A program made the position numbers and the translations under genes. Below the pieces are notes generated by a model. It was not told where the DNA came from. It worked only from the letters and a program-made list of their open reading frames with translations, and made no database searches. A DNA stretch of 34,199 nt from a virus, in the IMG/VR virus record IMGVR_UViG_3300048586_000440, positions 1 to 34,199 of that record. One strand, 5' to 3'. Each line of letters begins with the position of its first letter. Within the stretch, counting starts at the first letter, position 1. Shown piece by piece: positions 1 to 34,199 of this stretch.

Positions 1-442
1 CGCTGTAGCCCACGACTCCTCGACCGGGCGGGCTGTTCAGGCTGACGGGCTCGCTCGGTCGAGGTCCACAGAGGTCCCCAGAGCCACCAGATCGCGTCGG
101 TGCTCTACCTGCCATCGCTCAAGATCCGCGCGACGAGGGACCTCCGAGCGCGACCGTAGCCATGCTCCGCGTGTACGTGTGGCTACTACCGGAACCACAG
201 CCACTGACCTCAGCTCGCCACATGCATGGCCAAGGAGCAGTGCCTGAACATCTGACCTCAACCAGCGTGCAGATCGCCTGGTTCGTCGAGGGCCTTGCCA
301 TCGTCCACGCCAAGGTTCCGAGCTCGGACCTTCTCGCCACAGGCGTTCCGCAACGCGGTACGCAACCACATGCACGAGTTCGAGTGTGGCAACTGGCTCC
401 GAGCTGCGCCGCTGCTGATCGCCTCGCGCCATGGTGAGACGC
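1..442. other. gene-poor left flank, part 1
   Basis: No convincing gene is visible in this stretch. Short open frames exist on both strands, but none has a clear ribosome binding site, a recognisable domain or an operon partner. Around 300-430 one plus-strand frame looks protein-like for about 35 codons and then loses its reading, so this may be a decayed gene. It lies outside the left attachment repeat and is therefore either chromosome or the remnant of an older element. Confidence 0.4.
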
Positions 443-601
443 ATGGCCAACACCTTCACTGCGGGCTGGGGTCTCACGGGGAAGCTCGATCAGATCCCTG
501 ACCGCGACGTGACCGACGAGCACGTGAGCCGACTGCGCTCGGCTGTCGAGACGCAGCCCGACGCTGAGGATCTTCTCGACGCGCTGGGCCTCACTGGCTG
601 A
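443..601 (+). CDS. small hypothetical protein (52 aa)
   Basis: A 52-residue acidic protein of unknown function. The ATG at 443 is preceded by a GGTGAG-like ribosome site; an in-frame ATG at 431 would add four residues. The C-terminal half is rich in Asp, Glu and Leu and probably helical. The gene ends exactly where the minus-strand gene at 602-775 ends, so the two are convergent and abutting. It lies outside the prophage repeat. No family is recognised, and it could be the surviving end of a decayed element. Confidence 0.4.
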   Translation: MANTFTAGWGLTGKLDQIPDRDVTDEHVSRLRSAVETQPDAEDLLDALGLTG

Positions 602-775
602 TCAGCCGCCGCGCCCAGGCTGCTCAGCCTCGATGCGGGCGATGTCACGCTGCAGGTCAGCGTGGACCACGGCGATGCGGTGGCTCCAGTAGCCGGTGAT
701 GAACCGCACGAGGACGAACGCCCAAGCGGCTGACGCCCCGTGCTGGTTGATGAAGTCGGTGATCGACTCGACCAT
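602..775 (-). CDS. small membrane-type hypothetical protein (57 aa)
   Basis: The ATG at 775 has a GGAG ribosome site eight bases upstream, which is why it is chosen over the longer open frame reaching 907. Residues about 12-32 are hydrophobic and aromatic and could form one membrane segment. A charged helical tail follows. Small proteins of this layout are frequent in phage lysis or tail-end regions, which fits the idea that the flank is an old phage remnant, but no specific family is recognised. Confidence 0.45.
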   Translation of the reverse strand: MVESITDFINQHGASAAWAFVLVRFITGYWSHRIAVVHADLQRDIARIEAEQPGRGG

Positions 776-1222
776 CTGACTGCTCCGAGCGACGGCGAAC
801 AAGCCCCTGACCCGAGCAGAGGTTCGCCGTCCAGTCGTCGGCAGTGGGGTCGAGCCGCAGCCCACGTGCTCGGGCACCTGGATGGTCGCTGCGTCGTGCA
901 CCTCCAAGGGTAGAGGACGGCACCGACTACTACCAGTTCGACGACACGCCTCGCGGTGGCATCATGGACGCTGTCTCCGCCCGGTGCAGTCGGGCGAGGG
1001 ACTGAGGCCGGTTCCCGTTGCTGCGGGGCCGGCCTCGCTTGTTCCGCGACGAGGTCACCAAGAACATCCTCCGGCGGGCGTCGAACTCGACCTCGGGGTC
1101 GCGCAGCGTGGACTTCTAGGTCTGGTGCTTCGTAGGTAGCTTCGTCGCATGCTCAACTTGGGTCACCTACTTGGGTCAAGGACTGGCTGCGCAAGATCAA
1201 CATGTCTCTGACCTTGCGCGTT
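776..1222. other. gene-poor left flank, part 2
   Basis: About 450 bases with no intact gene. Short stretches in different plus-strand frames look like protein ends, for example near 905-1000 and a frame ending at about 1120, but they are interrupted. I read this as decayed coding sequence rather than a regulatory region. It directly abuts the left attachment repeat. Confidence 0.35.
1156..1178. repeat. tandem 10-bp repeat ACTTGGGTCA
   Basis: ACTTGGGTCA occurs at 1156-1165 and again at 1169-1178, a 13-bp period, about 45 bp outside the left attachment repeat. Spacing and position resemble paired integrase arm-type or regulator sites. It differs from the TGTGGCAC pairs of the integrase in this window, so if functional it would belong to another element. 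Confidence 0.35.
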
Positions 1223-1276
1223 GGTGGGCCGCCTGGGGATCGAACCCAGAACCCGCGGATTAAAAGAGCGTGCCAG
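1223..1276 (-). repeat. left attachment repeat with 3' part of tRNA-Lys(UUU)
   Basis: This 54-bp block is identical to 33835-33888. Read on the minus strand it gives the anticodon loop CTTTTAA, the 3' anticodon stem, a variable loop, a perfect 5-bp T stem with TTCGATC loop, the acceptor strand GCGGCCC and discriminator A. Only this left copy is followed by an encoded CCA, which fits the displaced original tRNA end. No 5' half of the tRNA is present. It marks the left boundary of the prophage. Confidence 0.9.
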
Positions 1277-1277
1277 C

Positions 1278-1297
1278 CTGCTAGCGTCTCCTAGCAG
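1278..1297. repeat. inverted repeat beside the attachment core
   Basis: CTGCTAG and CTAGCAG form perfect 7-bp arms around the spacer CGTCTC, two bases inside the left attachment repeat. A 15-bp block from it (1281-1295) recurs at 33893-33907 beside the right repeat, so it is conserved in both elements. It is a likely core-proximal site for integrase, or a weak hairpin after the integrase gene. Confidence 0.5.
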
Positions 1298-1370
1298 CGG
1301 CCAGCGTCGAGGCCCGAGACCCCTTGCATAACAACTACTTTCGGCTGTCCATGCCTAGAATGCGCTGGCC

Positions 1371-2516
1371 TCAGATAGCGCCACGCTGTGGCACGGATGT
1401 GGCACGCCCGACTGGGTCGGGCAGCGCCGCGAGCACCCGCTCGCTCGGCGTCTCAGCCAGGTGCGCGTACCGCTGAGTCGTCAGCGGCGACACGTGCCCG
1501 AGCAGCCGACCGACCTCCGCGAGCGACACCCCGCCCTGGATCTGCCACGACGCGTAGGTGTGGCGAGCGTCGTGCACCCGGGCGTGGCCGATGCCGGCGG
1601 CCTTCACCGCCGCCGCCCACGCCTTGCGGAACGCCGACCCGTCCATCACCTGACCACCCGGGGAGGACAGCACCAGTCCCGAGCGGCACCGCCCGGTCGC
1701 GTGCTCGTGCGGGCAGGTCAGCGCCTTCGGCGACTTCGCGATCTCGGTGAGCAACCAGTCGGGGACCGGCACGTGCCGGATGCGCCGGCCCTTCGGGTAC
1801 CCCTTCATCGCGTGCGCCTCCGGCACCCACGTCTCGGCGACGAGCAGCGTGCGCCGCACGGGGTCGACGCGCCACATGTGCAGGCCCGCGGCCTCACCCC
1901 AGCGCAGGCCCGTGCCGAGCAGAAGGAGGCCGGCGCGCCGATCCTCGCCGTCGAGCTGCTCGAGCACGGCCTGTGCTTCCTCGTGCGTGAGGTAGCGCTC
2001 GGCGCCCTGCGAGGCCGTCGAGAGGCGCAGTCGAGCCGCTGGGTTCGCCGGCAGGATCTCCGCGTCGACCGCGGCGGACAGGGACGCCGAGAACAGCGTC
2101 ACGATGCGCTGCACCGTCGAGGGCCCGGGCGGCGTGCGCACCGCGCCGTCGTCGTCGACCTGGGGGAGTCGCAGCTCCGCAGCCCACGCGCGCACGTCCT
2201 GCCGGGTGATCTCCGCGAGTGGCACGGCGTCCCACTTCGGGATCAGGTAGCGATCGCGGCGCCCCGTGTCCGTGCGGATCGTCGAGGCCTCCACGGCCCG
2301 CGTGGGCCACCACTGCGCGCACCACTGCCCCCACGTCTGGCGCGACGCGTTGGGGTCTCGGTAGCCGGCCCTGCGCGACTTCGCCTCCTCCTCGGCCGCC
2401 AGGCGCAGCGCCTCGGCCTTGTGGGCGTAGGTCTTCCCAAGGGTGCGCTCCTGGCCCTTCGCGTCGCGGTAGCGCCCCTGGTAGCGGCCGGAGGCGAGCT
2501 TGCGGGCGGATGCCAT
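1371..2516 (-). CDS. int: tyrosine site-specific integrase
   Basis: A 381-residue phage integrase that recombines the element's attP with the 3' end of tRNA-Lys. Residues about 8-46 look like an AP2-like arm-binding domain, about 60-165 a SAM-like core-binding domain, and 175-360 the catalytic domain. Catalytic residues visible are Arg205 (LRWGE), His315 and Arg318 (HDARH), His341 (LLGH) and nucleophile Tyr350 (RYAHL). The gene is last in a repressor-protease-integrase operon, three bases after the protease stop, and ends about 95 bp from the attachment core. Its last codons contain the paired TGTGGCAC sites. It is nearly identical at its C-terminus to the second integrase at the right edge. 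Confidence 0.95.
   Translation of the reverse strand: MASARKLASGRYQGRYRDAKGQERTLGKTYAHKAEALRLAAEEEAKSRRAGYRDPNASRQTWGQWCAQWWPTRAVEASTIRTDTGRRDRYLIPKWDAVPLAEITRQDVRAWAAELRLPQVDDDGAVRTPPGPSTVQRIVTLFSASLSAAVDAEILPANPAARLRLSTASQGAERYLTHEEAQAVLEQLDGEDRRAGLLLLGTGLRWGEAAGLHMWRVDPVRRTLLVAETWVPEAHAMKGYPKGRRIRHVPVPDWLLTEIAKSPKALTCPHEHATGRCRSGLVLSSPGGQVMDGSAFRKAWAAAVKAAGIGHARVHDARHTYASWQIQGGVSLAEVGRLLGHVSPLTTQRYAHLAETPSERVLAALPDPVGRATSVPQRGAI
1387..1405. repeat. paired TGTGGCAC sites, left arm
   Basis: TGTGGCAC occurs at 1387-1394 and 1398-1405, an 11-bp period, within the last codons of int. The same 8-mer with the same period occurs at 33777-33795 and 33999-34017, always within about 170 bp of an attachment core. 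I infer arm-type binding sites for the integrase. Confidence 0.55.
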
Positions 2517-2519
2517 GGC

Positions 2520-2924
2520 TCAGGCCACGAAGCCGCAGACGAAGCGGTGGTGCTCGCCGGCCTCGAGGTAGACGCGGAGGATCCGCGGTGTGACGTCGAG
2601 CTCGCGGGCGAGGACGGACAGGTTGTCGGCGACGCCAGCCGCGATGGACGAGATGGGGCGCCCAATGAGGCGACGCGCGGCGACGAGGTCGGCGTTGCGC
2701 TCGATCTTCGCGTCGAGACGCGCATCGCCTGTCAGGTAGTCCTGCTGCTCCCAGTGGACGATCTCGTGAGCGAGCACGCACCGCTCTCGCACCCGGCCCA
2801 GGTCGGGCCGGATGACGACGACGCCGTGATCGAAGCGGTACTCCCCGCACCGATCGTCGGGCAGGTTGTCGTCGTAGATCACGGTGATGTTCAGCCGGTC
2901 GGCATGCTCGTGCGGGTCGTACAC
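2520..2924 (-). CDS. ImmA/IrrE-family metalloprotease
   Basis: A 134-residue zinc metallopeptidase of the ImmA/IrrE type. The zinc motif is HEIVH at residues 53-57, with Glu75 in an ERNADLVAA helix as the probable third ligand. In ICEBs1, ImmA cleaves the neighbouring repressor ImmR to induce the element, and the adjacent repressor gene suggests the same role here. The GTG at 2924 is chosen because it follows a run of six G's at ribosome-site distance and lies 16 bases after the repressor stop. A longer open frame continues upstream but overlaps the repressor gene. Confidence 0.88.
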   Translation of the reverse strand: MYDPHEHADRLNITVIYDDNLPDDRCGEYRFDHGVVVIRPDLGRVRERCVLAHEIVHWEQQDYLTGDARLDAKIERNADLVAARRLIGRPISSIAAGVADNLSVLARELDVTPRILRVYLEAGEHHRFVCGFVA

Positions 2925-2940
2925 CAGGTCCCCCCAGGTC

Positions 2941-3309
2941 TCAGGTGGTGAAGTCGTCCTCGGTTGCGGTAGGCGGGATCCCGTCGTCGCTCGGGTAGGC
3001 CGCGGCGGGGTGGGCAGTGCTGGGCGATGCGAGTCGACCACGCCGGTCCGACAGTTCATCGCCTCCGCGCATCTCCTGCTCGGCAGCGCTGACGATCGCG
3101 AACATCGTCGTGCCGAGCAGCTGCGCGGCCGCCGCCAGGTCATCCACGTCGAACGGATGGTCCGGCTCCGCCATGAGACGCCGTGACACGTAGGACTGCG
3201 AACGCGTCATGGCGTCGGCGAGCTCGTTCTGCGAGACACGCTTCTTGGCCATCCGGCCACGGATCTCAGCCGCGATCGCGATGGTCAGAGCGCTTGGTCT
3301 AGTCGCCAT
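2941..3309 (-). CDS. XRE-family prophage repressor
   Basis: A 122-residue regulator with a helix-turn-helix at about residues 26-46 and a low-complexity Ser/Pro/Asp tail from about 85. It is the probable lysogeny repressor, being first in the minus-strand operon and divergent from the Cro-like gene at 3394. The first 73 residues align with that Cro-like protein, including a shared HPFDV motif after the HTH. The ATG at 3309 has no ribosome site but lies six bases after a TACCGT box, suggesting a leaderless message. The flexible tail could be the target of the ImmA-type protease downstream, which is inference. Confidence 0.85.
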   Translation of the reverse strand: MATRPSALTIAIAAEIRGRMAKKRVSQNELADAMTRSQSYVSRRLMAEPDHPFDVDDLAAAAQLLGTTMFAIVSAAEQEMRGGDELSDRRGRLASPSTAHPAAAYPSDDGIPPTATEDDFTT

Positions 3310-3315
3310 GGAGGG

Positions 3316-3321
3316 ACGGTA
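3316..3321 (-). promoter_or_regulatory. -10 box of leaderless repressor promoter
   Basis: On the minus strand TACCGT, fitting the actinobacterial TANNNT consensus, ends six bases before the repressor ATG, so transcription would begin at or next to the start codon. No good -35 box is visible. The same TACCGT-to-ATG arrangement occurs before the DUF3263 gene at 33154. Confidence 0.5.
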
Positions 3322-3356
3322 CCGCCCACCGGGTAAGAAACACCAGAGCCGGGTGG

Positions 3357-3386
3357 TTGACACGTTCATGCGGTAGCGGGTAGACA
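3357..3386 (+). promoter_or_regulatory. early rightward promoter
   Basis: TTGACA at 3357-3362 and TAGACA at 3381-3386 with an 18-bp spacer form a near-consensus promoter. The expected start point falls at about 3393-3394, the ATG of the Cro-like gene, so the message should be leaderless. The promoter lies in the 84-bp gap between repressor and Cro-like gene, where operator sites are expected, but I could not define a clean dyad. Confidence 0.75.
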
Positions 3387-3393
3387 ATGCTGC

Positions 3394-3618
3394 ATGGCAT
3401 CCTCCATCGCTGAGCGAGTGGCAGCTGAGGTCCGAGCAGAGATGGCGAGACAGCGCCGCACTCAGGCGGAACTGGCCGCCGCGGTGGGCCTGAGTCCTCA
3501 GTCGATCGGCCGCCGGCTGAGCGGAGAGCACCCCTTCGACGTGGAAGAGCTCGAGCGCGCAGCCGCGTGGCTGGACGTCTCGGTGAGTTCACTCCTTCCC
3601 GGCCGGGAGGTGGCATGA
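3394..3618 (+). CDS. Cro-like XRE regulator
   Basis: A 74-residue single-domain helix-turn-helix protein, the first gene rightward of the switch. It resembles the N-terminal 73 residues of the divergent repressor but lacks its tail, the layout expected of a Cro antagonist competing for shared operators. The ATG at 3394 coincides with the predicted transcription start. The stop overlaps the excisionase start by four bases, so the two are coupled. Confidence 0.82.
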   Translation: MASSIAERVAAEVRAEMARQRRTQAELAAAVGLSPQSIGRRLSGEHPFDVEELERAAAWLDVSVSSLLPGREVA

Positions 3619-3815
3619 GCCCCGCCTACCTCACCGTGGCGGAGGCCTGCGACTACGCGCGCCGTCACCCCACGACGCTCTGGCGCGCCCTCGAGTCCGG
3701 GCAGTTGCACGGCTCCCAGCGCAAGGCCCGCGGGAAGTGGGCGATCCGCCCCGAGTGCCTCGACGCATGGCTCGCCGGCCAGGACTGCGGGCACGCGGAG
3801 AGGCGGTCGGCGTGA
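3615..3815 (+). CDS. xis: excisionase-type HTH protein
   Basis: A 66-residue protein with a MerR/HTH_17-like winged helix: a TVAEACDYAR helix, then a turn with TLWRALESG and a basic wing. Such proteins act as recombination directionality factors or small regulators. Its place right after Cro and divergent from int supports an excisionase role. The ATG at 3615 overlaps the Cro stop in an ATGA junction, and the gene ends in a GTGA junction with the GIY-YIG gene. Confidence 0.7.
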   Translation: MSPAYLTVAEACDYARRHPTTLWRALESGQLHGSQRKARGKWAIRPECLDAWLAGQDCGHAERRSA

Positions 3816-4120
3816 GCGGCCACCGCCGGGAGTTCCACTTCCGCCACCTCAACGACCGACCGCACGCCGTCTACATCGTGTGGTCGGGCGACAACGGCGA
3901 CGTGCCGCTCTATGTCGGCATGACCTCGGACTGGCTGTCTCGCACTCGTCATCACGAGAGGCGTTACGGCGACGCCGTGACTCACATCGACGTGTGGCAC
4001 GCGGCCGGCTCACGCACCGAAGCCGAGGAGCTCGAGCGCGACACGATCCATGCCCTCGCGCCGCGGGACAACTACGTGCACACCGAGCGCGACGAGTTCC
4101 GCAGCAGACGCGCCTCCTGA
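3812..4120 (+). CDS. GIY-YIG nuclease-like protein
   Basis: A 102-residue protein made almost entirely of one GIY-YIG domain. Residues 20-24 (VYIVW) stand for GIY and 34-36 (YVG) for YIG. An Arg-rich helix follows (about 44-51), then a Glu-rich helix (about 70-78) with the expected metal-binding Glu, and Asn87 near the end. There is no added DNA-recognition domain. The GTG at 3812 overlaps the excisionase stop by four bases. A nuclease here is unusual; it could act in DNA processing, host takeover or self-mobility. Two hairpins follow it. Confidence 0.7.
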   Translation: MSGHRREFHFRHLNDRPHAVYIVWSGDNGDVPLYVGMTSDWLSRTRHHERRYGDAVTHIDVWHAAGSRTEAEELERDTIHALAPRDNYVHTERDEFRSRRAS

Positions 4121-4123
4121 TCT

Positions 4124-4165
4124 CCGGCCGGGGTCGCTGCATCCCCCGTCAGTGACCCCGGCCGG
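4124..4165 (+). terminator. hairpin 1 after the switch operon
   Basis: CCGGCCGGGGTC (4124-4135) and GACCCCGGCCGG (4154-4165) are perfect 12-bp arms around an 18-base loop. No T-run follows, so this is a strong RNA structure that may terminate, attenuate or protect the transcript. Confidence 0.6.
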
Positions 4166-4181
4166 TCCCCCGAACAGCCGG

Positions 4182-4215
4182 AAGCCCGGCCGCCTCTCAC
4201 AGCAAGACCGGGCTT
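4182..4215 (+). terminator. hairpin 2 after the switch operon
   Basis: AAGCCCGG (4182-4189) and CCGGGCTT (4208-4215) form a perfect 8-bp stem, again with an 18-base loop and without a clear T-run. Together with hairpin 1 it separates the switch genes from the early operon, whose first gene has a clean AAGGAG ribosome site at about 4228-4233. Confidence 0.55.
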
Positions 4216-4240
4216 CACGACAACGACAAGGAGTCTAGCC

Positions 4241-4489
4241 ATGACCACTTCCCGAGCCAGTCTCGACGACTTCACGCCGGTTCCGTGGCGTGACAGCGAC
4301 GCACTGTCCGCACGCATCGACCACGAGGCGCACCTGACGGCGACGTGGCTCGTCGACGACAACCCCACCGCCCTCGAGTGGGCGATGAAGCACGCGAAGC
4401 AGCACGCCGTCGTCTGGGCGCAGCGGATCCAGCAGTGCGAGGACTACACCCGCGCGATGGACGCCTGGCGCGCAGAGGTGTCCGCGTGA
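4241..4489 (+). CDS. hypothetical early protein (82 aa)
   Basis: First gene of the long early operon, with an AAGGAG ribosome site eight bases before the ATG. The 82-residue product is mostly helical, with Trp and His residues in the second half and no recognised domain. The stop overlaps the next GTG by four bases. Small leading early-operon proteins of phages often act on host functions, but nothing in the sequence shows this directly. Confidence 0.7.
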   Translation: MTTSRASLDDFTPVPWRDSDALSARIDHEAHLTATWLVDDNPTALEWAMKHAKQHAVVWAQRIQQCEDYTRAMDAWRAEVSA

Positions 4490-4734
4490 ACCGCCTCGGC
4501 CCGGAGTGGCTGTTCATCGCGGCCGGCCTGCTCTGGGCCGTCGCCGCCGGCGCCGTGCACCCTGCCCTCGGCCTGGTGTCGCTGCTCGTCGTCGTGCTCG
4601 GCGGCCGTGTCCTCGTCGTGGACCGCCGCCGTCAGGAGCGGTACGCCGCGAGCAACGCGCGCCGCCAGGTGTGGGCGCGGCGTGAGCGCGACGCCGAGAT
4701 GCGCCAGCAGCTGCGGACGGGGCGATGGTCATGA
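4486..4734 (+). CDS. small membrane protein (82 aa)
   Basis: Two adjacent hydrophobic segments at about residues 5-20 and 22-40 are followed by a basic, Arg-rich helical tail. This predicts a membrane hairpin with a cytoplasmic charged tail. No family is recognised. The GTG at 4486 overlaps the previous stop in a GTGA junction, and the gene ends in an ATGA junction with the HNH gene. Confidence 0.7.
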   Translation: MNRLGPEWLFIAAGLLWAVAAGAVHPALGLVSLLVVVLGGRVLVVDRRRQERYAASNARRQVWARRERDAEMRQQLRTGRWS

Positions 4735-5246
4735 GCCGCCGGCGGAACACCGACCCCCTCCGAAGCGCCACCTTCCTCAAGGTCCTCGACCTCACCGTCG
4801 CCGAGCGCTTCTGGATCAAGGTCGGCGGGGAACGCGACACCGAGTCCGTTGAGGACTGCTGGACGTGGCACGGCTCGATCAACCCCGACGGCTACGGCGT
4901 GTTCGCGTTCGACGGCACATCGCGGCCGGCCCACCGGTTTGCATACGAGGCACTGGTCGAGTCGCTCCCCGGCGACCTCCACCTCGACCACCTCTGCCGC
5001 AACACCCGCTGCGTGAACCCGTGGCACCTCGACCCGGTCACGTCCCGCGTCAACACCCAGCGGAGCAGCCGCTGCGCCCCTCGCACCCACTGCCCGCACG
5101 GACACGCCCTCAGCGACGAGAACGTCTACGTCGACCGTCGTGGGACCAGGAACTGCCGCACCTGCAAGCGCCTCTCCGACGAGGCGCGTCGCCCCGGAGT
5201 GAACGCGGCCCGTCGCGCCGCCCGAGCCATCCGGAGGGCCGCATGA
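4731..5246 (+). CDS. HNH endonuclease
   Basis: A 171-residue HNH nuclease of the phage HNH_3-like type. The N-terminal half (about 25-80) has the aromatic WxWHG..N.DGYG pattern common before this domain. The metal core runs from Asp86-His87 through Cys89, Cys94 and Asn96 to His99. A second possible zinc site uses Cys121 with Cys142 and Cys145. Its position in the early operon suggests a homing or host-DNA nuclease rather than a packaging HNH. The ATG at 4731 overlaps the previous stop; another ATG six bases upstream is possible. Confidence 0.85.
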   Translation: MSRRRNTDPLRSATFLKVLDLTVAERFWIKVGGERDTESVEDCWTWHGSINPDGYGVFAFDGTSRPAHRFAYEALVESLPGDLHLDHLCRNTRCVNPWHLDPVTSRVNTQRSSRCAPRTHCPHGHALSDENVYVDRRGTRNCRTCKRLSDEARRPGVNAARRAARAIRRAA

Positions 5247-5515
5247 CCTCCCTCGCCAGCGTCCACACCGCTGCCGCGCTCGTCGTGCGCGCCCTCGGCG
5301 ACGCCGGCGTCTCCGGCGACGTCCGCCTCGAGATCGACTCCCTCGACGGGATCAAGGTCTACCCCGCGCGCGGCGCGACCACGGTCTCGTGGGCGATCGC
5401 CGTCGGAGCGGTCGCCGAGGTGACCAGCGGGAGCGGGTCGACGCTGTTCTGCACCGGCCACATCGACGACGTGCCCGTGACCGCGTCGTGGTGGGCGATC
5501 GAGGTGGCGTCATGA
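5243..5515 (+). CDS. hypothetical early protein (90 aa)
   Basis: A 90-residue acidic protein with a helix of about 25 residues and then beta-type sequence rich in Val, Thr and Gly. No domain is recognised. It sits between HNH and exonuclease genes with four-base overlaps at both ends, so it is probably translated with the recombination genes. Confidence 0.65.
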   Translation: MTSLASVHTAAALVVRALGDAGVSGDVRLEIDSLDGIKVYPARGATTVSWAIAVGAVAEVTSGSGSTLFCTGHIDDVPVTASWWAIEVAS

Positions 5516-6300
5516 CCGCCTTCACCGCACCCATCAGCCGCAAGGAGGGCCGCTCCTACGGGCGCGCCACCCACTGGTACGTCGACGCCAACGGCCTGAA
5601 GGTCCCGGGCGTCACGACGCTTATCGGCAACGGCCTCCCCAAGCCCGCGCTCGTCGGCTGGGGCATCAAGTCCGTGGCGGAGTACGCGGTCAACCACTGG
5701 GACGTGCTCGCCGAGGAGAACGTCGCCGACCGGCTCAAGACGCTCAAGGGCTCGCCCTACGCCGACCGCGACGCCGCCGCCAACCGCGGCACCGCCGTCC
5801 ACGCGCTCGCCGAGCAATTGGTGCAGGGCGTCGAGGTCGAGGTCCCTGACGAGCTCGCGGGCCACGTTGAGTCCTACGTCCGGTTCCTCGACGACTGGCG
5901 CATCGAGCCCGTGCTCGTCGAGCGCACCGTCGTCAACTACACCGTCGGCTACGCGGGCACCCTCGACCTGATCTGCGAGGTGCCCGGCATCGGCCAGGTT
6001 CTCGCCGATGTGAAGACCAACCGGTCGGGCGTATACGGCGACACCGCGTTCCAGCTCGCGGCCTACCGCTACGCCGAGTTCTTCATCGCAGACGACGGCA
6101 CCGAGCAGCCGATGCCCGAGGTAGCCGGCTGCTACGTCATCCACGTCCGCGCCGACGGCTACGACTTCGTGCCGATCGAGGCCGGCCCTGTGCAGTTCAC
6201 GGAGTTCAGGCACATCGCACGTGTCGCGCGTGCCGCTGAGGCCGCGCGCGGCTACGTCGGCGACGCGCTCACCCCGCCCCGACTTGAGGAGTCCGCATGA
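5512..6300 (+). CDS. PD-(D/E)XK exonuclease (RecB/Cas4-like)
   Basis: A 262-residue nuclease. Visible motifs are His97 in RGTAVH, Glu137, Asp152 in GTLDL, Asp167 and Lys169 in ADVKT, and the trailing Gln181...Tyr185 motif. This is the arrangement of RecB/Cas4-type PD-(D/E)XK enzymes, used by many phages to resect DNA ends. The annealing protein gene follows with a four-base overlap, so the two probably act as an exonuclease-annealase pair in replication and end repair. No iron-sulfur Cys cluster of the Cas4 type is seen. Confidence 0.88.
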   Translation: MTAFTAPISRKEGRSYGRATHWYVDANGLKVPGVTTLIGNGLPKPALVGWGIKSVAEYAVNHWDVLAEENVADRLKTLKGSPYADRDAAANRGTAVHALAEQLVQGVEVEVPDELAGHVESYVRFLDDWRIEPVLVERTVVNYTVGYAGTLDLICEVPGIGQVLADVKTNRSGVYGDTAFQLAAYRYAEFFIADDGTEQPMPEVAGCYVIHVRADGYDFVPIEAGPVQFTEFRHIARVARAAEAARGYVGDALTPPRLEESA

Positions 6301-7235
6301 CCGAGCTCGAGATACGCCGCGAGCAGTCGCTTGCACCAGTCGCCCCTGCCCCGTCGGTTGCTGTTGGCGCGCTGATGGAGTGGGCTCAGTCCGCCGCGGC
6401 CGCGCACGAGATCGCGGTGTCGCTGGTCCGCACGTCGTTCGTGCCGGAAGGCTTCCGCGGCAAGCCCGACGAGGCCACGGCCGCGATCCTCGCCGGGATC
6501 GAGGTCGGCCTGCAGCCGATGGCCGCGCTGCGGTCCTTCGACGTCATCCAGGGCACCGCGGCCCCGCGGGCGAACACGCTGCGCGCGATCGTGCAGTCCC
6601 AGGGACACGACGTGTGGGTGGTCGAGTCGACCGAGACCCGGGCGATCGTCGCGGGCCTGCGCCGCGGCTCGACCCAGGAGCAGCGCTCAACGTGGACTAT
6701 CGACCGCGCCAAGCGCCTCGGCCTGACGGGCAAGAAGAACTGGCAGGCGCAGCCGCAGGCGATGCTCGTCGCCCGCGCCACCTCCGAGTTGTGCCGGCTG
6801 ATCGCGTCCGACGCGATCCTGGGCCTGTCGCCGTACTCGATCGAGGAGCTCGTCGACGGTGACGACCTGGTCGCCGACGTCGTGCCGCTGCCGGCAGCAA
6901 CGAAGAAGCGCACGGCGCGTCGGGCGAGCGCGGCCACCGTGGCGAAGGTCGAGCGGGTCGACGCGCCGCCGGCGCCCGAGCAGGAGCACGACGAGCCGCC
7001 GCTCGACGACGAGCCCGCGGTCGTCGAGGACGTTCTGTCCCGTGAGCAGATGACCAAGATCGCCGCGCAGATGGGCGACCTCGGCATCACCGACCGCGAC
7101 GCCGCGCTCGCCTTCGTCGCCGGGGTGATCGGCCGCGAGGTCGAGACGCGCAACCAGCTGACCCGCGCTGAGGCGTCCCGGCTGATCGAGCACATGGCGC
7201 TGGCGCTGGGTGAGATCCCGGACGTGACCGAGTGA
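6297..7235 (+). CDS. recT: RecT-family ssDNA annealing protein
   Basis: A 312-residue protein with a RecT-like core in the first 195 residues, marked by the family pattern FVPEGFRGKPDEATAAIL, then a glycine/proline turn (GLQPMAALRSF) and a KNWQAQPQAML helix. Residues about 205-245 form an acidic, Pro-rich linker and the last 70 residues a separate helical segment. It should anneal single strands made by the upstream exonuclease. The ATG at 6297 overlaps the exonuclease stop. Confidence 0.85.
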   Translation: MTELEIRREQSLAPVAPAPSVAVGALMEWAQSAAAAHEIAVSLVRTSFVPEGFRGKPDEATAAILAGIEVGLQPMAALRSFDVIQGTAAPRANTLRAIVQSQGHDVWVVESTETRAIVAGLRRGSTQEQRSTWTIDRAKRLGLTGKKNWQAQPQAMLVARATSELCRLIASDAILGLSPYSIEELVDGDDLVADVVPLPAATKKRTARRASAATVAKVERVDAPPAPEQEHDEPPLDDEPAVVEDVLSREQMTKIAAQMGDLGITDRDAALAFVAGVIGREVETRNQLTRAEASRLIEHMALALGEIPDVTE

Positions 7236-7312
7236 ACGCCGACATCACCGACCGCATCCGCCGGGAGATCCGCCTCGGCATCGACCGCGACAACGACGAG
7301 GGGGACCGATGA
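7232..7312 (+). CDS. very small hypothetical protein (26 aa)
   Basis: A 26-residue highly charged peptide in an early-operon slot bounded by four-base overlaps at both ends (GTGA at 7232 and ATGA at 7309). The overlaps are the main evidence that it is translated; alternatively it may only couple RecT translation to the next gene. Confidence 0.5.
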   Translation: MNADITDRIRREIRLGIDRDNDEGDR

Positions 7313-7455
7313 CCGCCGTCATCGCGCTGCTGGTGTTCGCCCTGCTCGGTGCTGCCTGCCTCGCGGTGTTCGCTGCGCTGGGTGGGCACGCCGACCGGAC
7401 GTTGGCGGAATGGGACGACGCCGACGCCGCACACGACGAGGCGAACCGGTGGTGA
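7309..7455 (+). CDS. small single-pass membrane protein (48 aa)
   Basis: A 48-residue protein with one hydrophobic segment at residues 3-25 followed by an acidic tail with Asp-Asp-Ala repeats. Both ends overlap their neighbours by four bases. It could be a membrane-anchored regulator or inhibitor, but no family is recognised. Confidence 0.6.
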   Translation: MTAVIALLVFALLGAACLAVFAALGGHADRTLAEWDDADAAHDEANRW

Positions 7456-7961
7456 CCGCGCGGGATGAGGCCGTCCAGGCCGTGGCGCGAGTGCTGGCGA
7501 TGCTCGAACCGGGCGAGGACTGGCCCACCAATGCCGCCCTTGGGGGCAACGCGACGGGCACACGTGACGACGAGTTCCGTGACGGGTGCATCGAGCAGGC
7601 CGAGGCCGCTGTCGCTGTCGTGTGGCCGCTCGCCCTGGCCGCAGCCGCCGAAGCGGTGGGGGCGGAGGCGGCGCGACTTGACGCGCTGACCATCACGCAC
7701 CAGGACCGCACGGCCATAACCGTCTTGCAGATCAAGCGGGGGCAGGCCATCGCAGACGCCCTCGTCATCCGTGACATGACCCAAGGAGGCGTGATGGGAA
7801 CCAGTAGTGCCGAGTCCCGATTGGCGGCAGCGGTCGTCCCCGAGGAAGACCTGCTCGCGTTCGCACGCGACATCGTCGCCCTCTACTTTGCGCCGACACC
7901 GTCCGTGGAACGCGAGGACATCCGCGTCGCCATCTTCCGCCACATCGGGGGGACGACGTGA
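7452..7961 (+). CDS. hypothetical early protein (169 aa)
   Basis: A 169-residue, Ala-rich, predominantly helical protein with two segments that each look self-contained (about 1-110 and 118-169). Both are acidic and have no metal-binding or catalytic pattern I recognise. The GTG at 7452 overlaps the preceding stop; the end is a GTGA junction with the next gene. Confidence 0.65.
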   Translation: MTARDEAVQAVARVLAMLEPGEDWPTNAALGGNATGTRDDEFRDGCIEQAEAAVAVVWPLALAAAAEAVGAEAARLDALTITHQDRTAITVLQIKRGQAIADALVIRDMTQGGVMGTSSAESRLAAAVVPEEDLLAFARDIVALYFAPTPSVEREDIRVAIFRHIGGTT

Positions 7962-8623
7962 GCGACGTCGACATGGAGGGGACGCTGCGCGCCGCGCTGG
8001 ACGTTGCCCAGGAAGCACACCTAGCCGCCGAGGACGACGTAACCGTGATCCAGTGCTCACAGTGTGACGCGGGCGAGCCCTGCCAACTGGTCCGCGAAAC
8101 TGCCGCTATCGCCCGACCCATGAACGGCGACGGGGCGGAGGACGCCCCGAGTCCCATGCGGGACGAACCCGCCCCGTCGCCCGACGACCCGCACGGAGCG
8201 TGCAGCCGCGCACTGGTGGGCGTGGCGCTGGAGCGCGACAGAGCCCGCGGCAAGTTGGCCGTCGCCGTGGATGCACACCTCGCTGCCGAGGCTGAGATCA
8301 CGCGGCTCCAGGAGTCGGCTGACCTCTGCGACGGGTGCGGTTCGCCCCTGTCCCGCTGCCTGCGCTGGCACCACAGGCCATCCGGGTATGGGAAGTGCTG
8401 CCCCGACTGCAAGCACCCCGCCGAGACGCGTGCGTGGACGGACCTGCTCGCCGAGCGGGACCGTCTGCGGGCGTTCGCCGACGCGGTGCTCGGGGCCTGC
8501 GACGAGTCCGACCGGGCCACCTTCGACGCGACGGCATACGACGGCGTCGACCGGGTGTCGGTGCTGCCCACGCACTACCTGGCCCGCCTCGCCGCCGAGC
8601 ACGGGATCGAGACGACACCATGA
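7958..8623 (+). CDS. zinc-ribbon-containing hypothetical protein (221 aa)
   Basis: A 221-residue protein with Cys clusters. A CSQCDAGEPC stretch lies near residue 33, and a second cluster near 123-150 includes CDGCG, a Cys-Leu-Arg-Trp-His-His stretch and CCPDC. They suggest two zinc-binding modules joined by helical segments with an AHLAAE motif repeated near residues 21 and 107. It may bind nucleic acid, but no family is recognised. GTG start overlapping the previous stop. Confidence 0.65.
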   Translation: MSDVDMEGTLRAALDVAQEAHLAAEDDVTVIQCSQCDAGEPCQLVRETAAIARPMNGDGAEDAPSPMRDEPAPSPDDPHGACSRALVGVALERDRARGKLAVAVDAHLAAEAEITRLQESADLCDGCGSPLSRCLRWHHRPSGYGKCCPDCKHPAETRAWTDLLAERDRLRAFADAVLGACDESDRATFDATAYDGVDRVSVLPTHYLARLAAEHGIETTP

Positions 8624-8733
8624 CCCGCCTCGCGCTGCGGTCGTTCGCCGTCGGTGCCGCAGCCGGGCTCGTGCTCTTCGCGGGCATCTGCCTCGGCATG
8701 GCACTCGCGGAACGCACCGGGTGGCCGCGATGA
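8620..8733 (+). CDS. small single-pass membrane protein (37 aa)
   Basis: A 37-residue protein, almost all one Gly/Ala/Leu-rich membrane segment (about 5-28) ending in a short polar tail. Four-base overlaps at both ends place it in the coupled early chain. Function unknown. Confidence 0.55.
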   Translation: MTRLALRSFAVGAAAGLVLFAGICLGMALAERTGWPR

Positions 8734-8996
8734 CCGACCTCATCACCTACACCGCCGCCGACCTCCCGCCCGTGTACCCCACCGACCGCGCCGTCTGCAC
8801 CGCCGACGCACCCACCCGCTACGACCTCGCCCAGACCATCGCCGCACTGCGCGCCGAGAACCGTGCCCTCCTCGAGCAGCTCCACGGCCACGAGGACCGC
8901 CTCGCCCGGTACCGCGACATCGACGAGGCCGCCGACCGCGACCGCCACCAGCCCCACGCCCCGCAGTGGGCTCCCGAACCGGAGGACCAGTCATGA
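8730..8996 (+). CDS. hypothetical coiled-coil protein (88 aa)
   Basis: An 88-residue protein with an N-terminal segment rich in Thr, Pro and Asp, then a Leu-spaced helix at about residues 33-62 that could form a coiled coil, and a polar tail. No domain is recognised. Start and stop both overlap neighbours by four bases. Confidence 0.65.
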   Translation: MTDLITYTAADLPPVYPTDRAVCTADAPTRYDLAQTIAALRAENRALLEQLHGHEDRLARYRDIDEAADRDRHQPHAPQWAPEPEDQS

Positions 8997-9622
8997 CCAA
9001 GGCACCCGGCAGCACCGTGCTGCGCCAGATCGAGAACGGCCTCACCATCCAGGTCATCGAGGTCGAGACCGACTGGACCCCCGAGGAGATCGACGCCCTC
9101 GCCACCGAGGAGGGCTACGCCCGCACAGACGACGGCACCTACCGGTACCTCACCGAGGGCGCGCACCTCGCCATCGTCACCCCCGAGGACAGCGACACGC
9201 TCGACACCGACCCGGACGGCCCCGAGCCCGACGACGACACCCCCATCGATGGCGACGCGGCCCCACTCACCGACCCGGCGGCGCTCATCGCCGCCGGCAC
9301 CGCCCACGACTACGAGGACGTGCAGGAAGCTGCACGCGAGGCCGCCGCATGGCTGGACATCCTCGCCGAGCGCATCATCCAGGCCGAGCACCACCGTGCC
9401 GCGGTCGCCGAGGTCGAGCACTACGAGCAGCTCCTCCACGCCGCCCGCATCAAGGCCGGCCTCATCGAGCCCGAGGAGGCCGTCGCCGAGCCGCCGGCAT
9501 ACGACGCGAAGACCGTCCGCGCCTGGGCCGCCGCCAACGGCGTCGACTGCCCCACCCGCGGCACACTCCCGCGCCGGGTGCTCGACGCCTACCTCGACGC
9601 CCACGAGGCGGGTGCGACATGA
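8993..9622 (+). CDS. Lsr2-like C-terminal DNA-binding domain protein
   Basis: A 209-residue protein. Residues about 171-204 match the C-terminal DNA-binding domain of Lsr2, the actinobacterial H-NS-like silencer, including the helix pattern VRAWAAANG and RVLDAYLDA. The canonical RGR minor-groove motif reads RGT here (189-191). The N-terminal dimerisation fold of Lsr2 is not obvious; instead there is an acidic, Asp/Pro-rich linker (about 65-95) and a helical region (100-160). It may counter or mimic host Lsr2 silencing of phage DNA. Four-base overlaps at both ends. Confidence 0.75.
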   Translation: MTKAPGSTVLRQIENGLTIQVIEVETDWTPEEIDALATEEGYARTDDGTYRYLTEGAHLAIVTPEDSDTLDTDPDGPEPDDDTPIDGDAAPLTDPAALIAAGTAHDYEDVQEAAREAAAWLDILAERIIQAEHHRAAVAEVEHYEQLLHAARIKAGLIEPEEAVAEPPAYDAKTVRAWAAANGVDCPTRGTLPRRVLDAYLDAHEAGAT

Positions 9623-9813
9623 GGGCCCCGACGCTCGGCAGCAACGTCGAGGTGCTCGAGAAGCCCAAGGGTGCCCTGCGCGATGACCGTGTGTGGTCCG
9701 TGTGGTCGCAGTCCCCCGACGGCTGGTGGATCATGCGCCGCCCATCGGGGGGGGTCCCGTCGAGTGGGACAACCAGCCCACGCGACTGCTCCGCGCCACG
9801 AAGCGGCCGGTGA
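9619..9813 (+). CDS. small hypothetical protein, probably frameshifted at a G8 tract
   Basis: As read, a 64-residue protein whose last 20 residues look unnatural and whose stop leaves a six-base gap to the next gene. Reading minus one after the G8 tract at 9747-9754 gives a more natural acidic/basic tail starting PVEWDNQP and ending at 9827. That would overlap the next start by eight bases, in keeping with the rest of the operon. The N-terminal 42 residues (Trp-rich, beta-like) are common to both readings. Either the tract has lost one G, or ribosomes slip here. Function unknown. Confidence 0.55.
   Translation: MRAPTLGSNVEVLEKPKGALRDDRVWSVWSQSPDGWWIMRRPSGGVPSSGTTSPRDCSAPRSGR
9747..9754 (+). 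other. G8 tract, possible slippage or contraction site
   Basis: Eight consecutive G's in the frame TCG GGG GGG GTC. Tandem GGG codons preceded by G allow a -1 slip in which both tRNAs re-pair fully. The same tract could change length by replication slippage or be a sequencing error. Confidence 0.5.
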
Positions 9814-9819
9814 ACGACG

Positions 9820-10140
9820 ATGACTGAGCAGCTGGACCTCCTCACCGCCGTCGCCGACGACCCCCACCCGCTCGCCGACCACGACCGCCGCACCATCACC
9901 GCCGCGATCATGGCCGACGCAATGGACCACGACGGCATCGTGTCCCCGAACCGCGTCCGCGCAGCCCTCAGCAACGCGCACGGCCTCACCGTCCGCCCCC
10001 GGATGCTCTCCGCCACCTACTCCGCCCTCGCCGCCAAGGGCGTCCTGCGCTCACTCGGGTGGAACGAGGTCAACGACGACGTCCGCGGCGGAAACGCCGG
10101 ACGCCCCGGACGGCAGTGGCAGTGGGTGGGGCCGCGGTGA
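9820..10140 (+). CDS. hypothetical protein with possible winged-helix fold (106 aa)
   Basis: A 106-residue protein. Helical segments (about 22-58) followed by SATYSALAAKGVL and a basic, Gly/Arg-rich turn resemble the helix and wing of small DNA-binding proteins, with conserved-looking Trp residues at the C-terminus. I cannot name a family. The ATG at 9820 lies six bases after the preceding stop as read, or overlaps it if the G8 frameshift is corrected. The end is a GTGA junction. Confidence 0.6.
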   Translation: MTEQLDLLTAVADDPHPLADHDRRTITAAIMADAMDHDGIVSPNRVRAALSNAHGLTVRPRMLSATYSALAAKGVLRSLGWNEVNDDVRGGNAGRPGRQWQWVGPR

Positions 10141-10727
10141 GAACCACCCAGCGCAGCAAGATCACGTGCCGCCGATGTGACACGCACACCACCAACGCCG
10201 CACGCGGTCTCTGCCACAACTGCTACGCCAACCTCCTCCAGAGCCAGAGCCGGCTCGACGCATACCCACCCAGCCGCATCGACCGTCAGGGACAGGTCAA
10301 GGAACTGCGCGACCAGGGCCTCACCAACGAGCAGATCGCCAACAGGCTCGGCATCTCCAAGAACGCCGTCGCCCTCGCCGCGCGGCGCTCGGGAGCCGCC
10401 ACACCTCGCCCAGAGGCCGTGTTCGCATCCCGCGTACCAGCACCACCCGAGCCCGGGCCCTGCGCGCAAGCACCCGAGGGACTGTTCGACATCAGCTTCG
10501 GCAGCCACCGCGAGGTATCCCGCGACGGCCGCCTCAGCCGCTGGATAGCCCCGCAGGTCGAGGACGCGTTCGCTTACTGCGCACGCTGCCCACTCGCCAC
10601 CCGTGAATGGTGCGTCCAGGAGGCGACCCTGCCCCACCTGTCCGGCGTCCACATCATCGCCGGCGGAACCGTGTGGGTCGGCGGACGGCCGGTCTGGACG
10701 CTCGACGACCACGAGGTGGCGTCATGA
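10137..10727 (+). CDS. zinc-finger / HTH / WhiB-like fusion regulator
   Basis: A 196-residue three-part protein. Residues 11-29 hold a CxxC...CxxC zinc site (Cys11, 14, 26, 29). Residues about 57-84 form a sigma-factor-type helix-turn-helix (LTNEQIANRLGISKNAV). Residues 109-185 are WhiB-like, with Cys109, Cys148, Cys151 and Cys159 and a late glycine turn (AGGTVW). WhiB proteins bind a 4Fe-4S cluster and sigma factor. The last Cys spacing is CX2CX7C rather than the usual CX2CX5C. It could redirect host transcription. GTG start overlapping the previous stop. Confidence 0.75.
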   Translation: MRTTQRSKITCRRCDTHTTNAARGLCHNCYANLLQSQSRLDAYPPSRIDRQGQVKELRDQGLTNEQIANRLGISKNAVALAARRSGAATPRPEAVFASRVPAPPEPGPCAQAPEGLFDISFGSHREVSRDGRLSRWIAPQVEDAFAYCARCPLATREWCVQEATLPHLSGVHIIAGGTVWVGGRPVWTLDDHEVAS

Positions 10728-10933
10728 ACATCGGAGAGGCGGCGGCCGCCATGCGCGTCCTCGACTTCCTCGCGGGCGACATCGACCACGAGGACGAGAC
10801 CACCCGTGCCGCCGTTGCGAAGGACTGCCTCTGGCTGCAGACCCGCGCCCGCGCGGCGCTGCACGCCGGCCGTACCGAGTCCGAGGCCGAGTGGGACGAG
10901 CGGCTCTGCAACGTCACCTTCGAGACGCCGTGA
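10724..10933 (+). CDS. hypothetical early protein (69 aa)
   Basis: A 69-residue acidic helical protein with no recognised domain. Both ends overlap neighbours by four bases. Confidence 0.65.
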   Translation: MNIGEAAAAMRVLDFLAGDIDHEDETTRAAVAKDCLWLQTRARAALHAGRTESEAEWDERLCNVTFETP

Positions 10934-11115
10934 GCACCTTCACCGAGACCCACGCAACCGACCAGGAGCTCGTCAACGAAGGCGGCTACACCCGCGGCGC
11001 TCGCGGCACCTGCACCTGTGGATGGCACGGGCCCCTGCGGCCACTCGACCACCGCGCGAGCGTCGCCGCCGACCTGCTCGCGCACTGCAACGACATGAAG
11101 GAGACGGCGACCTGA
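10930..11115 (+). CDS. small zinc-binding-like protein (61 aa)
   Basis: A 61-residue protein with CTCGWHG near residue 32 and a later His-rich helix ending in a single Cys, a pattern seen in small phage proteins that may bind one zinc ion. No specific function is evident. GTG start in a GTGA junction; the stop shares one base with the next ATG. Confidence 0.6.
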   Translation: MSTFTETHATDQELVNEGGYTRGARGTCTCGWHGPLRPLDHRASVAADLLAHCNDMKETAT

Positions 11116-11513
11116 TGGCCCTGCCCTGGGTACGACTCGACGCGAACATCTCGAGTCACGACAAGGTGCTCGACCTGCTCTCGCGACCCAATGGGCACCG
11201 AGCGTTCACCCTCTACATCTGCGCACTCGGGTGGTCGGGCGGCCAGGGTTCAGACGGCGTCATCCCGCGGCTCGTCCTGCCGATGGTCCACGGAACCCCC
11301 AAGCTCGCCGACCTGCTCGTCGACGTCGGCCTGTTCGAGCACGCCGAGGCCGGCGCCTACGTGATCCGGAACTGGAACCTGCGCCAGGAGACCTCCGTCG
11401 TCCGCGAGGTGAAGCGCGAGCTGCAGAAGCAGGGCGCGCGACGCACCAACTGCCAGCGATGGCACGGCAAGGACTGCGGTTGCTGGCAGCGACCCGAGAG
11501 CGAGGCCTCGTGA
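11115..11513 (+). CDS. replication-initiator-like protein (phage replisome organizer type)
   Basis: A 132-residue protein. The first 90 residues follow a pattern common in actinophage proteins: WVRLDANISSHDKVLDLL, then an aromatic helix (TLYICALGWSGGQG), PRLVLPMVHG, and a winged segment ending VIRNWNLRQ. This resembles the N-terminal winged-helix region of phage replisome organisers. The remainder is basic with a Cys-rich end (CQRWHGKDCGCW), shorter than usual family members. The repeats just downstream fit an origin. Function is inferred. Confidence 0.6.
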   Translation: MALPWVRLDANISSHDKVLDLLSRPNGHRAFTLYICALGWSGGQGSDGVIPRLVLPMVHGTPKLADLLVDVGLFEHAEAGAYVIRNWNLRQETSVVREVKRELQKQGARRTNCQRWHGKDCGCWQRPESEAS

Positions 11514-11665
11514 GCATCGGTCAAGCGATCGCTATAGCGAGTCGGTGTAGCGAGTCGCACGAACGGACGGACGGACGAACTGACGAAGAAGGTACTGACC
11601 AACCGATGCCACATGACGCCTGGCAGACGCACGCGAAGAGCCGCATCGACGACGAGGTTGGCTGA
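11510..11665 (+). CDS. small hypothetical protein over repeat-rich DNA (51 aa)
   Basis: A 51-residue polar product with four-base overlap at the start and one-base overlap at the end. The first half is encoded by palindromes and tandem repeats and reads as low-complexity Ser/Arg/Thr/Asp, so the protein may matter less than the DNA beneath it. The second half is ordinary. Confidence 0.45.
   Translation: MSIGQAIAIASRCSESHERTDGRTDEEGTDQPMPHDAWQTHAKSRIDDEVG
11525..11580. repeat. palindromes and short repeats, candidate replication origin
   Basis: Contains GCGATCGC (11525-11532), the overlapping 10-bp palindrome CGCTATAGCG (11530-11539), TAGCGAGTCG twice (11535-11544 and 11548-11557, 13-bp period) and a GGAC tandem run to about 11577. 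The cluster lies just after the replication-initiator-like gene and is less GC-rich than its surroundings, as expected for iterons at a phage origin. Function is not shown. Confidence 0.4.
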
Positions 11666-12564
11666 TGAGCGACGACCACCAGTGCGTGCTCTGCGCACGC
11701 CGCGGTCGCAAGCGCACCCTCGCCGAGGGCCACGTGTGCGGACCGTGTCGCAACGGCATGAGAGTCGACCTCGGCCAGATCCTCGACCTGGTCGCCCTCG
11801 CCGCGACGATGCCCGACCCTTTCGCCTCGCGCACCACCGGCACCGGGTCACGACCGCACCCCGGTTCGCGACCCCCGCTCGAGGTCGCACGCATCGACCC
11901 CGAGCTCATCGCGGTACGTCTCGAGCCCGGCGACCCGTCCTCCACGGTCCCGCTGCTCGCGATGCTCGAGTCGTGGGAGCGCGCCGTGCGCGAGGACCGC
12001 GGCTACGCGCCCTACGGCGTCGCCAGCAGCCTGCGCAGCGCGTCGAACACGCGACCCGGCGCTACGCAGGCGCGAGCCACCCTGGCGGGCGTCATCGGCT
12101 TCCTGCGCTCACAGGTGGACTGGATGTGCGACGAGCCCACGTTCGGCATCGAGCAGCTCGTCGACCAGGTACGCCGCGCCCTCGGCGTCCTGCGCGCGCT
12201 CGACCCGGGCCGCGAACGCCGCGACGGCTGGGGCATCCCCTGCCCCGCCGACCTCGACGACGGCGAGCCCTGCGCACGACGGCTCACCATCGAGCGCCAC
12301 GACGACGGCCGCCTCGACCTGCACACCGACATCGACTGCCCCGACTGCGGCACCACCTGGACCGCTCAGCGACTGCTGCTCGTCGCACTCGCTGATGAGC
12401 GCGTCACCGTGTGGGGCTATCCCGAAGCGATCACCGCAGCGCTGGGCATCCCCTCCGCCACACTCCGGCAGTGGTACGCCCGAGGCAAGGTCGCCCGGCT
12501 CGGCAACCGCTACGACGCGGGTGCAGCCTTCCGCCTGCGACACGCACGGGACTCCAGTGCTTGA
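11665..12564 (+). CDS. zinc-finger and HTH protein (299 aa)
   Basis: A 299-residue protein with an N-terminal zinc finger (Cys7, Cys10, Cys25, Cys28), a long helical middle, a second Cys-containing module at about 190-235 with CPDC, and a C-terminal MerR-like helix-turn-helix (about 250-295; ITAALGIPSATLRQWY). Proteins of this layout occur at the end of early operons in actinophages and are presumed DNA-binding regulators. Being last in the early chain and next to the late promoter candidate, it may control the early-to-late switch; that is inference. Confidence 0.7.
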   Translation: MSDDHQCVLCARRGRKRTLAEGHVCGPCRNGMRVDLGQILDLVALAATMPDPFASRTTGTGSRPHPGSRPPLEVARIDPELIAVRLEPGDPSSTVPLLAMLESWERAVREDRGYAPYGVASSLRSASNTRPGATQARATLAGVIGFLRSQVDWMCDEPTFGIEQLVDQVRRALGVLRALDPGRERRDGWGIPCPADLDDGEPCARRLTIERHDDGRLDLHTDIDCPDCGTTWTAQRLLLVALADERVTVWGYPEAITAALGIPSATLRQWYARGKVARLGNRYDAGAAFRLRHARDSSA

Positions 12565-12592
12565 CAGCCTGTCACGCCCATCGCGGTATGCT
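12561..12592 (+). promoter_or_regulatory. candidate late promoter with dyad
   Basis: TTGACA at 12561-12566 overlaps the previous stop and lies inside the dyad TGACA-GCC-TGTCA (12562-12574). TATGCT follows at 12587-12592. The 20-bp spacer is longer than optimal, so an activator may be needed. It lies directly upstream of the packaging and head genes. Confidence 0.45.
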
Positions 12593-12654
12593 GCGCTTGC
12601 GCCAGTGGAATCCACCCGGATCCTGTTGGCGCATCGTCATGTCCGGAGGTGGCG

Positions 12655-12951
12655 ATGCCCCGCACCAACGGCACCACCACCCAGCGCGGCTACGACGCCA
12701 AGCACAAGGCCGAACGCAAGCGCCTCGAACCGATCGTCGCTCGCGGCGGCATCGCGTGCGCTCGCTGCGGCGAGCCGATCGTCCCGCCCGAACCCTGGGA
12801 CCTCGGGCACACCGACGACCGCACCGGCTGGACCGGGCCCGAGCACCGCGACTGCAACCGCGCCGACGGCGCCCGCAAGCGCAACGCGGGGGCTCGAGCG
12901 CGCCGCGCGCCCGTCGAGCGCCCATTCACGCGCCCCGAGCGGGCGTGGTGA
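12655..12951 (+). CDS. HNH endonuclease next to terminase
   Basis: A 98-residue HNH nuclease of the small type found beside the terminase genes of many HK97-like phages, where it assists packaging cleavage. A zinc-binding CARCGEP lies near residue 36, then DLGH as the first catalytic element and GPEHRDCNRADG as the last. The ATG at 12655 follows a GGAGG ribosome site; the GTG six bases earlier would overlap that site. A basic tail rich in Arg follows. Confidence 0.85.
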   Translation: MPRTNGTTTQRGYDAKHKAERKRLEPIVARGGIACARCGEPIVPPEPWDLGHTDDRTGWTGPEHRDCNRADGARKRNAGARARRAPVERPFTRPERAW

Positions 12952-13041
12952 GTTTTTGACCTTGACCGAGCGCGACCCCGCAGTCGTGAAAAAAGTTCCC
13001 TCCCCACACGCGAAGGGCAGCGCTGACCGAGGAGGTCCATC

Positions 13042-13473
13042 ATGGCCGTCCGACGTTGCGCTGCGTGCTCGAAGCCGCTGAGCTCGAGCAACCCGAGGGC
13101 TCGATACTGCGACTCGACGTGCCGCGCGAACGCTGCGAAGCGCCGCGCGAAGGGCGTGCCTGAGTCGCTGGTCACCGTGCTGCCGGTCGCCCCAGCCGAC
13201 GTGGTCGAGGACCCGGCCACCGTCGCCGGCGGCCCGGTGTACGCCGCGACGCTCGAGGAGCTCGTCGACGCCGAGCGGGAGAACACCGCGCTCGGTCGCG
13301 CTGCCCTGGCGCTGGCCGCACGTATCGACCTCGGCATCGACACCGGCTCGGGCCTGTCGTCCGCGGTGAAGACCCTCGGCGAGACCCTGGCGAACGCCAC
13401 CCGCGGTGCGCGCCGGGCGGAGACCGAGCTCGACCGGGTGAGGCGGCAGCGTGACGAGAAGCGCCACGCTTGA
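13042..13473 (+). CDS. terS: probable terminase small subunit
   Basis: A 143-residue protein. Residues 6-27 contain a Cys-rich zinc module (CAACSKPL...YCDSTCR) with a basic helix, and residues 70-143 are helical with heptad-like Leu/Ala spacing suited to oligomerisation. Position between HNH and TerL genes, with a 23-base overlap into TerL, supports the role of DNA recognition in packaging, although the zinc-finger start is not the usual small-terminase HTH. GAGGAGGT ribosome site upstream. Confidence 0.65.
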   Translation: MAVRRCAACSKPLSSSNPRARYCDSTCRANAAKRRAKGVPESLVTVLPVAPADVVEDPATVAGGPVYAATLEELVDAERENTALGRAALALAARIDLGIDTGSGLSSAVKTLGETLANATRGARRAETELDRVRRQRDEKRHA

Positions 13474-14923
13474 CCTGGTCCGGCCGCTGTTCTCGTGGGT
13501 GCCGGAGTACGACTACACGCTCGGCCCGGAGGTCGGCGAGGTCGCGGCCATGGCCGGCCTGCCGCCGGACCCTGAGCAGCAGTTGATCCTGGATGCGACG
13601 TTCGCGGTGCGCGGTTCGCGCTCGGCGGCCCGCGACATTGGCGTCTGCGCACCACGCCAGAACCTGAAGACCGGGTCGCTGAAGCAGATGGCCCTCGGGT
13701 GGCTCTACGTCACCGAGGAGCGGCTGATCGTCTGGTCGGCGCACGAGTTCGGGACCGCCCAGGAGGCGTTTCGCGACATGTGCGAGCTGATCGAGTCCAC
13801 GCCGGACCTGGACCGCGAGGTGCATCAGATCCACCGCGGCAACGGCGACGAGGCGATCGAGCTCACCGGTGATCGGCGGCTGAAGTTCAAGGCCCGGACG
13901 AAGGGCGGCGGCCGCGGCCTCACGGGGAACAGGGTCGTGCTCGACGAGGCGATGTACCTCAAGGCGATGCACATGGGTGCCCTGGTGCCGACGCTGCGCG
14001 CGGTCGCTGACCCGCAGCTGGTGTTCGCGGGGTCGGCCGGCATGGCGGACTCGCACGTGTGGCGCTCGCAGCGTGACCGTGGCCGCGACGGCGCTGACGA
14101 GTCGCTGGCCTGGTTCGAGTGGGCGTCCGACGCGGAGCCTGGCGGCTGCGCGTCGTCGGACTGCGCGCACCGGGTCGACGCCGAGGGCTGCGCCCTGGAC
14201 GACGAGGACCGGCTGCGGCGCAGCAACCCGGCGCTCGGGCGACGGATCACGCTCGAGACGCTCCGCGACGACCGGCGCACGATGCCGGTCGAGGAGTACG
14301 CCCGGGAGACGCTCGGCTGGTGGGACCCACCGGGGGAGGATGCCGACGCCGCGGTGTTCACCGAGGCCCAGTGGCTGGCGTGCGCGGACCTCGAGTCGGC
14401 CGCAGTCGGCCGGGTCGCGTTCGCCCTCGACGTCGCCCCGGACGGGCAACGCGCCACGATCGGCATCGCCGGCGTCCGCGCCGACGGGCTGCCACACGTG
14501 GCCGTGGTCGACTCGCGTGAGGGCACCGACTGGGTGCCGGCGCGTGCCGCGCAGCTGCTCGCCGCGCATGACTCCCTGCCGGGCCTGGCGCTCGACCCGT
14601 CCGGCCCGGCTGGGGCACTGCTCGTCGGCCTCGAGAAGGCCGGCGTCGGGGTGACCCAGATCAAGGCCCGCGAGCTCGTGCAGGCCTGCCAGCGGTTCTA
14701 CAACCTGGTCGAGGCCGGCGACCTGCGCCACCGCGACGAGGGTGCGCTGTTCGACGCCGTGCTCGGGGCGAAGAAGCGCGACGTAGGCGACGGCTGGGCG
14801 TGGGCGCGCAAGAAGGCCACGGTCGACATCACGCCGCTGTACGCCGCCACCGTGGCGCTGTGGGCGCACTCGACGGGCCCACGACAGCTGACCAAGGACG
14901 AGCTCCTCCGGAGCGCCTACTGA
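13451..14923 (+). CDS. terL: terminase large subunit
   Basis: A 490-residue packaging ATPase-nuclease. Walker A is APRQNLKTG at about 67-75 and Walker B is VVLDEA at about 162-167; a KGGGRGLTGN motif precedes Walker B. The C-terminal nuclease half shows FALDVAPDG as the first acidic motif and LDPSG and DAVLGAKKRD further on. It cuts and pumps DNA into the prohead at the portal. The GTG at 13451 lies inside the TerS end after GAGGCGG. Stop and next ATG share one base. Confidence 0.93.
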   Translation: MTRSATLDLVRPLFSWVPEYDYTLGPEVGEVAAMAGLPPDPEQQLILDATFAVRGSRSAARDIGVCAPRQNLKTGSLKQMALGWLYVTEERLIVWSAHEFGTAQEAFRDMCELIESTPDLDREVHQIHRGNGDEAIELTGDRRLKFKARTKGGGRGLTGNRVVLDEAMYLKAMHMGALVPTLRAVADPQLVFAGSAGMADSHVWRSQRDRGRDGADESLAWFEWASDAEPGGCASSDCAHRVDAEGCALDDEDRLRRSNPALGRRITLETLRDDRRTMPVEEYARETLGWWDPPGEDADAAVFTEAQWLACADLESAAVGRVAFALDVAPDGQRATIGIAGVRADGLPHVAVVDSREGTDWVPARAAQLLAAHDSLPGLALDPSGPAGALLVGLEKAGVGVTQIKARELVQACQRFYNLVEAGDLRHRDEGALFDAVLGAKKRDVGDGWAWARKKATVDITPLYAATVALWAHSTGPRQLTKDELLRSAY

Positions 14924-15114
14924 TGGGACGTGCGATGGCCAGGACTCAGCGCGCGGTGCCCGTGGTGACGATCGTGACGACCTCGCTCGAGGTCGCCGGC
15001 GCCGCGCTGCTCACGGCGGCCGGGTGGCTGGCGTTCGGGCTGGCCGGCGCGCTCGCGGTGCTCGGCGGGTTCTGCATCGCGGGGTCGTTCGCGCTCACCC
15101 GAGGTAGCCGATGA
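14923..15114 (+). CDS. small membrane protein between terminase and portal (63 aa)
   Basis: A 63-residue protein with two closely spaced hydrophobic segments (about 13-32 and 34-56) and basic ends. It overlaps TerL by one base and the portal gene by four. Small membrane proteins in this slot occur in other actinophages, without a settled function. Confidence 0.65.
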   Translation: MGRAMARTQRAVPVVTIVTTSLEVAGAALLTAAGWLAFGLAGALAVLGGFCIAGSFALTRGSR

Positions 15115-16268
15115 GCCTGCTCTTTCGAACCCAGCGCTCCACCTCGTTGTCATCGCTCGGTGCGCCCGCGCGCACCTCGAGTGGTGGCGTCGTCAGCGCG
15201 ACGCCACCCAACTCGCTGCGCTCCGGCGCAGTGTGGGCGTGCCTGCGCCTACGGGCCGACCTGATCTCCACGCTGCCCCTCGACGTCTTCCGCGATGTCG
15301 CTGGCCGCGCGGTGCCGGTCCCCAAGCCGCCGGTCTTCTCGACGCCGTCTGGGGACTTCCAGTGGCACGAGTGGCTCTACGCCTCGCAGTTCGACCTCGA
15401 CCGGTACGGCAACGTCTTCGGGCAGATCGTCGCGACAGATGGGGCCGGGCGCCCGGCGATGATCGAGCTCAGCGACGTGGGCGAGTGGAAGGTGCGGCGC
15501 GGCAAGGACGGCTCGTGGGAGTACCTGCGCGACAACAAGGTCATCCCGCGAGCGCAGGTCTGGCACGAGCGGCAGTTCCCCGTCTCCGGCCTGCCCATCG
15601 GCCTGTCGCCCGTCGCCTACGCGCAGTGGACGACCTCGCACTACCTCTCGGCGCAGCAGTTCGCCCTCGACTGGTTCGCCGGCGGCTTCCCCACCGGGAC
15701 GCTGAAGAACAAGGCGCAGACCATCGACGCCGGTGAAGCGCAGGTCATGAAGGACCGCTTCAGGGTCGCGACGCAGGACCGTGACGTGTTCGTGCACGGC
15801 AACGACTGGGAGTACGAGCCGGCGGCCGGTGCAGCTTCGGACGCGAAGTTCCTCGACGCCATGCAGTCGAGCACGCTGGACATCTGCCGCTACTACGGCG
15901 TGCCCGGCGACATGATCGACGCGGAGACTGCGTCGGGGTCGATCACCTACGCGAACGTCACCCAGCGGAACCTGCAGCTGCTCACGATGAACCTGGGCCC
16001 GGCCATCACGCGCCGCGAGCTCACGTTCTCCGCGAAGCTCGTCGCGCAGCCGCGCTACGTCAAGCTCAACACCGACGCGATGCTACGCATGGATGCTCGC
16101 GGCAAGCTCGAGCTCATCGCGCTCGGCGTCACGCAGATGCTCTACACGCACGACGAGGGCCGGGCCCTGCTCGAGCTCGAGCCCCTCACCGACGAGCAGA
16201 TCGCCAAGGAAGCCCAGATCAAGGGCCCGCAGCCCGCACCTGGCACCAAGACAGGAGTCCCGGCATGA
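15111..16268 (+). CDS. HK97-family portal protein
   Basis: A 385-residue portal, slightly short for the family. Typical patterns are the N-terminal SGAVWACLRLRADLISTLPL helix, a wing region with DRYGNVFGQI, and the C-terminal crown helix CRYYGVPGDMIDAE followed by a NVTQRNLQLL stretch. It forms the dodecameric DNA gate at one head vertex and binds TerL during packaging. The Pro-rich end runs into the protease start by four bases. Confidence 0.92.
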   Translation: MSLLFRTQRSTSLSSLGAPARTSSGGVVSATPPNSLRSGAVWACLRLRADLISTLPLDVFRDVAGRAVPVPKPPVFSTPSGDFQWHEWLYASQFDLDRYGNVFGQIVATDGAGRPAMIELSDVGEWKVRRGKDGSWEYLRDNKVIPRAQVWHERQFPVSGLPIGLSPVAYAQWTTSHYLSAQQFALDWFAGGFPTGTLKNKAQTIDAGEAQVMKDRFRVATQDRDVFVHGNDWEYEPAAGAASDAKFLDAMQSSTLDICRYYGVPGDMIDAETASGSITYANVTQRNLQLLTMNLGPAITRRELTFSAKLVAQPRYVKLNTDAMLRMDARGKLELIALGVTQMLYTHDEGRALLELEPLTDEQIAKEAQIKGPQPAPGTKTGVPA

Positions 16269-16948
16269 ACGAACGCCTGCTCGCCGCCGCGTCCGCGCGT
16301 GCCGCCGGAGTGCAGCAGCGGTCCCACCGTCCGCAGCAGCGCCGATGGGCCGAGGAGTCCGAGGGCATCGGCACCAACCGGGCCTCGTTCCAGGCGCAGA
16401 TCAACCTCCGTGCCGCGGAGGCATCGCCCGAGTCGCTGCACTTCACCGGCTACGCCTCGGTCTACGAGCGCGGCTACGAGATGTGGGACTGGTACGGCCC
16501 CTACACCGAGATCGTGTCGGCCGGCGCTGCCGCCGAGAGCCTGGCACGAGCGAACCTGGACGTCCCTCTAGTGCTCGCACACGACAGCCTTCGCCGCATC
16601 GCGCGGACCACGAACGGCTCCCTGCTGCTCAGCGAGGACGACAACGGCCTGCTCGTCGACGCCCCCGAACTCGACCAGGCCGACGCCGACGTCGCGTACA
16701 TCGCGCCCAAACTGCGCTCGGGCCTCGTCGACGAGATGTCGTTCATGTTCCGCATCACTGCCGGCCACTGGTCGCCGGACTACACCGAGTACCGCATCGA
16801 CGCCTTCGACATCCACCGCGGCGACGTCGCGATCGTCGGCTACGGGGCCTCGCCCCACACCGCGGGATCCGGGCTCCGCTCGGCAGGCCTGGAGCAGGAG
16901 CGCTCACGGATGCGCTCGATGCTCGACCTCGCCATCGCCGCCGACTGA
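16265..16948 (+). CDS. HK97-family prohead protease
   Basis: A 227-residue serine protease that matures the prohead by removing the capsid delta domain. The fold runs from FTGYASVYE (about 60-69) through VPLVLAHD, where His106 is catalytic, to DEMSFMFRI, where Ser159 is the nucleophile. The tail after about 195 is helical and probably self-processed. The ATG overlaps the portal stop by four bases. Confidence 0.92.
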   Translation: MNERLLAAASARAAGVQQRSHRPQQRRWAEESEGIGTNRASFQAQINLRAAEASPESLHFTGYASVYERGYEMWDWYGPYTEIVSAGAAAESLARANLDVPLVLAHDSLRRIARTTNGSLLLSEDDNGLLVDAPELDQADADVAYIAPKLRSGLVDEMSFMFRITAGHWSPDYTEYRIDAFDIHRGDVAIVGYGASPHTAGSGLRSAGLEQERSRMRSMLDLAIAAD

Positions 16949-17097
16949 CCCCACCCATCACCAGACTCCCGCTGCCCGCCGGGCACGCGGGTCACAGGCA
17001 CGTCCTCGCTCGCCACTGACGCCTCGCCCTGCCAGCGCGTCACGCCAGACCAGCGACACGCCGCCCACCACTCGACCCTGAAACGGAGGCCGCCGAG

Positions 17098-18510
17098 ATG
17101 ACTCTCGAGCAGCTGATCGCCCAGGCTCGTGAGCGGCTCACCTCGCTGCTCACCGAGCGCTCCACCCAGACCGAGGGCCTCACCGCGCTGCGCGCCGCCC
17201 TTGCCCAGGACGGCGCGACCGTCACCGAGGCCGAAGTCCGCTCGGCCATCGAGGCACGCGACGCCCTCGACCCGCAGATCACCGAGGCGCGCGCCCGCGT
17301 CGAGGAGCTCGAGGCGGAGAAGGCACGCGACGACGCCGCGTCGGCGCTCGCTCGCGAGTTCCACCCCGTCACCCCGGCCGCCACGCGCGCGCCGGCCTAC
17401 GACGCCGTCGGTCGCGTCGGTGCGGAGAAGCGCACCTACAACCCCGACGTCGACAAGCGCGGTACCGGCTTCGCGGCCGATGTCGTGGCATCCCTCGTGG
17501 GCGACTTCGACGCGCGTGAGCGCATCTCGCGCCACACGCAGGAGGAGCGCGTCGAGCGAGGCGTCGACCAGTTCGACGTCCGCGCCGTCGGCACCGGTGC
17601 CTTCACCGGCATCGTCGTCCCGCAGTACCTCGTCGACCAGTTCGCCGGCCTGCCCCGCGCAGACCGCCCGCTCGCCGACGCGATGCGCATGCACGACCTG
17701 CCCGACGTGGGCATGACGGTGAACATCGGCAAGCTCACCACCGGCACCTCGGCGGCGGAGCAGACGTCGGAGAACTCGGCCGTGTCCGAGACCAACGCCG
17801 ACGACACCCTGCTCTCCCCTGCGGTGCTCACCTCGGCCGGTTCGCAGACGGTGTCCCGCCAGGCGTCCGAGCGCGGTGTCGGCGTCGAGGACACGATCAT
17901 CGAGGACCTCATCTCCGCCCAGCGGGCGAACCTCGACTCGATCATCCTCAACAAGGCCGCCGTCGGCCTGACCAACGTCGCGACGTCGATCGCCTACACC
18001 GACGGCACCCCCACCGCCGCGGAGCTGTACCCCAAGCTCCTCGCCGGCCCGGCCGCCGTCGAGGCCTCGATGCTCAACGCCCACCCGGGCGACGTCATCG
18101 CGGTCATGCACTCGCGGCGCTGGTACTGGCTGCAGTCCCAGCTCACCTCGACCTGGCCGCTGTTCGGCCAGCCGGGTGCGGGCGTGCAGAACGCCGGCCA
18201 GAACTACGCCGAGCGCTACGGCAACGGGTTCCGCGGCATCCTGCCGTCGGGCACCCCGGTCATCGTCGACAACAACATCGCGACGAACCTCGGCGCCGGC
18301 ACGAACGAGGACGAGATCTACTTCGTCAGCCAGACCGAGTCCCACCTGTGGGAGGACCCGAACGCCCCGGTCCTCATCCGCGCCGAGCAGACCAACGCGA
18401 AGACGCTGGGCATCGACCTCGTGGTCTACGCCTACTTCGCGTACCTGTTCACCCGGGTCAGCCACGCGCAGAAGATCGCCGGAACTGGCCTGGTCACGCC
18501 TGCGTTCTAG
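17098..18510 (+). CDS. HK97-fold major capsid protein with delta domain
   Basis: A 470-residue capsid protein. Residues 1-85 form a charged coiled coil matching the scaffolding delta domain, followed by a Pro/Ala-rich stretch where the upstream protease should cut (about 90-120). The HK97 core follows, with GTGAFTGIVVPQYLVDQ and the C-terminal domain ending in a hydrophobic strand. A 149-base gap without genes separates it from the protease, and an AACGGAGG-type ribosome site precedes the ATG. Confidence 0.93.
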   Translation: MTLEQLIAQARERLTSLLTERSTQTEGLTALRAALAQDGATVTEAEVRSAIEARDALDPQITEARARVEELEAEKARDDAASALAREFHPVTPAATRAPAYDAVGRVGAEKRTYNPDVDKRGTGFAADVVASLVGDFDARERISRHTQEERVERGVDQFDVRAVGTGAFTGIVVPQYLVDQFAGLPRADRPLADAMRMHDLPDVGMTVNIGKLTTGTSAAEQTSENSAVSETNADDTLLSPAVLTSAGSQTVSRQASERGVGVEDTIIEDLISAQRANLDSIILNKAAVGLTNVATSIAYTDGTPTAAELYPKLLAGPAAVEASMLNAHPGDVIAVMHSRRWYWLQSQLTSTWPLFGQPGAGVQNAGQNYAERYGNGFRGILPSGTPVIVDNNIATNLGAGTNEDEIYFVSQTESHLWEDPNAPVLIRAEQTNAKTLGIDLVVYAYFAYLFTRVSHAQKIAGTGLVTPAF

Positions 18511-18546
18511 CCCTTAGTAACTCCGACGTTCTGACACAATGGCGGA

Positions 18547-19206
18547 GTGACTGAGCTCTGGAAGTGCGGCCGCTGCAACACCACCAAGCCCGTGTCGGGC
18601 TTCTACCTGCGCAAGGGGAAGCCCGACACGGCATGGTGCAAGGAGTGCTACCGAGAGTGGCACCGTGAGCGGTACCAGCCGCAGGGGTCGGCCACCGATG
18701 ATGCACGCCGATGCGACGAATGCGCGTCGACGTACCGGCCGGGGCAGCGCCGTCGCAGCCGCTACTGTTCCCGCACCTGCAAAGAACGGGCTGCGAACCG
18801 CGCCCGCCAGGCAGCGATCGACGCGGCCAAGCCGCAGCGAGAGTGTCTGCACTGCGCGAGGGTCCTGCCCAGTGAGATGCGGTCGGACGCACGCTTCTGT
18901 TCCAAGCGCTGCAACGAGGCCGCCCACGCGCTACAGCGCAAACTGCGCGCGCGAACCGGGCAGGATGACAAACCCGGCCACTTGCGCGCGTCGATATGCG
19001 TGCGTGACCAGTGGATCTGTGGCATCTGCGCACAGCCCGTGGCCCGCGACCGCGAGTACCCCGACCCCCTAGCGCCGAGCCTCGACCACGTGGTCCCGGT
19101 CAGCCAAGGCGGAACCAACGACCCAGCAAACCTTCGCCTGGTCCACCTCGTTTGCAACCTGCGCCGACGCCACCTGGGCGGAGGTGAGCAGCTCGCATTG
19201 ATCTGA
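18547..19206 (+). CDS. free-standing HNH endonuclease with three zinc fingers
   Basis: A 219-residue nuclease inserted between capsid and decoration genes. Three zinc-binding modules come first: Cys7/10/31/34, Cys56/59/74/78 and Cys100/103/118/122. The HNH core follows: Cys158, Cys161, Asp180-His181, Asn195, His200 and Cys203. Neighbours here should be structural, so this looks like a homing-type insertion. The start is GTG with no proper ribosome site; a CACAAT box six bases upstream could give a leaderless message. The arms ACTCCG and CGGAGT bracket the short gap before it. Confidence 0.85.
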   Translation: MTELWKCGRCNTTKPVSGFYLRKGKPDTAWCKECYREWHRERYQPQGSATDDARRCDECASTYRPGQRRRSRYCSRTCKERAANRARQAAIDAAKPQRECLHCARVLPSEMRSDARFCSKRCNEAAHALQRKLRARTGQDDKPGHLRASICVRDQWICGICAQPVARDREYPDPLAPSLDHVVPVSQGGTNDPANLRLVHLVCNLRRRHLGGGEQLALI

Positions 19207-19218
19207 CAGGAGCACGCC

Positions 19219-19506
19219 ATGTCCGAGACCCCCGAGACCGTCGCCGACGAGAAGTTCGTCGACCAGGCCGCGCTCGCCGAGCAGAAGCGCGCCGACGCCG
19301 GTGTCGGCACACAGTCGGAGGACGCCTACGTCGACGCGCTGCTCGTCGAGCGCGAGGGCTACGCCCGCTACGGCCGCGCCGACCGGGTGGCCGAGGTCGA
19401 CGAGCAGCTCGCGCTCCGGGGCTACAAGGCCGCCGGGGAGGCCCGCGCAGCTGCCGCCCCGAAGGTGGCACGTGGCCGCGGCTCCCGCCCGCAGCAGACG
19501 GCCTAA
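19219..19506 (+). CDS. hypothetical structural-region protein (95 aa)
   Basis: A 95-residue helical, Ala/Glu-rich protein with a basic C-terminal tail (ARGRGSRPQQ). Preceded by an AGGAG ribosome site. Similar short proteins lie after the capsid gene in many actinophages. I cannot assign a function; head assembly is possible from position. Confidence 0.65.
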   Translation: MSETPETVADEKFVDQAALAEQKRADAGVGTQSEDAYVDALLVEREGYARYGRADRVAEVDEQLALRGYKAAGEARAAAAPKVARGRGSRPQQTA

Positions 19507-19549
19507 CGGCCACACACCCGACGTTCCCTCGCAGTAGGAAGGCACAGCC

Positions 19550-19984
19550 ATGGCTGGCACCTGGAAGTGGTACGGCGAGGGTCTCGCCAACGTGGTCAAG
19601 GGCGCGATCGACCTCGACACCGACACGTTCAAGATCCTGCTGGCGACGTCGGCGTACACCCCGAACCAGGACACCCACAACTTCCGCGACGACGTCACGA
19701 ACGAGGTCGTGGGCACCGGCTACACCGCCGGCGGGGCGACCCTCGCGGGCGTGTCGGTGACCTACGACACAGCGACGAACGAGGTGCGGATCTCGTGGAC
19801 GGACCCGACGTGGCCATCCTCGACGATCACGGCCCGCACCGCGGTGATCTACAAGTCGCGGGGTGGTGCGGCGTCGGCGGACGAGCTGCTCGCGTACTGC
19901 ACGGAGTCCGGTGACGTCACGTCGACGGCGGGCACGTTCACTGTGGACCTGCCGGCGCCGACGCTGAAGATCACCGCGGCCTGA
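19550..19984 (+). CDS. conserved phage virion-type protein (144 aa)
   Basis: A 144-residue beta-rich protein of a type widespread in tailed phages. The N-terminal GLANVVKGAIDLDTDTFKI strand pattern is followed by SAYTPNQDTHNFRDDV, then GTGYTAGGATL and TITARTAVIY. It probably assembles on the head or head-tail region as a decoration or fibre-base protein. Located just before a 633-residue beta-rich protein with which it may interact. Confidence 0.65.
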   Translation: MAGTWKWYGEGLANVVKGAIDLDTDTFKILLATSAYTPNQDTHNFRDDVTNEVVGTGYTAGGATLAGVSVTYDTATNEVRISWTDPTWPSSTITARTAVIYKSRGGAASADELLAYCTESGDVTSTAGTFTVDLPAPTLKITAA

Positions 19985-19987
19985 CCC

Positions 19988-21889
19988 GTGGCGACCCGGC
20001 TCAAGACGGTCGAGTTCGCGCACCCGCCGCTGGCGGCGCTGGTCGACAACACGTTGACCACGCTCACGCAGATCACGGTGTACCTGCCGGAGACCGGCAC
20101 GAGGACGTTCCGGTCCGTGGTGGCCGAGGTCAGCGCACAGGCCACGGGCACGGCAGCGGGCAACATCACGTCGCGTCAGATCCAGTGCCGCCTCGGCGCC
20201 GCCGGGTACACGACGAACACGAACGCGAACCTCTACACCGGCTCGGGCGAGGACCTGATGGTCCACCACGCCGTGGACCTCACGTCCCACTTCACGACCA
20301 ACTGGTCGGGGACGTCGATGACGTTCGACACGCAGGTCCTCATCGACAGCACGATGACGACCCCGGCGTTCACCAACGTCTGCGTGACCCTCTACGTCAC
20401 CTACGAGTACGACGACACCTCGACAACGCAGGTCAAGACCGTCCGCATCCCGCTCAACGCGCCCGTCGGTGCGCTCGCCACCACCAAGCCCGGCACTGCC
20501 ACGGCAACGATCCCGGCGCTCGACACCGAGCTCCCGGAGGCCAGCAAGACGTACCGCAGCCAGCACATCGTCGTCCAGGGCACCACCGGGGTCGCGTCGA
20601 CGACCGACTCCACCATCACGATGCAGCTGGACTCGACGGCCTCGCACACGTCGGGCATCTCGGAGGCCGCGCAGAACGGCTCGCACTTCTTCCGGTACGT
20701 GTGGGACTGCTCCGCAGTGCTGGACGAGTCGATCAGCATGGGCTTCTACATCTGGGGATCGGTCGCCCGGTACAACCACGTCCAGGCGTACCTCGTCGTC
20801 ACCTACGAGTTCGACGCGTCCGCGGCGAACGACGTCTTCGTGTCGCTGATGATCCCCTCCGACACAGGCCTCGGTGGGCAGAACGCGTCGACGGCCGCGA
20901 ACCGGCTGTTCGGCTACCTGTCCATCCCCGAGTCCGGGCTGGTCACGAAGCAGCTCGCCTACTTCGGGTACTGGGACACGACCGGTGTGACCGCCGGGTT
21001 CAACATGCGCCTGGGGACGGGCTCCTATGTCGCCTACACCGACCTCGCAGCGACCGTGGCGGGTTGCTCGGCGGCTATGGTCCGCAACGACTCGGCGTTC
21101 ACCCTCGTCCAGGGCGACAACGTCGTGACGCTGGACGTGTATTGCACGGAGACGGCGACGGACTTCCTCACGGCGCTGAACGGGTTCTTCCTCGTGAACT
21201 ACACCTGCGACAAGCCGACCGACGGGCACGGCGCGGTCAACCACACGGTGCGCTGGGGGATGGAGGCCCCGTACTCCGGTGCATCGGTCAACATCGAGAC
21301 GACGGCGGCGTGGGCACCGGTCATCCCAGAGGCCGACTACCGCCTGGTCTCGATGGGTGTCGAGTTCGACTACTACGCCAACAGCACCAACGGCGGGTTC
21401 GGCTGCTTCGTGGACGTGGAACGCACCTCCGGCGAGGACCAGCTGACGTGGGACGTCGTCGCCGGCGCGGCGGGGATCAGCGACTTCGAGACCGGCCTGC
21501 GCCGCAACTTCGTGTCCTGCCTGCGTCACTTCCAGCGGTTCCCCGGCGACGAGGGCTTCCACTTCAACTCGCTGCGCCGAGACGTTGAGACGACGCGCCG
21601 CTGGCGCGCCTACAACGGCTCGCTCACCGCGATCTGGGACCGGCTGGCGCTGCTGTTCACGTACCACTCGCAGACGTGGGACGTGACGGGCACCGTCACC
21701 GGATCAGCGGGCGGCACCGTCACCATCGACCTCCACAACGCGATCACCGGGGAGAAGCTGAAGGAGACCACCCGCTCCGGGAACGGCTCCTACACCCTCA
21801 CCTGGTACGACGACACGACCTCGCTGTACACGGTGGCCCGCGAGGACGGCACCCACCTCGCCCGGTCGGACGACGGCGTAGCGGCGTAG
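19988..21889 (+). CDS. large beta-rich virion protein (633 aa)
   Basis: A 633-residue protein, Thr/Ser/Val-rich with few charges, without enzyme motifs. At least two jelly-roll-like blocks are suggested by repeated VTYEYD/VTYEFD strands near residues 140 and 270. Residues about 560-625 look like a small carboxypeptidase-regulatory-type beta-sandwich (TVTGSAGGTVTIDL...SGNGSYTLTWYD). Probable head fibre, decoration or adhesin, from its place between capsid and connector genes. GTG start with no clear ribosome site, three bases after the previous stop, so coupled. Confidence 0.6.
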   Translation: MATRLKTVEFAHPPLAALVDNTLTTLTQITVYLPETGTRTFRSVVAEVSAQATGTAAGNITSRQIQCRLGAAGYTTNTNANLYTGSGEDLMVHHAVDLTSHFTTNWSGTSMTFDTQVLIDSTMTTPAFTNVCVTLYVTYEYDDTSTTQVKTVRIPLNAPVGALATTKPGTATATIPALDTELPEASKTYRSQHIVVQGTTGVASTTDSTITMQLDSTASHTSGISEAAQNGSHFFRYVWDCSAVLDESISMGFYIWGSVARYNHVQAYLVVTYEFDASAANDVFVSLMIPSDTGLGGQNASTAANRLFGYLSIPESGLVTKQLAYFGYWDTTGVTAGFNMRLGTGSYVAYTDLAATVAGCSAAMVRNDSAFTLVQGDNVVTLDVYCTETATDFLTALNGFFLVNYTCDKPTDGHGAVNHTVRWGMEAPYSGASVNIETTAAWAPVIPEADYRLVSMGVEFDYYANSTNGGFGCFVDVERTSGEDQLTWDVVAGAAGISDFETGLRRNFVSCLRHFQRFPGDEGFHFNSLRRDVETTRRWRAYNGSLTAIWDRLALLFTYHSQTWDVTGTVTGSAGGTVTIDLHNAITGEKLKETTRSGNGSYTLTWYDDTTSLYTVAREDGTHLARSDDGVAA

Positions 21890-21898
21890 GAGGTCGAC

Positions 21899-22906
21899 GT
21901 GGCGTTCGACCTCGACCTCCGCGACAACGGCGCCGCGGCCTTCGACCTCGCACTCTCGTCTGGCGGCGGCACCGACGCCACCTTCACCACGATCGCCGGC
22001 GACGCGGCCGCCGACGGCGGGTCCACGGCGTTCACGGGCACGGCCACGTTCGCCACGAGCGTCGCCACCGCACCCGCAGACGGCGGCTCCACTGCATTCG
22101 CCGGTGCCGCGACGTTCGCCACGACTGCTGCAAGCGCCCCAGCGGACGGCGGATCCAGCACCTTCACGGGCGACGCGACCTTCTCGACGCTCGTGGCCAC
22201 CGCACCGGCCGAAGGTGGCAGCAGCTCGTTCCTCGCCGACGGGCTCTTCGCGACCCTGGCCGCCACGGCCCCCGCCGACGGTGGCTCGTCGACGTTCACC
22301 GGCGACGCCGTCTTCGGCACCCTGGCCGGGGACGCGCCGGCCGACGGTGGCGTGTCCACCTTCACCGGCGGCACGTCCGGCGCGGCGACGTTCACCACGG
22401 TGGAGGGCGCAGCCACCGCGGACGGCGGCAGCACTGCCTTCACCGGCACCGCGACGTTCACCACGACAGTGGGCGACGGGACGGCCGACGGCGGATCGTC
22501 CACCTTCACCGGGACCGCGTCGTTCACGACGGTCTTCGGCGCGGCCACGGGCGACGGCGGCACCGGGTCGCTCACTGGCGCGGCGACGTTCACCACCGCG
22601 GTGGCCACGGCGCCCGCTGACGGCGGCTCCGCCACGTTCGCGGGCACGGCGACCTTCGCCACCACCGTGGCCGCTGCGACCGCTGAAGGCGGTTCTGGGG
22701 CGTTCACCGGCGAGAACGGCCTGGCCCCCGAGAGCGGGTCCTCCACCGGTGGCCAGGTCCTCGCACCCACCGCCACCAGCGGGACACCAGCCGCGGCCGG
22801 CACCACCAGCGCAACCCCTGCCGCCACCGGCACCACGGGCGGTACCCCCGCCACTGCGACCACCACGGGCGCCGTGCCCGCCACCGCCCGAACCACCGGA
22901 GGCTGA
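21899..22906 (+). CDS. tandem 22-residue repeat protein (335 aa)
   Basis: A 335-residue protein in three parts. Residues 1-26 are a short lead. Residues 27-272 are eleven tandem 22-residue repeats with the pattern ATFxTxxxxAPADGGSxxFTGx; repeat 6 carries four extra residues. Residues 291-335 are a Thr/Pro/Ala-rich tail with a 10-residue period (GTTxxTPAAT). The regular beta-strand/turn pattern suggests a rigid rod or beta-solenoid with a flexible tail, as in a head fibre or adhesin. No family is recognised. GTG start after AGGAGG. Confidence 0.7.
   Translation: MAFDLDLRDNGAAAFDLALSSGGGTDATFTTIAGDAAADGGSTAFTGTATFATSVATAPADGGSTAFAGAATFATTAASAPADGGSSTFTGDATFSTLVATAPAEGGSSSFLADGLFATLAATAPADGGSSTFTGDAVFGTLAGDAPADGGVSTFTGGTSGAATFTTVEGAATADGGSTAFTGTATFTTTVGDGTADGGSSTFTGTASFTTVFGAATGDGGTGSLTGAATFTTAVATAPADGGSATFAGTATFATTVAAATAEGGSGAFTGENGLAPESGSSTGGQVLAPTATSGTPAAAGTTSATPAATGTTGGTPATATTTGAVPATARTTGG
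21977..22714 (+). repeat. eleven diverged 66-bp coding repeats
   Basis: DNA encoding the eleven 22-residue repeats, each 66 bp apart from one 78-bp unit. Units share ACGTTC-type and GACGGCGG-type blocks but are not identical, so expansion is old; homologous recombination between units could still change copy number. Confidence 0.75.
22769..22903 (+). repeat. 30-bp-period Thr/Pro coding repeats
   Basis: About four and a half units of a 10-codon repeat (GTTxxTPAAT-like) at the 3' end of the repeat-protein gene, giving a mucin-like tail. Confidence 0.65.
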
Positions 22907-22908
22907 GC

Positions 22909-23736
22909 GTGACGACCTACGAGCTCGGGCAGACCATCACCGTCGCCGTCAAGATCACCGACGACACCGGCGCTCCGGCCAACGTGGGCGGCACTGTGAC
23001 CTGCACGGCGGTCCGACCCGACGGCACCACCGCCTCGGCCACCATCACCAACCCGGTGACCGGCACCTACCAGGCGGCGCTCACGTCCACCATCGCCGGG
23101 CGCTACCGCCTCCCCATCGTCGGCACGGGCGCCAACTCCGGCGGCCTCCCCCGCACCTTCATCGCCGACGTGTGGCCCGCCGACCCGCGGTTCATCTGCT
23201 CCCTCGAGGACCTCAAGGCCGAGCTCAACCTGCCGGCGTCGGTCACCGTCAACGACGACGAGCTGTGGCTCTACATCGCCGCCGCTACTCCGGTCGTCGA
23301 GGACATCGCCGGCCGGGTCCTGCAGGCCACGATCACCGAGACCTTCGACGGTGGCCGTACCGCGGTGCTGCTCTCCGACCGGGCTGCGTCCATCACGACC
23401 GTGACCGTCGACGGGGTCGCGACCACGGACTACGTGGCGGACCTGGCCAGCGGCATCGTCTACGCCGGGTCCTCATCGGCGCCGTCCTCGTTCTCCTACG
23501 GACGGCAGAACGTCGTCGTCACCTACGTTGCCGGCGGCACCAGCGTCGACCCGAACATCGTGCTCGCCGCCCGGATCATCGCCGCCCACCAGTACCAGGT
23601 CGGGCAGCAGGGCCGCTCGGGTCGCGGTCGCGCGATCGACGAGACAACCATCATCGGGTCCGGGTTCGCCGTGCCCACCCGTGCGATGCAGCTGCTCGAG
23701 CCGAGCATCGCCCGCCGGATGCCGGGCTTCGCATGA
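22909..23736 (+). CDS. head-tail connector with N-terminal Ig-like domain
   Basis: A 275-residue protein. Residues about 1-95 form an Ig-like beta-sandwich (TITVAVKITDDTGAPAN...GTYQAALTSTIAGRYRL). Residues about 100-275 match HK97 gp6-type adaptors: SLEDLKAELNL, an DDELWLYIAAATPVVEDI helix, then a C-terminal helix after DPNIVLAARIIAAHQYQ. The adaptor ring binds the portal; the Ig-like part would sit outside it. GTG start two bases after the previous stop; ends in an ATGA junction. Confidence 0.75.
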   Translation: MTTYELGQTITVAVKITDDTGAPANVGGTVTCTAVRPDGTTASATITNPVTGTYQAALTSTIAGRYRLPIVGTGANSGGLPRTFIADVWPADPRFICSLEDLKAELNLPASVTVNDDELWLYIAAATPVVEDIAGRVLQATITETFDGGRTAVLLSDRAASITTVTVDGVATTDYVADLASGIVYAGSSSAPSSFSYGRQNVVVTYVAGGTSVDPNIVLAARIIAAHQYQVGQQGRSGRGRAIDETTIIGSGFAVPTRAMQLLEPSIARRMPGFA

Positions 23737-24212
23737 GCGCCCCCGGCGCGGCCAAGGCAGCCAAGTCGGCGCTCGTGGCCGTGTGCACGACCCTGTGGCC
23801 CGCACCGGCGCTGGTCACCTACGGCCCCGCCGGCACCTACGCCGCCGACGACACCGTCGAGATCCGCGACGTCACCTTCAACGAGGGCCCCGGGCGCATG
23901 GCCACGCTGCGCCGCCGCTGGCACGCCTTCGCCCTCACCGGGCGCATCGTCACCTACCGCGGCGGCGGCGTCGAGGTGCAGCATCTCGCCACCGAGACCG
24001 CCCTGGACATGCTCGCGGAGCTCGCGGACTACCTGCAGGACTCCGGTGTCTCGGGGTCGCCGCAGAACACCCTTGGCGGCGTCGTGCACTGGACGCGCGT
24101 CACGACGTTCTCGCTCCACGAGCCCGACGACGACGAGCTGGCCGAGGCCGGCCTGGCCGAGGGGCGCTTCGCCTTCGTCGACTTCACCGTCTCCGGCGAA
24201 GTCGTCGCCTGA
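23733..24212 (+). CDS. probable head-tail joining / tail terminator protein
   Basis: A 159-residue protein placed between connector and tail-tube genes. It starts with a helix, then beta-type strands (DTVEIRDVTFNEG, RIVTYRGG) and ends in VDFTVSGEVVA, a pattern common for tail terminator or neck proteins. The role is inferred from order and size. It overlaps the connector stop by four bases. Confidence 0.6.
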   Translation: MSAPGAAKAAKSALVAVCTTLWPAPALVTYGPAGTYAADDTVEIRDVTFNEGPGRMATLRRRWHAFALTGRIVTYRGGGVEVQHLATETALDMLAELADYLQDSGVSGSPQNTLGGVVHWTRVTTFSLHEPDDDELAEAGLAEGRFAFVDFTVSGEVVA

Positions 24213-24246
24213 ACACTCACATCACCCGATCACGAGGAGTCCAGCC

Positions 24247-24477
24247 ATGCCCAGGATCCGCTACGTCGGCCCCATCGTCGGGGTCGACGTCGTCATCGCA
24301 GGGCTCAGCGCCGTGGAGCCGGGCGACGAGTTCGACGTCGACGAGGCCGCCGCCACCCACCTGCTCGCCGACGACTCCATCTACGTGCCGGCCGACGAGG
24401 CCGCGCAGCTGATCGCCGACTCCTTCAGCGTGCCGGCCGACGAGCCGGACACGTCCACCCCCGCCTCGGAGGACTGA
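24247..24477 (+). CDS. small hypothetical tail-region protein (76 aa)
   Basis: A 76-residue acidic protein with a beta-type start (RYVGPIVGVDVVI) and an Asp/Glu/Ala-rich helix end. A GAGGAG ribosome site precedes the ATG. Short proteins like this commonly precede the tail-tube gene; function unknown. Confidence 0.65.
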   Translation: MPRIRYVGPIVGVDVVIAGLSAVEPGDEFDVDEAAATHLLADDSIYVPADEAAQLIADSFSVPADEPDTSTPASED

Positions 24478-24480
24478 TCC

Positions 24481-25488
24481 ATGTCGACCCCCGTCTCCCT
24501 GAACTTCCGCGCCGAGGCCAGCTACGGCACGTACCTCGCGCCGAACCGTGCGCTCGAGTTCGACGACGAGGGCCTGGACTTCTCGCCGAACTGGAAGGAC
24601 GGCCAGGGCCTGCGCGTCGGGGCCCTCACCGACCTCGACTACCGCAGCGTCGAGACCACGCGCCAGGGATCCGGCCCGGTGACCGTCGCCGCGCAGACCA
24701 AGGGCCTCGGCGTCCTGCTCGACGCCGCCCACGGCGCCTCGACGAGCACCCTGGTGTCGGGGTCGACGTACCAGCAGGTCCACCAGTTCGGGAACAGCCC
24801 GGCGTCGCTGTGCATCCAGAAGGGGACACCGCAGACCACAGCTGGCACCGTGGACGCGCTCTCCTTCCTCGGCTGCATGGTCGACGAGTGGTCCTTCGAC
24901 GGTGCCAACGACGACGTGCCGAAGTTCACCTTCGGCTTCGACGTCCGCGACATCGACTCCCTGCAGTCGTTCGCGGCCCTGACCTACCCGACCCTGCTGC
25001 CGACGTCGCTCTACTCCTTCGAGCACGCCTCCGCTGGCTACGGTGGGACGCTCACCGCGCCGACCACAACGGCGCTCGCGACCGGGCCGACCGCGGCGAC
25101 CAACTTCCGGGACTTCAAGTTCTCGGTGAAGAACAACCTGGTGCGCCGGCCGAACCTGGGTCTGGCTGGGCTGTCCGCCAAGCCGCAGGCCGGGCGCCGA
25201 GCGGTCGAGGGGTCGTTCACCGCGGAGTACGAGAACATGACCTCGTACCTGGCGGACTTCCGTGCCAACACCTCCCGCCCGCTGCTGGTGACCTACACCT
25301 CGAGCGAGGCGCTCTCCACCGGCTTCGCGACGCTGCAGTTCGCGTTCTCCGCGATCAAGCTGCGCTCGGCCGTGCCGATCGCCAACGGCGACGAGATCGT
25401 GACGGTCGAGCACAAGTTCAAGGCCTATGCCACCGCCACCGCCCCGGCCCTCTACACCGTGGTGCGGACCTCCGACACGGCCCTGTGA
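24481..25488 (+). CDS. major tail tube protein
   Basis: A 335-residue protein with the strand-rich makeup of siphophage tail tubes: VSLNFRAEASYGTY at the start, a DEWSFDGANDDVPKFTFGF central segment, and a repeated half at about 210-330 (FRDFKFSVKNNL, EGSFTAEYENMTSYL). It stacks as hexamers around the tape measure. Identity rests on this pattern plus position before the chaperone frameshift and tape measure genes. Confidence 0.8.
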   Translation: MSTPVSLNFRAEASYGTYLAPNRALEFDDEGLDFSPNWKDGQGLRVGALTDLDYRSVETTRQGSGPVTVAAQTKGLGVLLDAAHGASTSTLVSGSTYQQVHQFGNSPASLCIQKGTPQTTAGTVDALSFLGCMVDEWSFDGANDDVPKFTFGFDVRDIDSLQSFAALTYPTLLPTSLYSFEHASAGYGGTLTAPTTTALATGPTAATNFRDFKFSVKNNLVRRPNLGLAGLSAKPQAGRRAVEGSFTAEYENMTSYLADFRANTSRPLLVTYTSSEALSTGFATLQFAFSAIKLRSAVPIANGDEIVTVEHKFKAYATATAPALYTVVRTSDTAL

Positions 25489-25976
25489 TGGCCTCGCGGC
25501 CGGTGCTGCGGGCGGAGGCTCAGGCCTTCCGTGACCTGTTCGGGAAGTCCAGCGAGGTCGAGCCGAAGCTCAAGGCGGCGCTGCGCAAGCGGATGAAGGC
25601 CGCGGCCGACGTCGCCGCCAACGATGTGCGCTCGGAGGTCCGCAAGCCGCCCGTCTCCGGCGGTGGTGGCCGCTCGCGCGGGCTGCGCGCGGCGATCGCC
25701 GCGGGCATCGGGGTGACGATCTCGGCAAGCCCCACGAAGGCCGGCGTCGTCATCCAGGCGTCGAGGGCGAAGCTGCCCGAAGCTCAGCGCGCCATGGTCC
25801 GCGCCTACAACAAGCCCGTGTTCCGGCACCGCGTGTTCGGAGGGGACACGTGGGTGCAGCAGAAGGGCCGCCCCTACTTCGAGCGCCCCATCGCCGCTCG
25901 AGCCAACGACGTCGACGAGGCCGTCAAGGCCGCCATGTACGACGCGATCGAATCCCTGTCCGGAGGGTCCGAGTGA
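25488..25976 (+). CDS. HK97 gp10-like tail completion protein
   Basis: A 162-residue basic protein. N-terminal helices (LKAALRKRMKAAADVAANDVRSEV), a Gly-rich loop and a C-terminal GRPYFERPI segment before a final helix resemble the HK97 gp10 family of neck or tail-completion proteins. In HK97 this gene precedes the tail tube; here it follows it. It overlaps the tail-tube stop by one base and the chaperone start by four. Confidence 0.65.
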   Translation: MASRPVLRAEAQAFRDLFGKSSEVEPKLKAALRKRMKAAADVAANDVRSEVRKPPVSGGGGRSRGLRAAIAAGIGVTISASPTKAGVVIQASRAKLPEAQRAMVRAYNKPVFRHRVFGGDTWVQQKGRPYFERPIAARANDVDEAVKAAMYDAIESLSGGSE

Positions 25977-26398
25977 AGATCATCATCCAGGGCGTCGCCT
26001 ACCCGCTGCTCGAGGCGACACTGGCCGACCACCTCGCGCTCAAGGCAGCGACGGGCCTATCCCGCGCCGACCTCGAGGACCTGCACCAGCGGGTCCGCGC
26101 GCTGGACGAGCACGACCGCAACCGCTCCGACGAGGCGCTGCTCCTGGCCGGGATCACGGTGTGGTTCGCGCGTCGCCGAGCCGGGGAGAACCTCACACTC
26201 GAGGAGGCCTGCGACGTCCCGATGTCGGAGGTCGAGTTCGTGCGCGAGCCCGGCGACCCCGACGAGGACGACCTCGACCCTGCGAGCCGCCCGGACCCTA
26301 CCCGGCCGGGTTCCGGCCGAGCGGTCGCGCGACCGGCGGACCGAAAGCGCAAGGCCGCCGCGAAGAAGACCTCGAAGAAGCCGTCTACCGCCGCCTGA
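25973..26398 (+). CDS. tail assembly chaperone (G-type)
   Basis: A 141-residue chaperone that guides tail-tube assembly on the tape measure. The first 90 residues are a compact helical domain; the end is a long Asp/Pro/Lys-rich linker, as in G proteins that can be extended by frameshifting. GTG start overlaps the previous stop by four bases. A CCGAAAG heptamer at 26341-26347 in the linker allows a -1 shift into the T reading frame. Confidence 0.8.
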   Translation: MKIIIQGVAYPLLEATLADHLALKAATGLSRADLEDLHQRVRALDEHDRNRSDEALLLAGITVWFARRRAGENLTLEEACDVPMSEVEFVREPGDPDEDDLDPASRPDPTRPGSGRAVARPADRKRKAAAKKTSKKPSTAA

Positions 26399-26550
26399 CC
26401 GTGGTTAGCCGCCTCTGGGGCGGCCTCACCCCGCACCCGTCCGGGCACCCCGGCTCGGTGTGGGACCTGCCCTACAGCACCTGGCTGATGTTCGCCGCGG
26501 CTGCTGACGAGTACGTCGCGAAGATGAAGGAGGCCGGCCATGGCGGGTAG
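25973..26550 (+). CDS. frameshifted tail assembly chaperone (GT-type)
   Basis: A -1 shift at 26341-26347 would fuse about 125 residues of G to about 67 residues read in the -1 frame, ending at 26550, about 192 residues in all. The -1 frame stays open from well before the slip site and has a protein-like sequence (LTPHPSGHPG, then VWDLPYSTWLMFAAA), typical of T domains. GT fusions recruit tail-tube subunits to the tape measure. The fusion ends 11 bases inside the tape measure gene. Confidence 0.8.
26341..26347 (+). other. -1 frameshift heptamer CCGAAAG
   Basis: In the zero frame it reads C CGA AAG; a -1 slip re-pairs to CCG AAA. The A-site Lys tRNA re-pairs well, the P-site less so. Of the sequences in the overlap between the two frames it is the best slip site I see. 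A tandem GAAGAAG run 30 bases later is an alternative. Confidence 0.6.
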
Positions 26551-27688
26551 CGTCGCGATGTCCTACCGCCTCTTCGGCGAGGACGTCTCCGCGAGCAAGG
26601 CCATGAAGGGCGTCGGTGACGCCGCCGACAAGGCCGGAGAGCAGATCGAGGACGCCGCCGGCAAGGGCGACAGCCTCGGCCGCGTCGGTGACCACGCCGA
26701 CGTCTCCGAGCAGCGCATCATGGGCCTCAAGGACTCCGTCGACGGCCTGTCCACCGTCCTTCAGGGCCCCGGTGAGCAGGGCGTAGCGGCGTACCTGCAG
26801 GGCTGGGCCGACATGGCCTCCGGTGTCGCGAACTTCGTCATCCCGTCGCTGGGGATGCTGCGCCCCTCGGTCATCAAGAACGCCGCGGCCACGGCCTGGT
26901 CGACGACGACGCAGTACGCCGCGGCCGCGGCCTCGAAGGTCATGGCGGCCGGGCAGTGGCTGCTCAACGCAGCGCTGTCCGCCAACCCGATCGGCCTGGT
27001 CGTGCTGGCGATCGCCGCCCTGATAGCCATCGTCGTGCTCGCCTACCAGAAGAACGAGACGTTCCGACGCATCGTCGACGCCGTCTGGACGGGCATCAAG
27101 ACCGCGATCTCGGCCGTCGTGAACTGGTTCATGAACACCGCCTGGCCGATCCTGCAGCGCGTCATCGGCTTCATCATCGGCTACTACAAGCTGCTGTGGA
27201 CGGTCTTCTCGACGGTCGTCGGCTGGATCATCGAGAAGGGCAAGGCCCTCGTCAGCTGGTTCACCGGCCTACCCGAGCGCATCGGCTCCGCGGTGTCCGG
27301 CCTGTGGGACGGCATCAAGGACTCGTTCCGCAACGCCCTGAACTGGATCATCCGCGCCTGGAACGACTTCCAGATCCAGTTCCCCAGCTTCGACTTCGAC
27401 TGGAACGGCCCCCTGCCTGGTGGAGAGGTCACCGTCGGCGGGTGGACCGTCAACACCCCGAACATCCCGCAGCTCGCTGCGGGCGGCATCGTGCGCCGCC
27501 GCCCGGGCGGCATCCTGGCGAACATCGGTGAGGGCCGCTACGACGAGGCCATCGTCCCTCTCGACGGCCGCGGGCTCGGTGACACCTACAACATCTACGT
27601 GACGCAGCCGCTGGGATCGCCCGCGCAGATCGCCCGCGCTGTCGCTGCCGCCACCACGCGCGCGGGCCGCAACGGCGCGGTGGCCTGA
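26540..27688 (+). CDS. tape measure protein, unusually short
   Basis: A 382-residue tape measure. The N-terminal 90 residues are amphipathic helix with Asp/Ala/Lys repeats. One strong hydrophobic stretch lies at about 152-172, and further Trp/Ile-rich hydrophobic segments at 185-250 would enter the host membrane. The end is a globular Gly-rich part with the common AAGGIVRRRPGGILANIGEG motif. Most siphophage tape measures exceed 600 residues, so the tail should be short, near 57 nm at 0.15 nm per residue. ATG after AGGAGG. Confidence 0.88.
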   Translation: MAGSVAMSYRLFGEDVSASKAMKGVGDAADKAGEQIEDAAGKGDSLGRVGDHADVSEQRIMGLKDSVDGLSTVLQGPGEQGVAAYLQGWADMASGVANFVIPSLGMLRPSVIKNAAATAWSTTTQYAAAAASKVMAAGQWLLNAALSANPIGLVVLAIAALIAIVVLAYQKNETFRRIVDAVWTGIKTAISAVVNWFMNTAWPILQRVIGFIIGYYKLLWTVFSTVVGWIIEKGKALVSWFTGLPERIGSAVSGLWDGIKDSFRNALNWIIRAWNDFQIQFPSFDFDWNGPLPGGEVTVGGWTVNTPNIPQLAAGGIVRRRPGGILANIGEGRYDEAIVPLDGRGLGDTYNIYVTQPLGSPAQIARAVAAATTRAGRNGAVA

Positions 27689-27689
27689 C

Positions 27690-29780
27690 ATGGCCGCAGG
27701 CGCACCAACGTCCGTCGCCGTCGAGGTCGAGTTCACCGCCGGCGTGTGGACAGCAGTCACGACCGCGGTGCGCGGCGACACCCTCGAGATCAAGGTCGGT
27801 CGCGACCCCGGCGGAGACCCGCAACCGGGCACGCTGAACTTCGACCTCGACAACGCTGACGGCACCTACACACCCGACAACCCTCTCTCGTCGCTGTACC
27901 CGAACCTCGTCGAGGGCAAGCGGGTCCGAGTCGCCGTGACCAAGGGCACGACGTCGTACCGGTTCCACGGCTGGATCACCGTGCTCGAGCCCGAACTCGG
28001 TCAGTCCCCGAACCAGTCCGTGACCCACGTCGAGGCCGTCGACCTGCTTGGGATGCTGGCGCGCATCAGCGACCTCCCCGGCTCCCTCACTGCCTACGTG
28101 ACCGGTCGCGGCTTCGGCACCGGGTTCTGGCCGCTGTCCGACAACGGCTACACGGCGGAGGCCGCCGACGCTCTCGGCAACCTCCCCAACCTGACCGTCC
28201 GCGACGCCACGCCCGGGTCGGGGGAGATCAGTTGGGGTGCGGCGGGTTTCGCCGACGGCGACGACAGCTTTGTGTCGATGTCGTCCGGCAAGGGTCTCTG
28301 GTCGCCGACGAAGTGCTTCTCACTGCCGGACGGCACGTCGTTCTCGGCCACATTGGTCTCGAAGCCTGACGCGTCCGCGTTCGACGAGGTTCTCTCCTTG
28401 TCTGCCGGGCGGTGGTCGTCGAGCCGGAACAGCATCTCGATCCAGACCGGGGTGATCAGCGGCATCACCTACTACTGGCTCAACTACTACGTCGACGGTT
28501 CGCTGTCCGGGCAGTCGGCCTCGATCGCCGTGGCGGCGAACGTGTGGCACTACCTGTGCCTGTACGACTACGGCGACGGCATCGCCCGCCTCGTCGTGGA
28601 CAAGGACGGCGCCGACCCGTCCGAAGTCACGGTCTCGCACAGCGGGCACAGCACCTACACGCACCTGTCGGTCGGCGGTCTGCTCGACCAGTCCGTCGGC
28701 GCCCTGGGCATCTACGCGGGCAGCGCTGGTGCCCTGTACCCGTGCCACCTGGTCAAGGGCGGCGGCCTGGGCACGGAACTGCTGGACGCCATCGAGTTCA
28801 TCGCCGGGCTCTCTGCCCTCGGCGCCGACATCCAGCAGTTCCCGGCGACCGGGCCCTACACACCCGGGACGGTGCTCAAGACCGGCGGGCGCAACGCGCT
28901 AGAGGTGGTGCAGCAGCTCGCCAACGGGTACGCAGGCATCGTCTACCACGAGTACGCAGCCTCGGGCACGCAGACCGCGAGGATCACCAAGCGATCCTCG
29001 GCCCGCTCGGCGACGGTGGCCCTCACGCTGGACGCCGAGGATGACCTCGCCGCGGCTCCGACCCTGCTTCGGGAGATCGGCCGGCGCGCGTCGTCCGCGG
29101 TCGCGTCGAGCCCTGAGCGGTCAGCGCTGGCGATCGATGCCACCGCGCCGGCGACGACGGGGGCGGCTGGGATTGGGGTCGAGACGTTCCTGAGCAACGC
29201 CGTCGAGCTGCACGCCGTAGCGTCGGCCGCGATCGCTGCCACCCGAGACCAGAAGCTGCGCGTCTCCCAGGTCATGTTCGACCTCTGGACTGCCGCGAAC
29301 GACCTCTACGCCGACTGGTTCGCGGTCCGCGCCGGCGACCGGGTCCGCGTCGACAACCTTCCCAGCACCTACCTCGGGGTCACCAGCATGGACGGCTACG
29401 TCGCGGGCTGGACCGAGCAGCCCCTGGTCGACGGTTACCCCGTGGTCCTCGACCTGGACTCAGCGCCCTACGCGGAGTCCCTGTGGGACACCGCGCGATG
29501 GGCGTGGGGTGACGGCATCTGCACCGCCTCGGCGCTCACCTCGAGCGGCACGTCCGTGACGCTGACATGGACCGGCGGCCAGACCCTGTCGACGTCCGTG
29601 GGCGACTACCCGATGGACATCGACATCAACGGGGAACGCTGCACGATCTCCTCCGCCCCCGCCGGCGGGTCCTCGCCGCGGACCGTGACGATCGTGCGCG
29701 GCGTCGCCCCCACCATCGCTCGGGCCCACTCCGCCGGTGACCCGGTCGAGGTGTGGGACTGCGCCCGCTGGGCCTTCTGA
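27690..29780 (+). CDS. baseplate / minor tail protein (696 aa)
   Basis: A 696-residue protein in the distal-tail and hub slot. Residues 1-130 are a beta-rich start (GDTLEIKVGRDP, a DNADGTYTPDNP motif, then YRFHGWI) typical of actinophage minor tail proteins. Residues about 150-350 look like a ConA/LamG-type jelly roll (EVLSLSAGRW...NVWHYLCLYDYGDGIARLVVD), a probable carbohydrate-binding insertion. The rest resembles hub protein with a beta C-terminus. One base separates it from the tape measure stop. Confidence 0.75.
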   Translation: MAAGAPTSVAVEVEFTAGVWTAVTTAVRGDTLEIKVGRDPGGDPQPGTLNFDLDNADGTYTPDNPLSSLYPNLVEGKRVRVAVTKGTTSYRFHGWITVLEPELGQSPNQSVTHVEAVDLLGMLARISDLPGSLTAYVTGRGFGTGFWPLSDNGYTAEAADALGNLPNLTVRDATPGSGEISWGAAGFADGDDSFVSMSSGKGLWSPTKCFSLPDGTSFSATLVSKPDASAFDEVLSLSAGRWSSSRNSISIQTGVISGITYYWLNYYVDGSLSGQSASIAVAANVWHYLCLYDYGDGIARLVVDKDGADPSEVTVSHSGHSTYTHLSVGGLLDQSVGALGIYAGSAGALYPCHLVKGGGLGTELLDAIEFIAGLSALGADIQQFPATGPYTPGTVLKTGGRNALEVVQQLANGYAGIVYHEYAASGTQTARITKRSSARSATVALTLDAEDDLAAAPTLLREIGRRASSAVASSPERSALAIDATAPATTGAAGIGVETFLSNAVELHAVASAAIAATRDQKLRVSQVMFDLWTAANDLYADWFAVRAGDRVRVDNLPSTYLGVTSMDGYVAGWTEQPLVDGYPVVLDLDSAPYAESLWDTARWAWGDGICTASALTSSGTSVTLTWTGGQTLSTSVGDYPMDIDINGERCTISSAPAGGSSPRTVTIVRGVAPTIARAHSAGDPVEVWDCARWAF

Positions 29781-29805
29781 CCACCACCAACCTCGAGGGA
29801 GCACC

Positions 29806-30348
29806 GTGGCCACCGTCCCGAGCCAGCAGACCGTCGTCGTCGGCGGGAAGATCACCGCCGCCTACGGCAACGACGACATCCGCGACGCGATCAACTTCCT
29901 ACTCGACCCGCCGCGGTGCTCGCTCTACATGTCGGCGGCCGACTCCATCGCGAACAACACCTGGGAGATGCTCTCCTGGGACTCTGAGTCCTGGGACAAC
30001 GACAGCATGCACTCCACGTCGTCGAACACCAGCCGCCTCACGTTCCCGACTGCAGGCCGCTACCTGATCGTGGTCAACGCGCTGTTCGACGCGAACGGCA
30101 CCGGTGGACGCGCGATCAACCTGACGAAGAACGGCGCCGGGGCTCGGTCGTCGTCGAACGTTGTCCTCAGCGACGGCGGTGTCGCGGCCACCGCGACTGC
30201 CGCGACGCGCGTAGCCGTCACGATCGAGCGGGAGTTCGCGGCCGCGGACTACGTCGAGGCGTGGGTGTGGCAGTCCTCCGGCGGGGCTCTCAACTGCACC
30301 GGCGGGACCAACGGGACGACCATCTCGGCGCGCCGGGTCTCGTCGTGA
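29806..30348 (+). CDS. C1q-like tail tip / fibre protein (180 aa)
   Basis: A 180-residue protein. Residues 1-40 form the attachment segment, including VVVGGKITAAYGNDDIRD, which is frequent at the start of actinophage minor tail proteins. The remainder is a jelly-roll of the C1q/TNF kind seen in phage fibres (LTFPTAGRYLIVVNALFDANG). It probably forms a trimer on the tail tip. GTG start after CGAGGGAG; ends in a GTGA junction. Confidence 0.7.
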   Translation: MATVPSQQTVVVGGKITAAYGNDDIRDAINFLLDPPRCSLYMSAADSIANNTWEMLSWDSESWDNDSMHSTSSNTSRLTFPTAGRYLIVVNALFDANGTGGRAINLTKNGAGARSSSNVVLSDGGVAATATAATRVAVTIEREFAAADYVEAWVWQSSGGALNCTGGTNGTTISARRVSS

Positions 30349-30641
30349 GCGAGGCCGAAGTCGTGGCCCTTATGGCGTTGGTAGGGACCCTGTTCGCGGC
30401 GGTCGTCGTGGTCATCGCGGCAGTGCTGTCCTCGCGCCAGAAGTCGCTCGAGCTGATCATCGCCGACCTGCGTGGCGAGCTCGCCGACACCCGGGCCGAG
30501 GTCGTGTCCAACGACCGACGCATCCAGGCGCTCGAGCGCCGCGACCGAGCATGGGCGAACTACGTACATCGGCTTCGGCGCCACATCAGCGACGGTCAGC
30601 CCCCACCGCCACCCGAGTGGCCACCCGAGCTCGACCGCTGA
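30345..30641 (+). CDS. membrane protein with coiled coil (98 aa)
   Basis: A 98-residue protein with one strong membrane helix at about residues 5-27, a charged coiled coil at 28-75 and a Pro-rich tail. Being directly upstream of holin and lysin, it could be a second holin-like or spanin-like protein, but actinophages vary here and no family is recognised. Confidence 0.65.
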   Translation: MSEAEVVALMALVGTLFAAVVVVIAAVLSSRQKSLELIIADLRGELADTRAEVVSNDRRIQALERRDRAWANYVHRLRRHISDGQPPPPPEWPPELDR

Positions 30642-30655
30642 CCCGTCCACCCCAC

Positions 30656-30684
30656 GCCCCGCCCCCGACCCCCGGGTGCGGGGC
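30656..30684 (+). terminator. GC hairpin before the lysis genes
   Basis: GCCCCGC (30656-30662) and GCGGGGC (30678-30684) form a perfect 7-bp stem around a 15-base loop, with no T-run after it. Possible attenuator or processing hairpin between tail and lysis genes. Confidence 0.45.
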
Positions 30685-30707
30685 TTCATCATGAGGAGTC
30701 CACGCCC

Positions 30708-30983
30708 ATGTTCACCATCCTGTTCTGGAAGGCCACCGCCGAGCGCGCCATCAAGTCCGCCGCACAGGGCGCCGTACTCGCCTGGGGGACCGTCACCTAC
30801 ACCAGCGTCGGCGAGCTCGTCTCCGCCACCCAGGCCGTCGGCTACGCCGCGGTCTCCCTCGCGGTCCTGTCGGTCCTGACGTCGATCGCGTCGGCGAAGA
30901 TCGGCAACGACGGCCCGTCGCTCAGCGTCGAGGAGCTCGCGCACGACGTCGTGACGCCTGACGAGCCGGTGGGCGACCACTGA
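30708..30983 (+). CDS. holin (r1t-type)
   Basis: A 91-residue holin. It starts FWKATAERAIKSAAQGAV, the pattern of the phage r1t holin family, with membrane segments at about 12-32 and 42-65 and a polar acidic tail. It permeabilises the membrane so that endolysin can act. GAGGAG ribosome site upstream; its stop and the lysin ATG share one base. Confidence 0.8.
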   Translation: MFTILFWKATAERAIKSAAQGAVLAWGTVTYTSVGELVSATQAVGYAAVSLAVLSVLTSIASAKIGNDGPSLSVEELAHDVVTPDEPVGDH

Positions 30984-31639
30984 TGCCCCGCGTCCCCCTC
31001 GCGGGCGGGAAGGTCACCGACGCCCGCACCGCCGCCATGCTCGCCGAGGCGCAGCGCGTCGCCGGCTTCTCGTTCCAGTACGCCCAGGGCTCCTACAACG
31101 GGAACGCAGTGTTCGCCTCCGGCGGCACCCACGCCGGCGGCGGCGTCATCGACATCCGCACCGTGCCGATGAAGAACCGCAAGCAGAAGCTCAAGGCCGT
31201 CAAGGCGCTGCGCACCGTCGGCTTCGCCGCGTGGCTGCGCCCCTACGCCGCCGGCGTCTGGGGCGAGCACATCCACGCCGTGGCGGTCGGCTGCTCCGAC
31301 CTGTCCTCGGCTGCCGCCGGCCAGGTGCGGGCATACAACAACGGGCGCGACGGCCTGGTCGGCAACCGGCCCGACCCACAGGCCTCGCTCGGCGTGAAGC
31401 CCACGACGTGGGAGGCCTACAGGCAGTCGCTCAAGCCGACCCGCGGGCGGGCCACTGTCACCGACTCACGCGGCGCCGCCGTGCGCCGCGAGCCGGGCGG
31501 CCACACCCGTCAGGTCAAGCGCCGCGCCAAGGGCGAGACCTTCACCTACACCGCCGTCCGCGTCGTCAACGGCGTCGCCTACCTGCGGACCCTCGCAGGC
31601 AACTGGATCCGCTCGAGCCGAACGACGAGGGGTGCCTGA
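30983..31639 (+). CDS. endolysin: M15-like peptidase plus SH3 domain
   Basis: A 218-residue lysin. The first 110 residues carry the D-Ala-D-Ala carboxypeptidase-like (M15-type) zinc site: His50 and Asp57 in THAGGGVIDIR, and His96 and/or His98 in EHIHAV. Residues about 155-212 form an SH3_3-type cell-wall binding domain (VRREPGG...GVAYLRT...NWIRSS). It should cut peptidoglycan cross-bridges during lysis. Directly follows the holin. Confidence 0.85.
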   Translation: MPRVPLAGGKVTDARTAAMLAEAQRVAGFSFQYAQGSYNGNAVFASGGTHAGGGVIDIRTVPMKNRKQKLKAVKALRTVGFAAWLRPYAAGVWGEHIHAVAVGCSDLSSAAAGQVRAYNNGRDGLVGNRPDPQASLGVKPTTWEAYRQSLKPTRGRATVTDSRGAAVRREPGGHTRQVKRRAKGETFTYTAVRVVNGVAYLRTLAGNWIRSSRTTRGA

Positions 31640-32619
31640 TGTACGCCGAGCAGCTCACCAGCCTCGGAGCGTCGATCGACGCCACCCTCGAGGCGCAGGC
31701 CCTCGCCCTGAGCAACGCGGAGACCGAGCGCGACATCGCACAGCGTGAGGCCGCCGCGGCCGCGGAGAAGGTCACGACCCTGACCGGCTCGCTCGCGCAG
31801 CAGACCGCGGCCACCGCCGACGCCCGCACCGCGCTCACCGCGTGCCAGAGCGCGCGGCTCACGCTCGAGCAGCGGGTCCGCGACCTCGAGGCGCAGCTCG
31901 CATCGGCCGGCGCCGTTCCGGCCGGGTGGAAGGTCGCCTTCGAGGACACCTTCGCCGGCACCTCGGTCGACCGGTCGAAGTGGAACGTGCGCGACAACAC
32001 CACCCAGAACAACATGGACGGCCGCAACTGGGCGAAGAACGCCATCGTGAAGGACGGTGTCCTGTCGTTCAGCAGCGGCGCCCCTGGGGCTGACGGGAAG
32101 TGGCCTTGCGGCTACCTCGACACCATCGGGAAGTTCTCCTTCCAGTACGGCCGCGTCGAGGCCCGCATGCGCCACCCGTGGGGTGCGGACGCGACCGGGT
32201 TCTGGGGTGCGTTCTGGCTCCGCCCCGACGACGGCGGCGACGGTGAGATCGACGTCATGGAGGCCTGGCCGGCCAAGGGCGAGATCGGGCCGACGCTGCA
32301 CAACGACTACCGCACCGGCGCCACCCACATCCCGCACCGCGGCTACCGCATCCCCGTCACCGGCTGGAACCCCGAGGACTGGCACGTCTACGCCCTCGAC
32401 TGGGAGAAGGGCTCCCTGCGGTTCCTGCTCGACGACAAGGTCATCTGGGCACCCACGACGGCGCAGCTGCCCTGGTTGACCGTGTTCGACCGGCCGGTGA
32501 AGTGGAACCTGCGCCTCAACCTCCAGATGGGCGGCAGCTGGGGCGGCAAGCCCACCGCGGCGACCAACCTCGCGCAGACCTTCGACCTCGACTACGTCCG
32601 GGTCCTCACGAAGACCTGA
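31639..32619 (+). CDS. coiled-coil GH16-family glycoside hydrolase
   Basis: A 326-residue protein. Residues 1-92 form a coiled coil rich in Ala/Glu/Thr heptads; residues 97-326 are a GH16 domain. The catalytic motif GEIDVMEAW gives Glu203 as nucleophile, Asp205, and Glu208 as acid/base. GH16 enzymes cut beta-1,3/1,4-glucans and related polysaccharides. No signal peptide is seen, so export would come with the virion or by lysis. It overlaps the lysin stop by one base and is the last late gene before the terminator. Possible capsule depolymerase or tail-bound spike. Confidence 0.88.
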   Translation: MYAEQLTSLGASIDATLEAQALALSNAETERDIAQREAAAAAEKVTTLTGSLAQQTAATADARTALTACQSARLTLEQRVRDLEAQLASAGAVPAGWKVAFEDTFAGTSVDRSKWNVRDNTTQNNMDGRNWAKNAIVKDGVLSFSSGAPGADGKWPCGYLDTIGKFSFQYGRVEARMRHPWGADATGFWGAFWLRPDDGGDGEIDVMEAWPAKGEIGPTLHNDYRTGATHIPHRGYRIPVTGWNPEDWHVYALDWEKGSLRFLLDDKVIWAPTTAQLPWLTVFDRPVKWNLRLNLQMGGSWGGKPTAATNLAQTFDLDYVRVLTKT

Positions 32620-32657
32620 CCCGCTCGGCCGTCACCGGACCCTCCGGTCGAGCGACG

Positions 32658-32700
32658 ACGCCCCCCGACCCAGCCCCAAGGGCTGCTGGTCGGGGGGCGT
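32658..32700 (+). terminator. strong intrinsic terminator
   Basis: ACGCCCCCCGACC (32658-32670) pairs perfectly with GGTCGGGGGGCGT (32688-32700), a 13-bp stem around a 17-base loop, followed by the T-rich TTCGTCGTTGT. It lies between the late operon and the convergent lysogeny genes and may work in both directions. Confidence 0.88.
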
Positions 32701-32729
32701 TTCGTCGTTGTGCTGCCGGAGGGGCAGAC

Positions 32730-32906
32730 CTAGCGCAGGATCGCCACGACCGCATCGCTCGCGTCCACCTCGAGCACCGCCTGCACGAGGCTCCGCACCT
32801 GCGCGTCGACGTCAGACAGATCCTCGACCTGCGTGACGCCGACGCCGTCGACGTGCAACTCCCACCCGTGCTCCCACGGCACGACGCAGACCTCGTAGCG
32901 GTTCAT
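32730..32906 (-). CDS. small HicB-like protein (58 aa)
   Basis: A 58-residue protein with the short beta-beta-beta-alpha pattern of HicB-like proteins: YEVCVVPWEHGWELHVDG, then VTQVEDLSDVDAQVRSLV. HicB proteins usually neutralise HicA toxins, but no HicA gene is present, so the antitoxin role is unproven. The ATG at 32906 gives a four-base ATGA overlap with the upstream DUF3263 gene; an ATG at 32915 is also possible. Confidence 0.6.
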   Translation of the reverse strand: MNRYEVCVVPWEHGWELHVDGVGVTQVEDLSDVDAQVRSLVQAVLEVDASDAVVAILR

Positions 32907-33154
32907 GTCGCCCATGATCGCACCGAGCGCCCCCGTGCGCGCTGATCACGCAGCCGCTGCAGCCGACGCACCGTCGTGGGCGCGTAGGCCAGCGCCTCCG
33001 GCCGGTCGAGCAGGCCGAGCACCAGCTGGTGGTACCGCGTCGCCGACAGGTCGAACAGGTCCCGGATCGCCTGGTCGCGGTGCCCGGCGTACCGCCACGT
33101 CTTCCCAGCGAAGTCGAGCAGGCTGCGCTCGAGGTCCGTGAGTGGCTGGGGCAT
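32903..33154 (-). CDS. DUF3263-family protein
   Basis: An 83-residue helical protein matching the actinobacterial DUF3263 pattern: LTDLERSLLDF, then WRYAGHRDQAIRDLFDLSATRYHQLVL and RPEALAYAP. Function is unknown; the middle helices look HTH-like. It has its own predicted promoter with TACCGT seven bases before the ATG, so it is probably expressed from a leaderless message in the lysogen. It overlaps the HicB-like gene by four bases. Confidence 0.8.
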   Translation of the reverse strand: MPQPLTDLERSLLDFAGKTWRYAGHRDQAIRDLFDLSATRYHQLVLGLLDRPEALAYAPTTVRRLQRLRDQRARGRSVRSWAT

Positions 33155-33161
33155 GCCGGCG

Positions 33162-33167
33162 ACGGTA
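33162..33167 (-). promoter_or_regulatory. -10 box of leaderless DUF3263 promoter
   Basis: On the minus strand TACCGT lies seven bases before the DUF3263 ATG, the same box and nearly the same spacing as before the prophage repressor. No clear ribosome site intervenes and no strong -35 box is visible. Confidence 0.45.
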
Positions 33168-33190
33168 CGCCGGGGGTCCGACAGTCAGGG

Positions 33191-33658
33191 CTACAGGCCG
33201 ACGGCCTTCACGGCCTGCTCCGCCTGCGCCTGCGTGAACTGGTCGCCATACGCCGAGGTCAGCTGCTTCAGCAGCGACTTGCGGCTGAACGACCCCGTCT
33301 CCAGGTACGACTTCGCGGCCTCGACCGCCTCGGCGTTCCAGTCGACCTTGATCCGCTTGATCGCGAACAGCGCATCCGCCTTCGCGTACCCCTCGCCGTA
33401 GTCCGACGTGAGCTGCTTGAGCAGGCCCTTCTCGCTGAACGACTGCCCGTCGACGTAGGACTGCGCCGACTCGATCGCGTTCTGCTGCGCGACCGTGTAC
33501 GCCGGCTCGGCCGGTGTCTCACCTGCGGGCGTCTCGGCGGCCGAGGACTCGCCCGCTGCCGGCTGAGACGCACCCGGCGTCGCGGTCCCGCTCGATGCTC
33601 CGCACCCGGCCAGGCTCAGTGCCGCGACGAGGCACGCGGCTGCGGTCGTGGACTTCAT
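33191..33658 (-). CDS. ltp: Ltp-family lipoprotein, candidate superinfection exclusion
   Basis: A 155-residue lipoprotein. Residues 1-18 are a signal peptide ending in lipobox LAGC, so Cys19 is lipidated and the protein sits on the outer face of the membrane. A Ser/Thr/Pro/Glu linker (20-52) is followed by two Ltp-type repeats, about 57-104 and 106-155, each containing SFS..LLKQLTS.YG. The Streptococcus thermophilus prophage TP-J34 protein Ltp has this layout and blocks DNA injection by related phages. The gene lies beside the attachment site, away from lytic operons. ATG after GGGGG, with a possible -10 TACGAT at 33716-33721. Confidence 0.85.
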   Translation of the reverse strand: MKSTTAAACLVAALSLAGCGASSGTATPGASQPAAGESSAAETPAGETPAEPAYTVAQQNAIESAQSYVDGQSFSEKGLLKQLTSDYGEGYAKADALFAIKRIKVDWNAEAVEAAKSYLETGSFSRKSLLKQLTSAYGDQFTQAQAEQAVKAVGL

Positions 33659-33751
33659 GATGTGGCCCCCATGCTCTGCGCCCCCGAGTTGGCCGTGTGG
33701 CCTGGGCTGTTCGAGATCGTAGCGGTCGCAGGACCGGCATGCGCCAGGGCT

Positions 33752-33770
33752 CGCTAGCCCACGCTAGCCC
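33752..33770. repeat. CGCTAGCCC direct repeat
   Basis: CGCTAGCCC at 33752-33760 and 33762-33770, a 10-bp period (one helical turn), just outside the paired TGTGGCAC sites. Candidate binding sites for integrase or excisionase on the right arm. Confidence 0.45.
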
Positions 33771-33776
33771 GCGCGC

Positions 33777-33795
33777 TGTGGCACGTCTGTGGCAC
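33777..33795. repeat. paired TGTGGCAC sites, right arm
   Basis: TGTGGCAC at 33777-33784 and 33788-33795, 11-bp period, about 40 bp left of the right attachment repeat. Same motif and spacing as within the 3' end of both integrase genes, so this is the likely opposite arm of the attachment site. It lies in a 324-base gene-free gap (33659-33982). Confidence 0.6.
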
Positions 33796-33834
33796 GCGCT
33801 GCGGGCGCAAGGGCAGGGATCCCTTGCGGGAGTA

Positions 33835-33888
33835 GGTGGGCCGCCTGGGGATCGAACCCAGAACCCGCGGATTAAAAGAGCGTGCCAG
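33835..33888 (-). repeat. right attachment repeat with 3' part of tRNA-Lys(UUU)
   Basis: Identical over 54 bp to 1223-1276. After the discriminator A this copy reads CCT instead of CCA, as expected of a copy carried in by an element. The 5' half of the tRNA is again absent; a second integrase follows. This is therefore a junction between two tandem elements, right end of one and left end of the next. Confidence 0.9.
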
Positions 33889-33982
33889 GCTCCTAGCGTC
33901 TCCTAGCGCACGTCGGCGCGGATGCCCGAAAAGCCTTGCATCACACCTAGTTTCGGCTGTTCACACCTAGAACCCGCTGGCC

Positions 33983-34199
33983 TCAGATAGCGCCGCGCTG
34001 TGGCACGTCTGTGGCACGCCCGGATGGGTCGGGGAGCGCTGCCAGCACGCGATCGCTGGGCGTCTCGGCCAGGTGCGCGTACCGCTGCGTCGTCAGCGGC
34101 GACACGTGTCCGAGCAGCCGACCGACCTCGGCGAGCGACACACCGCCCTGAATCTGCCACGACGCGTATGTGTGGCGGGCGTCGTGGACCCGGGCGTGC
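33983..34199 (-). CDS. int: second integrase, 3' end only (cut by window edge)
   Basis: The last 71 residues of a tyrosine integrase, open to the right edge. It keeps the HDARH pair, LLGH, and nucleophile Tyr in RYAHL. It differs from the first integrase at only three of 71 residues (Glu to Asp, Val to Ser, Ser to Asp) yet has many silent changes, so it is a diverged homologue and not a recent copy. It lies at the same distance and orientation from its attachment repeat. It begins a second element. Confidence 0.92.
33999..34017. repeat. paired TGTGGCAC sites, left arm of second element
   Basis: TGTGGCAC at 33999-34006 and 34010-34017, 11-bp period, in the last codons of the second integrase. 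Conserved between the two elements despite silent changes around it. Confidence 0.55.

What the first reader, a model, noticed from the sequence alone, without database searches (positions are those of the whole stretch)
33191..33658. Ltp-type lipoprotein as a superinfection-exclusion gene in an actinobacterial prophage
The gene has a lipobox and two repeats of the Ltp type, sits in the lysogeny cassette next to the att site, and is oriented away from lytic genes. Ltp of streptococcal phage TP-J34 stops DNA injection by related phages and is thought to act on their tape measure protein. A counterpart in a high-GC host with a quite different envelope would be notable.
Basis: partly seen in the sequence, partly recalled or inferred. 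Interest (0 to 1): 0.75.

Follow-up and report, generated by a model that had tools for sequence, protein, structure and literature searches.

The report
Ltp-family lipoprotein in an actinobacterial prophage
A dormant virus in an actinobacterium-like host carries a small surface lipoprotein of the known Ltp family, which probably stops rival viruses from injecting their DNA; it is a good but ordinary new member of a family already reported in other actinobacterial viruses.

Summary
The gene is real: 33191-33658 (-), 155 aa, signal peptide ending in LAGC, low-complexity spacer, two PF07553 repeats (110.7 bits). The predicted fold matches the crystal structure of TP-J34 Ltp (4eqq; TM 0.86-0.88, rmsd 1.3-1.8 Å), and PHROGs files it under superinfection exclusion. 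The prophage is real: a 53-bp core from the 3' half of a tRNA-Lys(TTT) gene is repeated at 1224-1276 and 33836-33888, with arm-type sites. The position needs correcting: ltp lies at the lysis-side end, this prophage's integrase at the other end (1371-2516). The integrase fragment right of ltp belongs to a second element inserted in tandem. Ltp is followed by a DUF3263 gene, whose relatives lie near the integrase in all four actinophages examined (three with the immunity repressor), so lysogenic expression is plausible. Exclusion, and the tape measure as target, remain inferred. The claimed novelty fails: about 100 Gordonia phage records and P. freudenreichii phage PFR1 carry homologs, many annotated 'superinfection exclusion'; a 2015 paper made the point for a Gordonia phage; 36 of 149 sampled genomes of one order have the domain. 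One modest lead: three other phages carry unrelated lipoproteins near the same gene or prophage end.

The parts
33191..33658 (-). ltp gene: 155-aa lipoprotein (lipobox LAGC, Cys19; spacer about 20-54; repeats about 55-102 and 106-152)
33353..33487 (-). first PF07553 repeat
   Evidence: 55.9 bits
33203..33343 (-). second PF07553 repeat
   Evidence: 65 bits
32903..33154 (-). DUF3263 gene (HTH-like, similar to NapA), 36 bp downstream of ltp on the same strand; probable operon partner
   Evidence: (PF11662, 96.1 bits); relatives near int in four actinophages
32731..32918 (-). small ORF, about 60 aa, same strand, possible third gene of the operon
   Evidence: sequence; 34-aa match, 53%, in G004
32657..32702 (.). 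strong hairpin, probable terminator between the lytic genes and the ltp operon
   Evidence: z -4.8 and -4.2
33836..33888 (.). att core (3' half of tRNA-Lys TTT, read on - strand) at the right end of the prophage
   Evidence: ARAGORN's 'tRNA-Ala' here is a mis-call of the fused fragment
1224..1276 (.). att core at the left end of the prophage
33778..33797 (+). arm-type site between ltp and the right core
1388..1407 (+). arm-type site on the int side of this prophage
1371..2516 (-). tyrosine integrase of this prophage
   Evidence: PF00589, 75.1 bits
26540..27688 (+). tape measure protein of this phage (382 aa)
   Evidence: phrog_4197, 3.7e-37
33983..34199 (-). 3' end of a second integrase, of another element inserted in tandem (runs off the window)

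Best explanation
It is a phage-encoded Ltp-type lipoprotein expressed from the integrated prophage. It is exported, lipidated at Cys19 and anchored on the outer face of the cytoplasmic membrane by a flexible spacer of about 34 residues. Its two three-helix repeats bind a component of an incoming phage's ejection machinery, most likely the tape measure protein as it leaves the tail, so that DNA does not enter and the lysogen keeps out related siphoviruses. Shown: gene, lipobox motif, repeats, fold match (predicted model), prophage ends, strand. Inferred: expression in the lysogen, export and lipidation, exclusion activity, and tape measure as target. The confidence given is for exclusion at DNA entry; for the tape measure as the target it is about 0.4.
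For: PF07553 twice; PHROG 4980 and 15667, both 'superinfection exclusion', 4.8e-37 and 4e-32. The predicted model (pLDDT about 97 over the repeats) matches 4eqq, Ltp of TP-J34, at TM 0.86-0.88, and no other solved structure at E<=0.001. Local alignment to TP-J34 Ltp over most of the protein, 26% identity, with the same order of lipobox, spacer and repeats. Located at the lysis-side end of an integrated prophage, on the anti-lytic strand, 178 bp from the att core, behind a strong hairpin. Followed by DUF3263, whose relatives lie with the immunity repressor and near int in Fenry, BritBrat and prophiGD17-1, and near int in Phrank15. Ltp homologs lie in the lysogeny region in TP-J34 and PFR1. Ltp of TP-J34 blocks DNA injection and is thought to bind the tape measure C-terminus (PMC3952083).
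Against: No activity data for this protein or, in the papers found, for any actinobacterial PF07553 protein. Most relatives appear TM-anchored rather than lipidated (60 of 80 genome loci and 48 of 80 viral loci), so the domain may have other roles. The repeat domain is among the least acidic of the aligned set (net -1; about 49th of 52 from the most acidic), while the TP-J34 model relies on acidic residues; TP-J34 itself is only -3. No sigma-70-like promoter was found, which says little for a high-GC host. None of 48 capsid relatives (many fragmentary) has PF07553. Some Gordonia phages carry the gene among early or structural genes, and GTE6 was described as apparently lytic, so it is not purely a lysogen gene family.
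Confidence: 0.65

Rival explanations
1. It is a lysogenic-conversion lipoprotein with a benefit other than exclusion, for example an envelope or stress function like that which the chromosomal PF07553 proteins may have, and exclusion is not its job here.
For: PF07553 is found in 36 of 149 genomes of the order and in plasmids of many phyla; only 4 of 80 genome loci have a detectable tyrosine integrase within 8 kb, so most copies are not obviously prophage genes; a pneumococcal surface protein, CbpL, is discussed together with Ltp (PMC5137146, listed).
Against: This copy is a short stand-alone lipoprotein of TP-J34 type within prophage ends; the two best PHROG families are both filed as superinfection exclusion.
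Confidence: 0.22
2. It excludes phages, but by acting on something other than the tape measure protein, such as a receptor, a pore or a tail-tip protein (a sub-case of exclusion).
For: Repeats nearly neutral here; the tape measure model rests on one system, and phages of the c2 species respond differently (PMC3952083).
Against: Fold and architecture match TP-J34 Ltp closely.
Confidence: 0.25
3. Passenger: the prophage is defective or the gene is silent and has no present role.
For: The tape measure ORF is short compared with relatives; another element is inserted in tandem at the same site.
Against: Open frame with intact lipobox and the conserved repeat columns; int, capsid and tail genes open.
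Confidence: 0.12

Closest known systems
Ltp of Streptococcus thermophilus phage TP-J34 (PDB 4eqq)
   Same: Lipobox, low-complexity spacer, two PF07553 repeats; predicted fold TM 0.86-0.88; transcribed against the lytic genes in a temperate phage
   Different: 26% identity; ltp of TP-J34 lies between int and repressor, here on the other side of attP next to DUF3263; high-GC phage; function untested
Orf27 of Propionibacterium freudenreichii phage PFR1 (annotated 'superinfection exclusion')
   Same: Ltp-type lipoprotein in a phage of an actinobacterium, in the lysogeny region
   Different: About 41% identity over the repeats; lies between repressor and integrase
Gordonia phage Sour gp76 and Mariokart gp80 (annotated superinfection exclusion / lipoprotein)
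   Same: Closest named phage homologs, 57% and 51% identity over the repeats
   Different: Much more acidic repeats (net -14 and -12); larger phages with another gene order
Chromosomal PF07553 proteins of Cellulomonas and Microbacterium
   Same: Repeats up to 62% identical
   Different: Longer, most with N-terminal extensions and a TM segment instead of a lipobox

Membership tests
Ltp-type superinfection exclusion lipoprotein | Two PF07553 (Lipoprotein_Ltp) repeats above the curated cut-off | tested here: met
   110.7 bits against 23.2; both repeats
Ltp-type superinfection exclusion lipoprotein | Lipoprotein signal peptide with lipobox | tested here: met
   MKSTTAAACLVAALSLAGC; strict pattern scan, (by sequence only, no lipidation assay)
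Ltp-type superinfection exclusion lipoprotein | Fold of two tandem three-helix repeats as in 4eqq | tested here: met
   (predicted model)
Ltp-type superinfection exclusion lipoprotein | Acidic repeat surface proposed to bind the tape measure C-terminus | tested here: inconclusive
   net charge -1 to -2 here, -3 in TP-J34; surface not mapped
Ltp-type superinfection exclusion lipoprotein | Encoded in a prophage, in or beside the lysogeny region | tested here: met
   178 bp from the att core at the lysis-side end; not between int and repressor as in TP-J34
Ltp-type superinfection exclusion lipoprotein | Transcribed in the prophage state | not testable with these tools
   Only indirect: strand, hairpin and DUF3263 partner
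Ltp-type superinfection exclusion lipoprotein | Blocks DNA injection by superinfecting phages | not testable with these tools
   Needs an infection assay
Ltp-type superinfection exclusion lipoprotein | Acts on the tape measure protein | not testable with these tools
   Needs a binding assay or escape mutants

The most novel reading that the evidence does not exclude
The end of these actinobacterial prophages next to DUF3263 and att is an exchange slot for unrelated surface lipoproteins, of which Ltp is one; the others would be new superinfection-exclusion lipoproteins. Lipobox ORFs without detected homology to Ltp lie next to DUF3263 in G007 (27 bp) and G049 (about 70 bp), and about 1.3 kb from it in G004.
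Probability: 0.25. Interest if true: 0.45.

Novelty: new member of a known kind. Interest (0 to 1): 0.2.

Why it matters
If active, it would extend the Ltp exclusion mechanism, worked out in streptococci and lactococci, to a prophage of a high-GC actinobacterium with a different envelope. Many actinophages carry homologs without functional tests, so any one assay would be useful, but this copy is not a special case. The lipoprotein slot, if it holds up in more genomes, would be a way to find new exclusion genes.

Tried and rejected
Scan of viral contigs with the single protein: no relative; an alignment query gave 94 viral and at least 462 genome loci. Idea that phage copies are lipoproteins and chromosomal ones TM proteins: only a weak tendency, 21 of 80 against 13 of 80, Fisher p 0.18, dropped. 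Idea that the charge pattern supports or excludes the tape measure target: inconclusive. PADLOC: best E 0.011, not meaningful. NCBIfam: no hit for the protein. The 'tRNA-Ala' was rejected as a mis-call of a tRNA-Lys fragment. Idea that the neighbouring integrase belongs to this prophage: rejected because a complete one lies at 1371-2516 and the two are only 88% identical. Host not identified: the best integrase relatives in 396 genomes of the sampled order were 44-57% identical.

Full report
Observation. The ORF at 33191-33658 (-) is real and encodes 155 aa. It has a short signal peptide with the lipobox LAGC (Cys19), a spacer rich in Ala, Ser, Thr, Pro, Gly and Glu, and two PF07553 repeats (110.7 bits in all, cut-off 23.2). 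In the whole window it is the only ORF that passes a strict lipoprotein signal pattern.

Structure. AlphaFold2 on an alignment of 52 sequences gives helices 56-71, 76-84, 93-102 and 107-121, 126-134, 143-152, with pLDDT about 97 over the repeats. In the PDB the only matches with E<=0.001 are the two chains of 4eqq, Ltp of phage TP-J34 (TM 0.86 and 0.88 by target length, rmsd 1.3 and 1.8). By sequence, phmmer also finds only 4eqq (1.5e-6). Identity to TP-J34 Ltp is 26%. In the library of viral structures all named matches with E<=0.001 but one are host cell surface-exposed lipoproteins or a Gordonia phage lipoprotein.

Prophage. The window is an IMG/VR record. A 53-bp sequence with the 3' half of a tRNA-Lys(TTT) gene, read on the - strand, occurs at 1224-1276 and 33836-33888. 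An arm-type repeat lies on the int side of each core (1388 and 34000) and on the ltp side of the right core (33778). The prophage therefore spans about 1224-33888, with int (1371-2516, -) at the left end, capsid (17098-18510), tape measure (26540-27688), tail and lysis genes on +, and ltp at the right end on -. Left of 1224 is probably host DNA. Right of 33888 lies the 3' end of a second integrase, 88% identical at DNA level over 377 bp and 94% identical in protein over 71 residues to the int of G001, so a second element seems to be inserted in tandem.

Operon. ltp is followed after 36 bp by a DUF3263 gene (PF11662, 96.1 bits; NapA-like but below that model's cut-off) and then a small ORF. A hairpin of -42 kcal/mol separates them from the lytic genes. 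DUF3263 matches 239 phage records, 232 of them of Gordonia and Arthrobacter. In Fenry, BritBrat and prophiGD17-1 it lies in a row with the immunity repressor and close to the integrase, and in Phrank15 close to the integrase. This makes expression in the lysogen likely, but is indirect.

Distribution. tblastn finds 149 phage records, 100 of Gordonia phages, many annotated 'superinfection exclusion' or 'lipoprotein', and PFR1 of P. freudenreichii with the gene between repressor and integrase. Plasmids: 35 records in several phyla. Genomes: at least 462 loci. In one actinobacterial order 36 of 149 sampled genomes have the domain. Of 80 viral Ltp loci 11 have a tyrosine integrase within 8 kb, against 0 of 80 capsid loci used as control. 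The gene is accessory here: 0 of 48 records that share the capsid gene, many of them fragments, have it.

Literature. TP-J34 Ltp is expressed from the prophage, blocks DNA injection, and is thought to act through acidic residues on the tape measure C-terminus (PMC3952083). A PF07553 gene was already discussed as superinfection exclusion in Gordonia phage GTE6 in 2015 (PMC4524720). A Cutibacterium study lists PFR1 and PFR2 as Ltp homologs, 47% identical to TP-J34 Ltp (PMC11480721); its own candidate, gp41, has only a marginal match (E about 1) and a different predicted fold. I found no infection test of a true PF07553 protein from an actinophage in the searched library.

Mechanism. The most likely function is superinfection exclusion at the DNA-entry step (0.65). 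The tape measure protein as target is less sure (about 0.4), because the repeat domain is nearly neutral (net -1, among the least acidic of 52; TP-J34 -3).

Side lead. G007, G004 and G049 each have a lipobox ORF without detected relation to Ltp near DUF3263 or the same end. G007 and G004 were scanned whole and have no other such ORF; for G049 only about 10 kb was scanned. G003, G014, G015 and G001 have none, and they also lack DUF3263; G050 and G051 have DUF3263 without such an ORF in the stretch scanned. The set is small and was noticed after the fact, so it is a hypothesis.

Noticed in passing
33889-34199: Junction with a second element at the same tRNA-Lys site: 3' end of an integrase 88% identical in DNA to this prophage's own; probable tandem prophages or a satellite.
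   Followed up: partly
31639-32619 (+): GH16 beta-glucanase-like protein with a probable coiled-coil N-terminus in the lysis region; PF00722 58 bits, only one match (31% identity) in 50,697 phage records.
   Followed up: partly
26540-27688 (+): Tape measure protein of only 382 aa; in G004 the matches to its N- and C-terminal parts lie about 1.45 kb apart, so a long middle part seems missing here.
   Followed up: partly
33835-33919 (-): ARAGORN 'tRNA-Ala' is a tRNA-Lys 3' half fused to phage arm DNA.
   Followed up: yes
L099:2833-3453, L095:2223-2549, L106:4429-4923: Unrelated lipobox ORFs near DUF3263 or the same prophage end in other phages; possible exchange slot.
   Followed up: partly
L099:1142-1508: Related prophage G007 appears to use a tmRNA gene as attachment site, with int directly beside it.
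   Followed up: no
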